Assembly: GCA_945863875.1 (NCBI GenBank)
Contig: CAMBBS010000023.1
Location: forward strand, 1 to 64,000
DNA: 64,000 nt
Direction of reading: 5' to 3'
DNA from: Desulfopila aestuarii DSM 18488
GTDB taxonomy: Bacteria > Desulfobacterota > Desulfobulbia > Desulfobulbales > Desulfocapsaceae
The notes under the pieces are model-generated. The model made no database searches. It was not told the origin of the DNA and saw nothing but the letters and a program-made list of their open reading frames with translations. The position numbers and the translations under genes were made by a program. Positions 1 through 64,000 of the stretch are shown piece after piece; the stretch's first letter is position 1; each line of letters begins with the position of its first letter.

Positions 1-76
<76 letters not shown>

Positions 77-155
77 ACCTCATATGGAGAAGGATATTTA
101 CCCGACTTCTCCTGCAGTGTCAACAGGTTTTCGAGTATTTTTTCTTTCCGTATTC

Positions 156-959
156 TTAAACATCTTTATGAATGGACAGCCCGCCGAGATCCAGATCGAA
201 GTCCAGGTCCTCATCCATATCCATGTTTCCCGATTTTTTTGAGCTACCTGAACCGCTTTCGCCAAGCGCGTCCGAAAAATCTATCTCATCAAGAGCTAGT
301 ACCGCTTCCTTTGCCCTGGCCTTTTTGTTTTTCTGCTCCTCATCCACCCCATCCAGACCGAGATCAAAGTAGAGGTCTTCCAGTTCCAGATCCGACAAAT
401 CGGCGTTTGCGGTTTTTTCCGCAGGTCGCCTGGCCGTTTCAGCCGCCTTGCCGGGAGGGGCAAGATCGGACATATCCGACAGTTCAGCTGGTATCTCCAT
501 TGCCGGAGCAACCTTGGCGATCGGCTCCGCCAATCCCTCTTCCGCCATATCCTCATCAAGGAGGTTCGCCTCGGGTTCGTCAGCATCGTCAAACTGACTA
601 AAATCGATTCCAATCTCTCCTTCATCCTCTTCTTCTCTTTTTCCCGCCGCTACTAAACCTATATCTTCATCTTGCGCAAAACGGATTTCACCGTCCAGGT
701 CGGCATCCTCATCCTCGACGAGAATTTCGAGCTCGTCATCGACATACTCGTCGATTTCATCTACTGAACGTTCTTGAAAAAGATCATTTTCTTCTGAAGA
801 TTCTTCCTGCTGCAGTGGAGGCAGCTTGAGAAAAGTCGGCACCTGAATATTATAAGTGGTACCAAACAGACTAACGGCAGTCGCCTTGATATCTTTATTA
901 CATTTGAGACATTTTTCCAGATGATCAAAAGAAATGTATCCACATTTTGGGCAACGCAT
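156..959 (-). CDS. acidic zinc-ribbon protein, function unknown
   Basis: A 267-residue protein that opens with a small zinc ribbon: CPKC near residue 3 and CLKC about 15 residues later. The rest is low-complexity, dominated by Asp/Glu, with a C-terminal run of alternating Asp-Leu residues. No enzymatic domain is visible. The ATG at 959 is chosen because the zinc ribbon starts there and AGAGG lies about 9 bases upstream; an in-frame extension to 1073 would run into the intron remnant. Proteins of this shape (N-terminal ribbon, acidic tail) are common in Desulfobacterota and are usually annotated as hypothetical. It lies between tRNA-Phe and a decayed group II intron. Confidence 0.7.
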   Translation of the reverse strand: MRCPKCGYISFDHLEKCLKCNKDIKATAVSLFGTTYNIQVPTFLKLPPLQQEESSEENDLFQERSVDEIDEYVDDELEILVEDEDADLDGEIRFAQDEDIGLVAAGKREEEDEGEIGIDFSQFDDADEPEANLLDEDMAEEGLAEPIAKVAPAMEIPAELSDMSDLAPPGKAAETARRPAEKTANADLSDLELEDLYFDLGLDGVDEEQKNKKARAKEAVLALDEIDFSDALGESGSGSSKKSGNMDMDEDLDFDLDLGGLSIHKDV

Positions 960-1033
960 GAGCTGGTACCTCTTGGTATATCTTGATCTAAACTGTCGAT
1001 GAGTACTGTAGAACAAGCCTACTTGTAACGACA

Positions 1034-1570
1034 GTCGAGTCGCCTGTGGGAATCTCACCCCCCAGGCCCTCACAGTTCCGGACGTGAGTCTCTCAACTCA
1101 TCCGGCTCCTCATCACTACTACAAGGTAATCCGCCCCTGTGCTCCGCATCGGAACTCTCATCCCTGTGGGGCCTCCACTTGGATTTCTTCCTTGGCATCG
1201 GAGCGACAGGTCCCCACGTTCCACTCGAGAGGCAAGATCATGTTCACGCCACCTTTGTGCCGGCCGCCGCTCGGACAGTAAACAGGCCCCCCCCCGAACT
1301 TATCCTGAAATAAAAACAGGTCCCAGTTTTGACGACATCCTTAATCTTTCAACACCTCATCAGTGGTTCGGCTCGTCTCCATGTTCCATACCTGACCCAG
1401 TCTTACCGGGCCTTTTCCTTAACGCTCACCACCATGGCTCTTTACCACAGCAGCTTAAGGTGGTTTGGTGCCCGCTCCTGCAAGCCGACCCCGAGGGACC
1501 TGCCCTCATCTTTCGTGCAGTTGCGAACAATACTTTCTTGCTCTCGTGGACCACTATTTCCCGTTTATCG
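1034..1570 (-). mobile_element. ORF-less group II intron remnant (domains V/VI recognisable)
   Basis: Read on the minus strand, the end of this stretch looks like the 3' end of a bacterial group II intron. A domain V-like hairpin beginning GAGCCGG with a GAGA-type loop occupies plus-strand 1073-1108. It is followed by a domain VI-like stem GCCTGGGG...CCCACAGGC containing a candidate bulged A (about 1042-1068), then GACTCGAC. Just upstream is GTAGTAGTGATGAG, which in related introns precedes the maturase gene, but no reverse transcriptase follows: domain IV runs straight into domain V. The base of domain V is mismatched (GAGC opposite GAAC), so splicing is doubtful. The 5' end (GUGYG) could not be fixed, and the 1570 boundary is approximate. 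Confidence 0.55.
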
Positions 1571-1758
1571 GGGATAGATTTTACTAAGATCTACGTAATA
1601 AAATAACGTTTGAATCGAGTATCGCATATTTCCATGACAATAATCAAGAAATATACACCAAGTAAATGACATAACTTCGCGAACCCCGGCAACCGATAAC
1701 AACACCGGGATAAGTATCAGCACCACTGTATGGTTTAGCCGCGACGACAGGATCTGCT
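1571..1758. other. intergenic, nothing recognised
   Basis: A short AT-rich stretch between the intron remnant and the end of nadC. It holds no gene with a ribosome binding site, and I see no clear terminator or repeat. It may contain the missing 5' boundary of the intron. Confidence 0.4.
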
Positions 1759-2595
1759 CTAAAAGGACCAGTCCATGCCGATATCACAGGAAGGCGCGGA
1801 ATGGGTTAAAGCGCCGACGGAAATGATATCCACGCCGCTCATGGCGATGGCTTCGACAGTCTGCAGCGTCACGCCCCCGGACGCCTCCACCAGGGCGCGA
1901 CCGTTTATCAGTCGAACCGCTGTGGTCATCATTACCGGAGTCATATTGTCAAGCATTATGATATCAACACCGCATTCCAGACACTCTTTCACCTGTTCCA
2001 GACTATCCGTTTCCACCTCCACCCGGATGGTATGGGGAATTCTCTCCCGTACCTTGTCAACTGCCTCGCGGATAGAGCCACAGGCCGCGATATGGTTGTC
2101 TTTGATCAACACACCATCAGCAAGATTAAACCGATGATTTGCCCCGCCACCGACACGCACGGCATATTTTTCAAGAACACGCAGGCCTGGCGTCGTTTTT
2201 CGGGTGTCAGTGATGCGTACCGAATACACCTTCACCTTTTCTATAAACTGGGCGGTGAGCGTGGCTATTCCGGATAGCCGCTGCAGAAGGTTAAGGGCCA
2301 CCCGCTCCGCTTTCAACAGATCGATAACCGGACCGCTGACCGTAAGCAGACCCATTTTCGGCCTTGCCCAGGTTCCATCAGGCACCGGATCAACGATAAT
2401 GACATCAGGATTCTGCACTTTGAACACCTCGGCGGCAACACTCTCCACCCCGGCGACAATGAACGAATCCCGTGCTACCAGCCTGGCACTGCCGATTTCA
2501 TGATCGGAGAAAATCGACTCACTGGTAAGATCACCCCGCCCCACGTCCTCAAGGAGGAACTGACGAATCATGCTCTGAAGAAGATTTTTATCCAT
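1759..2595 (-). CDS. nadC: nicotinate-nucleotide pyrophosphorylase (carboxylating)
   Basis: Quinolinate phosphoribosyltransferase converts quinolinate and PRPP to nicotinate mononucleotide in de novo NAD synthesis. The 278-residue length is normal for the family. Visible family features are the N-terminal EDVGRGDLT, LNLLQRLSGIAT, TRKTTPGLRVLEKYAV with the substrate-binding basic residues, GGGANHR, DNH, and the C-terminal EASGGV and SVGALTHS. The ATG at 2595 has GGGGAG five bases upstream and is preferred over an in-frame ATG six codons earlier. It lies 39 bases downstream of valS on the same strand, so the two are probably cotranscribed. Confidence 0.95.
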   Translation of the reverse strand: MDKNLLQSMIRQFLLEDVGRGDLTSESIFSDHEIGSARLVARDSFIVAGVESVAAEVFKVQNPDVIIVDPVPDGTWARPKMGLLTVSGPVIDLLKAERVALNLLQRLSGIATLTAQFIEKVKVYSVRITDTRKTTPGLRVLEKYAVRVGGGANHRFNLADGVLIKDNHIAACGSIREAVDKVRERIPHTIRVEVETDSLEQVKECLECGVDIIMLDNMTPVMMTTAVRLINGRALVEASGGVTLQTVEAIAMSGVDIISVGALTHSAPSCDIGMDWSF

Positions 2596-2634
2596 TGTCT
2601 CTCCCCTTTCCATTCGCCTTATTTACGGCTCTGG

Positions 2635-5301
2635 TCATGCTAATTTTTTCAGTCGCTCTTCGGCTTCGACTATTTTGGCCATCGTGGCATCATAACCGGC
2701 CTTCTTTTCCTGTTCCTTGGCAACCACCTCATCTGGGGCGTTGGCAAGAAACTTCGTATTCGACAGTTTGCCATTCACCTGGGCCAATTTGACTTCGATC
2801 TTTTTCCGCTCCCGCTGCAGTTTGGCCAGCTCGCTCTCGACATCGACCAACCCCTTCAGCGGTACAAAGATTTCGATATCGTTATAAATATAGGTGGCGG
2901 CATCCGTCGGTTTGACCGCCTCCCGCTTGATCGTCAGCGTACTCAGCCTGGTCATATCGGCAATGGCTGCGGTAAATGCCGCGAGACACTCCGCTTTTTT
3001 ACTATCGCCACAGATGACAAGCGCCTCAATTTTTGTCGAAGGATGCACCTCGGCCTCGGAACGGATATTTCTAATACCGGTGATCACCCCCATCAGCATC
3101 TCCATCTGCGCTACCGCCTCAACGTTCAACCAATTTTCCTGTCTCTCCGGAAAGGGACTTACGGCAAGCAACGGCCGATCGCCAGGCAAAACAGACCATA
3201 TCTCTTCAGAGACAAAGGGGGTCACCGGGTGAATGAGTTTGACGATCGTCTCCAGGACGACGAGCAAAACACCCTGAGCCTGACGTTTGGTCACCGGGTC
3301 GGCACCGAACAGATCGGCTTTAATCCACTCAAGGTACCAATCACAGAATTCATGCCAGATGAACTGATAGTTGGCCGAGGCGACATCATTGAAGCGATAC
3401 TCATCGAGGCCCGATCGTACCTCGTTTATAGCCGCAGCGGTTCTACTGAGAATCCACCGATGGACCAGCGGCAATTCCGCCGGCCGCGCCGCAACATCCT
3501 TTATCGACTCATCGCAGTCGCTGACATGCATCAGGGCGAAACGGGCGGCGTTCCAGATTTTATTGATAAAGTGGCGATAGCCCTCAATCCGCTCCTCATC
3601 GAGCTTGATTTCCCTGCCCTGGGCGGCGAAAGCAGTCAGGGTGAAACGCATGGCGTCCGTGCCGTATTCTCGCATGACGACCAATGGATCGATGACATTA
3701 CCGGTCGACTTCGACATTTTCTTGCCATGTTTATCCCGGACCAGCGCGTGCAGATAGACATCCTTGAACGGTACTTCGTCCATAAAATGCAGACCCATCA
3801 TCATCATCCTGGCCACCCAGAAAAAGAGGATATCAAAACTGGTGATCAACACCGAGGTCGGATAAAAGGTTGCCAGCTCTTTCGTGTTATCCGGCCAGCC
3901 CATGGTCGAGAAAGGCCAGAGCGCGGAAGAAAACCAGGTATCAAGGACATCGGTCTCCCGGGTAAGATTCACAGAGGCGCATTTCGGGCAGGTGGTCGGA
4001 TCCTCGGACTCGACAATCAATTCGCCGCAGGCGTCGCAGGTCCAGGCGGGAATACGATGTCCCCACCAGATCTGTCGGGAAATACACCAGTCGCGAATAT
4101 TATCCATCCAGCTGTAGAAGGTGTTATACCAGGTTTTCGGGTAGATATTTATCCGCCCTTCGCGGACAGCGGCCACTGCCTTGTCGGCCAGAGGTTTCAC
4201 CGACACAAACCACTGTACCGAAGTTGTCGGCTCGCTGACCGTCTTGCAGCGATAGCATTGCCCGACGGCGTGTTCATAATCATCAACTTTTTCAAGAAAG
4301 CCGAGACGTTCCAGATCCTCGACCACTTTCTTACGGCAGGCGAAACGGTCAAGCCCGCAATACTCGCCGGCGGCGGCATTCATCACTCCCTTGTCATCCA
4401 TGACCTTCAGCCGGGCAAGGGAATGCCGAAGACCAATTTCATAGTCGTCGCGATCATGGGACGGGGTCACCTTCAGCGCGCCGGTACCAAATTCCCGGTC
4501 AACATGCTCATCAAAAACCACCGGGATAGTCCTGCCCGTCAAGGGCAGACTGATGCCGACTTCGGCAAGATGGTTGTAGCGTTCGTCGTCCGGGTGCACG
4601 GCCACCGCCGTGTCACCGAGCATTGTTTCCGGCCTGGTGGTGGCGACGACGACATAACCGGAACCGTCGGCATAGGGATAGCGGATATGGTACAGTTTGC
4701 CTTTCTTATCCTCGTGCTCCACCTCATCGTCGGCCAGAGCGGTCTGGCAGCGAGGGCACCAGTTGACGATATAATCGCCTTTATAGATAAGCCCTTCCTT
4801 AAAGAGTCGGACAAAGACCTCCCGAACTGCCTGGGAAAGGCCCTCATCCATGGTGAAACGCTCACGCTCCCAGTCGCAGGAGGCGCCAAGCTTTTTCAAC
4901 TGGTTGATGATCGTGCTGCCCTTTTCTTTACGCCATTCCCACACCTTTTCAATAAAGGCCTCACGGCCAAGATCATCACGGGTTTTACCTTCGGTTGCCA
5001 ACTGACGTTCGACAACATTCTGGGTGGCGATGCCGGCGTGATCAGTGCCTGGCACCCACAGGGTATTGTCGCCGCACATGCGATGATAACGCGTCAAGAT
5101 ATCCTGCAGGGTGTTGTTCAGCGCGTGGCCGACGTGCAGTACTCCGGTGACATTCGGCGGCGGAATAACTATTGAAAAGGCCGGCTTGCCTGCTTCCATT
5201 CTGGCGGCAAAACATGCCGAATCCTGCCAGCTATTCAGCCATTTTTCTTCCACTGCGGCAAATTCATAGCCCTTACTCAAGAGTTCTTCTTTTTTATTCA
5301 T
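2635..5301 (-). CDS. valS: valyl-tRNA synthetase
   Basis: An 888-residue class I aminoacyl-tRNA synthetase that charges tRNA-Val. The HIGH-type signature appears as HVGHA (around residue 57, after PPPNVTG) and the KMSKS loop is present as KKMSKSTGN. A CP1 editing domain lies between them, and zinc-binding Cys pairs are visible (CPRC, CDAC/CPKC). The C-terminus is the expected coiled coil with repeated Lys/Glu heptads. Length and domain order are typical. It is the first gene of a probable valS-nadC unit. Confidence 0.97.
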   Translation of the reverse strand: MNKKEELLSKGYEFAAVEEKWLNSWQDSACFAARMEAGKPAFSIVIPPPNVTGVLHVGHALNNTLQDILTRYHRMCGDNTLWVPGTDHAGIATQNVVERQLATEGKTRDDLGREAFIEKVWEWRKEKGSTIINQLKKLGASCDWERERFTMDEGLSQAVREVFVRLFKEGLIYKGDYIVNWCPRCQTALADDEVEHEDKKGKLYHIRYPYADGSGYVVVATTRPETMLGDTAVAVHPDDERYNHLAEVGISLPLTGRTIPVVFDEHVDREFGTGALKVTPSHDRDDYEIGLRHSLARLKVMDDKGVMNAAAGEYCGLDRFACRKKVVEDLERLGFLEKVDDYEHAVGQCYRCKTVSEPTTSVQWFVSVKPLADKAVAAVREGRINIYPKTWYNTFYSWMDNIRDWCISRQIWWGHRIPAWTCDACGELIVESEDPTTCPKCASVNLTRETDVLDTWFSSALWPFSTMGWPDNTKELATFYPTSVLITSFDILFFWVARMMMMGLHFMDEVPFKDVYLHALVRDKHGKKMSKSTGNVIDPLVVMREYGTDAMRFTLTAFAAQGREIKLDEERIEGYRHFINKIWNAARFALMHVSDCDESIKDVAARPAELPLVHRWILSRTAAAINEVRSGLDEYRFNDVASANYQFIWHEFCDWYLEWIKADLFGADPVTKRQAQGVLLVVLETIVKLIHPVTPFVSEEIWSVLPGDRPLLAVSPFPERQENWLNVEAVAQMEMLMGVITGIRNIRSEAEVHPSTKIEALVICGDSKKAECLAAFTAAIADMTRLSTLTIKREAVKPTDAATYIYNDIEIFVPLKGLVDVESELAKLQRERKKIEVKLAQVNGKLSNTKFLANAPDEVVAKEQEKKAGYDATMAKIVEAEERLKKLA

Positions 5302-5520
5302 AATTCATAATTGGTTTTTATTGATTTTTCTTATACTCCACACGGCGCACAATTCCCGAGAGTACCTACGAAGGCACCAGAATTCAACAGTTTTCCCAAA
5401 GGCCAGCCAAAAAGGTTGCCACGGTGCAGGTGCGCCTGGTCCCGTTTGTCATTGATCGGTATTTACTGCAGAGGCATTCGTTCGGGCATAGGGAACACGA
5501 GCGTGGAGAAAACCGCAACG

Positions 5521-6615
5521 TTATTTGGCGCTCCACGGTTCCGGCAGAAAAATGTGTTTATAAATGGACAGGGCATAACGATCTGTCATTCCGGCAACAT
5601 AGTCACAGACCTTCCGATGGGCCTTTTTTTCATTCGCCCAGATCTCTTCGTCAATTTTGCACTCCCATTTGTTGTTCCTGAGACGAACGATCCCTCTCTC
5701 CATAAAATAGTTATAGAGGTCGGCGATTATCCGCTGCGCCTTGATAAACTCATTATGTACCTTGTAATAGGTGTAAACATTTTCATAGAGAAACGCGCGC
5801 ATATTGGTGATTGCTTCGAGCATCCCCTCGCTGATGTGCAGATCACCATCGTCAGCGGTGAGGGTCTCGACGATCAAGTCACGAACCATCGAACCAATGC
5901 GTTTTGAATGTCGTTCACCCACGACCTGGCGAATTTTTGCCGGCAGGTCACCTTCAATCAAAATTCCGGCCCGCAGGGCATCGTCGAGGTCGTGGTTGAC
6001 GTAAGCAATTATATCGGCAAGCCGGACGACCTGCCCCTCAAGGGTGACGGCGCTTTCCGACTTGTCCTTCGGCAGGATATCGGCGCGCCCCTTGGAGTGG
6101 CGGATAATGCCATTTCGTACCTCAAAGGTAAGGTTGAGGCCCTTGCCGTCATTTTCCAGGAAATCAACAACCCGCAGACTGTGCACATAATGGCGAAAAC
6201 CACTTGGATGCAATTCATTCAGAGTCACTTCCCCGGCATGACCAAACGGCGTGTGGCCGAGATCGTGCCCAAGGGCAATGGCTTCCGTCAGCGGTTCGTT
6301 CAGACAGAGAGCCGAGGCGATGGTCCTGGCTATCTGCGAAACTTCAAGGACATGGGTCAGTCTGGTTCTGTAATGATCACCGGTGGGAGCGAGAAAAACC
6401 TGCGTTTTATGCTTGAGTCGCCGGAAGGTTTTCGAATGTGTTATTCGGTCCCTGTCGCGTTGAAAAGGGAGCCGAATATCAGACATTTCCTCCTCTTCTT
6501 CCACATGTCGGCCGGAGGAATGTTTATTCAGTGCGGCAAATGGTGAGAGGATTTTTTCCTCCCGTTCTTCAAGCTGCTTTTTGATCGATTTTCCAATAAC
6601 TGGTACGAAAGACAT
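5521..6615 (-). CDS. dgt: dGTPase-like HD-domain triphosphohydrolase
   Basis: A 364-residue deoxyguanosinetriphosphate triphosphohydrolase-like protein, expected to hydrolyse dNTPs to nucleoside and triphosphate. The HD metal site is visible: FRRLKHKTQVF, then HYRTRLTHVLEV (His of the HD fold), then the paired LGHDLGHTPFGHAGE. The N-terminal EEREEKILSPFA and SSGR are typical of the bacterial type 2 subfamily. The ATG at 6615 is preferred; a TTG ten codons upstream (6645) would give a longer form. It stands alone, divergent from tpx. Confidence 0.9.
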   Translation of the reverse strand: MSFVPVIGKSIKKQLEEREEKILSPFAALNKHSSGRHVEEEEEMSDIRLPFQRDRDRITHSKTFRRLKHKTQVFLAPTGDHYRTRLTHVLEVSQIARTIASALCLNEPLTEAIALGHDLGHTPFGHAGEVTLNELHPSGFRHYVHSLRVVDFLENDGKGLNLTFEVRNGIIRHSKGRADILPKDKSESAVTLEGQVVRLADIIAYVNHDLDDALRAGILIEGDLPAKIRQVVGERHSKRIGSMVRDLIVETLTADDGDLHISEGMLEAITNMRAFLYENVYTYYKVHNEFIKAQRIIADLYNYFMERGIVRLRNNKWECKIDEEIWANEKKAHRKVCDYVAGMTDRYALSIYKHIFLPEPWSAK

Positions 6616-7131
6616 AAGCTCACTCTGGTGACCGTGTACATCCAACTTGGGCTGGACTCCGTGCTCCTGTGCATATGACCCGAAAAATATCCTCCTTGTT
6701 TAACCACGATCAGCTTATGATTTCAATACTTTGCATCTTTAGCAGAAAGGCATCTTCTCCCCTTGTGTCATCTCTGGAGCCGTCACCGCGTCAGGTCAAT
6801 AACATATTATGTTATAATATCTTCATGTTAAGCTTACAAACAACCAACGCCCTCCCCGTCTGCGCGGTAGATGACATAACCGGGGTGAAATCAAAAAAAG
6901 TGATTCTCGCAGGAAGAGAAGATATCCATTGCAACAATATTCCAGACGGTTATTTTCCATCAGAGTGGTTGACAAGTGCTCCAAGAGTAAGAACTTCTAT
7001 CAGATAATTTCTAAAGAACGACGGAAATAAACAATAGTCGTGCGTAGACTTATGAAAAAGAACATCGTTTATCTTAACCAAAGGCATGCTCCATAACGAA
7101 ACATCAGACTACCATGGACAAGGAGATAAAA
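6616..7131. other. intergenic region between divergent dgt and tpx
   Basis: About 500 bases. It contains an AT-rich stretch with TTATGTTATAAT near 6807-6818 that could serve as a -10 element, but I cannot assign a start site. An open frame of about 110 codons runs through it but has no ribosome binding site and no family resemblance, so I do not call it. Confidence 0.35.
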
Positions 7132-7635
7132 ATGGCCCAAATTACCCTTAAAGGCAATGCAATTGAAACGATAGGTGCACTCCCGGCAATTGGATCAGCG
7201 GCGCCGGAATTCACCCTGGTTAAAACTGACCTTTCCGAAGCGAACCTGAAAGATTATAAAGGCAAAACCGTAGTACTCAACATCTTCCCATCGATAGACA
7301 CCGGTGTTTGTGCCGCGTCTGAACGTAGGTTCAACGGTGAGGCAGGAAACCTTGTTGACACGATTGTCCTGTGTATTTCCGCGGATCTACCCTTTGCCCA
7401 TAACCGCTTCTGTGAAGCAGAGGGATTAAAGAACGTCATTCCCCTGTCGGTTTTCAGGGCCAGCGACTTTGGCAAAAATTATGGCCAGACCATCACCACC
7501 GGCCCGCTTGCCGGGCTTCTTGCCAGAGCCGTGGTAGTGATCAATCCACAAGGGCAGGTAAAATACACGGAACAGGTACCGGAAATCACCCAGGAACCAG
7601 ACTACGAAGCGGCACTTAAATCCCTTAACGCGTAA
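7132..7635 (+). CDS. tpx: thiol peroxidase (atypical 2-Cys peroxiredoxin)
   Basis: A 167-residue Tpx that reduces alkyl and hydrogen peroxides using thioredoxin. The peroxidatic Cys sits in SIDTGVCAASER and the resolving Cys in PFAHNRFCEAEG, as in the Tpx class. VVVINPQG at the C-terminal strand is also typical. The ATG at 7132 follows AAGGAG with six bases of spacing, so an in-frame ATG six codons earlier is less likely. Both catalytic residues are Cys, in contrast to the probable selenocysteine thiol protein at 12093. Confidence 0.94.
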   Translation: MAQITLKGNAIETIGALPAIGSAAPEFTLVKTDLSEANLKDYKGKTVVLNIFPSIDTGVCAASERRFNGEAGNLVDTIVLCISADLPFAHNRFCEAEGLKNVIPLSVFRASDFGKNYGQTITTGPLAGLLARAVVVINPQGQVKYTEQVPEITQEPDYEAALKSLNA

Positions 7636-7641
7636 CAAAAC

Positions 7642-7671
7642 TCGTCATTCCGGGCTTGCCCGGAATGACGA
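7642..7671. repeat. perfect 14-bp palindrome (REP-like)
   Basis: TCGTCATTCCGGGC, a two-base TT spacer, then its exact reverse complement. It starts seven bases after the tpx stop. No T-tract follows on either strand, so it resembles the dispersed GTCATTCCGG-type palindromes found between genes in many bacteria more than a classic terminator. It could stabilise the tpx mRNA 3' end. Confidence 0.7.
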
Positions 7672-7691
7672 CAGAAAAGAAAAATCACATC

Positions 7692-8177
7692 ATGCACCAA
7701 TACTGTTTCTACCAAAGTCCCATCGGAAAACTTCTGCTTATCGGTACCGACGGCATTCTTGAGGCACTGCATTTTCCCAACGAGACGAAAACAACCGACA
7801 TTGCCGAGGAATGGCAATACGATGAGACATGTTTCCAACCAGTTCTCCGGCAACTTGCCGAATATTTTTCCGGCAACCGACAGCAATTTGACCTGAAAAT
7901 CGCCCCCAAAGGCACACCATTTCAGGAAAAAGTGTGGCAGGAACTGCGCAGAATCCCCTTTGGCCGGACCGCCAGCTATCAAGACATTGCCGTAAGCATT
8001 GGTAATGCCAAGGCATGTCGGGCAGTAGGCATGGCCAACAATAAAAACCCTATTCCCATCATTGTTCCGTGCCACCGGGTCATCGGCAAGAATGGTTCCC
8101 TTACCGGTTTTGGCGGTGGCCTAGATATCAAAAAACAACTCCTTGACCTTGAACGAGGGGTTTATACAGGCGATTAA
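7692..8177 (+). CDS. ogt: methylated-DNA--protein-cysteine methyltransferase
   Basis: A 161-residue suicide repair protein that transfers the O6-alkyl group of guanine to its own cysteine. The active site IIVPCHRVIG with the acceptor Cys is present, preceded by the Arg-finger and helix-turn-helix region (GRTASYQDIA, RAVGMANNKNP) and followed by LTGFGGGL. The N-terminal part carries the usual small Ogt domain. The ATG at 7692 matches the usual family start; its ribosome binding site is weak. An in-frame ATG at 7656 lies within the palindrome arm and is unlikely. Confidence 0.93.
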   Translation: MHQYCFYQSPIGKLLLIGTDGILEALHFPNETKTTDIAEEWQYDETCFQPVLRQLAEYFSGNRQQFDLKIAPKGTPFQEKVWQELRRIPFGRTASYQDIAVSIGNAKACRAVGMANNKNPIPIIVPCHRVIGKNGSLTGFGGGLDIKKQLLDLERGVYTGD

Positions 8178-8249
8178 CAACCGCCAGAAATGTGCCGGCC
8201 GCAACCAGATGCCGCTTGCGGCGACAAGCCCCTTTCACCAACCGCTCCC

Positions 8250-8840
8250 ATGCATATACTCACCATACTTGGAATCGCCGTGGCCCTGGCAATGGATGCC
8301 TTTGCCGTGGCCATCGCCACCGGGGTCTGCCTCAAACAAGTCAGCTTTCGCCAGACGTTTCGACTCTCCTGGCATTTCGGCCTCTTTCAGGCCATTATGC
8401 CGATCATCGGCTGGACCATCGGCGCATCCGTGCAGGAGTATGTGGCGGCCTATGCCCACTGGGTGGCGTTCATTCTGCTCGCTCTGGTCGGCTCGAATAT
8501 GCTGAAAGAAGCCATCCAGCTCGAAAATGACGAAGACACTACCGTTTGCCGAAAAGACTCAACCCGAGGGATGACCATGGTCATGCTTTCGGTGGCCACG
8601 AGTATTGACGCCCTGGCCGTCGGCCTGTCTATGTCGCTACTGCAGGTGTCGATCGTTTATCCGGCCTTGATAATCGGCATAGTTGCCGGTCTTTTCACCA
8701 TCGCCGGACTGCACTTAGGCAAAAGGATATCCGGTCTCACCTGGCTTTCCACCTGGGCGGAAATAGCCGGCGGGCTGGTGCTCTGGCTGATAGGTCTTAA
8801 TATTCTCTGGGAAAATGGCGTTTTCCGCACTTTATTTTAA
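8250..8840 (+). CDS. mntP: manganese efflux pump MntP
   Basis: A 196-residue inner-membrane protein of six predicted transmembrane helices that exports Mn(II). The two family signature repeats are visible: AMDAFAVAIATG near the N-terminus and the matching SIDALAVGLSMS in the second half, carrying the conserved membrane Asp residues. The start at 8250 fits the family N-terminus, but no good ribosome binding site precedes it; an ATG at 8190 is an alternative. No yybP-type manganese riboswitch was recognised upstream. It follows ogt by 72 bases. Confidence 0.9.
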   Translation: MHILTILGIAVALAMDAFAVAIATGVCLKQVSFRQTFRLSWHFGLFQAIMPIIGWTIGASVQEYVAAYAHWVAFILLALVGSNMLKEAIQLENDEDTTVCRKDSTRGMTMVMLSVATSIDALAVGLSMSLLQVSIVYPALIIGIVAGLFTIAGLHLGKRISGLTWLSTWAEIAGGLVLWLIGLNILWENGVFRTLF

Positions 8841-9068
8841 TAAAAAATCGACCTGCAAAAATTGTCCGGCAACAGAGCGGTCGATGGACAAACGTTTACA
8901 GGCAACATCCATTTGACCTGCTCCATCGAGTGTTTATTGTTTCAGCTCATGGCGCAACGGCCATTCTATCCACGCTGTAATTTTAGATGACTTGCCGGAA
9001 AACGGCAGAGGACAGCTTTGATACCAGCTATTCTCACATGACGATCCAGTCTAAACAGGGGGCAACGT

Positions 9069-10340
9069 ATGAAAGATACAATCACAGCTGTGCGAGGGAT
9101 GGAGATCCTCGATTCCCGTGGCAACCCAACGGTGCGGGTTTTTGTTGAACTGCGCGACGGCACCAGAGTTTCCGCCTCCGTCCCTTCAGGGGCCAGTACC
9201 GGCGAAAACGAGGCAATTGAACTGCGAGACGGTGATAAGGCCCGCTATCTGGGCAAAGGTGTTCTCAAAGCGGTCGATAATGTCAACACCATAATCAGCC
9301 CGGCCATCATCGGCATGTCGGCAACAGAGCAGATTGCGATAGATTTCAACATGATTAAGCTTGACGGTACCGAGAACAAATCAAATCTCGGTGCCAACGC
9401 CATTCTCGGTGTCTCCATGGCGGTTGCCCGCGCGGCCGCACAATCAGTCGGCCTGCCCCTCTATCGCTACCTGGGCGGATCCGGTGCCAGGAGGATTCCG
9501 GTGCCGGCAATGAACATTATCAACGGCGGCGCGCATGCCGACAACAGTGTTGATATTCAAGAGTTTATGGCCGTGCCGGTGGGTGCACCATCGTTTAGAG
9601 AAGGTCTGCGATATATCGCCGAGACCTTCCATGTCCTGAAAAAACTCCTGAAAAGCCGTGGGCTGGCTACCAGCGTCGGCGACGAGGGAGGTTTTGCGCC
9701 AAACCTGCCCAGCAATGAAGCAGTTATGGATATTATCATGGAGGCCATCGAAAAGGCCGGATATACGCCGGGCAAGGATATTTCCATTTCCCTGGACAGT
9801 GCCGCCAGCTCTTTTTCAACCGATCTGACCACCTCATACGATCTGGCCAAATCGGGCGCCGGAAAAATGCAATCAGCCGATCTCATCGAAATGGGAACCA
9901 GGTGGGTCGAAAAGTACCCCATCGTTTCCTGGGAAGATCCCCTGGCGGAAAACGACTGGGCGGGCTTCAAGAAATTTACTGAACGGGTCGGCAACAAAAT
10001 CGATATTGTCGGCGATGACATCTTCGTCACCAACACCCGGTACATTGCCCGGGGTATTGAAGAAAAAACGGCTAATTCGGTGCTCATCAAACTCAACCAG
10101 ATAGGCACAGTCTCCGAGAGTATCGATGCCGTACGGATGTGCCGGGATGCCGGCTGGCATTACTTTATCTCCCATCGCTCGGGTGAGACGGAAGACACGT
10201 TTCTCGCCGATTTTGCCGTGGCCATGGACGGCGGCCAATTGAAAACCGGCTCGGCCTCGCGAAGTGAACGGATCGCCAAATATAACAGACTCCTGGAAAT
10301 TGAACATGATCTTGGCGGCTCAGCCCTTTATTACTGGTAA
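9069..10340 (+). CDS. eno: enolase
   Basis: A 423-residue phosphopyruvate hydratase of glycolysis and gluconeogenesis. Present are DSRGNPTV, the mobile loop [10 protein letters not shown], the general acid/base region [12 protein letters not shown], the metal ligands ([25 protein letters not shown]), the catalytic Lys in [10 protein letters not shown], and [17 protein letters not shown]. Length and motifs are fully typical. It stands alone, with 228 bases upstream and about 250 bases before the next small gene. Confidence 0.97.
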
Positions 10341-10593
10341 ATTCAGCTCGGGTAAAAAACCCCAACTGCGTTGGAACAATGAGACAAATCGGTTCTGACG
10401 CAGAAAATAGCCGCAGATGGCCGGATGGGTATTTTTCAATCTATGTTTCTGCTATTACGATAGATTTTCAAAAAGTCCGCTCTGATGCTTGACAGCAGTG
10501 TGCATGGCATCAAAATTATGCTAATATTGCTCTTCTTTTACCCGGGAAATACCTATCGGGTCCGTCGGAAAAAATCAGCAAGGAGTTGTCCGT

Positions 10594-10767
10594 ATGGCTG
10601 AATCACAAAAAGAAAAACCGGATGCACAACGTGTGGCAATATTGCGTTCCCTGCCTCTCGAAGTGAAAAAACAGATTACCGGCGAAGAGGCGGAGGCATT
10701 CATGTTCAATCGTGAACTCCCTGAATCGCTTTTGGAAAAGCTCAAGGATTACCTCATAGAGGAATAG
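10594..10767 (+). CDS. small hypothetical protein (57 aa)
   Basis: A 57-codon frame beginning ATG GCT GAA with AAGGAG nine bases upstream, ending in TAG. The product is charged and predicted helical, with no Cys and no membrane segment. I do not recognise a family. It ends 54 bases before a second small gene with an equally good ribosome binding site, so the two may be cotranscribed. The strong translation signal is the main evidence that it is real. Confidence 0.6.
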   Translation: MAESQKEKPDAQRVAILRSLPLEVKKQITGEEAEAFMFNRELPESLLEKLKDYLIEE

Positions 10768-10821
10768 CTTGAATATTTTTATGTGCAGTTCAAACCAAGA
10801 ATCAAGCAAAAGGAGAAATAC

Positions 10822-10998
10822 ATGACCGAAGAAAAACGCACCCCATGTCCTACCTGTCAAGGCAAAAAGGTTATCGAAGGTGTCTGTGAAGTGGCCCAGG
10901 AATGGAGTGGCACGCAGGAAGATAATGATGATATGCAATGCACCCCCGACCAAACATGTCCCACCTGCAAAGGTAAGGGATACGAAGAGAAAGAATAA
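10822..10998 (+). CDS. small DnaJ-type zinc-finger protein (58 aa)
   Basis: A 58-residue protein consisting almost entirely of two half zinc-finger motifs, CPTCQGKK near the N-terminus and CPTCKGKG near the C-terminus. They are separated by an acidic segment that contains two further Cys. These are the CxxCxGxG repeats that form the cysteine-rich domain of DnaJ; with both halves present, one zinc could be bound. There is no J domain. The ATG at 10822 follows AAAGGAG with good spacing. Its role is unknown, perhaps an RNA- or protein-binding accessory factor. Confidence 0.7.
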   Translation: MTEEKRTPCPTCQGKKVIEGVCEVAQEWSGTQEDNDDMQCTPDQTCPTCKGKGYEEKE

Positions 10999-11013
10999 TT
11001 CCTGAATATGCTT

Positions 11014-11052
11014 TTTCCGCCTATACTGTCGCCTAAGACAGATGGGCGGAAA
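11014..11052. terminator. hairpin downstream of the small zinc-finger gene
   Basis: TTTCCGCC (11014-11021) pairs with GGCGGAAA (11045-11052), and inside this CTGTC (11026-11030) pairs with GACAG (11037-11041). It lies 15 bases after the stop codon. There is no downstream T-run on the plus strand, so termination is uncertain. Confidence 0.35.
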
Positions 11053-11241
11053 GGCTGCATCCTCCCCTTCTCCTGTACCGTCGATTCTCCTCGTTGCCTT
11101 TATAATTGTGCCCTGACCGGCACAGACATCATTGCTCCACTTGCCGGTAATGATTAATTTAATGCCTGTATGTGATAATTCGTCTTACTCGAACATTCCT
11201 CACGCAACAAAGGATACAATTACTACTTACAGGAGAACAAC

Positions 11242-11949
11242 ATGCGTGTCCATTATCTGCAACATGTTCCCTTTGAAGGTCCAGGCAGTATTGGCCCCTT
11301 GCTTGAGTCTGCCGGTCACCGGGTAACCGTGACGAAATTTTACGAATCGACATCCTTACCACACCACGACCAGCTTGATCTCCTCATCATCATGGGCGGT
11401 CCCATGAGTGTCAACGACGAAGAACGTTTTCCCTGGTTGAGATTGGAAAAACAGTTCATCAAACATTCCATTAAATCTGGCAAGGCAGTGCTCGGCATTT
11501 GCCTTGGCGCCCAACTCATTGCCAGCACCCTGGGGGAATCGGTATACCCCAATCGCCGCAAAGAAATCGGCTGGTTTCCGGTGCAGGGTATTCCTTCCGA
11601 AGATGATCATATTTTTCGTTTTCCACCCTTAATCGAGGTCTTCCACTGGCATGGTGAGACCTTTGATCTGCCCGAAGGCGCAGTGCTCCTGGCAAGAAGC
11701 GAGGGCTGCGAGAACCAAGCCTTTCAGGTCGGGCGAAAGGTAATTGGCCTGCAGTTTCATCTGGAAACCACGCCCGAATCGGCCCGGGCGATAGTGAGAA
11801 ACTGTCGGGCGGAAATTTTGCCGTCGAAATTCGTCCAGCCCGAAGCCGTAATACTCGATCAGCCTCCTGAAAAATATCGGCGAATCAATGATCTGATGGC
11901 GGAAATATTCCTTTTCCTGTCAAGAAAATCGGTCGACACCTCCCCGTAG
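11242..11949 (+). CDS. class I glutamine amidotransferase-like protein
   Basis: A 235-residue stand-alone GATase1 domain of the GMP-synthase-like type, possibly a glutaminase or a gamma-glutamyl peptide hydrolase. The nucleophile elbow is GICLGAQLIA with the catalytic Cys, the catalytic His is in GLQFHLET, and the matching Glu follows a few residues later. An oxyanion-type MGGPMSV is present near residue 50. CAGGAG lies just upstream of the ATG. No synthase partner is encoded next to it, so the acceptor substrate is unknown. Confidence 0.85.
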   Translation: MRVHYLQHVPFEGPGSIGPLLESAGHRVTVTKFYESTSLPHHDQLDLLIIMGGPMSVNDEERFPWLRLEKQFIKHSIKSGKAVLGICLGAQLIASTLGESVYPNRRKEIGWFPVQGIPSEDDHIFRFPPLIEVFHWHGETFDLPEGAVLLARSEGCENQAFQVGRKVIGLQFHLETTPESARAIVRNCRAEILPSKFVQPEAVILDQPPEKYRRINDLMAEIFLFLSRKSVDTSP

Positions 11950-12092
11950 TCAAATAAACTGGGCGACCAGCCGGAGACAGTTGCCACGCCGATATTGATC
12001 TTATCATACGAGGTTCTTATTATGGGTGTTAAACGATGCCGTGTGCATTCTCACCGGCATTTTCATATAGGAAAAACAGGAGGCTGCCGACA

Positions 12093-12713
12093 ATGGAACT
12101 GGAAATTTTTTCTGACTATATCTGACCTTACTGCTACTTCATTACCGGGCGTATAGAAAAACTACAAAAAGAATATGATCTGAAAGTTCGCTGGCGGACC
12201 TTTCCCCTGCATCCGGAAACGCCGGAGGAGGGACAGCTTCTTGAAGAACTTTTCCGGACAACCCCGGAAAAGATTGCCGGGATGATCGATCGTCTGCGCG
12301 GCACAGCCGAGGAACTCGGTTTGCCTTTTGGTGCAAGAAAAAAAACCTATAACACCAGGCTGGCCCAGGAACTGGGCCTCTGGGCGGAAGACCTCGGCAA
12401 AGGAGAACCGTTTCATGTGGCTGCCTTTCAAGCCTATTTTGCCGACGGCCTCAATCTGGCGAAGATACCCGTTCTTCTTCAGCTCGCCCATCAGGTCGGC
12501 CTCCCGGAGCAGGAAGCGGAAAAAATTATCAGCAGTCGTGCCTACCAGCATCAAGTCGACCGAGACTGGGCGGATTCACGCCGCAAAGCAATCAATGCGG
12601 TGCCGACCCTGGTCATGGGAGAGCACAAGATAGTCGGCGTGCAAAGTTATCAAGCCATGACGGAACTGATTACCCATTATGGGGTAAGCAAAAGAGAACA
12701 ACCGAAACAGTAA
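12093..12713 (+). CDS. DsbA/FrnE-family thiol oxidoreductase, probable selenoprotein (UxxC)
   Basis: The reading frame starts at ATG 12093 behind an excellent AGGAGG (12079-12084), reads ten codons, meets TGA at 12123-12125, and continues open to the stop at 12711, giving 206 residues if TGA is read. The surrounding peptide is SDYI-U-PYCYF. In the FrnE-like DsbA family this position is the first Cys of the CPxC active site, so TGA replaces exactly that residue. The rest is typical: FPLHPETPEEG, helical insert, and the cis-Pro loop NAVPTLVM near the C-terminus. A SECIS-like hairpin begins 12 bases after the TGA. Read as an ordinary stop, the gene would be wrongly started at ATG 12282, losing the active site. 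A true nonsense mutation is the alternative, but the intact frame, intact signals and exact position argue against it. Confidence 0.85.
12138..12158 (+). promoter_or_regulatory. candidate bacterial SECIS element of the DsbA-like gene
   Basis: TTC-A-(T)-TAC, loop CGGGC (12146-12150), GTA-T-(A)-GAA: seven base pairs with one bulged T on the 5' side and one bulged A on the 3' side. The hairpin begins 12 bases after the TGA. An apical loop with G near its 5' side and a bulged U in the upper stem are the features of the Escherichia coli fdhF SECIS. It is coding sequence as well. Confidence 0.6.
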
Positions 12714-12739
12714 CAGAAAAGACACGAAAAGAGGCAAGG

Positions 12740-13000
12740 TCAACTGCCCCGCCCTGCAGGACGGAGCTTGTGCAAGCAAGTTCCTGTTTTGACCAGGCAC
12801 AGCCAGGGCCGCAAGGCTAACGGGCTACGTTAAGAAAGAATATATAGGCACTCTGGAATGCTCCACCAGTTCCAGGCTCTGCGACAAGTGGTTAAACAGA
12901 TTGAAGGGGTTAGGCCAGTGGTGCTGGGACAAAACCTTTCATTCCCATTGCCGGGGTGGTTTTTACTCGCGAAAGTGAAGAATTTTAAAGGTAACCTTCA
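12740..13000 (+). ncRNA. HEARO / omegaRNA preceding an iscB-like gene
   Basis: The 286 bases between the DsbA-like gene and the iscB-like gene contain no frame of their own but many short complementary segments, for example CCAGTGGTGCTGGG, GGGAC...TCCC, TACTCGCGAAAGTGA and AAAGGTAACCTT directly before the iscB start. A long structured RNA in this position, ending at the start codon of an RRXRR/RuvC protein, is how HEARO (the IscB guide RNA) is organised. The limits are approximate, and the guide would lie at the 5' end. No alignment to the family model could be run. Confidence 0.6.
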
Positions 13001-13930
13001 ATGCAGCATGTGTTGGTCATAGACAAAAACAAAATGTTCTTGAATCCTTGTCATCCGGCAAGGGCGAGGGGACTTTTGCGAAGGGGAAAAGCTGCTGTCT
13101 ATAAAAGATTTCCTTTAACTATCATCTTAAAAGAAAAGAGCGGCAGTGATGTTCAAGATCTCGAGGTAAAGCTCGATCCAGGGAGCAAGATGACAACCAT
13201 TGCCCTGGTGGCAGAGTGTCAGCAGGGCAGAAAGGTTGTTTGGGCCGGAGAGCGTACTCACCGTGGACAGGCCATGAGAAATACTCTGCTCTCAAGAGTG
13301 AACAATGTTTTTACCTGGGCAAAGCGTCCCATCAACTTTGCTCCAGTATCCGGGATTGTCGTTGATCTTTTTAGACGGTTCATCAACATTCCTGCCCGGG
13401 CCAAAGCACCGTTAAAGGATGCTGCCGCAATCAATTCGATTCGCTATGCCACCGGCGGCAGGTTGAAGGCATTCGGCCTGCCGGTTACCTTCTGGTCCGG
13501 AGGAGGAACCACGTATAACCTGACGAACCAAAGCTACGGAAAATCCCATTGGCTTGATGCCGTTTGTGTCGGTGCAACAGGCGGGCGTGTCCATATTCCG
13601 CCGGGACTGCAACCTCTCCATGTTTCTGCTACGGACAGAGGATCACGGCAGATGTGCCGGGTGGATAACTACGGTTTTCCTCGAACGTCGGCGAAAGCAA
13701 GAAGAGTTGTCAAGGGATGTAAAACCGGAGATCTGGTCAAGGCACTGGTCAACAAAGGCAAAAAGCCCGGGACGTATGCTGGCAGGGTGTCTGTGCGAAA
13801 GTCCGGCAGTTTCAATAGCAAGACAGAAGCGGGTACAATACAGGGGATTTCAAGGAAACATTGCTCTCTTTTGCAGCGTGCCGATGGTTACAACTACGAC
13901 AGAGGAGACAGCGTTTCCTCCTCCACCTGA
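13001..13930 (+). CDS. iscB: IscB-like protein with bridge helix and HNH domain deleted
   Basis: A 309-residue relative of the RNA-guided nuclease IscB. It opens with the PLMP-type domain (MFLNPCHPARARGLLRRGKA), then RuvC-I as LDPGSKMTTIALV with the catalytic Asp. HRGQAMRNTLLSR is followed immediately by a piece normally found after the Arg-rich bridge helix. RuvC-II appears as GIVVDLFRRF, with Asp where Glu is usual. It then jumps directly to AKAPLKDAAAIN, skipping the whole HNH domain. RuvC-III (GKSHWLDAVCVG) and the C-terminal TAM-binding-like part remain. The frame stays open across both deletions. IscB proteins are usually 400-500 residues, so this is probably inactive, a naturally minimised form, or a binding-only derivative. 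Confidence 0.75.
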   Translation: MQHVLVIDKNKMFLNPCHPARARGLLRRGKAAVYKRFPLTIILKEKSGSDVQDLEVKLDPGSKMTTIALVAECQQGRKVVWAGERTHRGQAMRNTLLSRVNNVFTWAKRPINFAPVSGIVVDLFRRFINIPARAKAPLKDAAAINSIRYATGGRLKAFGLPVTFWSGGGTTYNLTNQSYGKSHWLDAVCVGATGGRVHIPPGLQPLHVSATDRGSRQMCRVDNYGFPRTSAKARRVVKGCKTGDLVKALVNKGKKPGTYAGRVSVRKSGSFNSKTEAGTIQGISRKHCSLLQRADGYNYDRGDSVSSST

Positions 13931-13959
13931 AGGAGGAGGTAGCCATGCTGTATTTTTAG

Positions 13960-14979
13960 ATGATGATGAAAAATAATAGTGTACTGATGGTGTTGCTGGC
14001 AACGCTCGTTCTTGCCGGCACGGCGCAAGCCTACACCAGAGCGGAGGTTGTCCAGCGCGGTTTTCTCCGGTGCGGTGTTTCGGCAGGATTTCCCGGTTTC
14101 TCCAGTGTCGACGCCCACGGCAGGTGGGCCGGTCTCGATGTTGATATCTGCCGGGCTGTCGCGGCAGCGACCCTGGGAAATGCCGACAAGGTGGAATATC
14201 TGCCGCTGGCGGACAACGAATCTTTCACCGCTCTGCTCTCCGGCGAAGTGGATATTCTTTCCCGCCACTCGACTTGGAGCTTTGCCCGGGAATCGTCCCT
14301 CGCTGTCCATTTCGCCGGGATCAGTTACTTTGACGGCCAGGGCCTGTTAGTCTCAAAAAAACTTAAGGCCGATAGTTTATCTGAGCTGAGCAAAGTGCAG
14401 GTCTGCAGCCCGGTCGACTCGCGTTTTGCAGCGAACCTCCTTGATTATTTCGAGAGAAATAAAATTGACTACCGAATTGTCTCCTACGACAGTCTCGATC
14501 TGGCATTAGAGGGGTTTAAGGGGGAAGCCTGCGATACCATTTCCATGCAGCAGTCACTGCTCTATGGACTTCGGCTCGGTCTGGCCGAGCCGGACAGCGC
14601 CGTGGTGCTTCCCGAGGTTATCGCCAAGGAGCCTCTTGGACCGGTTGTCCGGCAGGATGACCATATCTGGGCTAATATCGTCAAATGGTCACTGTATGCC
14701 ATGGTCAACGGCGAAGAGCTGGGGGTGACTTCGGCAAATATCGAAGAAATGAAATCCAGCAATATACTCGCCGTCAAAAGATTGCTCGGCTTGCAGGGAG
14801 CTGCCGGAAAAGGTATTGGTTTGCCGGATGACTGGGCGGCCCGGATAATTCGTCAAGTAGGCAACTATGGGGAGGTCTTCGAACGAAACTTCGGATCCGG
14901 GTCTCCTTTGAAGATAGAGCGCGGTTTGAATAACCTTTGGAACAATGGTGGGCTGCAGTATGCACCTCCGCTGCAATAA
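13960..14979 (+). CDS. periplasmic amino-acid-binding protein (ABC-type, AapJ-like)
   Basis: A 339-residue secreted protein. A signal peptide ending near AGTAQA precedes the mature type-II periplasmic fold. RGFLRCGVSAGFPGFSS, GLDVDICRAVAAA, and a DILSRHSTWSF segment resemble the general L-amino acid binding proteins. No permease or ATPase genes are adjacent, so it is an orphan binding protein that must share a transporter or act as a sensor. Three ATG codons in a row open the frame. A good AGGAGGAGG lies about 20 bases upstream but in front of a four-codon mini-frame (13945-13959) that stops directly before this ATG, so translation may be coupled. The GC-rich hairpin just upstream belongs to the end of the iscB locus. 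Confidence 0.82.
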   Translation: MMMKNNSVLMVLLATLVLAGTAQAYTRAEVVQRGFLRCGVSAGFPGFSSVDAHGRWAGLDVDICRAVAAATLGNADKVEYLPLADNESFTALLSGEVDILSRHSTWSFARESSLAVHFAGISYFDGQGLLVSKKLKADSLSELSKVQVCSPVDSRFAANLLDYFERNKIDYRIVSYDSLDLALEGFKGEACDTISMQQSLLYGLRLGLAEPDSAVVLPEVIAKEPLGPVVRQDDHIWANIVKWSLYAMVNGEELGVTSANIEEMKSSNILAVKRLLGLQGAAGKGIGLPDDWAARIIRQVGNYGEVFERNFGSGSPLKIERGLNNLWNNGGLQYAPPLQ

Positions 14980-15013
14980 CAGACCTGGTGTTTGAAGAAA
15001 TGGGAGGAAATGT

Positions 15014-15436
15014 ATGAAAATTGAGAAACGTGTTCTCTGGAAAATAATGGCAACCTTGAGTTGTCTCATGCTTCTCGCTGCCCCGGTTGCAGCGGCGGAG
15101 GAACCCGGCAAATGGAAAACCGCCGGCAAAGAGGTGAGCGAAGCGGCAAAGGCCGTTGGTAACGCGTCCGGCGAGGCGTGGCGGACAACCAAGGAAAAAA
15201 CTGCTGAAACCTGGGATAAAACTAAGGAAAAAAGCTCTGAAGTCGCAGAAAAAACGGTAGAAGTCTCTGGAGAAGTGGCCGTGGAGACGGCGGAAAAAAG
15301 CAAGGGATTCTGGCAGAAAACCAAGGAAACAACAAAGTCATGGCTGGGGAAAGCCAGGGCGAAAATCCATCAGATGACCGCACCTAAGGGAGAGACCGAG
15401 CCTGAACCGGGGCCTCAGGCCGAGCCGGCAAAATAA
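15014..15436 (+). CDS. secreted Lys/Ala/Thr-rich helical protein, function unknown
   Basis: A 140-residue protein with an N-terminal signal sequence (hydrophobic run ending AAPVAAAEE). It is followed by about 80 residues of degenerate 11-residue repeats rich in Lys, Glu, Thr and Ala (WKTAGKEVSEAAK, WDKTKEKSSEVAEK, WQKTKETTKS), which would form amphipathic helix as in LEA- or apolipoprotein-like proteins. The tail is Pro/Glu rich. GGAGG lies nine bases upstream. It follows the binding protein by 34 bases and may be cotranscribed. No specific function can be assigned. Confidence 0.75.
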   Translation: MKIEKRVLWKIMATLSCLMLLAAPVAAAEEPGKWKTAGKEVSEAAKAVGNASGEAWRTTKEKTAETWDKTKEKSSEVAEKTVEVSGEVAVETAEKSKGFWQKTKETTKSWLGKARAKIHQMTAPKGETEPEPGPQAEPAK

Positions 15437-15457
15437 ACGGAGAGATCCGCTGTCCAT

Positions 15458-16105
15458 CTATTGGTCGTTCAGGCAGAGGGTCAACTCCAGCAGGGAATCA
15501 ATCGCCCAGGTCGGAGGGACCGGCAGGGAGGAGAGTTCGGCGTGACTCCAGTTGACAAAGATGGTGTCGATGCCGGCGCTGGCCCCGCTGCAGATATCGT
15601 AGAGGGCATCCCCGGTAAACACGGTGCTGGTTTTCTCCGCTCCAAGCAGGGACATGGCCTTGAGGGCAGGTTCGGCACCCGGCTTATGTCGGCTGGTGTC
15701 TTCAGGGGTGACCAGCACGTCAAAATATTTAGCGGTGTCGGTGGACTCGAGAATTTTCTCCATGCTGAAGCGTCTTCGTGAGGTGACAATGGCCAGTTTT
15801 TTTCCGGCGCTCTTCAGTAGTGCCAGGGTCTCGATGACGTGGGGAAAGGGGTGGATGCAGTCTTCCATGATGCGCAGCTGGTACTGGAGATAATCATCAA
15901 GTATTCGATCATGGTCGAGTTCCACGCCCAGATGGGTGATCAGCTGACTCTTCAGCGGCAGGCCGATACCGTTGATAATGGTCTCCCTGGCCATGGTCTT
16001 GCCGGCATATTTCTCCGCAACATATTGAAAACAGGAACAGATGAGGTCGACTGTGTCAAAGAGGGTGCCGTCGGCATCGAAAAGGTAGCTGTCATACGGT
16101 TTCAT
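15458..16105 (-). CDS. HAD-superfamily phosphatase (phosphoglycolate phosphatase-like)
   Basis: A 215-residue HAD hydrolase. Motif I is FDADGTLFDT with the nucleophilic Asp, motif II is VTSRRRFS, the Lys of motif III is in RHKPGAEPA, and motif IV is VFTGDALYD. The helical cap between motifs I and II matches the PGP/Gph-like subfamily. The ATG at 16105 follows GGAG with eight bases; an upstream in-frame start at 16150 is less likely. It is convergent with the preceding gene. The substrate is unknown and may be phosphoglycolate or a related sugar phosphate. Confidence 0.88.
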   Translation of the reverse strand: MKPYDSYLFDADGTLFDTVDLICSCFQYVAEKYAGKTMARETIINGIGLPLKSQLITHLGVELDHDRILDDYLQYQLRIMEDCIHPFPHVIETLALLKSAGKKLAIVTSRRRFSMEKILESTDTAKYFDVLVTPEDTSRHKPGAEPALKAMSLLGAEKTSTVFTGDALYDICSGASAGIDTIFVNWSHAELSSLPVPPTWAIDSLLELTLCLNDQ

Positions 16106-16207
16106 TGTACATCTCCAGGTAGTGAAAATTGAGCTGAGAGAATACACCATCAGCTGCTGTCGGGCAATCTCCCATCAATTATTTTCAGAATAAGGGCCGG
16201 TAAATAA

Positions 16208-17443
16208 ATGTCCATCCCCCCACCGACGCACTCCGACGAAGAGCTGCACCGTCTCTTCACCGGGGCATGTACTGCTCAGACCGAAGGGCGTCTTGCTGAA
16301 GCCATGGACAACTACCTGCTGTTGCTGAAGTATTTCCCGGAAGCGGCCATGCTTCGTTATAATCTCGGCCTGGTTTACTACAGTCTTGAAAATTTTACCG
16401 CCGCCCTGGGCGAATTTTCCACGGCCTTGGCCATTCGGCCTGAAGACAGTGATACCCTGTTTAACCTCGCTCTCTGTCAGAAGAAGACCGGCGATAGTGC
16501 CGCGGCAATCGCCTCATACCGTAGGCTGCTGCAGGCAATGCCGGATCATGCCGACGGTTGGTATAATCTTGCCGGCTGCTACCGTGACACCTTCGCCGAT
16601 ACCCAGGCCATTTCCTGTTACAAGAAGGTGCTGGCGCTCGATGGTGCATATCTGCCGGCCCTCAACAATCTCGCTTATCTCTATCATCGCGGCGGTGATA
16701 CGCAGCAGGCGGAAGTCTGCTATCGACAGGTATTGGCCTTGCGGCCAAAAGACGATGCCGCGCACTATATGCTCGGCTCACTTCTCGGCACGCCGCTTGA
16801 CCGTGCCCCCGATGCCTATGTGCAGCATTTTTTTGACGCCTATGCCGAGGGCTTTGAGAAAAGTCTGGTCGATGGTCTGGGATACGACACACCCCGGCAG
16901 TTGTTTGCCTGTTTGCTGGGCTGTACCGGTCTGCAGGATATGCAAAAGCAATACACCCAGGGCCTTGATCTCGGTTGCGGAACTGGCCTCAGCGGTATTG
17001 CCTTTAAGGAAATCGTGACGGTTTTTGATGGCGTGGACCTCTCCGCCAACATGCTTGCGCAGGCGGCGGCAAAAGGTTGTTACCAGGGGCTGTATCAGGA
17101 TAGCATCAGCCAATTTTTACAGACGACCACAGCCACCTATGATTTTTTTCTCGCCACCGATGTGTTTATCTATGTCGGTGCGCTGGACGATATTTTTACC
17201 GGCCTCCGCGCTGTCGCCCGGCCGGGGGCCATTTTCTGCTTTTCCACGGAGACGCTGGGATCGTCAGGGTATCAGCTGCAACAGACCGGCAGATTTGCCT
17301 ATTCCCGCGACTATATCCATAACATTGCCGCTGTCACCGGCTGGACGGTAATGACCGGAAAAGAGACAAAACTGCGTAAAGAGAAAGGCCAATGGCTTGC
17401 CGGTGATCTTTGGATTCTGCAACTGCAGGTACGGGATGAATGA
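16208..17443 (+). CDS. TPR-repeat / SAM-dependent methyltransferase fusion
   Basis: A 411-residue two-domain protein. Residues about 10-190 form five or so tetratricopeptide repeats (for example LRYNLGLVYYSLENFTAALGEF and LPALNNLAYLYHRGGD). From about residue 245, a class I methyltransferase follows, with motif I LDLGCGTGLSG, motif II-like VDLSANMLAQA and motif IV FFLATDVFIYVG. This architecture occurs in proteobacterial proteins annotated as predicted TPR methyltransferases, with the repeats presumably recruiting a protein substrate. It stands between divergent or unrelated genes, so the context adds nothing. Confidence 0.88.
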   Translation: MSIPPPTHSDEELHRLFTGACTAQTEGRLAEAMDNYLLLLKYFPEAAMLRYNLGLVYYSLENFTAALGEFSTALAIRPEDSDTLFNLALCQKKTGDSAAAIASYRRLLQAMPDHADGWYNLAGCYRDTFADTQAISCYKKVLALDGAYLPALNNLAYLYHRGGDTQQAEVCYRQVLALRPKDDAAHYMLGSLLGTPLDRAPDAYVQHFFDAYAEGFEKSLVDGLGYDTPRQLFACLLGCTGLQDMQKQYTQGLDLGCGTGLSGIAFKEIVTVFDGVDLSANMLAQAAAKGCYQGLYQDSISQFLQTTTATYDFFLATDVFIYVGALDDIFTGLRAVARPGAIFCFSTETLGSSGYQLQQTGRFAYSRDYIHNIAAVTGWTVMTGKETKLRKEKGQWLAGDLWILQLQVRDE

Positions 17444-17837
17444 CGGTGAAGTGCCATCCGGTTCGAGGCCTTTAGCAATCCCAAAAGGGCATTCTCGGAC
17501 AACCTCCCTGGAGGCTCTTTGTGCCCCTTTATCTCTCCTTACTGTTAGTGGGTGAAGTTTGATTCCTGATGGTCGACCATAACCGTTGGCAAAACATTAA
17601 AAGGTATCGTACCGATCTGCCCAGATAGTGTCAAACGATTATATCCTGACTTATAGATCAAATTCATGCTATACAGAATCGTACCGACGGTGAGTTGCGT
17701 CTACTGAAAAACCATCAGCGAGATGCTCTGAATACACTTTTTCGCTTGCAGGATTCCCTATGGGATCCAAACTGTATGTAACAGCAACGCCTTGCTGGGG
17801 GGATGTTGTTTTTTGAAAATATTTGAGGAATGAAATA
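17444..17837. other. intergenic, nothing recognised except a short direct repeat
   Basis: About 390 bases with no supported gene. The decamer ATCGTACCGA occurs twice, near 17607 and 17675. I see no terminator or RNA structure I can name. Confidence 0.35.
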
Positions 17838-18263
17838 ATGGCGAAGCCTTTTTCCACCCACTATACTGTAAAGGACATGGATATCAGCGCCGGTGTTCAT
17901 CTTGGCAATGAACGAGCTCTGATGATCTTCCAAAAGGGCCGTGTCGACTTCTTTCACCATATTGGACTTTCAGATAAAAATATAGGCAGCAAAATAGGAA
18001 TTATAATCGTGGAATCCGGGGTGAAGTATCACCGCGAAGGTTTTCTTCATGACCAACTTATTGTAAATGTTGCAATAGCAGAAATAGCCGGAAAAAAATT
18101 TACCCTCAGGTATACTGTCATCAGAGAATCGGGGGGGCAGGAACTGCTAAGCGGTTTTACAACTTGTCTGGCATTTGACTATCAGTTGAGAAAAGTTGTC
18201 GAAATTCCAGATGTTTTTATCGAAAAAACTGAACATTTTCTTATCGAAAAAATCAATCAGTAA
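17838..18263 (+). CDS. hot-dog-fold thioesterase-like protein
   Basis: A 141-residue protein with the pattern of the 4-hydroxybenzoyl-CoA thioesterase group: an N-terminal strand, then NERALMIFQKGRVDFFHHIG, a central GVKYHREGFLHDQL segment, and strands ending KFTLRYTVIRESGGQELLSG. It likely hydrolyses an acyl-CoA, but the substrate is unknown. GAGGAA precedes the ATG at 17838; a TTG five codons earlier is in frame. The gene is notably more AT-rich than its neighbours, which fits recent acquisition in this accessory stretch. Confidence 0.72.
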   Translation: MAKPFSTHYTVKDMDISAGVHLGNERALMIFQKGRVDFFHHIGLSDKNIGSKIGIIIVESGVKYHREGFLHDQLIVNVAIAEIAGKKFTLRYTVIRESGGQELLSGFTTCLAFDYQLRKVVEIPDVFIEKTEHFLIEKINQ

Positions 18264-18268
18264 TTATA

Positions 18269-18436
18269 ATAAAAATACTGACAAGTAATGCTTCATATCG
18301 GAACGATGGCATTACAGACCAAACTGTCGAGGCGCTGTTACAGGAACTTGAGACAGCTGGTAGAACGGTTGAGGTTTTCAATCACGTGGCGGCCCTCGTA
18401 TGGCTTTCAAACTTCAAAATCAGCCAAGGAGGTTAA
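18269..18436 (+). pseudogene. fragment of an NAD(P)H-dependent FMN reductase (flavodoxin-like)
   Basis: In one frame the sequence reads KILTSNASYRNDGITDQ, then VEALLQELETAGRTVEVFN, which is the N-terminal FMN-binding start of flavodoxin-like reductases. No ATG opens it (ATA stands where Met would be), and after about 40 residues it switches to unrelated sequence and stops. The likely history is loss of the start codon and most of the body. It lies immediately before a small gene with a perfect ribosome binding site. Confidence 0.45.
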
Positions 18437-18437
18437 C

Positions 18438-18686
18438 ATGGAAAAGAAACTGACAAGCCTATGTGTACATTCTGAAAAAGATTTCAAGAAGCAGGGGAAA
18501 GCTATCATCAAACTGGCAAAGAAACAGGGGCTCATTGCCATAACAAATCGGTTGGCACTTTTTATAGACAAGACCTGCCGCCGCTGGTGGTTTGGCGATA
18601 AGAAAACTGGAGTTCTCCTCTCAGTAGAATATGGTTTGACGGACAAAGAAGCTATTAACTTTCTCACCAATGAAATTTCCATCTAG
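18438..18686 (+). CDS. small hypothetical protein (82 aa)
   Basis: An 82-residue basic protein; the ATG at 18438 has AAGGAGG six bases upstream. The sequence begins with EKKLTSLCVHSEKDF and contains TCRRWWFGDKKTG in the middle. No known domain was recognised and no membrane segment is evident. The strong ribosome binding site supports expression. It sits between two decayed genes. Confidence 0.55.
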   Translation: MEKKLTSLCVHSEKDFKKQGKAIIKLAKKQGLIAITNRLALFIDKTCRRWWFGDKKTGVLLSVEYGLTDKEAINFLTNEISI

Positions 18687-18753
18687 AATCCCCTTTTGCT
18701 TCCGGCCCGATTTTTCTCTTTTCAGGAGGGATCGGGCCTGTCCAACAACACCA

Positions 18754-19542
18754 TCAACCCGGGCGTGCAACAGCGTTGCTTCGCTCTGCTTTTGCACGCC
18801 GGCAATGTCTTCGTATGGGAGTGCGGGTGTCAAAAAAAAGCGTCTCGCCCGTGCGGTTGCGGCCGCCGCGCCCGCTGTCGGCTTTCTTTGATTTACTGAG
18901 GAACCACAGGCAGACGGGAATTTTGGTGATGTAGAAGAGCTGGCCGGGCAGGGCGATCATGCAGTCGACGAGGTCGTTCTCGACCAGTTTCTGGTGGATC
19001 GTCCCTTCGCCGCTGGTGTTAGTCGACATTGAACCGTTGGCCAGGGCGAGGCCGGCGACGCCGCGGTCGGAGAGCTTGGAGACCCTGGGCAGGATCCAGG
19101 CATAGTTGGCACTGCCGGTGGGCGGGGTTTCGTCGCCGCTCCAGCGGGAGTCGCTGGTCAGCTCGTCGGCGGCCCGCCATTCCTTGAGAGTGAAGGGCGG
19201 ATTGGCCATGGTGTAATCGGCCTTCAGGTCGGGGTGCTGGTCCTTGAAAAAGGTATCGGCGGGGACTTCGCCGAGATTGGCCGACAGGCCGCGCACCGCC
19301 AGATTCATTTTGGCCAGCTTGCAGGTGGTGGCGAATTCCCGGGGAAATATTCATAGACCCGACCGACCACGCCCTCCTCCTTGCCTTGTACCGTGTCGAT
19401 GTTGTTGACCGTATCGATCAGGGCTGAGGGCGACGTGTTTGTATTCCGAAGACTCGACGCTGCCACGCAGCCGGTTTGCCGAATCCCACAGGGCTTCTTC
19501 GAAGCCTTTCTCGTTTTTCGGGGCCGCTGTTTTCCTGGCCAT
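18754..19542 (-). pseudogene. hsdM: decayed type I restriction-modification methyltransferase (hsdM)
   Basis: The start is intact: an AAGGA site and then MARKTAAPKNEKGFEEALWD, typical of HsdM. After SSEYKHVAL the frame breaks, and pieces recognisable as TVNNIDT and VYEYFPG appear in another frame with the intervening sequence missing. From 19308 on, a longer in-frame piece contains NLAVRG and the N6-adenine methylase motif NPPF, ending with LVDCMIALPGQLFY and CLWFLSK before running into unrelated residues. The expected length is about 500 codons and several hundred bases are missing. There is no hsdS or hsdR next to it. Confidence 0.82.
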
Positions 19543-19839
19543 TGGTAATCCTTGAAATCTGTCGTCAGTGTGCGGAGGGTGGTGGTTGAGAACACGGTCT
19601 GTGTATTTTTCTTCATTGAAAACAATGCGATATTATCATACGCCCCTTGCTCTGCCGGGTCAATGTTATATGGCGGCGTCGGATCGCGCACGTCTGTCAC
19701 TTGCAATTTATGGCCACAAAATGGAGCTTTTCAGCTTGACAGCCGAGGCGTTTCCCGGCTAATACTGCAGTTAGATTGTGAGCATATGTTCGTGTTTGGA
19801 CGATGTATTCCCAGGAAAAAAGCATGAGGAGGATTGAAA

Positions 19840-20151
19840 ATGCTGAAAAGAAGCGCAGCACATCATCGAATCCTGTTTGCAGCCGTGGTGATCGCGCTTG
19901 CAGGCCCTGCGGTATCAAAAGCAAAGGATCATGTTGGGCATGACTGGTATTGCCCCGATCCGCAAGCACATGCGCAATATGAAAAACATCGAAAAATGCA
20001 CATGGAGACCGATGCGGAAATTATCGTCGACATGTTGGATAAAGTTTACAATGATCCCGTATTGACCGCCGAACAGAAAAGGGCGCACGCCTTGGAGATT
20101 CTCAAGAAAGATCCATCGGAACTTGGAAAAGGCAAAGGCGTGGGGGATTAA
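19840..20151 (+). CDS. small exported protein, function unknown
   Basis: A 103-residue protein with a signal sequence (hydrophobic run FAAVVIALAGPAVSKA) and a mature part containing GHDWYCPDP and several His. AGGAGG lies eight bases upstream of the ATG. The single Cys and the His-rich mature part could suggest metal or heme interaction, but no CxxCH is present. Its last 39 or so bases are repeated almost exactly at 25434, as a gene remnant. Confidence 0.65.
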   Translation: MLKRSAAHHRILFAAVVIALAGPAVSKAKDHVGHDWYCPDPQAHAQYEKHRKMHMETDAEIIVDMLDKVYNDPVLTAEQKRAHALEILKKDPSELGKGKGVGD

Positions 20152-20192
20152 CAGGGCGCTTTCCTTATACGTATTATGTCCCCAGGTTACTG

Positions 20193-20702
20193 TCACAGCT
20201 TCTTCAGCGATTCCCTGATAAAGGCGGGGAGGTCGGATGGATGGCGACTGCTGACAATGTTGCCGTCCACCACCACTTCGCTGCCGATAAATTCAGCTCC
20301 GGCGTTTTTGATATTCTGGATGATCGATTTATAACAGGTAAATTTGCGCCCTTGCAGGACCTGGGCCGTGACCGGCAATTGTCCCGCATGACAGATTGCG
20401 AAAACCGGCTTGTTGCTTTTGACAAAATCAGCCGAGAATTGAACCGCATTGTCATCGACCCGAAGCTTGTCCGGAGAATAGCCTCCCGGAATCAGCAGCC
20501 CATCGAAATCGTCGATAGTGACCTCACCTACGGCTTTATCAATTTTCACTTTCGTGCCTTCTTTCTTGCCCTTGACCGTCTTCCCGGCTATCAGACCGTT
20601 ATTGATCACTTCATGGCCTTTTGTCGCAAAGGCCTTGGCCGGTTCGGTATATTCCGAATCTTCGAACATCTCCGGGAGTATTACAGCAATTTTTTTTGCC
20701 AT
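20193..20702 (-). CDS. DJ-1/PfpI-family protein
   Basis: A 169-residue single-domain protein of the PfpI/YhbO group, with roles in glyoxalase or deglycase activity, stress protection or proteolysis. The nucleophile elbow is FAICHAGQ with the conserved Cys and following His. Also typical are the early Glu/Asp region (ILPEMFEDSEYTEP), LLIPGGYSPD and SSRHPSDLPAF. Length is normal. It stands alone between an exported protein and a desaturase. Confidence 0.92.
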   Translation of the reverse strand: MAKKIAVILPEMFEDSEYTEPAKAFATKGHEVINNGLIAGKTVKGKKEGTKVKIDKAVGEVTIDDFDGLLIPGGYSPDKLRVDDNAVQFSADFVKSNKPVFAICHAGQLPVTAQVLQGRKFTCYKSIIQNIKNAGAEFIGSEVVVDGNIVSSRHPSDLPAFIRESLKKL

Positions 20703-20911
20703 ATTGGTATCTCCTTCTGCAACGGTTTCTGGTTATTTTACACCCCTGCGAGACCGGCTCCCACGGCTGCCCCGGCAATGGCGATATGTCAGGGGCTTGC
20801 AGTTGGACCCAGGTCAGAGAAAAGATCGATCCAAAGGATAGAGAGAACTGCTGCCTGGATTTCCACCGATGCCGTTTTATGTTAGAAATCCACTCTCCGT
20901 CGTGGGCGATC

Positions 20912-21949
20912 TCAAGGGAAACCGACAAGTTCGCTGCGTTCTTCATCCCACAGTTTCAGGTGAATGCCGGAGAGACTCTTGCCAAGAGAGAGGGAGGCCT
21001 TATCCCGGAGTGCTGGGATGGCCTCACAGCACTGTTTGATACAGTAATTGGGAATTCGAGGGTTCAGGTGATGAACGTGATGGTAACCGATGTTGGCAGA
21101 AAACCAGCGCAGGACCGGAGGCAAATTGTAGAAGGAGCTGCCTTCCAAGGCGGCGCGCATCGGATCCCAATCCTGTTTCCGCGCCCAGTATCCTCCCTCG
21201 AACTGATGTTGCACATAGAAAAGCCAGATGCCCATTGCACCGGCCAGCCAGAGTACGGGCAGCTGGATAAGGAGATATGTCCGCCAGCCGATGGTCGAAG
21301 AGGCCGCCAGGACGACGAGGAAGATGAGCAGATTGGTGAACAGAACGCTGACTCGTTCTTTTCTCTTCGACTTTCGTGCGGGAAGTCGGAAGCGGAGCAG
21401 AAAACTGAACAGCGCACCCAGGCCAATCAAAACCACAGGGTGTCGATAGAACCGGTAGGACAATCTTTGTGCCGGCCCGGCCTCCTCATATTCCGTGCGG
21501 GTCATGGTCCAGATATCGCCAAAACCGCGGGTATCGAGATTGGCGTAGGTCGTATGGTGTCGGAGATGGCTGAATCGCCAGTCGTCAAAGGGAGTAAATA
21601 CCAGCAGGCCCAGAGCATGTCCGAAAAAGGTGTTGGCCGTCTTGTTCGGGAAGAGCGACCCATGTACGCAATCGTGGAACAAAATGAACAACCGGACAAG
21701 AAAAAGTGCGGCAATCGTCGACAGCAGCAGGGTTGTTACATAGGGATAGCCGCGCTGGATGGTCTGTATCATCAGGAACCACAGGCCACAATATGGCAAA
21801 AAGGTATTCACCAGCTGCCACACGGCGGTCAAGGTGCTGGGCTTTCGGTAGGCTGACAAGCCTGCATGCCAGGTAGGCCATTTGCGACCTGCTTTGGTGT
21901 TTGTTTGCGTCTTGCTGGAAGACGCCGGACGTGTCGTCTTCATGGTCAA
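20912..21949 (-). CDS. membrane fatty acid desaturase
   Basis: A 345-residue integral membrane di-iron desaturase. The three histidine boxes are HDCVHGSLF, HLRHHTTYA and HHVHHLNP, with hydrophobic spans between them. It resembles the acyl-lipid delta-12/omega-type enzymes, which need O2. This is unexpected in a genome otherwise full of strict-anaerobe enzymes; it may act when oxygen is encountered or carry out another O2-dependent reaction. No dedicated reductase is adjacent. Confidence 0.9.
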   Translation of the reverse strand: MTMKTTRPASSSKTQTNTKAGRKWPTWHAGLSAYRKPSTLTAVWQLVNTFLPYCGLWFLMIQTIQRGYPYVTTLLLSTIAALFLVRLFILFHDCVHGSLFPNKTANTFFGHALGLLVFTPFDDWRFSHLRHHTTYANLDTRGFGDIWTMTRTEYEEAGPAQRLSYRFYRHPVVLIGLGALFSFLLRFRLPARKSKRKERVSVLFTNLLIFLVVLAASSTIGWRTYLLIQLPVLWLAGAMGIWLFYVQHQFEGGYWARKQDWDPMRAALEGSSFYNLPPVLRWFSANIGYHHVHHLNPRIPNYCIKQCCEAIPALRDKASLSLGKSLSGIHLKLWDEERSELVGFP

Positions 21950-22255
21950 AACTCCTCTTTATGGTACTTGTACCTGTCAAGGGGGGTACTGAAGTTAGAT
22001 GGTTACCAAATCACTCTCACTTCATATAAATCTTTTGATACTGTTTTTGCAAGTTGTTAGTCATGCTGTCGTCACGGTGCCTTGTTATGTAAGCTCCTTA
22101 GGGAAAAAAGATCTTGTTTGCAGAGGATCAACCTGTTTAAATGGAGCAGGATGATTCGTTCGACACCAGAGCTTGAAATAGATATTCTCCATTCCCGGGG
22201 GGCAAAAGGTGGTTCGCTGTCCACTGCCCAAAACATTCACCAGAAGGAGATACAC
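21950..22255. other. intergenic region upstream of sdhA
   Basis: About 300 bases between the divergent desaturase gene and sdhA. A continuous frame extends upstream of sdhA to 22082, but the flavoprotein family start is at 22256, so I treat this as untranslated leader. No cytochrome b (SdhC/D) subunit is encoded here. Confidence 0.45.
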
Positions 22256-23992
22256 GTGATCTATCAATTTGACACGGTCATCGTCGGTTCTGGGGGCGCC
22301 GGACTCTATGCGGCGCTCGAGGCCGGCCAGAAGTCGAAGACAGCGGTGCTCTCCAAACTCTATCCGATTCGCAGCCATACCGGCGCCGCCCAGGGAGGAA
22401 TCAGTGCGGCACTCGGTAATGTCGAGGAGGACAAGGCCGAATGGCACGCCTTTGATACCGTCAAGGGCGGCGATTACCTCGTTGACCAGCAGGCAGTGCG
22501 CATCCTGGCCGAGGAGGCGATTCAGGCAGTCTACGATCTGGAAAACCGCGGCCTGCCATTTAACCGGACGCCGGATGGCCGTATCGATCAGCGCCGCTTC
22601 GGTGGGCATACCCGCAATTTCGGTGAAGGCCCGGTGCGCCGCGCCTGTTACGCCGCCGACCGGACCGGTCATATGATCCTGCAGACCCTCTACCAGCAGT
22701 GCATCAAACACAACGTTGCCTTCTTCGATGAGTATCAGGTCATTGACCTCCTGCTGCATGGCAGCACCTGCAATGGCGTGGTGGTCGTCGAACTGGCCAC
22801 CGGGGAGATCCATACCTTCGTTGCCAAGGCGGTGCTCTTTGCCACCGGCGGCTTCGGCCGGATGTTCAGGATCACCTCCAATGCCTACGCCAGTACCGGC
22901 GACGGTCCCGCCGTATGCGCCAGGCGGGGCATCCCGCTCGAAGACATGGAGTTTTTCCAGTTCCATCCGACCGGCATCATGGGGCTTGGTATTCTTATTA
23001 CCGAAGCGGTGCGCGGCGAGGGTGGCGTTTTACGCAACCGTGACGGCGAGCGGTTCATGGAACGCTATTCACCCACCTTGCTTGATCTTGCTCCGCGAGA
23101 CATTGTCTCTCGCGCCATAATCACCGAGCTTCGCGCCGGCAAGGGTATCCGTGGCGACGGTAAAATCGATGATTATCTGCATCTCGATGCAACCGGCCTC
23201 GGTAAAGAGGTGCTGCAGAGTAAACTGCCCGATATCAGCAGCTTCTGTCAGACCTACCTGGGCATCGATCCGGCCGCTTCGCCTATCCCTGTCCTGCCCA
23301 CCGCCCATTATGCCATGGGCGGTATTCCCACCGATGTTCACGGCCGGGTACTCGGGGATGCCAAAGGGACCATCGTCGACGGTCTGTACGCCGCCGGGGA
23401 ATGTGCCTGCATCTCGGTCCACGGCGCCAACCGCCTCGGCACCAACAGCCTGCTCGACCTGGTGGTCTTCGGCCGCCGCGCCGGCCGGCACATCGCCGAC
23501 TATGTCAGGCAGGCGGACCTGGTCATGCCGGGTAAGGATGCGGCGGATGAAGCCCGCGCCCGGATCGCTCGTCTCACCGACGGCGGGACCGGTCCGCACG
23601 GCGGAGAGATCACCGACGAGATGCAGATCGTCATGATGGAAAAAGTGGGTATTTATCGGAACGAAAATGACATGCGGGCGGCCATCGCTGCGATCCAGGC
23701 GCTTCGTGAACGTTATCAACACGTTCGGGTCCAGGACACCGGCAAGAGCTTTAACACCGACCTGCTGGAGCTCATCGAACTGGGCAATATGCTCGATCTC
23801 TGTCTGGTTACCGCTACCTCGGCGGTGGCCCGTCAGGAAAGCCGCGGTGCCCATAGTCGTGAGGATTTCCCGGATCGGGACGACGGGGCCTGGCTCAAGC
23901 ATACCCTGGCCTTCCTCGAACAGGATGCGGTCCGGCTGGACTATAAGGAAGTGGACACCTCTATCTGGAAACCAAAACCTCGCACCTATTAG
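22256..23992 (+). CDS. sdhA: succinate dehydrogenase / fumarate reductase flavoprotein subunit
   Basis: A 578-residue covalent-FAD subunit that interconverts succinate and fumarate. The start is GTG at 22256 with AAGGAG seven bases upstream, where the family N-terminus ([19 protein letters not shown]) begins. Key elements are the FAD-linking His in [28 protein letters not shown] and TEAVRGEGG, the active-site Arg in [10 protein letters not shown], and the late [10 protein letters not shown]. SdhB follows 23 bases downstream. No membrane anchor is adjacent, so direction and electron partner cannot be inferred. Confidence 0.94.
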
Positions 23993-24015
23993 GGTACAGG
24001 GGCAAAGGAGCGGCA

Positions 24016-24726
24016 ATGAAGATTATTCTCAACATACAGCGTTTCAATCCGGACACCGATACGGGGCCGTATTTTCAGGAATATGGAGTGGAGGCGGACC
24101 CCAACGAACGGCTGCTCGACGCACTGATGCGAATCAAACGGTTTCAGGATGGCAGCCTCGGCTTTCGTAAGAGCTGCGCCCACGGCGTCTGCGGCTCGGA
24201 CGCCATGCGTATCAACGGCCGGGACGGCCTGGCCTGCAAAACCCTGGTGAAAGATGTGGTGGAAAAGGAGGGCGAGACGATCACCGTCGAACCGCTGCGC
24301 TATCTGCCGGTGCAACGGGATCTCATCGTCGATCAAAAACCATTTTTTACTAAATATCGCTTTATCAAACCCTATCTGATCAATGACGAGGAGGTCGAGG
24401 GGAAGGAAAGGCTGCAATCACCGGAGGAACGGATGGTGTTCGATGATACGACCAATTGCATTCTCTGTGCCGCTTGTTATTCTGCCTGTCCGGTGCTCGG
24501 GGAAAAGCGCGGCTTTGTCGGCCCGGCAGCCATCGCCCAGGCCTTTCGCTTTATAGCCGATTCCCGCGACCGGGGCAGGGACGAGCGGCTGCAGCTGCTG
24601 GATAACAAAACCGGCGTCTGGCCCTGTCAGAACCATTTCAAGTGCACCGAGGCCTGTCCCCGTTCGATTCTCATCACCAAGAGGATCAACCAGACCAAGG
24701 AGCTGATCAAGAAACATCAACGGTAA
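24016..24726 (+). CDS. sdhB: succinate dehydrogenase / fumarate reductase iron-sulfur subunit
   Basis: A 236-residue electron-transfer subunit. The [2Fe-2S] site is SCAHGVCGSDAM plus GLACKT, the [4Fe-4S] site is CILCAACYSACP, and the remaining Cys for [3Fe-4S]/[4Fe-4S] are in CQNHFKCTEACP. Together with SdhA it forms the soluble half of complex II. The next gene is on the opposite strand, so an anchor would have to be encoded elsewhere. Confidence 0.95.
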   Translation: MKIILNIQRFNPDTDTGPYFQEYGVEADPNERLLDALMRIKRFQDGSLGFRKSCAHGVCGSDAMRINGRDGLACKTLVKDVVEKEGETITVEPLRYLPVQRDLIVDQKPFFTKYRFIKPYLINDEEVEGKERLQSPEERMVFDDTTNCILCAACYSACPVLGEKRGFVGPAAIAQAFRFIADSRDRGRDERLQLLDNKTGVWPCQNHFKCTEACPRSILITKRINQTKELIKKHQR

Positions 24727-24768
24727 AGCGGCAGTTGATCGGATAGCACCGGGAGCGCCGACGCTGTT

Positions 24769-25290
24769 TCAGTGCGGCGTATCAAAGGAGTCGAGCAGCA
24801 TCTCCTCCCTGTCCGTCTCTTCTGCATGAACCTCCGGATTACTGTTAATTATCCGGGCGCATGCGTTCCAGCGCAGCACCGCCTCCTGGTTTTTCGTGTC
24901 GCATTCGGTGATCGCCGTATTGAAAGCGTCCATCGCCTTCACCAACCACTGATAAGCTACCGGGCCGGCTCCCGGCCCGCCCTGTCTGAGATGGAATTTG
25001 GCCCGGCGCTCAAAAATTATTCCGGAATAATAGGCCTTGCAGTGGGAGGCATCCAGCTTGTCGACGATCTCCCTGGCCTGTTCAAACGAGGGATTGACTC
25101 CGAAGGTGGGAAATTTGTCGGTCAGGGCCAGCAGCAGGGTCTTCAACGCCTCCTGATGGTCCGGCATCACGGCTAAAATATCCAGGCAGATGCTTTCCGC
25201 ATCATTGGGTTCATTGAGTCTTCGATATTGTTGTGCTTTCTCCAGGGCTGTCGGTACTGCTTCAACTGCTATAGTTTTTAATGTCAGCAT
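24769..25290 (-). CDS. TPR-like helical protein, function unknown
   Basis: A 173-residue protein of helical hairpins resembling tetratricopeptide repeats: KAQQYRRLNEPNDAESICLDIL, PDHQEALKTLLLALTDKFP, and a further pair around AMDAFNTAITECDTKNQEAVLRWNAC. No catalytic motif and no signal peptide. GGAGG lies a short distance upstream of the ATG. It probably mediates protein contacts. Its tail-to-tail position against sdhB gives no functional hint. Confidence 0.7.
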   Translation of the reverse strand: MLTLKTIAVEAVPTALEKAQQYRRLNEPNDAESICLDILAVMPDHQEALKTLLLALTDKFPTFGVNPSFEQAREIVDKLDASHCKAYYSGIIFERRAKFHLRQGGPGAGPVAYQWLVKAMDAFNTAITECDTKNQEAVLRWNACARIINSNPEVHAEETDREEMLLDSFDTPH

Positions 25291-25654
25291 ATGAACCTCC
25301 TGCAGGTTTGTCTTGAGAAGTATTCTCTTGATAGGCGACTACGTTTTAAAATAATTATCCGGAGCGGGTTTGCAAGGAATGGTGATGGAAATGGGGCGGT
25401 GGAATCCTTATCGAATCCTTATTTATTGATAGAAAAGATCCATCGGAACTTGGAAAAGGCAAAGGCGTGGGGATTAAGAGGGTGCCTTCCTGGTTTGATA
25501 ATTGCGAGATCGTACAGCTGGCTGAATAATCTGGGACATAATACTGAAGGTGCAGATTATAAATGGCATGAGAGAGGGTAGTATCACCAAGGCGCGCAAC
25601 GGGGAGCACGCCGGTACTTTTATTTACAGGCAATAGGCATTCTCGGGCAGGCTC
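25291..25654. other. intergenic region holding a gene remnant
   Basis: No intact gene. The piece at 25434-25475 duplicates the 3' end of the small exported protein gene. The remainder shows nothing I recognise. Confidence 0.4.
25434..25475 (+). repeat. duplicated 3' end of the exported-protein gene at 19840
   Basis: The bases AAGATCCATCGGAACTTGG and the following AAAAGGCAAAGGCGTGGGG match 20107-20145 essentially exactly, followed by GATTAA in both. The second copy lacks one G, so the frame is changed. This is probably a remnant of a former tandem or dispersed copy, separated by about 5.3 kb. Confidence 0.75.
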
Positions 25655-26461
25655 CTAAATGGAAGCATTGAAACGCGCTAGCTTGCCGGTTCTAAGATTG
25701 TGCCGATAGACCTTCAGAAAAAAACGATAGGCGAGAAACAGGTAGAATACGGCCAGGCCAAGTCCGAGAACGAGATTGTGCATGAGCATTGGCCCGGTTG
25801 CCGTCTGCTCCAGCAGGGAGCGGAGGCTTTCAAAAACATAGGCGGGGGGGAACAGTTCGGCGACGAATGCGAGGGAGCGGGGCAGGGTGTCGATCGGATA
25901 ATAGACTCCAGAAATAAGGGAGAGGACCATCGGTAACGGCCAGGCCAGCCATTCGGCGGTCGGGCCGAGTCGAAAGATCATCGCGCAGGTAAAAAGCCCC
26001 AGGGCCATGCCGAAAATAAACAGGATGGCAATAAAAGGGATCATGCTCAGGCCGATGATAAAAATATTATAGCCAAAGCCGAATCCGGCAATGATCGACA
26101 TTCCCACGAATCCCATAACCGCCGTGAACAGGCTGCTGGCTACGAGACCGGTTGTATACTCGGAAACCCTGAGCGGCGAGGCAAAATAGTTTATCAGATT
26201 GTTCGACCAGATATCCTCCAGAAAGGCCATCATCATGCCCTGCTGGATACGGGTGAGAAATTCCCATAAGATCAGCGCGCCCAGAATCACGGTGATGAAA
26301 TTGAAGTTGGCCTTGCCCAGCGTGCCGAGATATTTGGTGATAAACCCCCACTGAATGATGGAGATGGTCAACCAGACGAAATTTCCCGCCAGCCGGGTGG
26401 GATTGTTGCCCAGCAGATAGAATTGGCGTAGAAAGATCGCATAACTTCGTTTCAGGTTCAT
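25655..26461 (-). CDS. ABC-2 type transporter permease
   Basis: A 268-residue membrane protein with six predicted spans of the ABC-2 exporter type. The N-terminal FLRQFYLLGNNPTRL is followed by hydrophobic segments, with the typical amphipathic region and late GVYYPIDTLP before the final helices. The start at 26461 (MNLKRSY) is chosen because residues upstream belong to the preceding ATPase frame region. It is 13 bases downstream of the ATPase gene, and the pair would form one exporter. Substrate unknown; such pairs export drugs, polysaccharides or lipids. Confidence 0.87.
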   Translation of the reverse strand: MNLKRSYAIFLRQFYLLGNNPTRLAGNFVWLTISIIQWGFITKYLGTLGKANFNFITVILGALILWEFLTRIQQGMMMAFLEDIWSNNLINYFASPLRVSEYTTGLVASSLFTAVMGFVGMSIIAGFGFGYNIFIIGLSMIPFIAILFIFGMALGLFTCAMIFRLGPTAEWLAWPLPMVLSLISGVYYPIDTLPRSLAFVAELFPPAYVFESLRSLLEQTATGPMLMHNLVLGLGLAVFYLFLAYRFFLKVYRHNLRTGKLARFNASI

Positions 26462-26474
26462 GGTTGCTTTCGGC

Positions 26475-27215
26475 TCACTGGTTGGTTGACAGAGGTTCTC
26501 GGGCAATGGCGATGAACAGTTCTTCCAGGGTCTTCTTGCCGTTTTCCCCGGGCAGGGTCTTTGGGTCGCCCACCAGCAGGATTTTCCCCCGGGAAAGAAA
26601 GAACACCTTCGTACACATTTTCTCAATCTCGTTCATATTGTGCGAGGTCCAGACCACCGCTGCACCCGTCTTTGCCGCATAGCTGCGGATCTTTTCCCGA
26701 ATATCCTCGGCGACACTGGGGTCAAGCGAGGCGGTCGGCTCATCGAGCAGCAGCAGTTTCGGTGTATTGATCAAAGCCTTGGCCAGATTAAGCCTAGACA
26801 TTTCTCCTGAACTCAAGACTCCCGCCTTGGTGTTTCTAAATTTTTGCAGATCAAATTCTTCTAAAAGTGCTTCTATTTTCTCGGCCAGGCCGGGGACAGT
26901 ATAGAGCAGACCGAATATTTTCAGGTTCTGCAGTACGGTTAAGTTGGGGGGGATCTGGGTGTACACCGCCGAGAAGTTGATGTCGCCGGCGATGGCATCG
27001 GCATGTCCGGCCATGGATCGGCCCATGATTTCTATCGAGCCGCTGCTCGGTTCGAGAATGCCGAGGATCATCGAGATGGTGGTTGTCTTACCGGCGCCGT
27101 TTGGTCCAAGCAGGCCGACGATCTCGCCAGCCTCGACAGCCAGGGAGATATCGCGGACGGCGGTTATGTTCTGGTAATTTTTTGACAGATGCTTGACGTT
27201 CAGGATATTGCCCAC
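26475..27215 (-). CDS. ABC transporter ATP-binding protein
   Basis: A 246-residue ATPase of the ABC-2 exporter family. Walker A is LGPNGAGKTTT, the signature is LSSGEMSRLNLAKAL, Walker B is LLLLDEPTASLD and the H-loop is VVWTSHN. The proposed GTG start at 27215 has AAGGAT eight bases upstream and matches the usual N-terminus (LNVKHLSKNY). It directly precedes its permease. It is transcribed in the same direction as the GGGtGRT pair but 110 bases after it, so cotranscription is possible. Confidence 0.9.
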   Translation of the reverse strand: MGNILNVKHLSKNYQNITAVRDISLAVEAGEIVGLLGPNGAGKTTTISMILGILEPSSGSIEIMGRSMAGHADAIAGDINFSAVYTQIPPNLTVLQNLKIFGLLYTVPGLAEKIEALLEEFDLQKFRNTKAGVLSSGEMSRLNLAKALINTPKLLLLDEPTASLDPSVAEDIREKIRSYAAKTGAAVVWTSHNMNEIEKMCTKVFFLSRGKILLVGDPKTLPGENGKKTLEELFIAIAREPLSTNQ

Positions 27216-27325
27216 GGTGCTGGATCCTTTTTCCTGGTGCTGAATGGAACGGGAAGAATAAAACAAGGAGACGGCCACGGATGCGGCGGTCTCCTTGGAG
27301 GCTGTCCGAGAAGGCCCTTTCCCTG

Positions 27326-28324
27326 TTATCCTGCCGCCTGTTCCAGGGCAACGGCCACGGACACCGAGGCCCCGACCATCGGATTGTTGCCCATGCCGAT
27401 CAGTCCCATCATCTCCACATGGGCGGGGACGGAGGACGAGCCGGCGAACTGGGCGTCCGAGTGCATGCGGCCCATGGTGTCGGTCATGCCGTAGGAGGCA
27501 GGGCCCGCGCCCATGTTGTCCGGATGCAGGGTCCGGCCGGTGCCGCCGCCGGAGGCCACTGAGAAATATTTCTTCCCCTGCTGCAGGCACTCTTTCTTAT
27601 AGGTCCCGGCTACCGGATGCTGGAAGCGGGTGGGGTTGGTCGAATTGCCGGTGATGGACACGTCGACGCCTTCCCGATGGTTGATGGCCACACCCTCACG
27701 GACATCGTCCGAGCCAAAACAGCGGACCTTGCCGCGCTCGCCCTCGGAATATTTTGTCTCGGCGACAACATGCAGTTCCCCGGTGGCATAATCAAACTTG
27801 GTCTGCACATAGGTGAAGCCGTTGATCCGCGAGATGATTTTGGCGGCATCCTTGCCCAGGCCATTGAGAATGACCCGCAGCGGGGTTTCGCGCACCCGGT
27901 TGGCAGATCTGGCGATACCGATGGCGCCTTCCGCCGCGGCAAACGACTCATGACCGGCGAGAAAGGCAAAACATTTGGTCTCTTCTCTTAAGAGCATGGC
28001 GGCAAGGTTGCCGTGGCCGATGCCGACCTTGCGGTCATCGGCGACGGAGCCGGGAATGCAGAACGCCTGCAGTCCTTCGCCGAGGGTTGCGGCAATCTCC
28101 GAGGCCTTGGTCAGCCCCTTTTTAATGGCGATGGCCGCGCCGAGGGTGTAGGCCCAGACCGCATTTTCAAAGCAGATCGGCTGGATGCCCCGGACGATTT
28201 GGCCGACGTCAACGCCGTAGGTCTGGCAGATCTCTCCGGCCTCTTCGAGAGATTTCATGCCGTATTTTTCCAAGACAGGAATAATCTGGTTGATCCGCCT
28301 GTCATAACTTTCAAACAGTGCCAT
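27326..28324 (-). CDS. GGGtGRT family protein
   Basis: A 332-residue protein named for its conserved SGGGTGRTLHPDN element near residue 270. It also carries GHESFAAAEGAIG and the C-terminal MIGMGNNPMVGASV-type stretch. The family is widespread in strict anaerobes, but I know of no established biochemical role. It is always or usually next to the NifU-like scaffold, as here with ten bases between them, which suggests a role in Fe-S cluster handling or an Fe-S dependent enzyme. Confidence 0.88.
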   Translation of the reverse strand: MALFESYDRRINQIIPVLEKYGMKSLEEAGEICQTYGVDVGQIVRGIQPICFENAVWAYTLGAAIAIKKGLTKASEIAATLGEGLQAFCIPGSVADDRKVGIGHGNLAAMLLREETKCFAFLAGHESFAAAEGAIGIARSANRVRETPLRVILNGLGKDAAKIISRINGFTYVQTKFDYATGELHVVAETKYSEGERGKVRCFGSDDVREGVAINHREGVDVSITGNSTNPTRFQHPVAGTYKKECLQQGKKYFSVASGGGTGRTLHPDNMGAGPASYGMTDTMGRMHSDAQFAGSSSVPAHVEMMGLIGMGNNPMVGASVSVAVALEQAAG

Positions 28325-28334
28325 GGTATTCTCC

Positions 28335-29027
28335 TTATTCCTTGCGTGGATCGATGGTTTTGACGGCATCGGCAAATCTGCCGTAGCTCCCGGAAGCATC
28401 CTGTAATGCCTGGTCGGCGCTGACGCCTTTTTTGATGGCGTCCATCATTTTGCCAAGACTGACGAAGGAATAGCCGATGATCTCATCGTTTTTATCGAGG
28501 GCAATTTCGGTCACGTAGCCTTCGGCCATTTCCAGATATCGAGGACCCTTGGCGTTGGTGCCGTACATGGTGCCGCACACCGAGCGCAAACCCTTGCCGA
28601 GATCTTCCAGACCCGCGCCGATGGGCAAACCTCCTTCGGAGAAAGCGGACTGGCTGCGGCCATAGACTATCTGCAGGAACAATTCGCGCATGGCCACGTT
28701 GATGGCGTCGCAGACCAGGTCGGTATTCAGGGCTTCAAGGATGGTCTTGCCCGGCAGAATCTCCGAGGCCATGGCCGCCGAATGGGTCATGCCGGTACAG
28801 CCGATGGTCTCGATCAGCGCCTCCTCGATGATGCCCTTTTTCACATTGAGGGTCAGTTTGCAGGCGCCTTGCTGCGGCGCGCACCAGCCGACACCGTGGG
28901 TGAGTCCGTTGATATCACTGACCTCTCTGGCCTGAGTCCATGCGCCTTCCTGCGGAATAGGGGCAGGACCGTGATTCGTCCCCTGGGCCACGCGGCACAT
29001 TTCCTTAACTTCAGAAGAGTAAAGCAT
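28335..29027 (-). CDS. NifU-like iron-sulfur cluster scaffold protein
   Basis: A 230-residue protein whose first half resembles the IscU/NifU-N scaffold: GWCAPQQGACKLTL, then IGCTGMTHSAAMASEIL, then the later CDAINVAM and SVCGTMYG Cys. Several Cys could hold a cluster. It is longer than IscU and belongs to the group paired with GGGtGRT proteins. The ATG is at 29027. A hairpin and intergenic gap separate it from the peptidase gene upstream. Confidence 0.87.
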   Translation of the reverse strand: MLYSSEVKEMCRVAQGTNHGPAPIPQEGAWTQAREVSDINGLTHGVGWCAPQQGACKLTLNVKKGIIEEALIETIGCTGMTHSAAMASEILPGKTILEALNTDLVCDAINVAMRELFLQIVYGRSQSAFSEGGLPIGAGLEDLGKGLRSVCGTMYGTNAKGPRYLEMAEGYVTEIALDKNDEIIGYSFVSLGKMMDAIKKGVSADQALQDASGSYGRFADAVKTIDPRKE

Positions 29028-29195
29028 CCGTTTCTCCTTGGGAAATTATAGTTTTTTAGTACTTCTGCAAGTAAAAGAAGGTCAGGCGGGGAGCCGGCCG
29101 TCATATGGCGGCTGCTCGACACGTCCCCCTCTCTGGTCGACGTATTATAGTAGGATCGTAACAAATTACAAGAGCCGGGGTCGGTGGGGCGGGTA

Positions 29196-29229
29196 TTCCT
29201 TATCCGGGCAGGGGGCCCCGGATAAGGAA
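29196..29229. terminator. strong 13-bp hairpin between the M16C peptidase and NifU-like genes
   Basis: TTCCTTATCCGGG (29196-29208) pairs perfectly with CCCGGATAAGGAA (29217-29229) around a G-rich loop. It lies ten bases past the peptidase stop. No T-run follows, so it may act as an mRNA end-stabilising structure as much as a terminator. Confidence 0.5.
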
Positions 29230-29239
29230 CGGCGTGCTC

Positions 29240-32158
29240 CTAAAGTTCGGTAATGCTGTCAAACAGTGACGAGTCGGCTTCGATCTTGTTGCGATTGCCG
29301 ATAATCGACCGGTAACTCTTGGGCATCATGTCGGCAAAGGCCGGAGCGAAGCTGCGCAGGTCGGTGGAGGTGGTGGAGATGATGTCCGTCATCAGCTGTT
29401 GCTTGTATGCCGCATCGATGCCGTTCAAGTAGTCGTTTCTCGCCGACGCGCCTCTGGCGGCGGCACTGCGCAGGGGATCGAAGTTGCCGTAGGTGCCGAT
29501 GATGAGCTGTTCCATGACCTTGCCTGGTAGATCGAGTCCGGAGACGACCGCCGGGACACTATTATAGGCGTCATAGGTTCTCTGTACCTGTGGGTCGCGA
29601 TAACTGACAAAGGCCAGGTTGCCGCTGATCTGACCAAATTGAATGAAACAGCCGTAGGCTCCACCTAACTGCCGCACGGTATTCCACAGATAATCCCGGG
29701 AGAGATAGGTCTTCAGCACTTCGAAGTGGCCGTTGTAGCCCCTGCCGCCCGGCAGCAGGTTGCCGCCCTGAACGGCGAAGACCACTTCGGCTGCGGTAAT
29801 GAACGCCTCGTGGTCGGCAAGCTGCAGCTCCGGCAGGACATATTTTTTCACCGGAGTATCGGCCAGACTGTCGGTGAGACAGCTGCCTATCCTGGCCAGG
29901 TGCCCCAGTTCCTGACTATCCGCCGTCACGGACAGCAGCAGGTTGTTTTTATTGAACAACAGGGTGGACATCTGCGCCAGGGCGGCGAGGAATTGTTCTT
30001 CCTTGCGGTCATAATTGAGGGCCAGATCTTTGGTGGCCAGGTAAGAGGTTACGCCATTGAACATTTCACTGTATCGCCCGCCCAGGCTTAGATGGGCGAA
30101 GACGCGGGTGGCCGGGAGACTGTAGCCCTCGCTCTGTACGGCATGTTCCGCCCAGGCAAACTCGCGGCCGACTATTTCACGGATCCGGGCCCGGTCGGCA
30201 AACGACACCGAGGAGAAGATCTCCGCCAGCAATTGCAGGGCGCGCTCGAGGTAGTCGGGTAGACATTTCAGGTGCAGCCAGAACATCGGCCGGGTGCTTT
30301 CCGGTTCCTGCCTCTTGGTATAGCTGGTCAGAGAATGGGAGAAGGAGCCGGTGCAGGTGGCTATTTCCTTGGCGAACTGCTGGTAGTTGAGCCTCTTGGT
30401 GCCGATTTCCGTGACGATGGTGCCGAAGAGGTCAAGCCAGGGCAGCAGGTCCGGGGGCAGACAGGAGATATCAAAGCCGACATCGATATAGGAAATGTGA
30501 TTGGTGATCAGTTCGCTGACCAGCACTTCGCGGCCAAACATCTTGGTCGGCACCACTGCGTGAAAATCGACCTCTGTCGACAGGTCGGACAGGTCCAGCT
30601 GCGGCAGCAGGGACAGTGTTTCAATACTGTTCGGCTGCTGCTGTTCCTGCATCAGTTCCCTGGTACGCTCGATGCGTTTTTGTCTCTCTTCCTCGGACAC
30701 CGATTTGTCATAGTCGGCGAGCCGCTGCAGTTCTTCGGCCTGACTCTTCTGCTGCTTGCCGGGGTCGGGGACCAGGGTGACGGTGACCGTTGACCGGTTG
30801 TCGAGCAGGAATTTCTTGATCAATTCTTCAAAATAGCCATCGTTTAAGGCCTTGTGGCGGATCGTCTGGATGAGTTCCTCGCTCATCAGATGGGCGATGG
30901 GATTGCCGGCATATTTCAGCCCGGTCATCGCCTTGCCGATAAGATCCAGGCCGCGCTGGGCCTTGCTCGCCTCCTCCCGGAAATTGAATTCGAACTTGTT
31001 TAGCTCGCTGAGGACAAGATCCCGGTCGAGACCCTCGGTGACCATCTGCAGCAGCGAACTCCGGTACAATTCGAGGAAAGTGTCGCGATGTGTTGCTTCG
31101 CTGCCGACCACATAGGTGACCATCATGGTGCGGTAGGAGGAGGTGGACAGGTAGAAGCCGCCGAAATCCTTGCAAAGGCCACTGGAGACAATGGCGTTTT
31201 TCAGGGGTGAACCGTCGGAGTTGAAGAGGATGTTGGCAATGATCTGAAAAGCACTGTTTTCTTCGCGATTGGCGACCGTGGACACATTGGTGCCGACGGC
31301 GAGAAAGGTCTTGCCGGAAATATCGCTGGAGTCGACGGCATAACTGTCGGTGATGAAGACCGGTTCGGTCGGCAGAATGCCCTGTTCGATGACGGCCTGG
31401 GGCACGGGCTGATCAAAGGCCGAAAAAAATCTCTGCTGGAGAAAGGCCAGTTCATCTTCTAACGGGGCGTCGCCGTAGACGAAAAAGAAGCCGTTGGACG
31501 GATGGTAATGGTTTTTGTGGAAATCGCAGAACTGTTCATAGGTCAGATCAGGAATATTTTTTGGATCGCCGCCTGATTCGTGGGCATAGGTCGAGCCGGG
31601 CATCAGGCCGGCAAAGATGTGATGGAAAATAAAGCGAATCGGGTCGGAGAAGGCGCCTTTCATCTCGTTGTAGACCACGCCCTGAAACTTCAACGGTTCC
31701 TCCGGGCCTTCCTGGTGATAATGCCAGCCTTCCTGTTCGAATGTGGAGCGGGCGAGCAGCGGATTGAAAACTACGTCGCAGTAGACGTCCATGATGTTAA
31801 AGTATTCTTTCAGGTTCCTGGTGGCAAAGGGGTAATAGGTGATGTCGGCGCCGGTCATGGCGTTGAGAAAAGTGGTCAGTCCGCCCTTGTTGATCTCGCC
31901 GAAGACATCCTTGACCGGATATTTTTTTGAGCCCATCAGCACCGAATGCTCGAGAATATGGGCGACCCCGGTTGAGTCGGTGGGGATGGTGTTGAAGGCG
32001 GCGGAAAACGTTTTATTGGTGTCGCTGTTTTTGATGGCCAGGAGCGGGCATTTCAGCAATTCGTGTTCAAAAACATAGACATCGGAATCGATTTCCTGGA
32101 TAAACTTGTGGGTCTTGAGGGTAAAACCGGAGTAGGTGGAGCCTGGTGTGAATATCAT
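29240..32158 (-). CDS. M16C zinc metallopeptidase (presequence-protease-like)
   Basis: A 972-residue insulinase-superfamily peptidase. The inverted zinc motif is HILEH near residue 68, with the third ligand Glu about 75 residues downstream in the family pattern. Length and the four M16 lobes connected by a linker (around residues 470-520, rich in Glu/Gln) fit the PreP/Cym1 class, which degrades small unstructured peptides. No signal peptide is seen, so it should be cytosolic. It is followed by dtd upstream on the same strand, 32 bases away. Confidence 0.92.
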   Translation of the reverse strand: MIFTPGSTYSGFTLKTHKFIQEIDSDVYVFEHELLKCPLLAIKNSDTNKTFSAAFNTIPTDSTGVAHILEHSVLMGSKKYPVKDVFGEINKGGLTTFLNAMTGADITYYPFATRNLKEYFNIMDVYCDVVFNPLLARSTFEQEGWHYHQEGPEEPLKFQGVVYNEMKGAFSDPIRFIFHHIFAGLMPGSTYAHESGGDPKNIPDLTYEQFCDFHKNHYHPSNGFFFVYGDAPLEDELAFLQQRFFSAFDQPVPQAVIEQGILPTEPVFITDSYAVDSSDISGKTFLAVGTNVSTVANREENSAFQIIANILFNSDGSPLKNAIVSSGLCKDFGGFYLSTSSYRTMMVTYVVGSEATHRDTFLELYRSSLLQMVTEGLDRDLVLSELNKFEFNFREEASKAQRGLDLIGKAMTGLKYAGNPIAHLMSEELIQTIRHKALNDGYFEELIKKFLLDNRSTVTVTLVPDPGKQQKSQAEELQRLADYDKSVSEEERQKRIERTRELMQEQQQPNSIETLSLLPQLDLSDLSTEVDFHAVVPTKMFGREVLVSELITNHISYIDVGFDISCLPPDLLPWLDLFGTIVTEIGTKRLNYQQFAKEIATCTGSFSHSLTSYTKRQEPESTRPMFWLHLKCLPDYLERALQLLAEIFSSVSFADRARIREIVGREFAWAEHAVQSEGYSLPATRVFAHLSLGGRYSEMFNGVTSYLATKDLALNYDRKEEQFLAALAQMSTLLFNKNNLLLSVTADSQELGHLARIGSCLTDSLADTPVKKYVLPELQLADHEAFITAAEVVFAVQGGNLLPGGRGYNGHFEVLKTYLSRDYLWNTVRQLGGAYGCFIQFGQISGNLAFVSYRDPQVQRTYDAYNSVPAVVSGLDLPGKVMEQLIIGTYGNFDPLRSAAARGASARNDYLNGIDAAYKQQLMTDIISTTSTDLRSFAPAFADMMPKSYRSIIGNRNKIEADSSLFDSITEL

Positions 32159-32190
32159 TGAAAATCCTTGTGCGAAAGTGAGCGACGCTG

Positions 32191-32640
32191 TTAAAATTGT
32201 TTTTCTGAGTCAAGCAGCAGGGTGACCGGGCCTTCATTGACCAGCTCGACGTCCATAACGGCCTGAAAGATGCCGGTGGCAATCTTGACCCGTTTGTTTT
32301 TTACTTCTTCAATAAATCGCCGGTACAGCGGCTCGGCAATCTCCGGGGGAGCCGCCGAGGAAAATCCCGGTCTTCGCCCCTTGCGACAATCACCGTAGAG
32401 GGTGAATTGGGAGACGATAAGCATTGCCCCATCAATGTCCGCAAGAGACAAGTTCATTTTTCCCTGCTCATCGTCAAATATTCGCAGATTGACGATTTTT
32501 TCCGCCAGCCACTGCAGGTCGGTCAGCGTGTCTTTGCCGTGGATTCCGAGCAAAACCACCAGGCCCCGGCCAATTTCGCCCTGGATTGTGCTGTCTATGG
32601 TCACCGACGCCCGGCGTACTCTCTGAATTACCGCCCGCAT
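32191..32640 (-). CDS. dtd: D-aminoacyl-tRNA deacylase
   Basis: A 149-residue DTD that removes D-amino acids from tRNA. Signature segments are [15 protein letters not shown] at the start, [19 protein letters not shown] in the middle and [11 protein letters not shown] at the end (the GPVT cis-Pro motif). The length is exactly typical. It lies immediately upstream of the M16C peptidase gene in the same direction and is probably cotranscribed with it. Confidence 0.96.
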
Positions 32641-32796
32641 ATATTCTTCCTGTCGTGCATTGCTGGCATTCCGCCTGCCGTTGCCGTTGTAATGGTAAGA
32701 AATTATTTCATATTGACTTAGCCAAATGGTATACTCATTTGCAACAGGTATTTAAAGACGGTTCATTGCCAAACTGGATTTCATGCAGGAAAACAG

Positions 32797-33192
32797 ATGA
32801 TAAAATTGCTTCAGAATCTCCTCGATCAGATGTCGATGGAACTTCCCGGAATACTCGCTGCCGCCGTCGTGACCGTCGAAGACGGCATGTCCATTGCCGA
32901 GGTGAGGCGGAGAGAGGACGTCGAACCCGCCGTCGCCGCCGCCTATCTGGCGTCAATTGTCAAGTCGAACGCCAAGGCCATCAATCTGCTGGCCGACGAC
33001 GAGGTCGTGGAGGATATTCTAATTACCACCCGGCACTATCATTTTATCATCAGGCACACTGCCAACCAGCCGTTTTTTATCTTTGTCATGACGACAAAAG
33101 AGGAATGGGTAGGCAAGGCGCGGCTGCTGATCAAAAAATATGAGGCGCAGTTTGCCGGCTTTGCCAGTTATTTTCAGAAGAATTACCAGTAA
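32797..33192 (+). CDS. roadblock/LC7-domain protein
   Basis: A 131-residue roadblock/LC7-like protein. Such proteins (MglB-like) regulate small GTPases or scaffold signalling complexes. The sequence shows the family profile: MIKLLQNLLDQM, GILAAAVVTVEDGMSIAEV, VVEDILITT, and HTANQPFFIFVMTTKEEW. It is convergent with a response regulator that itself ends in a roadblock-type domain, so the two could dimerise or compete. Confidence 0.8.
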   Translation: MIKLLQNLLDQMSMELPGILAAAVVTVEDGMSIAEVRRREDVEPAVAAAYLASIVKSNAKAINLLADDEVVEDILITTRHYHFIIRHTANQPFFIFVMTTKEEWVGKARLLIKKYEAQFAGFASYFQKNYQ

Positions 33193-33235
33193 AGAAAGCT
33201 GCTGCAACACGGGTCTTCAATTCCCGCCTGTGTTG

Positions 33236-34435
33236 TCACAGCGATGCCAGTTCCTGGATTTTCGTTGAGTATTTTTTGATGCTGATCCTGATCCAGCCGA
33301 GGTTGGTTTCCCGGTCGGCGACGATGACCAAAAAGGCGTTTTTGCCGACGGGAGCGAACATCACCGGTCCGTTTTCAAACTCAAACATGGTCATGCGCAG
33401 ATACCCCTGGCCGAGTTGCTTGCCGAGGGATTCAGCCGACCCTAAACCGGAAGAGGCGATGGCGGCGACCATTTCCGCGTCAATGCCCGACCGCGCCAGG
33501 CTATCGAGTAAAAATCCGTCGCGACCGACGAGGCAGGCAGTATGAACGCCTTCGATGTTGGTAAATTCTGCTAAAATAGTCTGAATTTCCGTCATGCCAT
33601 ATTCCTCTGTGAGCATTTCGGGTATATTTTCCAGTAGATCATTCAGATTCTCCTCTGCTTCCATCGCTGATTGTGTCGGCTGGGCCTGCTCGTCGCCTGA
33701 ATTTTGGGCGATTGGATCGGTCGCCACCGGGGCGTTGTCCGGAAGGATGTGGTGCAGGGCGGAATTTTCATCGTTTTTCACCGCCGCTTCAAAGAGCAGG
33801 GCTTCGATGCTTTTGCGGATACTGACGATGGGTGGCTGCACCCCACGGATATTTTGCAGGGAACCGCCATTAAAGCCAAGGATGGTAAAAAAAGCGTTTT
33901 CCCCGATCTGCTGCCCGTACATGGCGTGGACCACCGCGCCATCCTTGAAGAAAATCATGCCCTCCTGCTCGCCGGTTGTCACCTTCAGGGCCGCGGTTGC
34001 CCGGGAAAGTGCGTTGAACTGGACGATATCGATCAAATCAACCCCGTCGACGGTTCCCTGGAAACCGTCATTTACCTTAAGCGCTTCCTTGACAATCGCC
34101 CGCACCTCATTAATGTCGAAAGGTTTTTCGATAAAGCGTAGGCTGCCGCTCATCATCGCCTTGTTTTCATAGGCGTTGGATGGGTAGGCGGTCATGATGA
34201 TGACCCCGGTCGCCGGAAAGCGGTTGTTTATTTCGATGAGGAGATCGAGGCCGTTCATCCCCGGCATGTTGATATCGGTGACTACAAGGTTGACTGGCTG
34301 GTCGCTGAGAATTGCCAGGGCCTCTTCGGCGGATTTGGCGGCGAGAATTTCAACATCCTGCATGCCTTTATTGAGATTTCTCTGGAGCATCCAGAGCATA
34401 TCTTCTTCATCGTCTACTACCAGCACTCTTGTCAT
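33236..34435 (-). CDS. response regulator: REC, DUF4388-like, roadblock
   Basis: A 399-residue three-part regulator. The receiver domain (DDEED, phosphorylatable Asp in VVTDINMPG, Lys in FIEKPFD) occupies residues 1-125. A DUF4388/PatA-like module follows (VDLIDIVQFNALSR, then FFKDGAVVHAMYG). After a low-complexity linker, the last 120 residues form a roadblock/LC7-like domain (CLVGRDGFLLDSLAR, GLGSAESLGKQLGQ). It has no DNA-binding domain, so the output is protein interaction. It is the likely partner of the kinase encoded 49 bases upstream. Confidence 0.85.
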   Translation of the reverse strand: MTRVLVVDDEEDMLWMLQRNLNKGMQDVEILAAKSAEEALAILSDQPVNLVVTDINMPGMNGLDLLIEINNRFPATGVIIMTAYPSNAYENKAMMSGSLRFIEKPFDINEVRAIVKEALKVNDGFQGTVDGVDLIDIVQFNALSRATAALKVTTGEQEGMIFFKDGAVVHAMYGQQIGENAFFTILGFNGGSLQNIRGVQPPIVSIRKSIEALLFEAAVKNDENSALHHILPDNAPVATDPIAQNSGDEQAQPTQSAMEAEENLNDLLENIPEMLTEEYGMTEIQTILAEFTNIEGVHTACLVGRDGFLLDSLARSGIDAEMVAAIASSGLGSAESLGKQLGQGYLRMTMFEFENGPVMFAPVGKNAFLVIVADRETNLGWIRISIKKYSTKIQELASL

Positions 34436-34484
34436 AGTTGCACCATTTTTATGGTTCTTTTGGTTAAATTAACACTTCCCAAAA

Positions 34485-35723
34485 CTACCCATCTGTCTCC
34501 GCCTTGAGGAAAATGGTAAAAGTCGTTCCCTTTCCCTCTGCGCTTTCAAGGACGATAGCCGCATCGTTTTCTTTCAGGGTGCGGTACACTATCGACAGGC
34601 CAAGCCCGGCGCCTGAAGTTTTCGTGGTAAAAAAAGGTTCGAAGACCTGTTCGGCGGTTGCCGGGGACATTCCCGTGCCGTTGTCGGTAAAATGAACGAC
34701 GACATAAGGACAGTTTTCCAGGAGCGCCGGATAACTTTTGTTATATTGCCTGAGCCGATTTTTGCTCGGCAGGCTCGCCTTGATGTCGATACGGCCCTGC
34801 TCCTTGATGGCATCGATGGCATTTAAAAAGAGATTGAGAAAAACCTGTTGCAGCTGGTGCGGATCGGCAATGATTTTCGGCAAGGTACTGTCAATCTCTG
34901 CATGCAGCGTGATATGATTTTTGGTCAGCCGGTTGTTGATGAGTGGTCTGGTTTCGCCAAGAATCGTCCGCAGGGAAGTCGGTTTCTTTTTTGGTTCCGC
35001 CGGTCTGGCGTAGGAGAAAAAATCGCTGAGGAGTATGTTCAAACGATCAACCTGGCGGGTAATCCGTCGCGCGCATTCCTGCTGTTCGCTGTTGTCTCTG
35101 GACTCTTCTTCGATCGACTGGGCCATGATTTTTATGCCGGCAAGGGGATTGCGGACCTCGTGGGCCACGGCCGAGGCAATTTCGGCAATCGTCGCCAGTC
35201 TGTTCATTTTTTCCATTTCTTTACGGACGTATTGCAGCTTGGAAATATCCGCAAGGGAGATGATGACGCCAATTTTGCAACCCGAGGCATTTTCTTGGCT
35301 GACATTGGAAAAACCGATGGTCTTTTTCTCGTCGGTGGAAGTGGCAAAAGAAAACTCACGATCAAATTGATTCGATCGCACCAGACTGGTTGCCAGCAGT
35401 TGCTCAACCGCCTCCGCGCCGAGAATATCCCGCAGATACTGTCCGTCAAGCTGTTCGGTGACCGGTTTGAAGATCGATTGGGCGACGGAATTACTCTTTC
35501 TGACTCTTCCGTCGAGGTCCACGACCAGCAGGCCATGATGCAGCCCCTGAATAATCGATTCGGAAAACTTTTTTTCTTCCCGTAAATTGATGATTGATGC
35601 GCGGAGACCGTTTAGCAGCTGAAGAGTCTGCTGCTCGGAAAGAGGAATAATGAAGGGGGCCGCCTCCGACAATACGGCCTCCAGAGTCTCTGTTTGCTGC
35701 TCTGCGCTTTGTTGCGTGGTCAT
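34485..35723 (-). CDS. cytosolic PAS-domain sensor histidine kinase
   Basis: A 412-residue kinase with no membrane segment. A PAS domain (HGLLVVDLDGRVRKSNSVAQ) precedes the dimerisation domain, with the phospho-acceptor His in SAVAHEVRNPLAGIK. The ATPase domain has N box LNLFLNAIDAI, G1 DNGTGMS and G2 GAGLGLS. The type is NtrB-like. The gene precedes the REC-DUF4388-roadblock regulator in the same operon. Confidence 0.9.
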   Translation of the reverse strand: MTTQQSAEQQTETLEAVLSEAAPFIIPLSEQQTLQLLNGLRASIINLREEKKFSESIIQGLHHGLLVVDLDGRVRKSNSVAQSIFKPVTEQLDGQYLRDILGAEAVEQLLATSLVRSNQFDREFSFATSTDEKKTIGFSNVSQENASGCKIGVIISLADISKLQYVRKEMEKMNRLATIAEIASAVAHEVRNPLAGIKIMAQSIEEESRDNSEQQECARRITRQVDRLNILLSDFFSYARPAEPKKKPTSLRTILGETRPLINNRLTKNHITLHAEIDSTLPKIIADPHQLQQVFLNLFLNAIDAIKEQGRIDIKASLPSKNRLRQYNKSYPALLENCPYVVVHFTDNGTGMSPATAEQVFEPFFTTKTSGAGLGLSIVYRTLKENDAAIVLESAEGKGTTFTIFLKAETDG

Positions 35724-36058
35724 CGATACTTTGCGGGTTGTTGTCGTGTTTACTCTTCATGAATGTCGGCAGCAGGCTTTGTCGTTGCAACAACTTCATA
35801 TTACATTGATTTTTATTGAAGAAACAAGAAAACAATTGTTCAGACCGAAAAATGCCCTTTTTGTCATGTGGAAAAACCAGCCGAATGTGGAAAATTGGTC
35901 GAAAGGACGAAGCGAAGAGGGTAGTCGGAAGCAGATGTCTGTATTGGTTGTTTTTGGTTATTATTGAGTAATAAAACTGCTAAAGATGGATTAAACCTGT
36001 GGTTTTGAGTATTGCATAGCGCAGTATAAATGTCTAGCCAAGGAGAAGAAAAAGCTTG
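35724..36058. other. intergenic region between divergent kinase and tungstate regulator genes
   Basis: About 335 AT-rich bases that must hold the promoters of both divergent units. I could not assign -35/-10 elements with confidence, and no molybdenum/tungsten cofactor riboswitch was recognised. Confidence 0.35.
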
Positions 36059-36997
36059 ATGAACATGATCCAGAACGAAAAATTTCTCACGACCAAAGAA
36101 GTCGCACAGCTTCTCCATGTCAACGACAAGATGATCTATAGCCTGGTCAACGATAAAGGGCTGCCGGCAACGAAAATTACCGGCAAATGGCTTTTCCCGC
36201 GAAGGCTTGTCGAGGATTGGCTGGAGACGAATATCCTTAACTATCGTAAACCGGGATTGAGCGGTTCTTCGGATGAGGGAATCCTGCTGCTGGCCGGCAG
36301 CGACGACCTGCTCTTTCAGAAAACCTTGTCGCTTTTTCACGCAAAATTTCCCGCCACGGTCGGTTTTTTTGCCAATCTCGGCAGCATGGGCGGCTTGAAA
36401 AGCCTCCGGCGGGGCATCTGCCACATCGGCGTCTGCCACCTGCTGCAGGATGACAATGAAGAATATAATTTCGATTTCGCCAATCAGGAACTCGATAAGG
36501 CGCCGGTTTTTGTTAATTTCAGCCTTCGCCGGCAGGGGCTCCTGATAAAAAAGGGCAATCCGAAAGGAATAACCGGCATAGCTGATCTGTCCAGAAGCGA
36601 TGTCACGCTGGTCAATCGTCCGCTGGGAACCGGAACGCGGCTGCTCCTTGACTATGAGATTGCTAAGTCGGAAATTTCCTCCGGGCAGATTTCCGGCTAC
36701 CACCATGAGGTTTCCCGGCATCTCGATGCAGGTCTGGAAGTTTTTGCCGGCCACGCCGATGTCGCCCCGGCCATTCAAGCCGTTGCCGGCCTGCTCGGGC
36801 TTGATTTCATTCCCCTGCGCTGGGAACGGTTTGATCTGCTCATCTTGCGGGAACGCTTTTTTGAACGGGCAATTCAGAATTTCATCGGCTTGCTCCATGA
36901 GGAGTCTTTCAGGCAGCTGGCCGGTACATATGAAGGGTATGATGTGTCACTGTGTGGGAAAATGCTTTTTCCCGATAATTTTACAAGTGAGGACTAA
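36059..36997 (+). CDS. DNA-binding protein with excisionase-type HTH and periplasmic-binding fold
   Basis: A 312-residue two-domain regulator. The N-terminus is an excisionase/MerR-like helix-turn-helix: FLTTKEVAQLLHVNDKMIYSLV with a following KWLFPRRLVEDWLE. Residues about 80 to the end resemble a cytosolic periplasmic-binding-protein domain of the PBP-like type, which binds oxyanions in ModE/LysR-like regulators (RRQGLLIKKGNPKGI, RPLGTGTRLLLDY). It ends three bases before tupA, so it is probably the tungstate-sensing regulator of the operon it heads. The ATG at 36059 is chosen; a TTG lies just before it. Confidence 0.85.
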   Translation: MNMIQNEKFLTTKEVAQLLHVNDKMIYSLVNDKGLPATKITGKWLFPRRLVEDWLETNILNYRKPGLSGSSDEGILLLAGSDDLLFQKTLSLFHAKFPATVGFFANLGSMGGLKSLRRGICHIGVCHLLQDDNEEYNFDFANQELDKAPVFVNFSLRRQGLLIKKGNPKGITGIADLSRSDVTLVNRPLGTGTRLLLDYEIAKSEISSGQISGYHHEVSRHLDAGLEVFAGHADVAPAIQAVAGLLGLDFIPLRWERFDLLILRERFFERAIQNFIGLLHEESFRQLAGTYEGYDVSLCGKMLFPDNFTSED

Positions 36998-37000
36998 GGT

Positions 37001-37894
37001 ATGAAGAAAAAAGTAATCATCTGGTTAGGGATATTTTGTCTTATCGGCTGCCTTGGCGGCAATGCCTACTCGGAAGAGAAGGTTCTGAAGATGTCCACCA
37101 CAACCAGCACGGAGTCGTCCGGCCTGCTCGATCTGCTCCTGCCGGAATTTGCAAAGGATACCGGCATAAAGATCAAGGTCATCGCTAAAGGAACCGGAGC
37201 GGCGATCCGCGATGGAGAGGATGGCAATGTCGATGTGATTTTCGTCCATGCCAAAGATCGTGAGGAAAAATTTGTCGCCGATGGTTTCGGCACCAAGCGC
37301 TATGCGGTTATGCACAACGACTTTGTCATTATCGGGCCTGATGCCGACCCGGCAGGGATCAAGGGCATGTCCGATGCCGGTCAGGCGCTGCAGAAAATCG
37401 CCGCGGCGAAGGCAATCTTTGTCTCTCGTGGAGATGACAGCGGCACGCATACCAAAGAGCAGGAGCTTTGGATTGGGTCCGGTGCCGCTCTTGCCGAACA
37501 GACGCAGAAAATAATCGTCAAAGGAAAAGAGAAGGAAATTCGTTTCCAGGTCCCGGCTGATGCCGGCGCCTGGTACATGTCCATCGGCCAGGGTATGGGC
37601 AAGACGATCACTTTCGCGGAAGAAAAACAAGGGTATACCATGACCGATCGTGGCACCTACATCAAATATAAATATGGCAAGACTCCGGCAGTTGCGCTTG
37701 AGATCCTCTGTGAGGGTGGTGATGCACTGGCCAACCTGTATGGCATCATTCCGGTAAATCCGGCCAAACACCCCCACGTGCAAAATGACCTTGCCATGCA
37801 GTTCGTCAACTGGATTATTTCCGAGAGGGGACAAAAACTTATCGGCGACTATCGTCTCGAAGGGAAGCAGCTTTTCTTTCCCGATGCTTTATAA
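37001..37894 (+). CDS. tupA: tungstate ABC transporter substrate-binding protein
   Basis: A 297-residue periplasmic protein with a signal peptide (Cys residues near the end of the hydrophobic core; possibly a lipoprotein). The TupA signature KMSTTTSTESSGLLD follows at the mature N-terminus, with further oxyanion contacts in AKGTGAAIRDGEDG, VSRGDDSGTHTKEQELW and DAGAWYMSIGQGM. Tungstate is strongly preferred over molybdate in this family. The gene is followed by a hairpin and then tupB. Confidence 0.94.
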   Translation: MKKKVIIWLGIFCLIGCLGGNAYSEEKVLKMSTTTSTESSGLLDLLLPEFAKDTGIKIKVIAKGTGAAIRDGEDGNVDVIFVHAKDREEKFVADGFGTKRYAVMHNDFVIIGPDADPAGIKGMSDAGQALQKIAAAKAIFVSRGDDSGTHTKEQELWIGSGAALAEQTQKIIVKGKEKEIRFQVPADAGAWYMSIGQGMGKTITFAEEKQGYTMTDRGTYIKYKYGKTPAVALEILCEGGDALANLYGIIPVNPAKHPHVQNDLAMQFVNWIISERGQKLIGDYRLEGKQLFFPDAL

Positions 37895-37925
37895 GTTTTC
37901 TCGTATAACTATTTTGAATTAGTAC

Positions 37926-37965
37926 ATTTTGGGGGGGCGTAGGGGCATGTACGCCTCCCCAAAAT
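37926..37965 (+). terminator. 16-bp inverted repeat between tupA and tupB
   Basis: Bases 37926-37941 pair with 37950-37965 through 16 positions (one G-T wobble), with loop GGGGCATG. It lies 31 bases after the tupA stop and about 160 bases before tupB. With no long T-run it could act as a partial terminator or RNA-stabilising element, giving more binding protein than permease. Confidence 0.6.
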
Positions 37966-38126
37966 ATCTTCACGGAGTCATGACCGGCTCATTGATGGAG
38001 TATCCATCCCCCAGATTTAGGTTTTTACTATTTTGTCATAGTTGGATATGATATGCGATTTTTGGAAAAAGGTGACTTGGCTTTTTGATATGGCGGTTTT
38101 TTCAGGTTCTGGAGTAGGGCAAGTGG

Positions 38127-38831
38127 ATGGATTTGTTATTTGACAGTGTGCAGTCGGCGGTCCTGCTGCTTATGTCGTTTGATGCGGAACTTTTTGAAAT
38201 AGTTCTTGTTTCACTTAATGTAAGTTTTTCGGCGACCCTGCTGGCTTCGATTCTTGGTATCCCGGGCGGCTTTGTTATCGCCTATGCCACTTTTCCCGGC
38301 AAGCGGCTGGTGTTAACCTGTTTAAACACCCTGTTGGCCCTGCCCACCGTGGTCATCGGCCTGCTCGTCTATTCCTTTATCTCCCGGCGCGGTATTCTCG
38401 GCCCCCTTGAGCTTCTCTATACCCAGAAAGCGATCATTATCGGGCAGATCATTCTCATCGTGCCGGTCATCATGACCCTGACCATTGCCGCCATCAGCCG
38501 GATTGATAAGCGCTACCGCATGACCGCCCTGACCCTTGGTGCGAACCGTAGCCAGATGGCGCTGGTCATACTCAAAGAGGCACGCTACGGTATCTTCGCC
38601 GCGGTCATCGCCGCCTTCGGTCGAGTTATCGCCGAGGTAGGCATAAGTATGATGCTCGGCGGCAACGCCAAAGGGTTCACCAGAACCATGACCACGGCCA
38701 TGGCCCTGGAGTATGACAAGGGCGAATTCGTTCTCTCCGTGGCCCTCGGCATCACCCTCATGGCCTTTGCCTTTGCCATCAATATGCTTTTTCACCTCTT
38801 GCAGGGCAGGACCGGACACGATGTTGTATAA
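38127..38831 (+). CDS. tupB: tungstate ABC transporter permease
   Basis: A 234-residue inner-membrane subunit with five or six predicted spans. The cytoplasmic EAA-type loop is visible as ALTLGANRSQMALVILKEARYGI, which couples to the ATPase. The protein resembles the TupB/MolB-type permeases. It overlaps the ATPase gene by 11 bases, supporting coupled translation. Confidence 0.92.
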   Translation: MDLLFDSVQSAVLLLMSFDAELFEIVLVSLNVSFSATLLASILGIPGGFVIAYATFPGKRLVLTCLNTLLALPTVVIGLLVYSFISRRGILGPLELLYTQKAIIIGQIILIVPVIMTLTIAAISRIDKRYRMTALTLGANRSQMALVILKEARYGIFAAVIAAFGRVIAEVGISMMLGGNAKGFTRTMTTAMALEYDKGEFVLSVALGITLMAFAFAINMLFHLLQGRTGHDVV

Positions 38832-39858
38832 ACTGGAAAAACTGCAACGTTGTCATGGCAGCCGGACTATCTTGAACATCGATGCCCTGGAGATCAGGCC
38901 GAAACGGATCTACACCTTGATCGGGCCGAACGGCGCCGGAAAAACCAGTCTGTTGCAAATCCTCGCCTTCCTGGATAAGCCGTCGAGTGGCAAGGTGAAT
39001 TTTCTCGACAGGCCGGTGTCGTTTGACGAAAAACAGCTTTATACGTTGCGCCGCCAGGTGGTGTTGCTTGATCAGAACCCGATTATGTTTACCGGTTCGG
39101 TGTGGAAAAATGTCGAATTCGGCTTGAGGGTGCGTAAGCTGGACGCTAAATCCCGCCGGCAGCGCATTGAGGAGGCGCTCGAACTGGTTGGTATGGAAAA
39201 CTTCTTCGATTATGACGCCCGAGGGCTGTCCGGAGGTGAGACGAAGCGGGTCGCCCTGGCCAGGGCCCTGGTTTTACAGCCGGAGGTGTTGCTCTGCGAC
39301 GAGCCGACGGCCAATGTCGATAATGAGAATCAGGAAATTATTCTCAATATTATCGAGAGAATCAATAAGGAACGGCAGGGTTCCATCATTTTTTCAACCC
39401 ACTATCTTTCCCAGGGACAGCGGCTCGCCGACCATACGCTGCTGTTGCAGAACGGTACCCTGTCGGATATCGCCAGCGATAATATCTACCGGGTAAACGT
39501 TATCGATTCGACGGAGGAGGGATGTCTCTGTCAGCTTACCGGGCAGCTTTTTTTGCGGCTTCCGGCACATACCTTCCCCGCGGAGACCAAGGTCGCCAAG
39601 GTCCATATTGATCCGGACAGTATCATTTTCAACCCGCAATCGACCAACCCCCCCGACGGAAACCCCTTGAACGGCCATATCACCGAACTTGCTCAGGACA
39701 GCGGCCGGATACGTGTTGTCATTGATGTCGGTGTTAAACTGACCGCAGTGCTTTCCATGGAGCAGTATCGCCTGGAAAAACCGGCTATTGGTGATAAAAT
39801 GTCGATTTTTATTCCACACAGCGCCACCCATCTTACCCGAATAGATCTGGCCAGGTAA
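38821..39858 (+). CDS. tupC: tungstate ABC transporter ATP-binding protein
   Basis: A 345-residue ATPase with Walker A IGPNGAGKTSL, signature LSGGETKRVALARAL, Walker B EVLLCDEPTANVD and H-loop IFSTHYL. The last 60 residues form a TOBE-like domain of the oxyanion-regulated type (VIDVGVKLTAVLSMEQYRLEK), so uptake may be inhibited by cytosolic tungstate. The ATG at 38821 matches the domain start; the frame is open further upstream inside tupB. Confidence 0.92.
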   Translation: MLYKLEKLQRCHGSRTILNIDALEIRPKRIYTLIGPNGAGKTSLLQILAFLDKPSSGKVNFLDRPVSFDEKQLYTLRRQVVLLDQNPIMFTGSVWKNVEFGLRVRKLDAKSRRQRIEEALELVGMENFFDYDARGLSGGETKRVALARALVLQPEVLLCDEPTANVDNENQEIILNIIERINKERQGSIIFSTHYLSQGQRLADHTLLLQNGTLSDIASDNIYRVNVIDSTEEGCLCQLTGQLFLRLPAHTFPAETKVAKVHIDPDSIIFNPQSTNPPDGNPLNGHITELAQDSGRIRVVIDVGVKLTAVLSMEQYRLEKPAIGDKMSIFIPHSATHLTRIDLAR

Positions 39859-40264
39859 TACAGGCCTTCTTCAGCGAACGGTCTTTAATTATCTGCGACA
39901 CCTCTTGCGCAAAGGCAAATTCACAATGTGCGGGACATCGATCAAGTTGCTGCCGGTCATGACATTTTCCTGAACATTCATCTGTAAAAGATATCCGAAC
40001 TCTTTAAGTTTATCAGGTAAATCTATCTCAGGTGGCCATCTTCCCGGCAGGGAAATGTTGCTAAGTGGTGGAGTTATCGTTTGTCCATGGGTAAGTGGCA
40101 AAGATGATTTTTTGACTTGAAATTGTCTTGAATAACAAGTTAAATGAAATTGATACGAAAAGGCCGATTCCCAGCACATGGTCGAGTCGCCTCCTAATAT
40201 CAAAGCACAAAATCTCCACTCTCCCTAAGAAGCAGCTTCTCACTCTCATCTTACAGGAGGTTCA
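39859..40264. other. intergenic region, possible degenerate gene on the minus strand
   Basis: About 400 bases. A minus-strand frame ends at 39889 with residues such as SNISLPGRWPPEIDLPDKL; it has no ribosome binding site and I could not place it in a family. It may be a remnant. CAGGAGG at 40255-40261 belongs to the next gene. Confidence 0.35.
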
Positions 40265-41143
40265 ATGGACGCCGCAGAAAAAACCACGCCCGCCAACAAA
40301 AGGTATTCGCTTATTGCAGAGATTGATCCCCCTAAGGGGGTGAATCTGGACACTTTCCTCGCCACCGCATTGCAGGTAAGGGGACGCGTCGATGGTGTCC
40401 GGGTGACTGACTGCGAACACGCGATCATGCGCATGTCGCCTGTTGCTCCCTGCCTGGCGCTTAAGGAAAAGGGTATTGAACCGGAAATGATCATCACCGG
40501 CAGGGACAGAAACCGGATTTCTTTTCAGGCCGAACTCCTTTCCGCCGCGGCGCTGGGTATTAAAAATATCGTCATCAAGGAAGGCCACGATCCGGCGGAA
40601 GGGGATCAGCCGGTGGCCAGGACCAGCGGGGATCTTGATCTGGTTTCCATGCTGCAGTGCGTCGCCGCCCTGAACAGTGGCAAGGATCTGGCCGGTGAAA
40701 CCCTGGACGGGGCCACCGACTTTCATGTAGGTGTGGCGATTGAGCTGTCCGACGACGTAAATTTTAACCGGGAACGGGCGGAGTTTTTTAAGCAGCTTGG
40801 CCAGTACGGCGTGCAGGCGGTGACCCTGGGACCGACCTATGACCTGAATATTGTTGAACAGTTCCTGCCTTTTGCCGAGGAGACCGGCATCAAACTTTTT
40901 TCCTCGGTGATGTTTTTAAAATCGGTGACGATGGTGCGCTACCTCAATAACCTGCCGGGAGTACCGTCGATTCCTCAGGAATTTTTAAAAAAGATGATGG
41001 ATGCCCCGGTTAAAAAAGATGCCGGGATGCAGGTTGCCGCTGATCTTATGAGGGATCTGGCCCCTCTTGGCGACGGAGTGGTTTTACATGCTATGGGGTG
41101 GAGGGACAGGTTACCTGAATTTCTGGACTTAATTGGTCGCTAG
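40265..41143 (+). CDS. MetF paralogue (methylenetetrahydrofolate reductase-like)
   Basis: A 292-residue flavoprotein-fold protein related to MetF: AEIDPPKGVNLD at the start (as in the acid/base Glu region), VRVTDCEHAIMRMS, then IITGRDRNRISFQAELL and LGIKNIVIKEGHDP. Segments align with the MetF at 48943 (compare NVTD...MSSLA and RDRNRIALQSDLL). CAGGAGG precedes the ATG. It heads the block that continues through the kinase, HdrCBA, MvhD, MetV and MetF. It could be a second reductase, a folate-binding carrier or a methyltransferase partner. Confidence 0.82.
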   Translation: MDAAEKTTPANKRYSLIAEIDPPKGVNLDTFLATALQVRGRVDGVRVTDCEHAIMRMSPVAPCLALKEKGIEPEMIITGRDRNRISFQAELLSAAALGIKNIVIKEGHDPAEGDQPVARTSGDLDLVSMLQCVAALNSGKDLAGETLDGATDFHVGVAIELSDDVNFNRERAEFFKQLGQYGVQAVTLGPTYDLNIVEQFLPFAEETGIKLFSSVMFLKSVTMVRYLNNLPGVPSIPQEFLKKMMDAPVKKDAGMQVAADLMRDLAPLGDGVVLHAMGWRDRLPEFLDLIGR

Positions 41144-41149
41144 GACGCC

Positions 41150-42697
41150 GTGAAGATCGCAGCCGTTCTCTCAACAGCAAACCGGGAAGCAGATGCCCTG
41201 ATCGAAGATCTTGGTCCGTATCACTATCTGCATACCATTCTCGAAGAAACGCCCAACGGCGTGATCGTTGTCGGGCAGGATCATACCGTCATCCACGCCA
41301 ATCCGGCTGCGAGCAGATTCCTCGGGATTCCTTACGGCAGGATCGACGGCGCCGGTTTGCCGGAAATCCTCGGAGAACATAACAGTGAACTCTTTCTCCT
41401 CATACGGGACCATTTTGAACAGCGGGCCAAGAAAATCGGCGGCAAGATCCGCCATGAAGTAGAATTTTCCCGGGAAGATGAACACTGCATCCTCAGTGCC
41501 GTGGTTGTTTTTCCTCCAGCGGCAACCGAATATTACCTTCTTTATCTCATCGATATTACGGCGCAAAAAAATCTTGAAGGCGAGCTCAGGCGCAGCAACG
41601 CCTTTTTCCACAATCTTATCGATAGTTCGGTCGATGGTATTATTGCCTCGGATATGAAGGGGAAGATCGTCCTCTTTAACCAGGAGGCCCAGTCGCTGCT
41701 CGGCTATAATGCAGCGGATATCCAGTCCCTGCATGTCACCCAGCTGTACGGTGAGGGGGTGGCCTACGAACTGATTAAAAGAATGCGCAGTGATCATTTC
41801 GGTGGCAAGGGGAAACTGCTGCGCCATGAACTGAGTGTCAAGCATAAGGATGGTCACGATATCCCGGTCAGTTTTTCCGGCGGAATCATTTACGACCGTG
41901 ACAAGGAGATTGCCACTTTTGGTCTGTTCACCGATCTTCGAGCCATGCAGCGGATTGAAGAAGACCTCGAACAGACCCACCGCATGCTCATGCAGTCGGA
42001 AAAAATGGCCGGCCTTGGCCGTCTTGCCGCCGGAGTGGCCCACGAAATCAACAATCCGATGTCCGGGATCATGCTCTATGCCAATCTGGTGCAGGAGGAT
42101 CTTGGAGCGGATCATCCGCTGGCCTCCGACCTGCAGACCATTGTCCACGAGGCGGAGAGATGCAAGGTCATCGTCGCCGACCTGCTGGAATTTTCCCATC
42201 AGACCACCTATGAGATGGAGCTGGTCAACCTCAATGATGTCATCCGCAAAACCCTCACCGTTCTGCAGCATCAGCCGCTTTTTCAGAATATCACTATCAT
42301 CCGCGAACTGAACCCCGAGCTGCCGCCGATCTACGGTAATGCCATCAGGCTGAATCAGGTGGTGATGAATATCGTCGTTAACGCCGTTCAGGCCATGGCC
42401 GGCAAGGGGCAGCTGCGCATTACCAGCAGGACCAGGGCCAACCAGGATATCAACGAGATCCTCATCGAGGATTCTGGGCCCGGGATTGACAACGACCTGC
42501 TCGAAAAAATCTTCGATCCCTTTTTTACCACAAAAGCAGCGGGCGAAGGGACCGGGCTTGGTTTGTCGGTCTCCTATGCGATAGTCAAGGAACACAAAGG
42601 GTCAATCAGGGTAACTTCCTCGCCTGAGACGGGAACCACCTTCACCCTCAGATTTCCGGTTGTCATGGAAACTATGACTGGAGAGAACCATGGATAA
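41150..42697 (+). CDS. PAS-domain sensor histidine kinase
   Basis: A 515-residue cytosolic kinase starting with GTG six bases after the MetF paralogue. Two PAS domains ([21 protein letters not shown] and [21 protein letters not shown]) precede the dimerisation domain with His in [13 protein letters not shown]. The ATPase boxes are [20 protein letters not shown] and GTGLGLS. Its end overlaps hdrC by eight bases, which ties it to the Hdr/Met operon and suggests it senses redox or one-carbon status. Confidence 0.9.
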
Positions 42698-43253
42698 AAA
42701 CTGTATTTCCCCAGATGAACGGAGTGAAAAATTCCTCGCTAAACTGAAATCACGGGATATCGACGTGCAGGCCTGCTATCAGTGCGGCCGCTGCTCTTCC
42801 GGCTGTCCCATTGGCGATTTTTTTGATCTCAATGTCATGGAAGTCGTTCGGCTGGCCGCCTATGGCCAGGAGGAGAGGCTGTTGCACAGCCATGCCATCT
42901 GGCTATGCGCCGCCTGTGAAACCTGTGCGACAAGATGCCCGAATGAGATCGAAATCGCCGGCCTGATGGACGTCCTGCGCGAACTTGCGCTCAGAAAGGG
43001 TATAACGCCCGCCGAACCCCGTATTCCCCTGTTTCATCAATCTTTCCTTGGTTCTGTCGGCAGGTGGGGAAAGGCCTACGAGATAGGCATGATAGCCAAT
43101 TACAAAGTGAAATCAGGAGATCTGATGGGCGATATGAAACTTGGCGTGAGCATGTTTTTAAAAGGCAAGCTCAAGCTGGTGCCCCATTCGATTGAGGGTA
43201 AATCGGAAATTAAAGAAATATTTTCCGGCAAGGGAAAGGAGTATGACCGATGA
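42690..43253 (+). CDS. hdrC: HdrC-like iron-sulfur subunit
   Basis: A 187-residue protein with two [4Fe-4S] ferredoxin motifs, CYQCGRCSSGCP and CAACETCATRCP, in an HdrC arrangement. It passes electrons between HdrA and HdrB. It overlaps the kinase gene upstream and shares ATGA with hdrB downstream, so it lies inside one translation-coupled operon. Confidence 0.93.
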   Translation: MDKNCISPDERSEKFLAKLKSRDIDVQACYQCGRCSSGCPIGDFFDLNVMEVVRLAAYGQEERLLHSHAIWLCAACETCATRCPNEIEIAGLMDVLRELALRKGITPAEPRIPLFHQSFLGSVGRWGKAYEIGMIANYKVKSGDLMGDMKLGVSMFLKGKLKLVPHSIEGKSEIKEIFSGKGKEYDR

Positions 43254-44116
43254 AACTTTCTTACTACCCCGGCTGCTCCCTGCAAGGGACAGCGCTTGAC
43301 TATGACCAGTCGGTCAGGGAAATCTGCCGGACACTTGATATTGAGCTGGTCGACATCCCCGACTGGAACTGCTGTGGAGCGTCTTCCGCGCATATGACCG
43401 ATCATGAAGTGGGCATGCGGCTGCCCATGCGCAACCTGCTGCAGGCCATGGATGCCGATCTTGATATCCTTGTGCCCTGCGCCGCCTGTTTTCAGAGGCT
43501 GAAGGCGGCGGATAAAACGCTGCGGGAAAACCCGACCTTCTGGGACGTCAAGGCATATGCCCCGCGTTTGCAGATCGTCCATATCAGCACTTTTCTCGCT
43601 AGAGCTGAAATTCTCGCGGCCCTCAGGCAAAAGGTGTTTCGGCCACTTGGTGATCTGCCCATAGCCTGTTACTACGGCTGTCTGTCCCTGCGTAATCCGC
43701 GCGTCACCGATGCACACAACTATGAGATGCCGGAAACCCTGGAGCAGATCGTCACGGCCATCGGCGCCAGACCTGTTGCCTGGTCGCACCGGACCGAATG
43801 CTGTTCCGGCAGCCTGACCATGGCCCGGCCGGATATCGCCGAAAAACTGGTGGGTGACATCGTCACCGCCGCAAAAAGGGCAGGGGCCGAGGCAATGGTC
43901 ACCGACTGCCCCATGTGTCAGGCCAATGTTGAGAGTCGCCAGGCGCCGGAGAGTGGCGCGCCTGCCGGAATGCCGGTATTTTTTGCCACCGAGCTCATTG
44001 CTGCGGCACTGAGCGGCAGTTATCCCGCCAGGCAGCAGAAGGTGCATTTGATTTCTCCGGCGGTTCTCGCCAATGTAATAGCTGATGCGTCAACCAGAAA
44101 GGAGGATTCGGCATGA
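43250..44116 (+). CDS. hdrB: HdrB-like subunit (CCG domains)
   Basis: A 288-residue protein with two CCG domains that bind non-cubane [4Fe-4S] clusters in Hdr. Domain one includes YYPGCSL, WNCCGASS and VPCAACF; domain two includes ACYYGC, TECCSGSL and DCPMCQ. In heterodisulfide reductase this subunit reduces CoM-S-S-CoB; in MetFV-linked complexes its substrate is not established. It overlaps hdrC (ATGA) and hdrA. Confidence 0.93.
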   Translation: MKLSYYPGCSLQGTALDYDQSVREICRTLDIELVDIPDWNCCGASSAHMTDHEVGMRLPMRNLLQAMDADLDILVPCAACFQRLKAADKTLRENPTFWDVKAYAPRLQIVHISTFLARAEILAALRQKVFRPLGDLPIACYYGCLSLRNPRVTDAHNYEMPETLEQIVTAIGARPVAWSHRTECCSGSLTMARPDIAEKLVGDIVTAAKRAGAEAMVTDCPMCQANVESRQAPESGAPAGMPVFFATELIAAALSGSYPARQQKVHLISPAVLANVIADASTRKEDSA

Positions 44117-47100
44117 CAGGAAACCTCAACACCTTTGCAGGCAGTACAAAAAATCCAACCGGTGCGGTCATGGTTATCGGTGGCGGCATCAGCGGCATGC
44201 AGTCGGCGCTTGATCTGGCTAACGCCGGCATCAAGGTTTATCTGGTGGAAAGCTCTCCGGCAATCGGCGGCAAGATGGCCCAGCTGGACAAGACCTTTCC
44301 GACCAATGACTGTTCGATGTGTATCGTCTCGCCAAAACTGGTCGAGGTCGGCCGCCATAAAAATATTGAACTTTTTACCCATAGCGAGGTGAAAAGCCTC
44401 TCGGGGGATGCCGGCAGCTTCAAGGCCACCATCGTCCGTCATGCCCGCTATGTCGATGTCGCCGCCTGCACCGGCTGCGGCCTGTGCGAGCTGGTCTGCC
44501 CGGTGACGAAGATTTCTTACTTCCCTGAAGTGCCGGCGGAAAAAGAGAAAAAAAGCCGGGCGAAAGCTAAGGAAAAAAGGCTCATTAAAGGACCAGGTCT
44601 GCCGCACCCGACCTCATCGCACAAATGGACCTTTTCCGTTGATGAACAGGCCTGTTCCATGTGCGGCAGCTGTCACCGCGCCTGTCTGCACGGGGCGATC
44701 AGCTGGGAGAAAAAACAGAAGGCGGTTATCGATCAGGACAAATGTACCGGTTGCGGGGCCTGCTTCGCCGCCTGTCCGGAAAAGTTTCTGGCCATCAAGG
44801 TCGATGGAGCCCCCGATCTCGATAAAAGCATCGGTGCCGCCGTCCATGCCCGGTCGGAAATCCTCGGTAGAGAATTTGGCCGGTCGAAATCCGGCGATTC
44901 GGAGCAAAAGGACTGCATCCGCTGCGGCCTCTGCGCCATAACCTGTGAGAAGGTGATGCACATCGGCGCGCTGAAGATGGTCGAACAGGGGATCGAGGCC
45001 GGGGTCGACATCTGCCAGGTCTGCGGTGCCTGCGTGTCCGTCTGTCCGGTGAGTTTTCTCACCATAGATCAGGTCACCAGCCGGACGCCGCGACCGCTGC
45101 TCAATTTTTTCAACGAAGGCCTGAACGGGCGAAAACCGATCAATATTCATTACCCCCAGGCGGTGCCCCGGGTTCCGGTCATCGATGCGGCGAGCTGCGT
45201 GCAGCTCAACACCGGCGCATGCGGTACTTGTGCCACGATCTGCGGCGTCGGGGCTATCCACTATGACCACCGCGAGACCGAAACGGAGATCGACATCGGT
45301 TCGGTCATCTTCTCGCCGGGAATTGAGGTGTTTGATGCCCGGATGCGCGGCGAGTTCGGCTATGGCCTGTATAAAAATGTCGTCACCAGCATCGAATTTG
45401 AACGGCTTCTTTCCGCCTCGGGACCAACCTCCGGCACGGTTGCCCGGCCGGGCGACGGCCAGCATCCAAAGAAAATTGCTTGGATCCAGTGTGTCGGTTC
45501 CCGGGACCACTCCTGTGATCGCGATTACTGCTCGTCGGTCTGCTGTATGTATGCGACGAAAGAGGCATTTATCGCCCGGGAACATGATTCCTCCATCAAG
45601 CCGACCATCTTCTATATCGACATGCGCTCCTTCGGCAAGAATTTTGACGAGTATGTGAAGAGAGCCAAGGAACACCAGGTGCGTTTTGTCCGGGCCATGG
45701 TCAGCCGGGTTTTTGAAGATCCCCTGACCGGGGACCTTGAACTGCGTTATGTCGACGAATCCGGCAAGAGACAGACGGAAGCCTTCGATATGGTCGTCCT
45801 GTCCGTCGGCATCCAGGTCGCCAAACAGACAAAAGAGCTGGCTGCTACACTTGATATTGAACTCGATCGCTATGGGTTTGCCGTGACCGACTGCTACCAG
45901 CCGCTGGCCACTTCCCGGCCGGGCATCTTTGTCAGCGGAGCGGTCAAGGGACCAAAGGATATTCCGGAGACGGTCTGTGAGGCCTCGGCGGCTGCGGAAG
46001 CGGCCTCGGCCAGTCTGGCCGAGGCCCGGGGCAGTCTGATTAGCAAGGAGGTACTGCCTCCCGAACGGACGCCGGGGCCGGATGACGAGCTGCGCATCGG
46101 GGTTTTTATCTGCCACTGCGGCACCAACATCGCCTCGGTGGTCGACGTCGCCGCGGTGACCGAGTACGCCAGGACGTTGCCGGGGGTGGTCTACGCCGAA
46201 CATCCCCTGTATACCTGTTCGCAGGATTCCCAGGAACGGATGCGGGAAATCATTGAAGAGCACCGATTGAACCGGGTGGTCACCTCCGCCTGTTCGCCGA
46301 CGACCCACGAACCGCTTTTCCAGTCAACCCTGCAGCAGGCCGGGCTGAATAAGTATTTCTTTGATATGGCCAATATCCGCGATCAGTGCAGCTGGGTCCA
46401 TGCCAACGATCCAATCCTTGCCACGGAAAAAGCGAAAAGACTGACCCGTATGGCCGTGGCCAATGCCACCGCCGGAGAACCTCTGGATGAGCTTGAATTT
46501 ACGGTTGATTCACGGCTGCTTGTTGTCGGCGGCGGTGTCGCCGGGATGACCGCGGCCATCGAGGCGGCCCGGCAGGGTTTTGGCGTCTATCTCATTGAAC
46601 AGGAACCGGTTCTCGGCGGCCAGCTGCTGCACCTGCAGCGCAGTGCCGATGGCCGGAAATTTGCCGATTTTCTTCTCAGCCTCAATGAAAAAATTGCCGC
46701 CGATGACCGGATCAAGGTCTTTACCAGCAGCCAGGTGGTCGAGCAGTCCGGTTTTGTCGGCTCTTTTGAGACGGAGATTGTCATGCCCTCCGGCGCAACC
46801 CGGACGCTCAAGCATGGGGCTATCCTTGTCGCCACCGGGGCCGAGGAATATCGGCCGGAAATCCATGGTCTTGGAACCCTTGATTCGGTGATGACCCAGA
46901 CCGATTTCGAGACGGCTCTGGAAAACGGCACAGCAGCTGACTGGCACCATGCCCGCGTCGCCATGCTGCAGTGTGCCGGATCCCGCGATGACGAGCATCT
47001 GCCCTATTGTTCGCGAATCTGCTGCAATCATGCGATTAAAAATGGCTTACGCTTCAAGAAAATGTTCCCCGAGGCGCGGGTGGATGTGCTCTACCGGGAT

Positions 47101-47781
47101 ATGCGCTGTTACGGCCTGGGTGAGCTCGACTACCGGGAGGCCCGACAGGCCGGAGTGAACTTTATCCGTTTTGATCCCGAGGAGAATCCCCCGGCGATCA
47201 GCACTGGTGAGACCGGCATCGACATCACCGTAACCGATCCGTCAATTCGCCTGCAGGTTCGTCTGCAACCCGACCTGCTGGTCCTGTCCACCGGCATGAA
47301 ACCCCGGGATACCGAGGAGCTCGCCTCTATGCTGCGCGTACCGAGAAATGACGGCGGCTTTTTCATTGAGGCGCATGCCAAGCTGCGGCCGGTGGATCTG
47401 CCGAGTGAAGGGCTGTTCATGGCCGGTACCGCCCATGGGCCTAAGAGCAGCAGCGAGACTATCGCCCAAGCCCAGGCGGCGGTGGCCAGGGCAGCAACCC
47501 TGCTGTCAAAAGACAGCAAGAAATTGTCCGGCATCGTCTCCCGGGTTGATCCGACCAACTGTGCCGTCTGTCTGACCTGTGTCCGGGCCTGCCCCTATGG
47601 GGTACCGTTTATCAATGATCAGCATTCCGCGGAGATTAATCCGGCCCTCTGTCAGGGCTGCGGCATCTGCGTGGCCGAGTGTCCGGCCAAGACTATTTTT
47701 ATGGGTCGATATGATGACCGGAATATCAGGGCCAAGATTGAAGCGTACTGCGCGTCCGAAGCATCGCACTCACCCCGGTAA
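44113..47781 (+). CDS. hdrA: HdrA-like flavoprotein, double-module form
   Basis: A 1222-residue electron-bifurcation-type flavoprotein, longer than the roughly 650-residue classical HdrA. The first module has FAD motif GGGISGM (residue 23), Cys in TNDCSMCI, then five ferredoxin-type clusters: CTGCGLC (119), CSMCGSC (181), CTGCGAC (211), CIRCGLC (268), CQVCGAC (301), and IQCVGSRD (459). The second module is a near-complete HdrA: CHCGTN (667), FAD motif VGGGVAGM (about 804), LQCAGSRDD, and terminal clusters CAVCLTC (1151) and CQGCGIC (1181). It starts inside hdrB (overlap of four bases). MvhD follows after 47 bases with its own strong ribosome binding site. Confidence 0.92.
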   Translation: MTGNLNTFAGSTKNPTGAVMVIGGGISGMQSALDLANAGIKVYLVESSPAIGGKMAQLDKTFPTNDCSMCIVSPKLVEVGRHKNIELFTHSEVKSLSGDAGSFKATIVRHARYVDVAACTGCGLCELVCPVTKISYFPEVPAEKEKKSRAKAKEKRLIKGPGLPHPTSSHKWTFSVDEQACSMCGSCHRACLHGAISWEKKQKAVIDQDKCTGCGACFAACPEKFLAIKVDGAPDLDKSIGAAVHARSEILGREFGRSKSGDSEQKDCIRCGLCAITCEKVMHIGALKMVEQGIEAGVDICQVCGACVSVCPVSFLTIDQVTSRTPRPLLNFFNEGLNGRKPINIHYPQAVPRVPVIDAASCVQLNTGACGTCATICGVGAIHYDHRETETEIDIGSVIFSPGIEVFDARMRGEFGYGLYKNVVTSIEFERLLSASGPTSGTVARPGDGQHPKKIAWIQCVGSRDHSCDRDYCSSVCCMYATKEAFIAREHDSSIKPTIFYIDMRSFGKNFDEYVKRAKEHQVRFVRAMVSRVFEDPLTGDLELRYVDESGKRQTEAFDMVVLSVGIQVAKQTKELAATLDIELDRYGFAVTDCYQPLATSRPGIFVSGAVKGPKDIPETVCEASAAAEAASASLAEARGSLISKEVLPPERTPGPDDELRIGVFICHCGTNIASVVDVAAVTEYARTLPGVVYAEHPLYTCSQDSQERMREIIEEHRLNRVVTSACSPTTHEPLFQSTLQQAGLNKYFFDMANIRDQCSWVHANDPILATEKAKRLTRMAVANATAGEPLDELEFTVDSRLLVVGGGVAGMTAAIEAARQGFGVYLIEQEPVLGGQLLHLQRSADGRKFADFLLSLNEKIAADDRIKVFTSSQVVEQSGFVGSFETEIVMPSGATRTLKHGAILVATGAEEYRPEIHGLGTLDSVMTQTDFETALENGTAADWHHARVAMLQCAGSRDDEHLPYCSRICCNHAIKNGLRFKKMFPEARVDVLYRDMRCYGLGELDYREARQAGVNFIRFDPEENPPAISTGETGIDITVTDPSIRLQVRLQPDLLVLSTGMKPRDTEELASMLRVPRNDGGFFIEAHAKLRPVDLPSEGLFMAGTAHGPKSSSETIAQAQAAVARAATLLSKDSKKLSGIVSRVDPTNCAVCLTCVRACPYGVPFINDQHSAEINPALCQGCGICVAECPAKTIFMGRYDDRNIRAKIEAYCASEASHSPR

Positions 47782-47828
47782 ACGGAAAATAATCCGTAAG
47801 GTACTCACCTTCAGGAGGAATAAAAAAC

Positions 47829-48281
47829 ATGCATGACTTTTCACCCAGTGTCATTGTTTTTGCCTGCCGCCACTGAGCGTACTCTGCCGCGGACCTGGCA
47901 GGTTCGGAGAGAAGATCGTATCCCCCGGCAATCAGTATCGTCATGCTGCCCTGTACCGGACGGATTGACGAGTCGCTGTTGCTCAAGGCTTTTGAAAATG
48001 GTGCGGATGGCGTGATGGTGATCGGCTGCCTGGAGGGAGATTGTCACTATGTCTCGGGAAACATTCGTGCCCGGGCACGTGTCGAGAGGGTCTATGCCAT
48101 TCTTGAGAGAATCAAGATTGGACCCAACCGCATCAGGATGTACAATTTGAGTGCGGGAGAAGGCTCGAAATTTGCCGCATTTGCCAATGAGTTTGTCGAT
48201 CAGATCCGTGAAATCGGACCGAGTCCCATCAATCTGGTTCGTGCCGGCAATCAGGGAGTAACCGAGAAGGAGGCAACATGA
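47829..48281 (+). CDS. mvhD: MvhD (electron-transfer subunit), probable selenoprotein
   Basis: AGGAGG with ten bases of spacing precedes ATG 47829. The frame gives HDFSPSVIVFACRH, then TGA at 47874-47876, then AYSAADLAGSERRSYPP and continues unbroken to 48281, 150 residues in all. MvhD normally has a CxxC (CNWC) here; the TGA takes the place of the second Cys, giving CRHU. The later Cys in LPCTGR and IGCLEGDCHY are normal. A seven-pair SECIS-like hairpin begins 13 bases after the TGA. Sec-containing MvhD/VhuD is known in methanococci. Read as a stop, the gene would be truncated to a start at 47943 and lose its cluster-binding end. It overlaps metV (ATGA). Confidence 0.92.
47890..47906 (+). 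promoter_or_regulatory. candidate bacterial SECIS element of mvhD
   Basis: CGGACCT (47890-47896) pairs with AGGTTCG (47900-47906) over seven positions with one G-U pair, loop GGC. It begins 13 bases after the TGA, so the loop G lies about 20 bases from it, the distance expected for SelB-dependent bacterial elements. It is part of the coding sequence. Confidence 0.75.
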
Positions 48282-48943
48282 TTACAGGAACACCGAAACC
48301 CATCGAAGAGATCCTGGAGATGCTTGAACCCTATGACAATATCATTGTCGCCGGTTGTCATGGCTGTGTCACTGTCTGTCGTGTCGGCGGGGAGAAAGAG
48401 GTGCAGGTGCTGGCATCGACTCTTCGGCTGGCAAGAGAGGCGGCCGGCAGGACCATTACTATCCGCGAGGTGAGCCTCGAACGCCAGTGTGATCCGGAAT
48501 ATATCGAACAGATGCGCCCCTATGTCGGTGATTATCAGGCGGTTCTATCCATTGCCTGCGGTGCCGGCATCCAGTTCCTCGCCGAAAAATTTACCACCAC
48601 GCCGCTGTTGCCGGGTATCAATACCGGCTTTCTCGGCGTCACCGTACGCCAGGGCGAGTGGTCGGAACGATGTCAGGGCTGCGGCGACTGTGTGCTGCAC
48701 TTGACTGGCGGCATCTGTCCCGTCACCCGCTGCGCCAAATCGCTTTTCCACGGACCCTGCGGCGGTTCCGTGCAGGGGATCTGTGAGGTGGACAAAGAGG
48801 TGAAATGCGGCTGGCAGCTGATCATCGATAGGCTGAAGGCCCTGGGGCAGATGGAAAATTACGGCAAGCTGAAACCGTACAAGGGGTGGAATTCCTCAAG
48901 AGACGGCGGTCCACGCCGAATTATCAGGGAGGACATGATCTAA
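48278..48943 (+). CDS. metV: MetV, partner of methylenetetrahydrofolate reductase
   Basis: A 221-residue Cys-rich protein of the MTHFR C-terminal/MetV type. Motifs are AGCHGCVTVC near residue 25, a Cys in SLERQC, CGAGIQFLAEKF, and a zinc/iron-sulfur region CQGCGDCVL, CPVTRCAK and GPCGG. In acetogens MetV binds MetF and connects it to HdrA/MvhD. It shares its first bases with the end of mvhD, and its last base with the start of metF. Confidence 0.92.
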   Translation: MITGTPKPIEEILEMLEPYDNIIVAGCHGCVTVCRVGGEKEVQVLASTLRLAREAAGRTITIREVSLERQCDPEYIEQMRPYVGDYQAVLSIACGAGIQFLAEKFTTTPLLPGINTGFLGVTVRQGEWSERCQGCGDCVLHLTGGICPVTRCAKSLFHGPCGGSVQGICEVDKEVKCGWQLIIDRLKALGQMENYGKLKPYKGWNSSRDGGPRRIIREDMI

Positions 48944-49869
48944 TGAAATCGGGAAGCAATCTGGAAAAGGTACTGGCAGCGGGACACTTTTCAGTCACAG
49001 CGGAATGCGGTCCTCCCCGTGGCGCCGACCCGGACATTGTCCGGAAGAAAGCGGCCTTTGTCAAAGGCAACGTCGATGCCTGTAATGTCACCGACAATCA
49101 GACATCCGTCGTGCGCATGAGTTCGCTTGCCGGCTGCCTGCTGATCAAGGAGGAGGGCATCGAGCCGCTTATTCAGATGGTGGTGCGGGATCGTAACCGC
49201 ATCGCCTTGCAGTCGGATCTGCTCGGGGCCTCGGCCATGGGGGTGCGCAATCTGCTCTGTCTGTCCGGCGATCACCAAAAATTCGGCGATGATCCCCAGG
49301 CTAAAAATGTCTTTGATATTGACTCGATGCAGCTCATTCATATGGTGAAAACCATGCGCGATGAAGGGATTTTCCCCTCCGGGGATAAGATTCAGGGTGC
49401 ACCGCAATTTTATATCGGCTGTGCGGTTAATCCCTTTGCCGATCCTTTTGAAATTCGCGTGCCGCGCCTGAAGTTGAAGATGGAGGCCGGTGCCGATTTT
49501 GTGCAGACCCAGTGTATCTACAATATGGAAAAATTTAAAAAATACCTGGAGCTGGCCAAACAAGAGGGCCTGCCGGATAAAATTAAAATTCTCGCCGGCG
49601 TCACGCCGCTAAAATCGGCGGGAATGGCCAAATTCATGCGCCGGATGGTTGCCGGTATGGATATTCCCGATGAAGTGGTTAACCGAATCGCCGCCGAGCC
49701 GAAAGAAAAACAGGCGGCAAAAGGCATTGAAATGTGTATCGAGCAGATCCAGGAACTAAAAGAAATGGAAGGAGTTGCCGGGGTGCACGTGATGGCCATC
49801 GAATGGGAAGAAAAGCTGGAAGAGATCATCGGCGGCGCCGGACTGTTGCCCCGACCGGTGATGGCCTAA
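48943..49869 (+). CDS. metF: 5,10-methylenetetrahydrofolate reductase
   Basis: A 308-residue TIM-barrel flavoenzyme that reduces methylene-THF to methyl-THF, the last step of the methyl branch of the Wood-Ljungdahl pathway. Visible are TAECGPPRG (acid/base Glu), CNVTDNQTS, the RDRNRIALQSDLL folate/FAD strand, LCLSGDH, the DFVQTQCIYN segment and VNRIAAEPKEKQ. The ATG at 48943 overlaps the metV stop by one base. With metV, mvhD and hdrCBA upstream it should form a complex rather than an NADH-only enzyme. Confidence 0.95.
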   Translation: MKSGSNLEKVLAAGHFSVTAECGPPRGADPDIVRKKAAFVKGNVDACNVTDNQTSVVRMSSLAGCLLIKEEGIEPLIQMVVRDRNRIALQSDLLGASAMGVRNLLCLSGDHQKFGDDPQAKNVFDIDSMQLIHMVKTMRDEGIFPSGDKIQGAPQFYIGCAVNPFADPFEIRVPRLKLKMEAGADFVQTQCIYNMEKFKKYLELAKQEGLPDKIKILAGVTPLKSAGMAKFMRRMVAGMDIPDEVVNRIAAEPKEKQAAKGIEMCIEQIQELKEMEGVAGVHVMAIEWEEKLEEIIGGAGLLPRPVMA

Positions 49870-49923
49870 GAGAGAGAAAATTCACTGAGTAATATCATAA
49901 AGCATTTATAACGGAGGAAAGAA

Positions 49924-50310
49924 ATGGCTGAGAAAAAAAAGATCCTGCTTGTTGACGACGATCCTGATTTTGTAGAAGCTGTCAAAGTGATTGTGGAAAG
50001 CGGCGGCTACGATGTGAGGGTGGCCTATGACGGTAAGGAAGGGCTTGAGGCGGTAGAAGAAGAAAAACCCGATCTCATTGTCCTCGATGTCATGATGCCG
50101 GTGATGAACGGTCATGAAACATGTGCCCGTCTGAAAGGCAACCCGGAAACCGCCAAAATTCCGATTATCCTGCTCACCGCCGTCGCCGACCGGGTGACCA
50201 CCAGCACCTATACCCATCGGGATATGCTGGAAAGTGAGGCGGAAGATTATATGCCGAAACCGGTGGCGCCGGCGGAACTACTGGAGTTGATTAAAAGCTG
50301 GTTGAAATAG
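49924..50310 (+). CDS. CheY-like single-domain response regulator
   Basis: A 128-residue receiver domain: DDDPDFVEA acidic pocket, phospho-acceptor Asp in IVLDVMMPVMNG, a switch Thr in ILLTAVAD, and Lys in YMPKPVAP. There is no output domain. GGAGGAAAGAA precedes the ATG. It lies 54 bases after metF and 85 bases before the REC-PAS-kinase, so it is probably part of the same regulatory set as the kinase at 41150. Confidence 0.92.
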   Translation: MAEKKKILLVDDDPDFVEAVKVIVESGGYDVRVAYDGKEGLEAVEEEKPDLIVLDVMMPVMNGHETCARLKGNPETAKIPIILLTAVADRVTTSTYTHRDMLESEAEDYMPKPVAPAELLELIKSWLK

Positions 50311-50395
50311 ATAACATTCCACCCGCTGCCGGTGTAAAAAGCAGCAGGTGGAATATTCATCAACGTGTTTTGCCTTCAGTAACCTGGAAAACGCT

Positions 50396-51901
50396 ATGGA
50401 AGATGTGCGTATATTGATCATTGATGACGAGAAGGTTATCCGGGACGGTGTCGAACGCGCCTTGTCCAAGAGGGGCTACCATATTGTAAAAGCCGAAGAC
50501 GGGAATCGGGGCCTGGCTCTTCTCCAGGAACAAGACTTTGATATTGTGCTCACCGATCTGATGATGCCCGGCCTCGACGGCTTCGCCGTCCTCGACTGGA
50601 TACGGGAAAACCGCCCTCAGGTCCAGGTTATCGTCATCACCGGCTTTGCCACGGTTTCCAAGGCGGTCACCGCCATGAAACAGGGCGCTTTCGATTTTGT
50701 CGGCAAGCCCTTTACCCCGGACTATATCCGGGTGGTGGTGGATAGGGCCATCGATAAGCTGTCCATGCGTGCGGAAACGGAACAGCTGCGCGAGGAAAAA
50801 AACCGTGGGCTGGAGGCCATCGACAAATCCCAGAGCCGTTTGAAATCTGTCTTCAGCTGCATGGCCGAGGCTGTTCTCATAACCGATGCAGCGGGGGTTG
50901 TCGTGCTGCATAATCCGGCGGCCATCAAGATCCTCGAGATACAGACCGATCCGGTTATCGGTAAACCACTCTCCGCTTCCATCCGGGATCAGGCGGCGGC
51001 AGCCATGGTCTCCGAGGCGGTGAGTAAATCGGTGGTGGTGACCCGGGAGTTTGCCCCCGGTGCCATTTCCCGCAAATACCTTCGCGCCTATTGCTCACCG
51101 GTGAAAACCGAGCATGGCGATGTGATCGGCTCGGTCACCACCTTTGAGGATGTCAGCGCCCACAAGGAAATTGACCGGATGAAATCCGATTTTGTCGCCA
51201 TGGTCGCCCATGAGCTGAAATCCCCCCTGGCATCCATCGAACAGATGATCTATGCTCTGCAGGTCGGCTGTGTTCATGAGGCCGCTAGTTCCTGTAACGC
51301 TCTGCATAAGCGGATGACCACCCGAACCAAGGATCTTTTGCGCCTCATTGATAACCTGTTGAACCTGTCCAAACTGGAAAGCGGGACGGTGGTTTTTAAC
51401 CTTGAACCGGTGAAAGGCGAGGATATAATTAAAGATGTCATCGACATCAGCACCCCGCAGGCGGAAGGAAAGAACATACGCCTCAGCTATGAACCGTGTG
51501 GCGAAGAATGGTGGATAAATGTCGATTACGACCATATGCGGACGGCGATAATGAATATCGTCTCCAACAGCATAAAATATACCCCGGAGGGGGGGCAGGT
51601 CGTCCTTTCGACCTCGGTGTCGGGAGGCTTTGCCAATTTTTCGGTGAAAGACTCGGGCATCGGCATCAGCAAGGAGGATGTGCCGCATATTTTTGACCGT
51701 TTTTTCCGGGTCAAAGGCAAGGCGACCCGGCATATAACCGGCTCCGGCCTCGGTTTGGCCCTGGTAAAGGAAGTCGTCGAGGCCCATCAGGGCTATATTG
51801 ATGTCCAGTCAACCCCCGACGTGGGGACCACTTTTACCCTCAGCTTTCCTCTTGCGCAAAGAAACGGATCAGCAGTGGCGGAGATTCGGCTGGCTGGTTG
51901 A
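50396..51901 (+). CDS. hybrid REC-PAS-histidine kinase
   Basis: A 501-residue protein with an N-terminal receiver (IDDEKVIRDG, VLTDLMMPGLDG, FVGKPFTPD), a short coil, a PAS domain (AVLITDAAGVVVLHNPAAI), the dimerisation domain with His in MVAHELKSPLASIEQ, and the ATPase domain (VSNSIKYTPEGG, VKDSGIGIS, GSGLGLAL). No membrane segment. The ATG at 50396 is preferred by the receiver start. It is the last gene before a strong terminator and so closes the Hdr/Met transcription block. Confidence 0.9.
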   Translation: MEDVRILIIDDEKVIRDGVERALSKRGYHIVKAEDGNRGLALLQEQDFDIVLTDLMMPGLDGFAVLDWIRENRPQVQVIVITGFATVSKAVTAMKQGAFDFVGKPFTPDYIRVVVDRAIDKLSMRAETEQLREEKNRGLEAIDKSQSRLKSVFSCMAEAVLITDAAGVVVLHNPAAIKILEIQTDPVIGKPLSASIRDQAAAAMVSEAVSKSVVVTREFAPGAISRKYLRAYCSPVKTEHGDVIGSVTTFEDVSAHKEIDRMKSDFVAMVAHELKSPLASIEQMIYALQVGCVHEAASSCNALHKRMTTRTKDLLRLIDNLLNLSKLESGTVVFNLEPVKGEDIIKDVIDISTPQAEGKNIRLSYEPCGEEWWINVDYDHMRTAIMNIVSNSIKYTPEGGQVVLSTSVSGGFANFSVKDSGIGISKEDVPHIFDRFFRVKGKATRHITGSGLGLALVKEVVEAHQGYIDVQSTPDVGTTFTLSFPLAQRNGSAVAEIRLAG

Positions 51902-51921
51902 ACCTGCATGCCCAATAGAGT

Positions 51922-51963
51922 AAAAGAGCCCCCGGTGCGTAACCACACCGGGGGCTCTTTTTT
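51922..51963 (+). terminator. strong rho-independent terminator
   Basis: AAAAGAGCCCCCGGTG (51922-51937) pairs with its exact reverse complement (51946-51961) around CGTAACCA, followed by a T-run through 51963. The stem has 16 pairs with a GC-rich core. It lies 20 bases after the kinase stop. Confidence 0.93.
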
Positions 51964-52138
51964 ATAATGGAATGTGCCGGTAAAAATGGTAAGATTGTGC
52001 TTCTTTCTAGCATGTCCGGCGTTGCCCCCCGCTTGCAGGCTGGCGATGCGGCGATATGCGGTCCCGCCTGATTGTTACTCCTTGCTACACAAACGAGACG
52101 CTTCGAGAAAAACTTCCTTTTCCAGCCGAGCCAAATAA

Positions 52139-53110
52139 ATGATCGCTAAAAAACAGCTGCTGTACGTAACTCTGCTCACCATTGTCTTCACTGCCGGCGC
52201 CATGGGCGCATCGTCTCCGCCGGAAACAGAAAGTATCCCCAACAAAGATCAGATGACCAATGGGCAGGCGATGGTCCTTGGTATTGTCGAGGGATTGACC
52301 GAATACCTGCCGGTCAGCTCGACCGGTCATCTGCTCCTCGCCCAGCGGATTATGGATATCGGTCAGGGCCGGGAACTTGCCGAAAGTGAGCGGGCCCGGG
52401 ATAAAGAGGCCGCCGACGCCTATGCCATCTGCATCCAGGCCGGGGCGATCATTGCCGTGCTCGGCCTCTATTTCCGCCGGGTCAGGCAAATGTTTGGCGG
52501 GCTGTTCGGCCGTGATCCGATTGGTCTGCGTCTGTTGATCGGTGTAGCGGCCGGTTTTCTTCCGGCGGCGGTGCTTGGCCTGATATTTAACAATCACATC
52601 AAGGAATATCTCTTTGGGCCATGGCCGGTGGTGGCCGCCTGGATGGTGGGGGGGCTGGCCATCCTTGCGGTCAGCTACCGAAACCGCAACAACCGGACTG
52701 CACGGAGCGGCAGTGCGCTCGAGGAGCTCACCTGGAAAATGGCCTTTGTTATCGGCATGGCCCAGTGTATTGCCATGTGGCCGGGGGTCAGCCGCAGTCT
52801 GGTGACCATCGTCGGCGGGATCCTGGTCGGGCTCAGCCTGCCTGCCGCCGTTGAGTATAGCTTCCTCCTTGGCGTCGTCACTTTGGGCGCGGCCACCGCC
52901 TATGACGGACTCAAGCACGGCCAGGCCATGCTGCAGACCTTCGAACCGCAGGCCCTCGCCATCGGCCTGTTCTTTGCCTTTATCTCGGCGGTGATCTCGG
53001 TGAAATGGATGGTCGCCTACCTCAACCGCCACGGTCTGGCCATCTTCGGTTATTACCGGGTGGTGCTGGCTGTGCTGACCGCCGTCCTGCTTGAGACAAA
53101 TATCATTTGA
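52139..53110 (+). CDS. uppP: undecaprenyl-diphosphatase
   Basis: A 323-residue membrane enzyme that recycles undecaprenyl pyrophosphate for peptidoglycan synthesis. Signature regions are GIVEGLTEYLPVSSTGHLLL, containing the Glu-rich motif and the SSTGH motif, and GVSRSLVTIVGG, with about eight spans. The N-terminus carries an unusual extra segment of about 40 residues that resembles a signal peptide (ending TAGAMGAS); the standard length is near 270. It stands alone, separated from the Hdr/Met block by the terminator. Confidence 0.92.
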   Translation: MIAKKQLLYVTLLTIVFTAGAMGASSPPETESIPNKDQMTNGQAMVLGIVEGLTEYLPVSSTGHLLLAQRIMDIGQGRELAESERARDKEAADAYAICIQAGAIIAVLGLYFRRVRQMFGGLFGRDPIGLRLLIGVAAGFLPAAVLGLIFNNHIKEYLFGPWPVVAAWMVGGLAILAVSYRNRNNRTARSGSALEELTWKMAFVIGMAQCIAMWPGVSRSLVTIVGGILVGLSLPAAVEYSFLLGVVTLGAATAYDGLKHGQAMLQTFEPQALAIGLFFAFISAVISVKWMVAYLNRHGLAIFGYYRVVLAVLTAVLLETNII

Positions 53111-53383
53111 AACGACGCCCGCCGGGGAGTTGGAGAGACGGAACACCTTTTTCGTTGAAGTGTTGAAGATACCGGGGTTGGACTTGAGACTGGCCTCAAC
53201 GCGACATGGGCAAGGAGGAGGTCTTTTCCCATAGTTGAGTTATCATCCAAAATTCAGTAACACTTTACGAAACGGCGTTCCGTTTTCTCGCAACTCCTTC
53301 CGGACAAGCGATTGTGTGCCGCGGCAATTGTTATACATGCCGCGTCGGAGACGCATCCGCGCAGGGGTACAGAGGCGCACTGT

Positions 53384-54460
53384 TCAGTCGAGGATAATCG
53401 GCTGATCCCCGTCATTCTGACAGAGTTGCTGTAAAACAGGATAGGGCTTCTGCTCGAGAAAATCGTCAAAATTTTCCATATCGAAGATGTACCTGTTGTA
53501 GTAATTCCTGAGTCTTTCTTTGTTGTCGGTTTTGCAGAAATCTTTGCAAATATCGACAAATTCGATGATTTCCGGCATGTTGAGGCCGTAGTTTCCGTAA
53601 CAGGCCACCGGAGTGGCACCAAAAGGCTGATCAACTACCGCATCAACCACGTAAAAGGGAATTTCTGTAAGGTTTGGATAGTTTTCAATACTGGTGTTGC
53701 TGATAATTTCCTCGGCTGTGACGATGGTGCTGACCGAAGCCCGAGCCATCTCCCGGCAGGAGCCGTGATCGCCGAATATTCGGCCGTTACCGTACATGTC
53801 GGCAGCCTGGACGTGGATCAGGGTCAAATCCGGACGGCAGGCCGGGACCAGATAGATGTTTTCACCGGTGAAGGGGCAGACGATCATCTTGCCACGATTG
53901 TGCAGCGCCATATCATTGCCATGGTCTGCGGTCGGAAGAAAAGGCACACCCATTGCCCCGGCCTTGAAACGAGCCGACATGCCGCAACTGGTATACTCAT
54001 CCGCCTGCACCATTTCGTTGTCGATCAGATAGCGGAGCAGTGGGGCTTTGCCCACGTTATCATGGCTGGACCAAGCTAATTCTATGCGGCGAAGAGACAG
54101 GTGGTCGGCATTGAGTATCATCGCGCCTGCCAGCAGCTCACAGCAGATCGAATCGGACTGGACAGAGAGTGTCAGTTGACGGGCTCCCCGGCGAATAATT
54201 TCATGGATAGTCGCAACCGGCAAGCGGGTATCGGCTAACCCACCGATGCTGATATGCATCTTATCTTTCAGACAGCGACGCACAGCCTCTGACAGCGAGG
54301 TTCGTTTATCATACATACCTTTTTGGGGCGCAATTATTTCGGCAGGCTCATAACGTGGTACTGCTTCACGGAAGGGAGAACATTTTTTTCCACGAGAGTA
54401 CATTGCTTTATCCGACAGGAAGATTGTCTTTCTCGTATCCGAATGTGCTTGCTCGTGCAT
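53384..54460 (-). CDS. orphan CoA-transferase alpha subunit (glutaconate/acetate CoA-transferase A-like)
   Basis: A 358-residue class I CoA-transferase alpha-subunit relative. SIGGLADTRLPVATIHEIIRR, the SARFKAGAMGVPFLPT strand and LIHVQAADMYGN are present and align with the second copy at 59632. The N-terminal 45 residues are extra compared with that copy. No beta subunit (with the catalytic Glu) is adjacent, so it either shares the beta subunit encoded at 58688 or has another function. Its upstream region contains the GCTGTRGGT repeats shared with the second unit. Confidence 0.85.
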   Translation of the reverse strand: MHEQAHSDTRKTIFLSDKAMYSRGKKCSPFREAVPRYEPAEIIAPQKGMYDKRTSLSEAVRRCLKDKMHISIGGLADTRLPVATIHEIIRRGARQLTLSVQSDSICCELLAGAMILNADHLSLRRIELAWSSHDNVGKAPLLRYLIDNEMVQADEYTSCGMSARFKAGAMGVPFLPTADHGNDMALHNRGKMIVCPFTGENIYLVPACRPDLTLIHVQAADMYGNGRIFGDHGSCREMARASVSTIVTAEEIISNTSIENYPNLTEIPFYVVDAVVDQPFGATPVACYGNYGLNMPEIIEFVDICKDFCKTDNKERLRNYYNRYIFDMENFDDFLEQKPYPVLQQLCQNDGDQPIILD

Positions 54461-54486
54461 GGGCCGACTCCTTCGTTATACTTTTT

Positions 54487-54689
54487 GCTGTAGGTGGCGA
54501 TAAATCGATGCAACGTCCTTGATAATAAATACGACCCTGCGGTATTTTTTAAGACCTTTGCAAGGTAAGATATTCTTCAAGGGTTGTAAATCGGCGGCAA
54601 CCGCAAAATTCCGTGAAAAAAAGATACAGCAGCTGTGGGTTGAAAACGTCCGAGGAGGTAGGTTGTAACCTACGAGAATGCAGTGTGGG
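54487..54689. promoter_or_regulatory. repeats shared with the second CoA-transferase promoter region
   Basis: GCTGTAGGT lies at 54487-54495 and GCTGTGGGT at 54632-54640. GTAGG and CCTAC form an inverted repeat at 54658-54673 (GTAGGTTGTAACCTAC), followed by a GAGAATGCAGTGTGGG segment to 54689. The same elements occur at 60955-60988 upstream of the other CoA-transferase genes. On the minus strand they lie 30-230 bases upstream of the gene at 54460, where a two-component regulator could bind. Confidence 0.5.
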
Positions 54690-54757
54690 GAAAGAAGGAG
54701 GTAGGAAGAGAAAAATGGTCGTGCAAGGCACTGCAGGAGAATAACTTCATTGGCAGC

Positions 54758-55405
54758 CTACAGTTCACCCTTCTCCAACCAGCGGACCGCGGAATGTATC
54801 AGATCTGAGGCGTTTTGCAAGTCTAATTTCACCTTAATGCGTTCCCGGTAGGTGCCGATGGTTTTGGCACTGAGGTCAAGTTGCGCGGCGATATCCTTGG
54901 TGGTCATGCCCTTGCCGAGGAGGCGAAAGACATCAAGTTCGCGGTGGGTGAGGCGATCAATAGGAGAGCGTGTGTCTTCAGGCGAGTGACCGAGGAATTT
55001 GTTGAGGACATTGGCCAGGAACTGCTTCGAGGCGTATTTCTGGCCCCCTTTGACCATCCGGATCGCCTTGATAATGGATTCCGAGGTCTCTTGCTTCATT
55101 ATATAGCCACTGGCTCCAGCGCGAAAGGCCCGTTCGGCATACAGCGACTCATCGTGCATGGAGAGTACCAGCACCGGGAGAAGGGGGGCGTCTCGATGCA
55201 ACTCTTGTATGAGTTCAATGCCGTTTCGTCCTTTCAAGGTAATATCAACAATGACCAGGTCCGGCTGCTTTTCTTCAATGACCCTGAGCGCATTGTTGAT
55301 AGTGTCCGCCTCCCCGCAGACCTGCAGGTCTTTTTCCGTTTCAATCAATTCTTTTAACCCTGTACGAAAAACCGGGTGATCTTCGACGATTACGATACGA
55401 GTCAT
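54758..55405 (-). CDS. NarL/FixJ-family response regulator
   Basis: A 215-residue regulator. The receiver domain has VEDHPVFR, phospho-Asp in LVIVDITLKGRNG, the Thr/Ser region SMHDE and Lys in YIMKQETS. The LuxR-type HTH reads LTHRELDVFRLLGKGMTTKDIA and KTIGTYRERIKVKL. The proposed start at 55405 matches the receiver N-terminus; an ATG at 55447 would add 14 residues and stand three bases after the kinase stop. Its kinase is the gene directly upstream. A likely target is the CoA-transferase promoters with the shared repeats. Confidence 0.92.
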   Translation of the reverse strand: MTRIVIVEDHPVFRTGLKELIETEKDLQVCGEADTINNALRVIEEKQPDLVIVDITLKGRNGIELIQELHRDAPLLPVLVLSMHDESLYAERAFRAGASGYIMKQETSESIIKAIRMVKGGQKYASKQFLANVLNKFLGHSPEDTRSPIDRLTHRELDVFRLLGKGMTTKDIAAQLDLSAKTIGTYRERIKVKLDLQNASDLIHSAVRWLEKGEL

Positions 55406-55450
55406 AGCTGTTGTGTTTTCCTCAAAGGGTGTTGAAAGAAGGGACATGTT

Positions 55451-57655
55451 TCAGACGTCATTGTCGTTCTCAATGGTTACACCGTCGAGGGTGACAATGA
55501 CCTGGGTCCCTTTCTCTTCGCCGGGATGTGCCGTCAGCTCCGCGCCGATCCGTTCCGCCCGGTAGCGCATGATCTTCAAACCCATGCCGGTTGCGTCATC
55601 CCTGGGGGATATGCCCCTGCCATCGTCCTCAACGACGATTCGCACCCGGTTGTCCACCTTTTCCAGGCGGATAGTAATGCTGTCTGCCTCCGCGTGCCTG
55701 ACGGCATTGGAAACGGCCTCCTGAATGATCATGAAAATATGGATGGTATCTTTGCTGTCGTTAAAGGACAGATGGCCCCACCCCTCAAAGGAGCAGGCGA
55801 GGCCATACACCTCTTCCGTATTGGTCGCCAGTTCCTCGATAGCTGCTTCAAGTCCGCGATCAACAAGAAAGACCGGACAGAGTCCCCGGGCCATTCCTCT
55901 TGATTTACGGATGGCCTCTTTTATGAGCGTACGAATCTTTCCCGCCAGTTGCAGTGTCTGAGAGTTTTCATCTTCCAGTTTTTTCAGGAGAATTTTCGAC
56001 ATGACTTCCGTGCCGATCAGATGGGGACAGAGGTCATCATGGATATCCTGGCCAATTTTGCGACGTTCTGTTTCCCCGATATCAAGAATACGTTCCTGCA
56101 GCTGTTTGCGCTCGGTTATATCTTCGGTAATGACGAGGACATAGGTTCCCCCCCAGAGATCAATGAGGTCGGCTGAGACCAGGGCCTGCCTTTTTTCCTT
56201 TTTGCGGGTACGAAAGGTAATGGCCCTTTCGCGGATATGTTTATTGCGGGCAAGTTCACGCTGCAAGACAACGAGGGTATCCGCAGACGACAAAATACCG
56301 GTGCGAAATAGAGTGCGACTCAGGAGTGCCCGGCGCTCGAAGCCGCTTGCCTTGACGAAGCTGTCGTTGACACTGACTATCTGTCCAAGAGGGTAGCTCA
56401 GGATCATTATGCCGATGGGACTGACGCTGAAGGCCTTGGAAAACATCTCCTCGGATTGCCTGAGGGCAAGTTCCGCCTGGGTTCGCACCTGGATCTCTTT
56501 TTTCAGGTCATTGCTGTAGAGTTCCAGTCGGGCCATGAAGGTGTTGAAATATCCGGCAAGTTTGCCTATCTCACCGCTGTAATCGCCGGTTATGCGCGGG
56601 GTGAAATCGCCATTGGGCACCTTGGAGAAATGGGACATCAGTTCCTGCAAGGGGGCGGTGATAGTGCGACTGATTATTAAAGTCAGGGGCAGGAGCAGGA
56701 GCAGCGCCGTGACCATTGCCCCGATCATAAATCTGCGGATGGTATGCAGCGGCGCGTAGAACTCATCGAGATAGCTGGATGAGGCGACGATCCACTGAAA
56801 TTGTTCAATGTAATTGAAGATGACCAGTTTTTCCCTGGCCTCGAGGTCTTCGGGGTTTTTCCAGGGATAGATGATTTTGCCCTTCTTGTCGCGGCACACT
56901 TCCTGGATAAAAAATCGTCCGGTGGCATCCCTCTCCTGGAAAATATTATGTCCTTCCAGCTGCGGATGGATGACCAGGTTGCCTTTGAGGTCCATGACAA
57001 AACTGTAGCCGGTCTGCCCGAAGCTCAGGGCAAGAATTTTCTCCCGAAAATCGTCAATCTTGACCAGCTGGGCAAATTCACTGCGATAGGTCGACACTGA
57101 GATAATCCAGTCCCAGGGCTCAAAATAGGCCATGTACAGTGCCTTGCCCCGCTGGCGCTCTTCCCCAGGATTTTGCCAGTCATAGACGAGATAGCCGTTC
57201 TTGCGGTCCTTCTGGTCGCTGACGAAATCATAGTTGGAAATATTAACGCCGACCAGAGACCGTTCCGGGTGGACCTGCAAAATGCCGTCACTGTCGATAC
57301 TGTAGATATAGCCGGATTCACCAATATGCTGGTGCAGAAAAATCTCGGCCACCTGGCGCTTTGCCTCCGCTGCGGAAAGTTCACCGCGGCTGGCCCGCTC
57401 CTGATAATACCGGGCAATTTCCAGGTTCTTTTCCGCCGTTGCCCGGAGATAGTTTTTCAGAGAAACTTCGGTGGCGATTTCCACCATATTGAGCAGGGCG
57501 CTGGTGGATTGTTCGAGCTCATTCTCGATATTTCGTTCGATCGACGCCCTGAAAAAAAAGAAGATGCCCAGGCTAAGAGTAATGAGAATGAAGAGAAAGG
57601 CGCAGGAATAGCTGACGAAGAGCTTGGTCCTGATGTTGAATTGAAATGATTTCAT
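55451..57655 (-). CDS. membrane sensor histidine kinase with Cache domains, HAMP, PAS and HisKA_3
   Basis: A 734-residue sensor. An N-terminal helix (FLFILITLSLGIFFFF) is followed by a large extracellular region of two Cache-type folds (YSIDSDGILQVHPE and FVMDLKGNLVIHPQ), a second membrane span, HAMP, a PAS domain (MFSKAFSVSPIGIMIL), and the NarX-type HisKA_3 His in KIGQDIHDDLCPH. The ATPase includes EAVSNAVRHAEAD and VVEDDGRGIS. Cache regions of this type commonly bind organic acids. It belongs with the NarL-type regulator 45 bases downstream and the acetate transporter and CoA-transferases. Confidence 0.92.
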   Translation of the reverse strand: MKSFQFNIRTKLFVSYSCAFLFILITLSLGIFFFFRASIERNIENELEQSTSALLNMVEIATEVSLKNYLRATAEKNLEIARYYQERASRGELSAAEAKRQVAEIFLHQHIGESGYIYSIDSDGILQVHPERSLVGVNISNYDFVSDQKDRKNGYLVYDWQNPGEERQRGKALYMAYFEPWDWIISVSTYRSEFAQLVKIDDFREKILALSFGQTGYSFVMDLKGNLVIHPQLEGHNIFQERDATGRFFIQEVCRDKKGKIIYPWKNPEDLEAREKLVIFNYIEQFQWIVASSSYLDEFYAPLHTIRRFMIGAMVTALLLLLPLTLIISRTITAPLQELMSHFSKVPNGDFTPRITGDYSGEIGKLAGYFNTFMARLELYSNDLKKEIQVRTQAELALRQSEEMFSKAFSVSPIGIMILSYPLGQIVSVNDSFVKASGFERRALLSRTLFRTGILSSADTLVVLQRELARNKHIRERAITFRTRKKEKRQALVSADLIDLWGGTYVLVITEDITERKQLQERILDIGETERRKIGQDIHDDLCPHLIGTEVMSKILLKKLEDENSQTLQLAGKIRTLIKEAIRKSRGMARGLCPVFLVDRGLEAAIEELATNTEEVYGLACSFEGWGHLSFNDSKDTIHIFMIIQEAVSNAVRHAEADSITIRLEKVDNRVRIVVEDDGRGISPRDDATGMGLKIMRYRAERIGAELTAHPGEEKGTQVIVTLDGVTIENDNDV

Positions 57656-57781
57656 AGACCTGATTCCGGCTTGCTCCTCTGCAAAGGACACATAACATAC
57701 TATCCGAAGGGCACTATACGGTAAATCCAAGGGCACGGCAAGGGCCCAAAGATCCTGCATTAAACGCTGAAGACCGCAATG

Positions 57782-57919
57782 TTAGCGACGAACTGCTCTT
57801 TTTGCAGTTTTTTTCTCGTCATCCGCATGGTGCTGAACGTGATCTGGAAAGGTAAAGAAATCAGCGGGTCGGGTGATGGCGAGCAGGGCGCCTGAATCCT
57901 TCACAGGCAAGAAAGTCAT
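57782..57919 (-). CDS. small hypothetical protein downstream of satP (45 aa)
   Basis: A 45-codon frame with AGGGAG five bases upstream of the ATG at 57919, ending at 57782. The sequence starts TFLPVKDSGALLAIT and contains PADFFTFPDHVQHHADDEK. It follows the acetate transporter gene by 41 bases, so it may be a small accessory protein of that operon. No family recognised. Confidence 0.45.
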   Translation of the reverse strand: MTFLPVKDSGALLAITRPADFFTFPDHVQHHADDEKKTAKRAVRR

Positions 57920-57960
57920 CAAGACTCCCTTTATAAAAGCAAGGAACGTTGAGTTTTTTG

Positions 57961-58548
57961 TTACTGGAGCCACGGCTTGCCAACCGGCAGAACGGGCCTG
58001 CCGAAAACCTGGGCATAAATCGCTGCGGCCATCATATACAAGGCAAGTCCGGCACAGATAAACAGATCGATCGTGGTAATTGTCAGGAGACTGGCCTTCA
58101 TGCCGGCGAGAAAAACCAGATCCAGGCCGATAAAACCGAGGAGCAGAGTGGTAAAAGTCAAAGCCATCGCCGTATGAATGCGCATAGACGCAATCCACAT
58201 GATAAAGGTATAGATGGTGTAGCCAAGGAGGAATAAGCCGATGTCATGCGGCGTGATTTTCAGATGAGTCCATCCCTCGGGAACCGCGTCAGCCAGGAGC
58301 CAGATCAGGCCAAGAGCAATCCAGAAAGCGCCATAGGAGCAAAAGGCACTGTAGCCGAAATTGTTACCGCACTTGAATTCCTGGAATCCGGCGATCATCT
58401 GCATAAGGCCACCGACCACCATTGCCGCGCAGAAAACTGTTCCGGTACCGCCCCAGCCCATATTATGGAACTGTAGGAGTATCGTTGTCATACCAAAACC
58501 TGCCAAACCGACAACTGCTGGATTTCCTTGTGGAGTTGCTTCAGCCAT
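57961..58548 (-). CDS. satP: acetate uptake transporter (GPR1/FUN34/YaaH, SatP-like)
   Basis: A 195-residue membrane protein of six spans. The family N-terminal signature NPAVVGLAGFGMTT is intact, as are GGLMQMIAGFQEF and FGYSAFCSYGAFW. It imports acetate or succinate by proton symport or a channel-like mechanism. The ATG at 58548 has AGGA at a suitable distance; a GTG twelve codons earlier (58584) is an alternative. It follows CoA-transferase B and belongs to an acetate/CoA module with the kinase and regulator. Confidence 0.93.
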   Translation of the reverse strand: MAEATPQGNPAVVGLAGFGMTTILLQFHNMGWGGTGTVFCAAMVVGGLMQMIAGFQEFKCGNNFGYSAFCSYGAFWIALGLIWLLADAVPEGWTHLKITPHDIGLFLLGYTIYTFIMWIASMRIHTAMALTFTTLLLGFIGLDLVFLAGMKASLLTITTIDLFICAGLALYMMAAAIYAQVFGRPVLPVGKPWLQ

Positions 58549-58687
58549 TTCTTTTTCCTGTGTGGGATGAGGGTCTTTACTCACTTAGGTGAGCCGTTAT
58601 TGTTTACCAATTGATGCCTAGAGAATACCCAGCAGCGTTAGGACGTTACCGCCTCACCTGGGTATTCCACTCTTGGGCAAAAATCGG

Positions 58688-59575
58688 TCAACTCTGCTGT
58701 GAAGCGTGCAGCATTCTTTCGTTTTTTGGGGTGAGAAAAGGCATCTGGTCATTGCTGTCAATCCCGTCGCTGGTCTGTTTCGGAGAGCGCTTCACAAAGG
58801 CTTGGGTAGGATCGATATCTTCACGGATCATACGTACCTCTTCCACGGTTGGAGCGGGAAAGGTAGAGACGTTCGGGGCGACGAGCAGCTCGAAACCAGT
58901 CGCTGCCTGAACAGACTCAACGGTCTCTCCTGGGAAGACCTGCAGGATGCGCATCCGGTGGGTTTCTTCGTCGAAGTCGAGAATTGCCTTGGTGGTAATG
59001 ACGCGATAGGGACCCTTGCCCTGCAAGCCTACATTATAACGTGCATTGGGGCTTCCATCGAGAAAACCCGGGCTGGTCACATACTGGAGCTTCTTGTTGA
59101 ATTTACGCTTATCGTGCGGGACGATAAGGATGGTACGCTCGCAGGAGGCAGCCATATCGCTGGCGCCGCCGCTTCCGGGCAGACGTACCTTCGGTTTTTG
59201 ATACCCATCGGGGAAATTGCCGATCATGGTGGAATTGAGATTACCGTACATGTCCACCTCCGCTCCGCCGATAAAGCCGATATCGGCAAAGCCGCGCTGG
59301 GTCATCTCGAAGGCCGCATTCAACCCTTTTAAATAGGTGGCGCTGGTAAAGGTTTTCGAATCACCTACCGAGAGCGGGAGGCCCACCTTCAGCGGGGGAC
59401 CAACCGCCCCTGCTTCAAAGACCGGGATCAATCCGGGGGCGTGGGTCAGTTTGGCAAGAAGGGAGGCAACCATCGGCAGGCCGGTGCCGACAAAGACCAC
59501 CTTTCTGTCTTCGAGTATCTTTGATCCCGCCACAACGATGATCTCCTGGGCGGTGTAGTCGGTTGAAGCTGTCAT
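58688..59575 (-). CDS. CoA-transferase beta subunit
   Basis: A 295-residue class I CoA-transferase beta subunit of the glutaconate CoA-transferase type. The catalytic Glu is in PVFEAGAVGP, and AEVDMYGNLNST and GSGGASDMAASCERTI are typical. AAGGAGTTATT precedes the ATG. It lies 56 bases downstream of the alpha subunit. The adjoining SatP suggests acetate or another short acyl group as a substrate; propionate or acetoacetate are also possible. Confidence 0.9.
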   Translation of the reverse strand: MTASTDYTAQEIIVVAGSKILEDRKVVFVGTGLPMVASLLAKLTHAPGLIPVFEAGAVGPPLKVGLPLSVGDSKTFTSATYLKGLNAAFEMTQRGFADIGFIGGAEVDMYGNLNSTMIGNFPDGYQKPKVRLPGSGGASDMAASCERTILIVPHDKRKFNKKLQYVTSPGFLDGSPNARYNVGLQGKGPYRVITTKAILDFDEETHRMRILQVFPGETVESVQAATGFELLVAPNVSTFPAPTVEEVRMIREDIDPTQAFVKRSPKQTSDGIDSNDQMPFLTPKNERMLHASQQS

Positions 59576-59631
59576 AATAACTCCTTTTTCTGGGTAGTGT
59601 CTGCGTGCATTAATTTTGCGGGCACGAAAGA

Positions 59632-60648
59632 TCAGGCGAGCCGTTCATAGTTGAAGGACTCAGCTGTCTGGGCGGCCAATATTTTTTCAAAAGGAAACTT
59701 CGAGATAAAGTCGCCGAAGGTTTCCACACCAAAGATATTTTCCGCATAGTAGGCCTGCAGGAGATCGCTTCTGCCTTCTTTGCGCATTGTCTCCGCGGCT
59801 GCATGAAATTGTTTGATATGTTCGCCGTCAAAGTAGTAATGCCGGCGGCATGCGCCGGGATAGGAACCGAAGGGCACTTCAACGATGGCATCTACGGCGA
59901 GGAAGGGAATAATGACATCCTTGGGATTACTTACCACCAGCTCATGGGCAACGAGTTGTTCACAGGTGACGATGGTATGGGCGGAAGCCATGGCGATCTC
60001 GGCGCAGGTGCAATCCGTACCGCGAATGATACAGTTGCCGTACATGTCCGCGGCCTGAACATGGATGATGGCGACATCGGGATTACATGCCGGCAGCAAG
60101 GCTATCGGCCGGCCGGTGAAAGGGCAGTCGACAACATTGGTCCGGCTTGTCTGGGTGATATCACTGCCTAAAGGACCACGTGTGGGCAGAAAGGGAAGCC
60201 CCATGGCGCCGGCTTTGAATCTGGCGGACATGTTGTAATTGCTCCAGTCTTCAATCTCGATCAGACCGCGCTCCGCCAGATATCTGAACATCGGCGAAAG
60301 ACCGAATGCCTCATGGGCCCAATAGGCCATTTCGATACGCTTGATGGAAAATCTATCCGGGTCGAGCATCATGGCGCCTGCCAGATAATCTGGGGCCATG
60401 CCGGCAGACTGCCAGGAAAGGGTCAATTCCTTGAAACCATGACGAACCATTTCGTGGGTAATGGCGATGGGTTGACGAATATTTACGAAACCGCCGATGC
60501 CGACATTGTCCCCATCTTTGATAAATTCGGCCACCGCCTGCTTCAGGGGCATTCGCTTGTCTCGCATGGACTTGTCTTTGTTGACGAGTTTTTCTCGGGC
60601 CTCATCGGGGGACAGTCCTGTCCAGTACATGCCTGATTTTTTTTCCAC
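59632..60648 (-). CDS. CoA-transferase alpha subunit
   Basis: A 338-residue class I CoA-transferase alpha subunit. Landmarks are VGIGGFVNIRQPIAITHEMVRHG, YLAGAMMLDPDRFSIKR, the SARFKAGAMGLPFLPT strand, VAIIHVQAADMYGNC and the VDAIVEVPFGSYPG region. It begins the operon that contains the beta subunit and satP. Its leader of about 300 bases holds the GCTGTRGGT/GTAGG-CCTAC repeats. Confidence 0.9.
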   Translation of the reverse strand: MEKKSGMYWTGLSPDEAREKLVNKDKSMRDKRMPLKQAVAEFIKDGDNVGIGGFVNIRQPIAITHEMVRHGFKELTLSWQSAGMAPDYLAGAMMLDPDRFSIKRIEMAYWAHEAFGLSPMFRYLAERGLIEIEDWSNYNMSARFKAGAMGLPFLPTRGPLGSDITQTSRTNVVDCPFTGRPIALLPACNPDVAIIHVQAADMYGNCIIRGTDCTCAEIAMASAHTIVTCEQLVAHELVVSNPKDVIIPFLAVDAIVEVPFGSYPGACRRHYYFDGEHIKQFHAAAETMRKEGRSDLLQAYYAENIFGVETFGDFISKFPFEKILAAQTAESFNYERLA

Positions 60649-61103
60649 GTTTTACCTCTTGCTGTTGTCCACTTATTTTGACTGGTGCTGGAGACGGATG
60701 GAATCAGGCCTCCGATTTCTTGATATAAGAAAAACAAGCTTGATTGTTCAGAGCTTGTGGAACAATGTCGACGGGCTGCATTTCCCCGGCGGACAGCTTG
60801 CTTCTCGGCCTTCTACCGAGGATAATGGCGCAGCCTTTTTGGACCTACCATTAAATATGGAAGGATATCTGGTTCCATGGGACTTGTAAATCGTTGAAAA
60901 ACTGATTGTTTTCGAGTGAAAAGAGACAGGAGGCGAGGGCGTCAAACGTCAAGAGCTGTAGGTAATTAGCCTACAAGATGCTGTGGGTGATAAATTGATT
61001 GCATAATGCCGGGCAGATAAGCGATTGCGCTTCCTTTTTCTATACGTCATCTGCCATAACTTCGCATTGCGCGTATCACTGCGCATAGAAGAGGGAAAAA
61101 TTG
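60649..61103. other. long leader between the CoA-transferase and MetE-like genes
   Basis: About 455 bases with no supported gene. It holds the repeat cluster at 60955-60988. A sigma-54-type GG-N10-GC element was looked for on the minus strand and not found. Confidence 0.4.
60955..60988. promoter_or_regulatory. repeats shared with the orphan CoA-transferase promoter region
   Basis: GCTGTAGGT (60955-60963), overlapping the inverted repeat TGTAGG(60957-60962)...CCTACA(60970-60975), then GATGCTGTGGGT ending 60988. It corresponds in order and bases to the cluster at 54487-54689, and lies about 310-340 bases upstream of the CoA-transferase alpha start. The shared elements suggest one regulator for both units. 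Confidence 0.5.
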
Positions 61104-62129
61104 TCAGACTAGGCGATATTTTTCCCTGAGGGTCTGGGAGAGATGGTTGAGCATGTCAAAGGCCCGGGCAACCGTTTGCCCCTGGTCCGGATTGACCAGG
61201 CAGCAGGTTGCCGGCGAGAGCATGCTTCTGGAAATTATATACTCGATATCCAGCCCTTTTTTGCTTAAATGGCGCCATATTCCTTCGAGTTTCATGCTGA
61301 GAAAACCGAGGCTTTCCTTGGAAAATAGTTCAAAACCGGTCGGAATAATACCCCAGACGAGCACGCCGCCCCTGTCGAGAAAATTTTTGATGGATCCGGC
61401 GCAGGAGGAAAAGATGTCACCATTGGTATAGATATCCATGGAGAGGATATCCATATCCAGGTTGAGGAGGAAATCCCAGTCCGGGTTGCCGCAGAGATGA
61501 ATGCCCCGCGGACGGTCAACCATGGCAAAGAAATTATCCAGGTCGGTTTTGGCCTTTTGCTCGCCATAGCCGGAGAGGGCGGAAAAGATGAACTGCAGGC
61601 CCGGTTCGTCGACAAACATGAAGGCATTGTCATTGCGCTCTTTCAGGCGGGCAAGCTGCACATTTATTCTTTTGGCCATGAACTCGAACATAAACGGTCG
61701 GATCGAGTCATCGAAGAGGATCGGCCGATCATCCTGATCAAGAACATTGAAGCCAAAGCTGATCGGTCCTTCCAGCTGTCCGCGGATAGCCGGTCTGTCG
61801 GCCAGATCCCGGGAGAGAAAATCATGGTAGACCTGCGAATACTGCTCGCTGATATCGAAGTAGGACGGCTCTTCGAAGTGGCTCATGGTTTCTTCAAATT
61901 CAGCAATAAATTTGTCCAGTGAAAAGCGCAGGGTCTTTTTTTCCACATCAAGGACTATGCCGGGAAAATGCTCCGCCGCCTGGACATACATATCTTCGTA
62001 ATAGCTGAGATTTGGCAATTGCGGCCAGAATGGCACATCCACGTTCAGCGCTATGTCAAGGGCCTCGTTAACATTTTTATGCGGCATGACGGCCATCGCC
62101 GTGGTCAAAAGATTTCCGGGTATCGGCAT
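61104..62129 (-). CDS. UROD/MetE-fold protein, function unknown
   Basis: A 341-residue protein of the cobalamin-independent methionine synthase/uroporphyrinogen decarboxylase superfamily, with a shortened single barrel. The zinc-ligand type motif GIHLCGNPDWDF (His-x-Cys) and a late Cys pair in PATCCLVNPDQG match the thiol-activation site of MetE-type enzymes. It might transfer a methyl group between a thiol and a corrinoid or folate, which would suit a Wood-Ljungdahl organism, but this is not shown. The ATG at 62129 lies behind GGAACATT. It stands alone before hcp. Confidence 0.8.
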   Translation of the reverse strand: MPIPGNLLTTAMAVMPHKNVNEALDIALNVDVPFWPQLPNLSYYEDMYVQAAEHFPGIVLDVEKKTLRFSLDKFIAEFEETMSHFEEPSYFDISEQYSQVYHDFLSRDLADRPAIRGQLEGPISFGFNVLDQDDRPILFDDSIRPFMFEFMAKRINVQLARLKERNDNAFMFVDEPGLQFIFSALSGYGEQKAKTDLDNFFAMVDRPRGIHLCGNPDWDFLLNLDMDILSMDIYTNGDIFSSCAGSIKNFLDRGGVLVWGIIPTGFELFSKESLGFLSMKLEGIWRHLSKKGLDIEYIISRSMLSPATCCLVNPDQGQTVARAFDMLNHLSQTLREKYRLV

Positions 62130-62239
62130 GGGGAATGTTCCTTTTTTTCAGGTTGGTGCCGGGCAGGCGAAAGAAATTTACGTTATTGCCACCAGGCAGG
62201 CACGGATACGCCCGCCTGGTGGCTACTGTTGCTTGTTGA

Positions 62240-63901
62240 TCAATGACCGGTCATCATTGCGGCGATATCTTCCTCTACCGTGCCGATGGGTTTGATGTTA
62301 AAATTATCGACGAGCACCTTGGCCACGTTCGGTGACAAGAACGCCGGCAGCGTCGGACCGAGACGGATCCCTTTGACGCCCAAAGATAGCAGCGCCAGGA
62401 GCACTGCCACGGCCTTCTGTTCATACCAGGCGATGTCATAAGAGATGGGCAGCTCGTTGATGTCGCTCAGACCAAACACCTCTTTGAGCTTTAAGGCAAT
62501 GAGCGCGAGAGAATACGAATCATTGCACTGTCCGGCATCGAGGATCCGGGGAATGCCGCCGATATCGCCGAGCTTCAGCTTATTGTAGCGGAATTTTGCA
62601 CACCCGGCAGTGAGGATGACCGTATCCTGGGGAAGATTCTCGGCCACTTCGGTGTAGTACCCACGAGACTTGTGACGGCCATCGCAACCGGCCATCACGA
62701 CGAAGCGTTTGATTGCTCCGGACTTGACCGCCTCGACCACCTTAGCGGCCAGGGCGAGAACCTGATGATGGGCGAAGCCGCCGACGATGGAACCGGTTTC
62801 GATCTCCACCGGCGTTTGACAGGTCTTGGCCTGGGCGATCAGGGCCGAGAAATCCTTGGCGCCTCCGGCCGGTCGGGACCGAATATATTTCGACCCATCG
62901 TAGCCGACAATACCGGTGGTATAGAGACGGTCGAGATAGGTATTGTCTTTTTTCAGCGGCACCAGGCAGTTGGTGGTCAGCAGCACAGGGCCGTTGAAGG
63001 ACTCGAACTCGACGTTCTGATGCCACCACGAACCGCCGTAGTTGCCGACAAAGTGCGGATACTTTTTGAAGGCCGGGTAATAGTTGGCCGGCAGCATCTC
63101 GCCATGGGTATAGACGTCGACGCCGGTCCCCTCGGTCTGTTTGAGCAGCTCTTCCATGTCTTTCAGGTCATGGCCGCTGATGAGAATGCCGGGATTTTTG
63201 CCCACGCCGATATTCACCTCGGTGATTTCCGGATGGCCATAGGTGGTGGTGTTCGCCTCATCGAGCAGCGCCATGGTGGTCACCGCCATGGTGCCCGCCT
63301 TCATGACCAGGGCGACCATCTCATCGACGGTGAGATCCTTGGTGGTTGACGCCAGGGCTTCAAGCATGAAATTATCGATCTCATCCTTGCGATAGCCGAG
63401 TACCGCCGCATGCTCGGCGTAGGCGGCAATGCCTTTTAGGCCGATGATCAGGAGTTCACGCAGGGAACGGACGTCTTCATTGACCGTACTGAGCACGCCA
63501 ACCGATTTGGCTTTTTCGGCAAAATCTGCCGCCGCGCCGGTCCAGGTGGCCGCTTCCGGCAGTACTCCGGCAAAATCCCGGCCATTTTTCGCCTTGTAAG
63601 CGGCCATGAAGGCATCTTGCAGTTTGTCACGCCGAACCAGACCGTCGAGGATCATGCTGACGAAACGGGAGTCGGCCCAGTTGGCGTTGGTGATGGTCGT
63701 AAAGAGGCTTTGCAATACAAAGTTGTCGTTGCTGTGATCCGGCTGTCCCAATTCCTTGAGCTGTTCACCGTAGATGGCCACGCCCCGCAGCACAAAGATG
63801 AGCAAATCCTGCAGGTTGGCTGTTTCCTCCGGTTTGCCGCACACACCCTTGACGGTACAGCCACTGTTTCTGGCGGTTTCCTGACACTGGAAGCAAAACA
63901 T
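62240..63901 (-). CDS. hcp: hydroxylamine reductase (hybrid-cluster protein)
   Basis: A 553-residue Hcp. The N-terminal cluster Cys are CFQC, then C15 and C21 ([15 protein letters not shown]), the spacing found in strict anaerobes. The hybrid cluster ligands follow the family pattern: GHD, a Glu/Cys in LLTTNCLVP, and the late [16 protein letters not shown] and [16 protein letters not shown]. It protects against nitric oxide and nitrosative stress. AAAGGAGG precedes the ATG. The leader in the window is only about 100 bases. Confidence 0.96.
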
Positions 63902-64000
63902 GGTGGTCCTCCTTTACTGGTTGTTTATCGGAATACTTCTATTTATTATTCAGCCGTTCGGCTGTCGAACACTTTTTTTCTTACCGTAGGTCACGGCCCT
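63902..64000 (-). other. hcp upstream region (partial)
   Basis: The last 99 bases hold AGGAGG for hcp and an AT-rich segment. GTGACCTACGGTAAG near the window edge looks like part of an inverted repeat but continues beyond the window, so a regulator site (for example HcpR or NsrR) cannot be judged. Confidence 0.3.

Follow-up and report, generated by a model that had tools for sequence, protein, structure and literature searches.

An in-frame UGA in an mvhD gene next to metV and metF

Does the in-frame TGA near the start of an mvhD gene in Desulfopila aestuarii DSM 18488 end translation, or is it read as selenocysteine (Sec), and what would Sec do at this place? We examined a window of 64,000 nucleotides (the whole stretch of DNA that was analysed), in which mvhD lies in an operon of the order hdrC-hdrB-hdrA-mvhD-metV-metF, with the following features:

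40265-41143, + strand: second MTHFR-like gene, head of the conserved cluster (MTHFR 1.5e-13; conserved order)
41150-42697, + strand: ORF, sensor kinase by eye (conserved in place)
42690-43253, + strand: hdrC (Fer4 dicluster; conserved order)
43250-44116, + strand: hdrB (CCG domain 2.4e-19; conserved order)
44113-47781, + strand: hdrA, 1222 aa (FAD/NAD-binding and Fe-S domains; conserved order)
47812-47820, + strand: ribosome-binding site, CAGGAGGAA (sequence)
47829-48281, + strand: mvhD, 150 codons, predicted Sec at residue 16 (PF02662, orthologues, PDB MvhD alignments)
47874-47876, + strand: UGA, Sec codon with high probability (where the N-terminal CxxC has its second Cys; homologues have Cys)
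47890-47906, + strand: bSECIS-like hairpin, 7 pairs, loop GGC (14-mer GACCTGGCAGGTTC conserved with Sec16, absent with Cys)
48278-48943, + strand: metV (DUF5981 methylene-THF reductase C-terminal 7.5e-34; conserved order)
48943-49869, + strand: metF (MTHFR 3.2e-40; conserved order)
49924-51901, + strand: two ORFs, response regulator and kinase by eye (conserved in place)

The initial annotation, which had proposed read-through of this UGA as Sec, pointed to a strong ribosome-binding site and to a frame open on both sides of the TGA, and both are evident in the sequence: an AGGAGGA motif ends 9 bases upstream of the ATG at 47829, and from there the frame is open to the stop at 48279-48281, apart from the TGA at 47874-47876. 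The UGA occupies residue 16 in the motif CRHU and, as had been proposed, stands where the family CxxC has its second Cys, a position that is Cys in the homologues to which we aligned it. Conventional ORF calling starts the gene at 47943 (112 aa), a start at which the first 38 residues of the subunit are lost, the CxxC among them. The FlpD family profile (PF02662) covers residues 8-130, i.e., profile positions 1-123 of 123 (E 9e-47; 158.6 bits vs. a curated cut-off of 22.3), and the alignments of six PDB MvhD sequences of solved structures begin at residues 1-7 of the window protein, indicating that the sequence upstream of the TGA belongs to an ordinary MvhD. The cut-off of the NCBIfam VhuD model (NF045873) was not reached (134.7 vs. 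215 bits).

The proposed setting, a bacterial MetFV-HdrABC operon, agrees with the domain matches and with the conserved gene order, as hdrABC, mvhD, metV and metF occur together. Among 35 Sec loci with wide flanks, HdrA was found upstream and MetV-MetF downstream in 34, and the remaining one (L069) stops at a contig edge. Passages of two reports describe a MetFV-HdrABC-MvhD complex from Moorella (PMC5861303, PMC6085437). The Moorella thermoacetica genes (loci L162 and L168) have the same order as the window, whereas their MvhD carries Cys at residue 16 where Sec is predicted here, and, unlike the Moorella set, the conserved cluster of the window includes an extra MTHFR-like gene and two-component-like genes. 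For the Mvh-Hdr system, passages of two further papers have MvhD pass electrons to HdrA via a [2Fe-2S] cluster (PMC12350162, PMC6019823).

Coding constraint on both sides of the UGA

We found the UGA to be conserved throughout the orthologous group. Upon searching 257 genomes of the class, we obtained, among the matches listed, 45 strong ones with a single TGA from 44 genomes (window included; G154 contributes two), a set that leaves aside a 78-residue partial copy in G124 with one TGA. All 45 fetched copies carry the UGA at the same codon, as CRHU, CKHU or CRYU; the copy of G155 has an additional TAA within its match. Quantifying pN/pS by the Nei-Gojobori method over the 45 copies gave, upstream of the UGA, 0.101 for the nearest eight codons (0.285 for twelve, the first few residues being looser), 0.183 from the UGA to the conventional start (hairpin codons excluded) and 0.140 for the remaining mvhD. 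By this measure, coding constraint extends to the eight codons that precede the UGA, and the in-frame UGA is flanked by constrained sequence on both sides, with Cys at its position in homologues.

These values bear on two simpler accounts of the locus. If ATG 47943, the start given by mechanical ORF calling, were the true one, the upstream frame would be a relic or chance; a start there cannot account for the low pN/pS before the UGA, nor does it fit with solved MvhD sequences that align from residues 1-7 and a Pfam profile that is matched from its first position, and we consider it extremely improbable. The earlier claim that ordinary annotation misplaces the start is upheld on the same grounds. 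As a single base separates the TGA from TGC or TGT and the assembly is a 93-contig draft, a sequencing error, or a pseudogene state of this copy, might likewise be suspected, but the same UGA recurs in 44 further copies, whose assemblies range from a single contig to hundreds, and named loci outside the family set of the window add another 36 Sec16 copies, making this extremely improbable too. Both accounts were rejected on conservation and constraint.

A hairpin that is conserved with Sec and absent with Cys

A hairpin, CGGACCU-GGC-AGGUUCG, starts 13 bases after the UGA, just as had been described (seven pairs, a three-base loop with G), and we call it bSECIS-like by geometry rules that we take to hold for bacterial SECIS elements in general. 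All 45 family copies share its 14-base block GACCTGGCAGGTTC without a single change, even at synonymous sites. At 74 codon positions the amino acid is conserved, and only four of these, +6 to +9 (GAC CTG GCA GGT, in the hairpin), use a single codon in all 45. In the four family Cys paralogues (CRYC, CQYC, CQWC), the block differs at synonymous sites.

The same association was found among named loci, which comprise 80 of 586 relatives, so that the proportions of Sec and Cys among them are not population figures. The block was present in 45/45 Sec16 copies of the subtype of the window, 42 of them recovered by one motif (42/42 with the 14-mer) and three added (L172, L201 and L204, 14-mer also seen), and absent from all 35 Cys16 copies of this subtype, as well as from all 38 Cys copies in a set that includes the four family paralogues. 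Nine of these 45 Sec16 loci were already in the family set; the others carry labels such as Desulfobacterales, Syntrophobacterales, Desulfobaccales, Desulfohalobiaceae and unplaced Deltaproteobacteria. Of the 33 motif-found Sec16 loci outside the family, 29 have metV within the fetched stretch (absent there in L160, L198, L207 and L214). The isolate Desulfofustis glycolicus DSM 9705 carries one of the orthologues (L148). Left out of the DNA comparison were L142-L148, L150 and L151 (already in the family set), L152 (a repeat of L076) and L155 from Chloroflexi, an FlpD of another subtype with CHWU that lacks such a hairpin and the conserved block and adjoins hdrA and a Cys-type MetVF operon.

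Stability, by contrast, was rejected as evidence, as it was not significant: the folding energy of the hairpin region was unremarkable (z 0.41 for 52 nt), and synonymous recodings folded at least as well in 5% of cases for the 22-nt core and in 71% for the UGA plus 42 nt. An Rfam search of 47800-48000 gave no match to the hairpin at E up to 5. The bSECIS check that had been suggested hence came out divided, with conservation in Sec16 copies only on one side and ordinary folding energy and no Rfam match on the other. We regard the hairpin as real because it is conserved, shortly 3' of the UGA, with Sec and not with Cys, and not because of its energy.

Selenium machinery and decoding of the UGA

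The genome carries selA (618 bits, cut-off 268), selB (353.4 bits, cut-off 242) and selD (373.5 bits, cut-off 125), the last being of the Sec type with an in-frame UGA of its own (GGGUASK). Eight UGA genes, all of Sec families, were found besides the mvhD of the window: three FlpD, two HdrA (CSMU), the formate dehydrogenase alpha gene FdhA (LUHSS; 807.6 bits), SelD and one HdrD-like gene (TEUGH); an in-frame TGA thus occurs in 4/6 FlpD genes of the genome. The HdrD-like gene (L028:4926-6245, contig C19) also has a hairpin 3' of its UGA and precedes a MetVF operon whose MvhD is all Cys.

The sel gene check was answered for selA, selB and selD, and not for selC. A selC with anticodon UCA was not found in the draft by the Rfam model (150 of 475 first-look candidates scored) or by an anticodon-arm pattern search; the selC gene of G144 as DNA query gave no match in the draft, and the selC regions of relatives matched it only in a neighbouring gene. 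The sole match above the cut-off of the tRNA-Sec model has the anticodon GCA. In G144, selC directly follows a gene that we identified by eye as glyQ; the counterpart of that gene here ends near C64:5885 with another gene next, which we tentatively read as a selC place that is rearranged or unassembled. Matches above the cut-off occurred in 53/60 sampled family genomes (a count that includes the GCA gene of this genome and a mimic of a second kind in G169), and the anticodon was UCA in 9/9 other family tRNA-Sec loci read by ARAGORN. We presume that selC is lacking in the draft assembly only.

Together, the conservation of UGA, coding frame and hairpin, the presence of selA, selB and selD, and the other UGA genes make it very probable, as far as genome comparison can tell, that the UGA at 47874 is read as Sec, in line with the original proposal. 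What weighs against this is the selC gene missing from the draft, the unremarkable stability of the hairpin and its lack of an Rfam match, and a constraint that is weaker over twelve codons than over the last eight. Our best explanation, held with high confidence, is that SelB bound to the hairpin 13 bases downstream would decode the UGA as Sec, yielding a 150-residue MvhD in which Sec replaces the second Cys of the N-terminal CxxC. As gene content and homology suggest, this MvhD would relay electrons through a [2Fe-2S] cluster within a Moorella-type MetVF-HdrABC complex that would act as methylene-tetrahydrofolate reductase, and Sec16 would likely sit at or beside the putative [2Fe-2S] site, where its likeliest role would be to alter electron entry into HdrA. 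The earlier suggestions that Sec could tune the redox potential of the entry point and that the N-terminal end binds a cluster are likewise conjectural.

The UGA could instead be suppressed with Cys, e.g., by a tRNA-Sec-like tRNA-Cys of the selC* type: a tRNA-Cys that mimics tRNA-Sec does exist in this genome, and, according to a portion of PMC7609411, an opal (UCA) anticodon and a dedicated CysRS are found with some selC* tRNA-Cys. But with its GCA anticodon the tRNA of this genome reads Cys codons and not UGA, and the GCA form was matched in 7/249 class genomes (the same seven that were used to build the model, so that this count is not independent of it) vs. 44 with the UGA, rendering Cys suppression very improbable. 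An alternative that competes only with the role, and not with the recoding, is that Sec16 is no cluster ligand but forms a redox pair with Cys13, a selenenylsulfide by which the cluster is protected or gated. A [2Fe-2S] cluster usually has four ligands, and the alignment of seven MvhD has invariant Cys at five positions (13, 16, 42, 67 and 72), one above that number; the FlpD paralogue L022 of the same genome has Asp at position 16, indicating that a ligand role is not obligatory there; and Sec was found at 16 or at 67, never at both, in 101 copies. The five Cys positions and the Asp16 paralogue leave room for a non-ligand role, to which we give somewhat less than an even chance.

Predicted Sec at position 16, position 67 or neither

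Apart from the operon in the window with Sec16, the same genome contains two further MetVF-Hdr operons. On contig C19, the MvhD of an hdrA-mvhD-metV-metF operon is all Cys (CHYC, GCLEGDC), so that Sec-free MvhD also occurs in a MetVF operon of this genome, and on contig C20 the MvhD of a MetVF operon has CHYC and GULEGQC, which places Sec at the residue-67 position. Two other Sec-FlpD of this genome (L017 and L019, GUHxG(D/E)C) resemble the window gene in that an FlpD with UGA adjoins hdrA; unlike the window gene, they carry Sec at the residue-67 position and retain an N-terminal CNWC. They belong to another subtype, with the GUHLGEC FlpD beside hydrogenase-like genes (by eye) and the GUHIGDC FlpD beside formate dehydrogenase. 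Among the 101 FlpD copies that fit the search motif, 46 had Sec16 only, 9 Sec67 only, 46 neither and 0 both. In a tree built from few columns and with 37 open forks, Sec16 occurs only within the GCLEG-type part and requires at least 8 changes, 3 of them forced by starred branches.

The GCA tRNA of this genome (L137:13535-13628, contig C30) is a tRNA-Cys that scores as tRNA-Sec and fits the selC* tRNA-Cys as described in part of PMC7609411. A TusA/YedF-like gene (by eye), which comes after the Sec-selD, is 83 bases away from it, and next to the tRNA is an HdrD-like gene broken into two frames. In 4/4 genomes in which a Cys MvhD paralogue was found, a GCA mimic of tRNA-Sec was on the same contig, at a distance of 66 bases in L074 (22 by a longer ORF), 57 in L077, 399 in L076 and about 2.9 kb in L078; these paralogues lie away from metVF in the stretches read. 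The mimic model, built from seven GCA tRNAs (six called by ARAGORN, L131 by eye), gave eleven further, weaker matches, ten of them with anticodon UCA. Within about 4.5 kb of the mimic, no Cys MvhD was found in 3/7 loci, including that of the genome studied here, and an HdrD-like gene lies at most 50 bases away in 4/7 (L074, L078, L131 and L132). Two tRNA-Sec-like genes (L133:7866-7964 and L135:7797-7895) are flanked by an hdrA-like gene on one side and a Cys-type mvhD on the other; their anticodon is UCA by eye, and ARAGORN makes no call. The portion of PMC7609411 at hand holds no statement on a linkage of selC*-like tRNA with Cys mvhD.

In this lineage, selenium status may be built into a MetVF-Hdr system, with the Cys backup and the tRNA mimic forming a selenium-shortage module and the three MvhD providing three entry potentials, an idea that we consider doubtful at present. 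If so, the same relay subunit would exist as a Sec form with a SECIS frozen at the nucleotide level, some genomes would add a Cys backup near a tRNA-Cys mimic of tRNA-Sec, and MetVF-linked MvhD with Sec16, Sec67 or neither would give one genome three potentials for electron entry.

Relation to known Sec-containing MvhD

Sec-MvhD, which had been noted as known from methanococci, is indeed known in methanogens; it is not limited to them and also occurs in sulfate reducers. Excerpts of the respective reports give four Sec-containing mvhD for Desulfobacterium autotrophicum (in print since 2009; PMC2702500) and a Sec-MvhD for Desulfococcus multivorans (PMC5109826), and a 2026 review, in the part available, lists CxxU as a family motif with two Sec in its example (PMC13188914). 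D. autotrophicum (mvhD1,2,3,5) and Desulfococcus multivorans are thus, like the organism studied here, sulfate reducers with UGA-containing mvhD, which in D. autotrophicum adjoins hdr genes, as in the window; the excerpts do not say at which residue Sec lies and do not connect these mvhD with metVF (PMC2702500, PMC5109826). Sec-VhuD/MvhD/FrhD of Sec-using archaea, listed as selenoproteins in parts of PMC13188914 and PMC9312934, belong to the same family as the MvhD of the window. As a general rule, archaeal Sec genes have their element in the 3' UTR (PMC7609411, in part), whereas the hairpin of the window lies inside the gene, directly 3' of the UGA.

In the open-licence literature on Sec with MvhD, Hdr or MetV, as far as its text was available, we found no description of Sec in a MetVF-linked MvhD. 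Less described so far are Sec at the N-terminal CxxC of such an MvhD and the occurrence in one genome of three MetVF-Hdr operons whose MvhD carry Sec16, Sec67 or no Sec at all. With Sec in place of a conserved Cys, the methylene-THF reductase relay would offer a natural Cys/Sec comparison on electron entry, also within one genome, in a folate-reducing complex whose form with this subunit is common to many sulfate-reducing bacteria and their relatives.

Elsewhere in the window, we observed a HEARO RNA at 12739-12966 (RF02033, 104.5 bits), with a second one on contig C72 (L011:1261-1488), and pieces of a Group II intron at 1034-1507 on the - strand (RF00029, RF01999), near a tRNA-Phe gene at 1-76.
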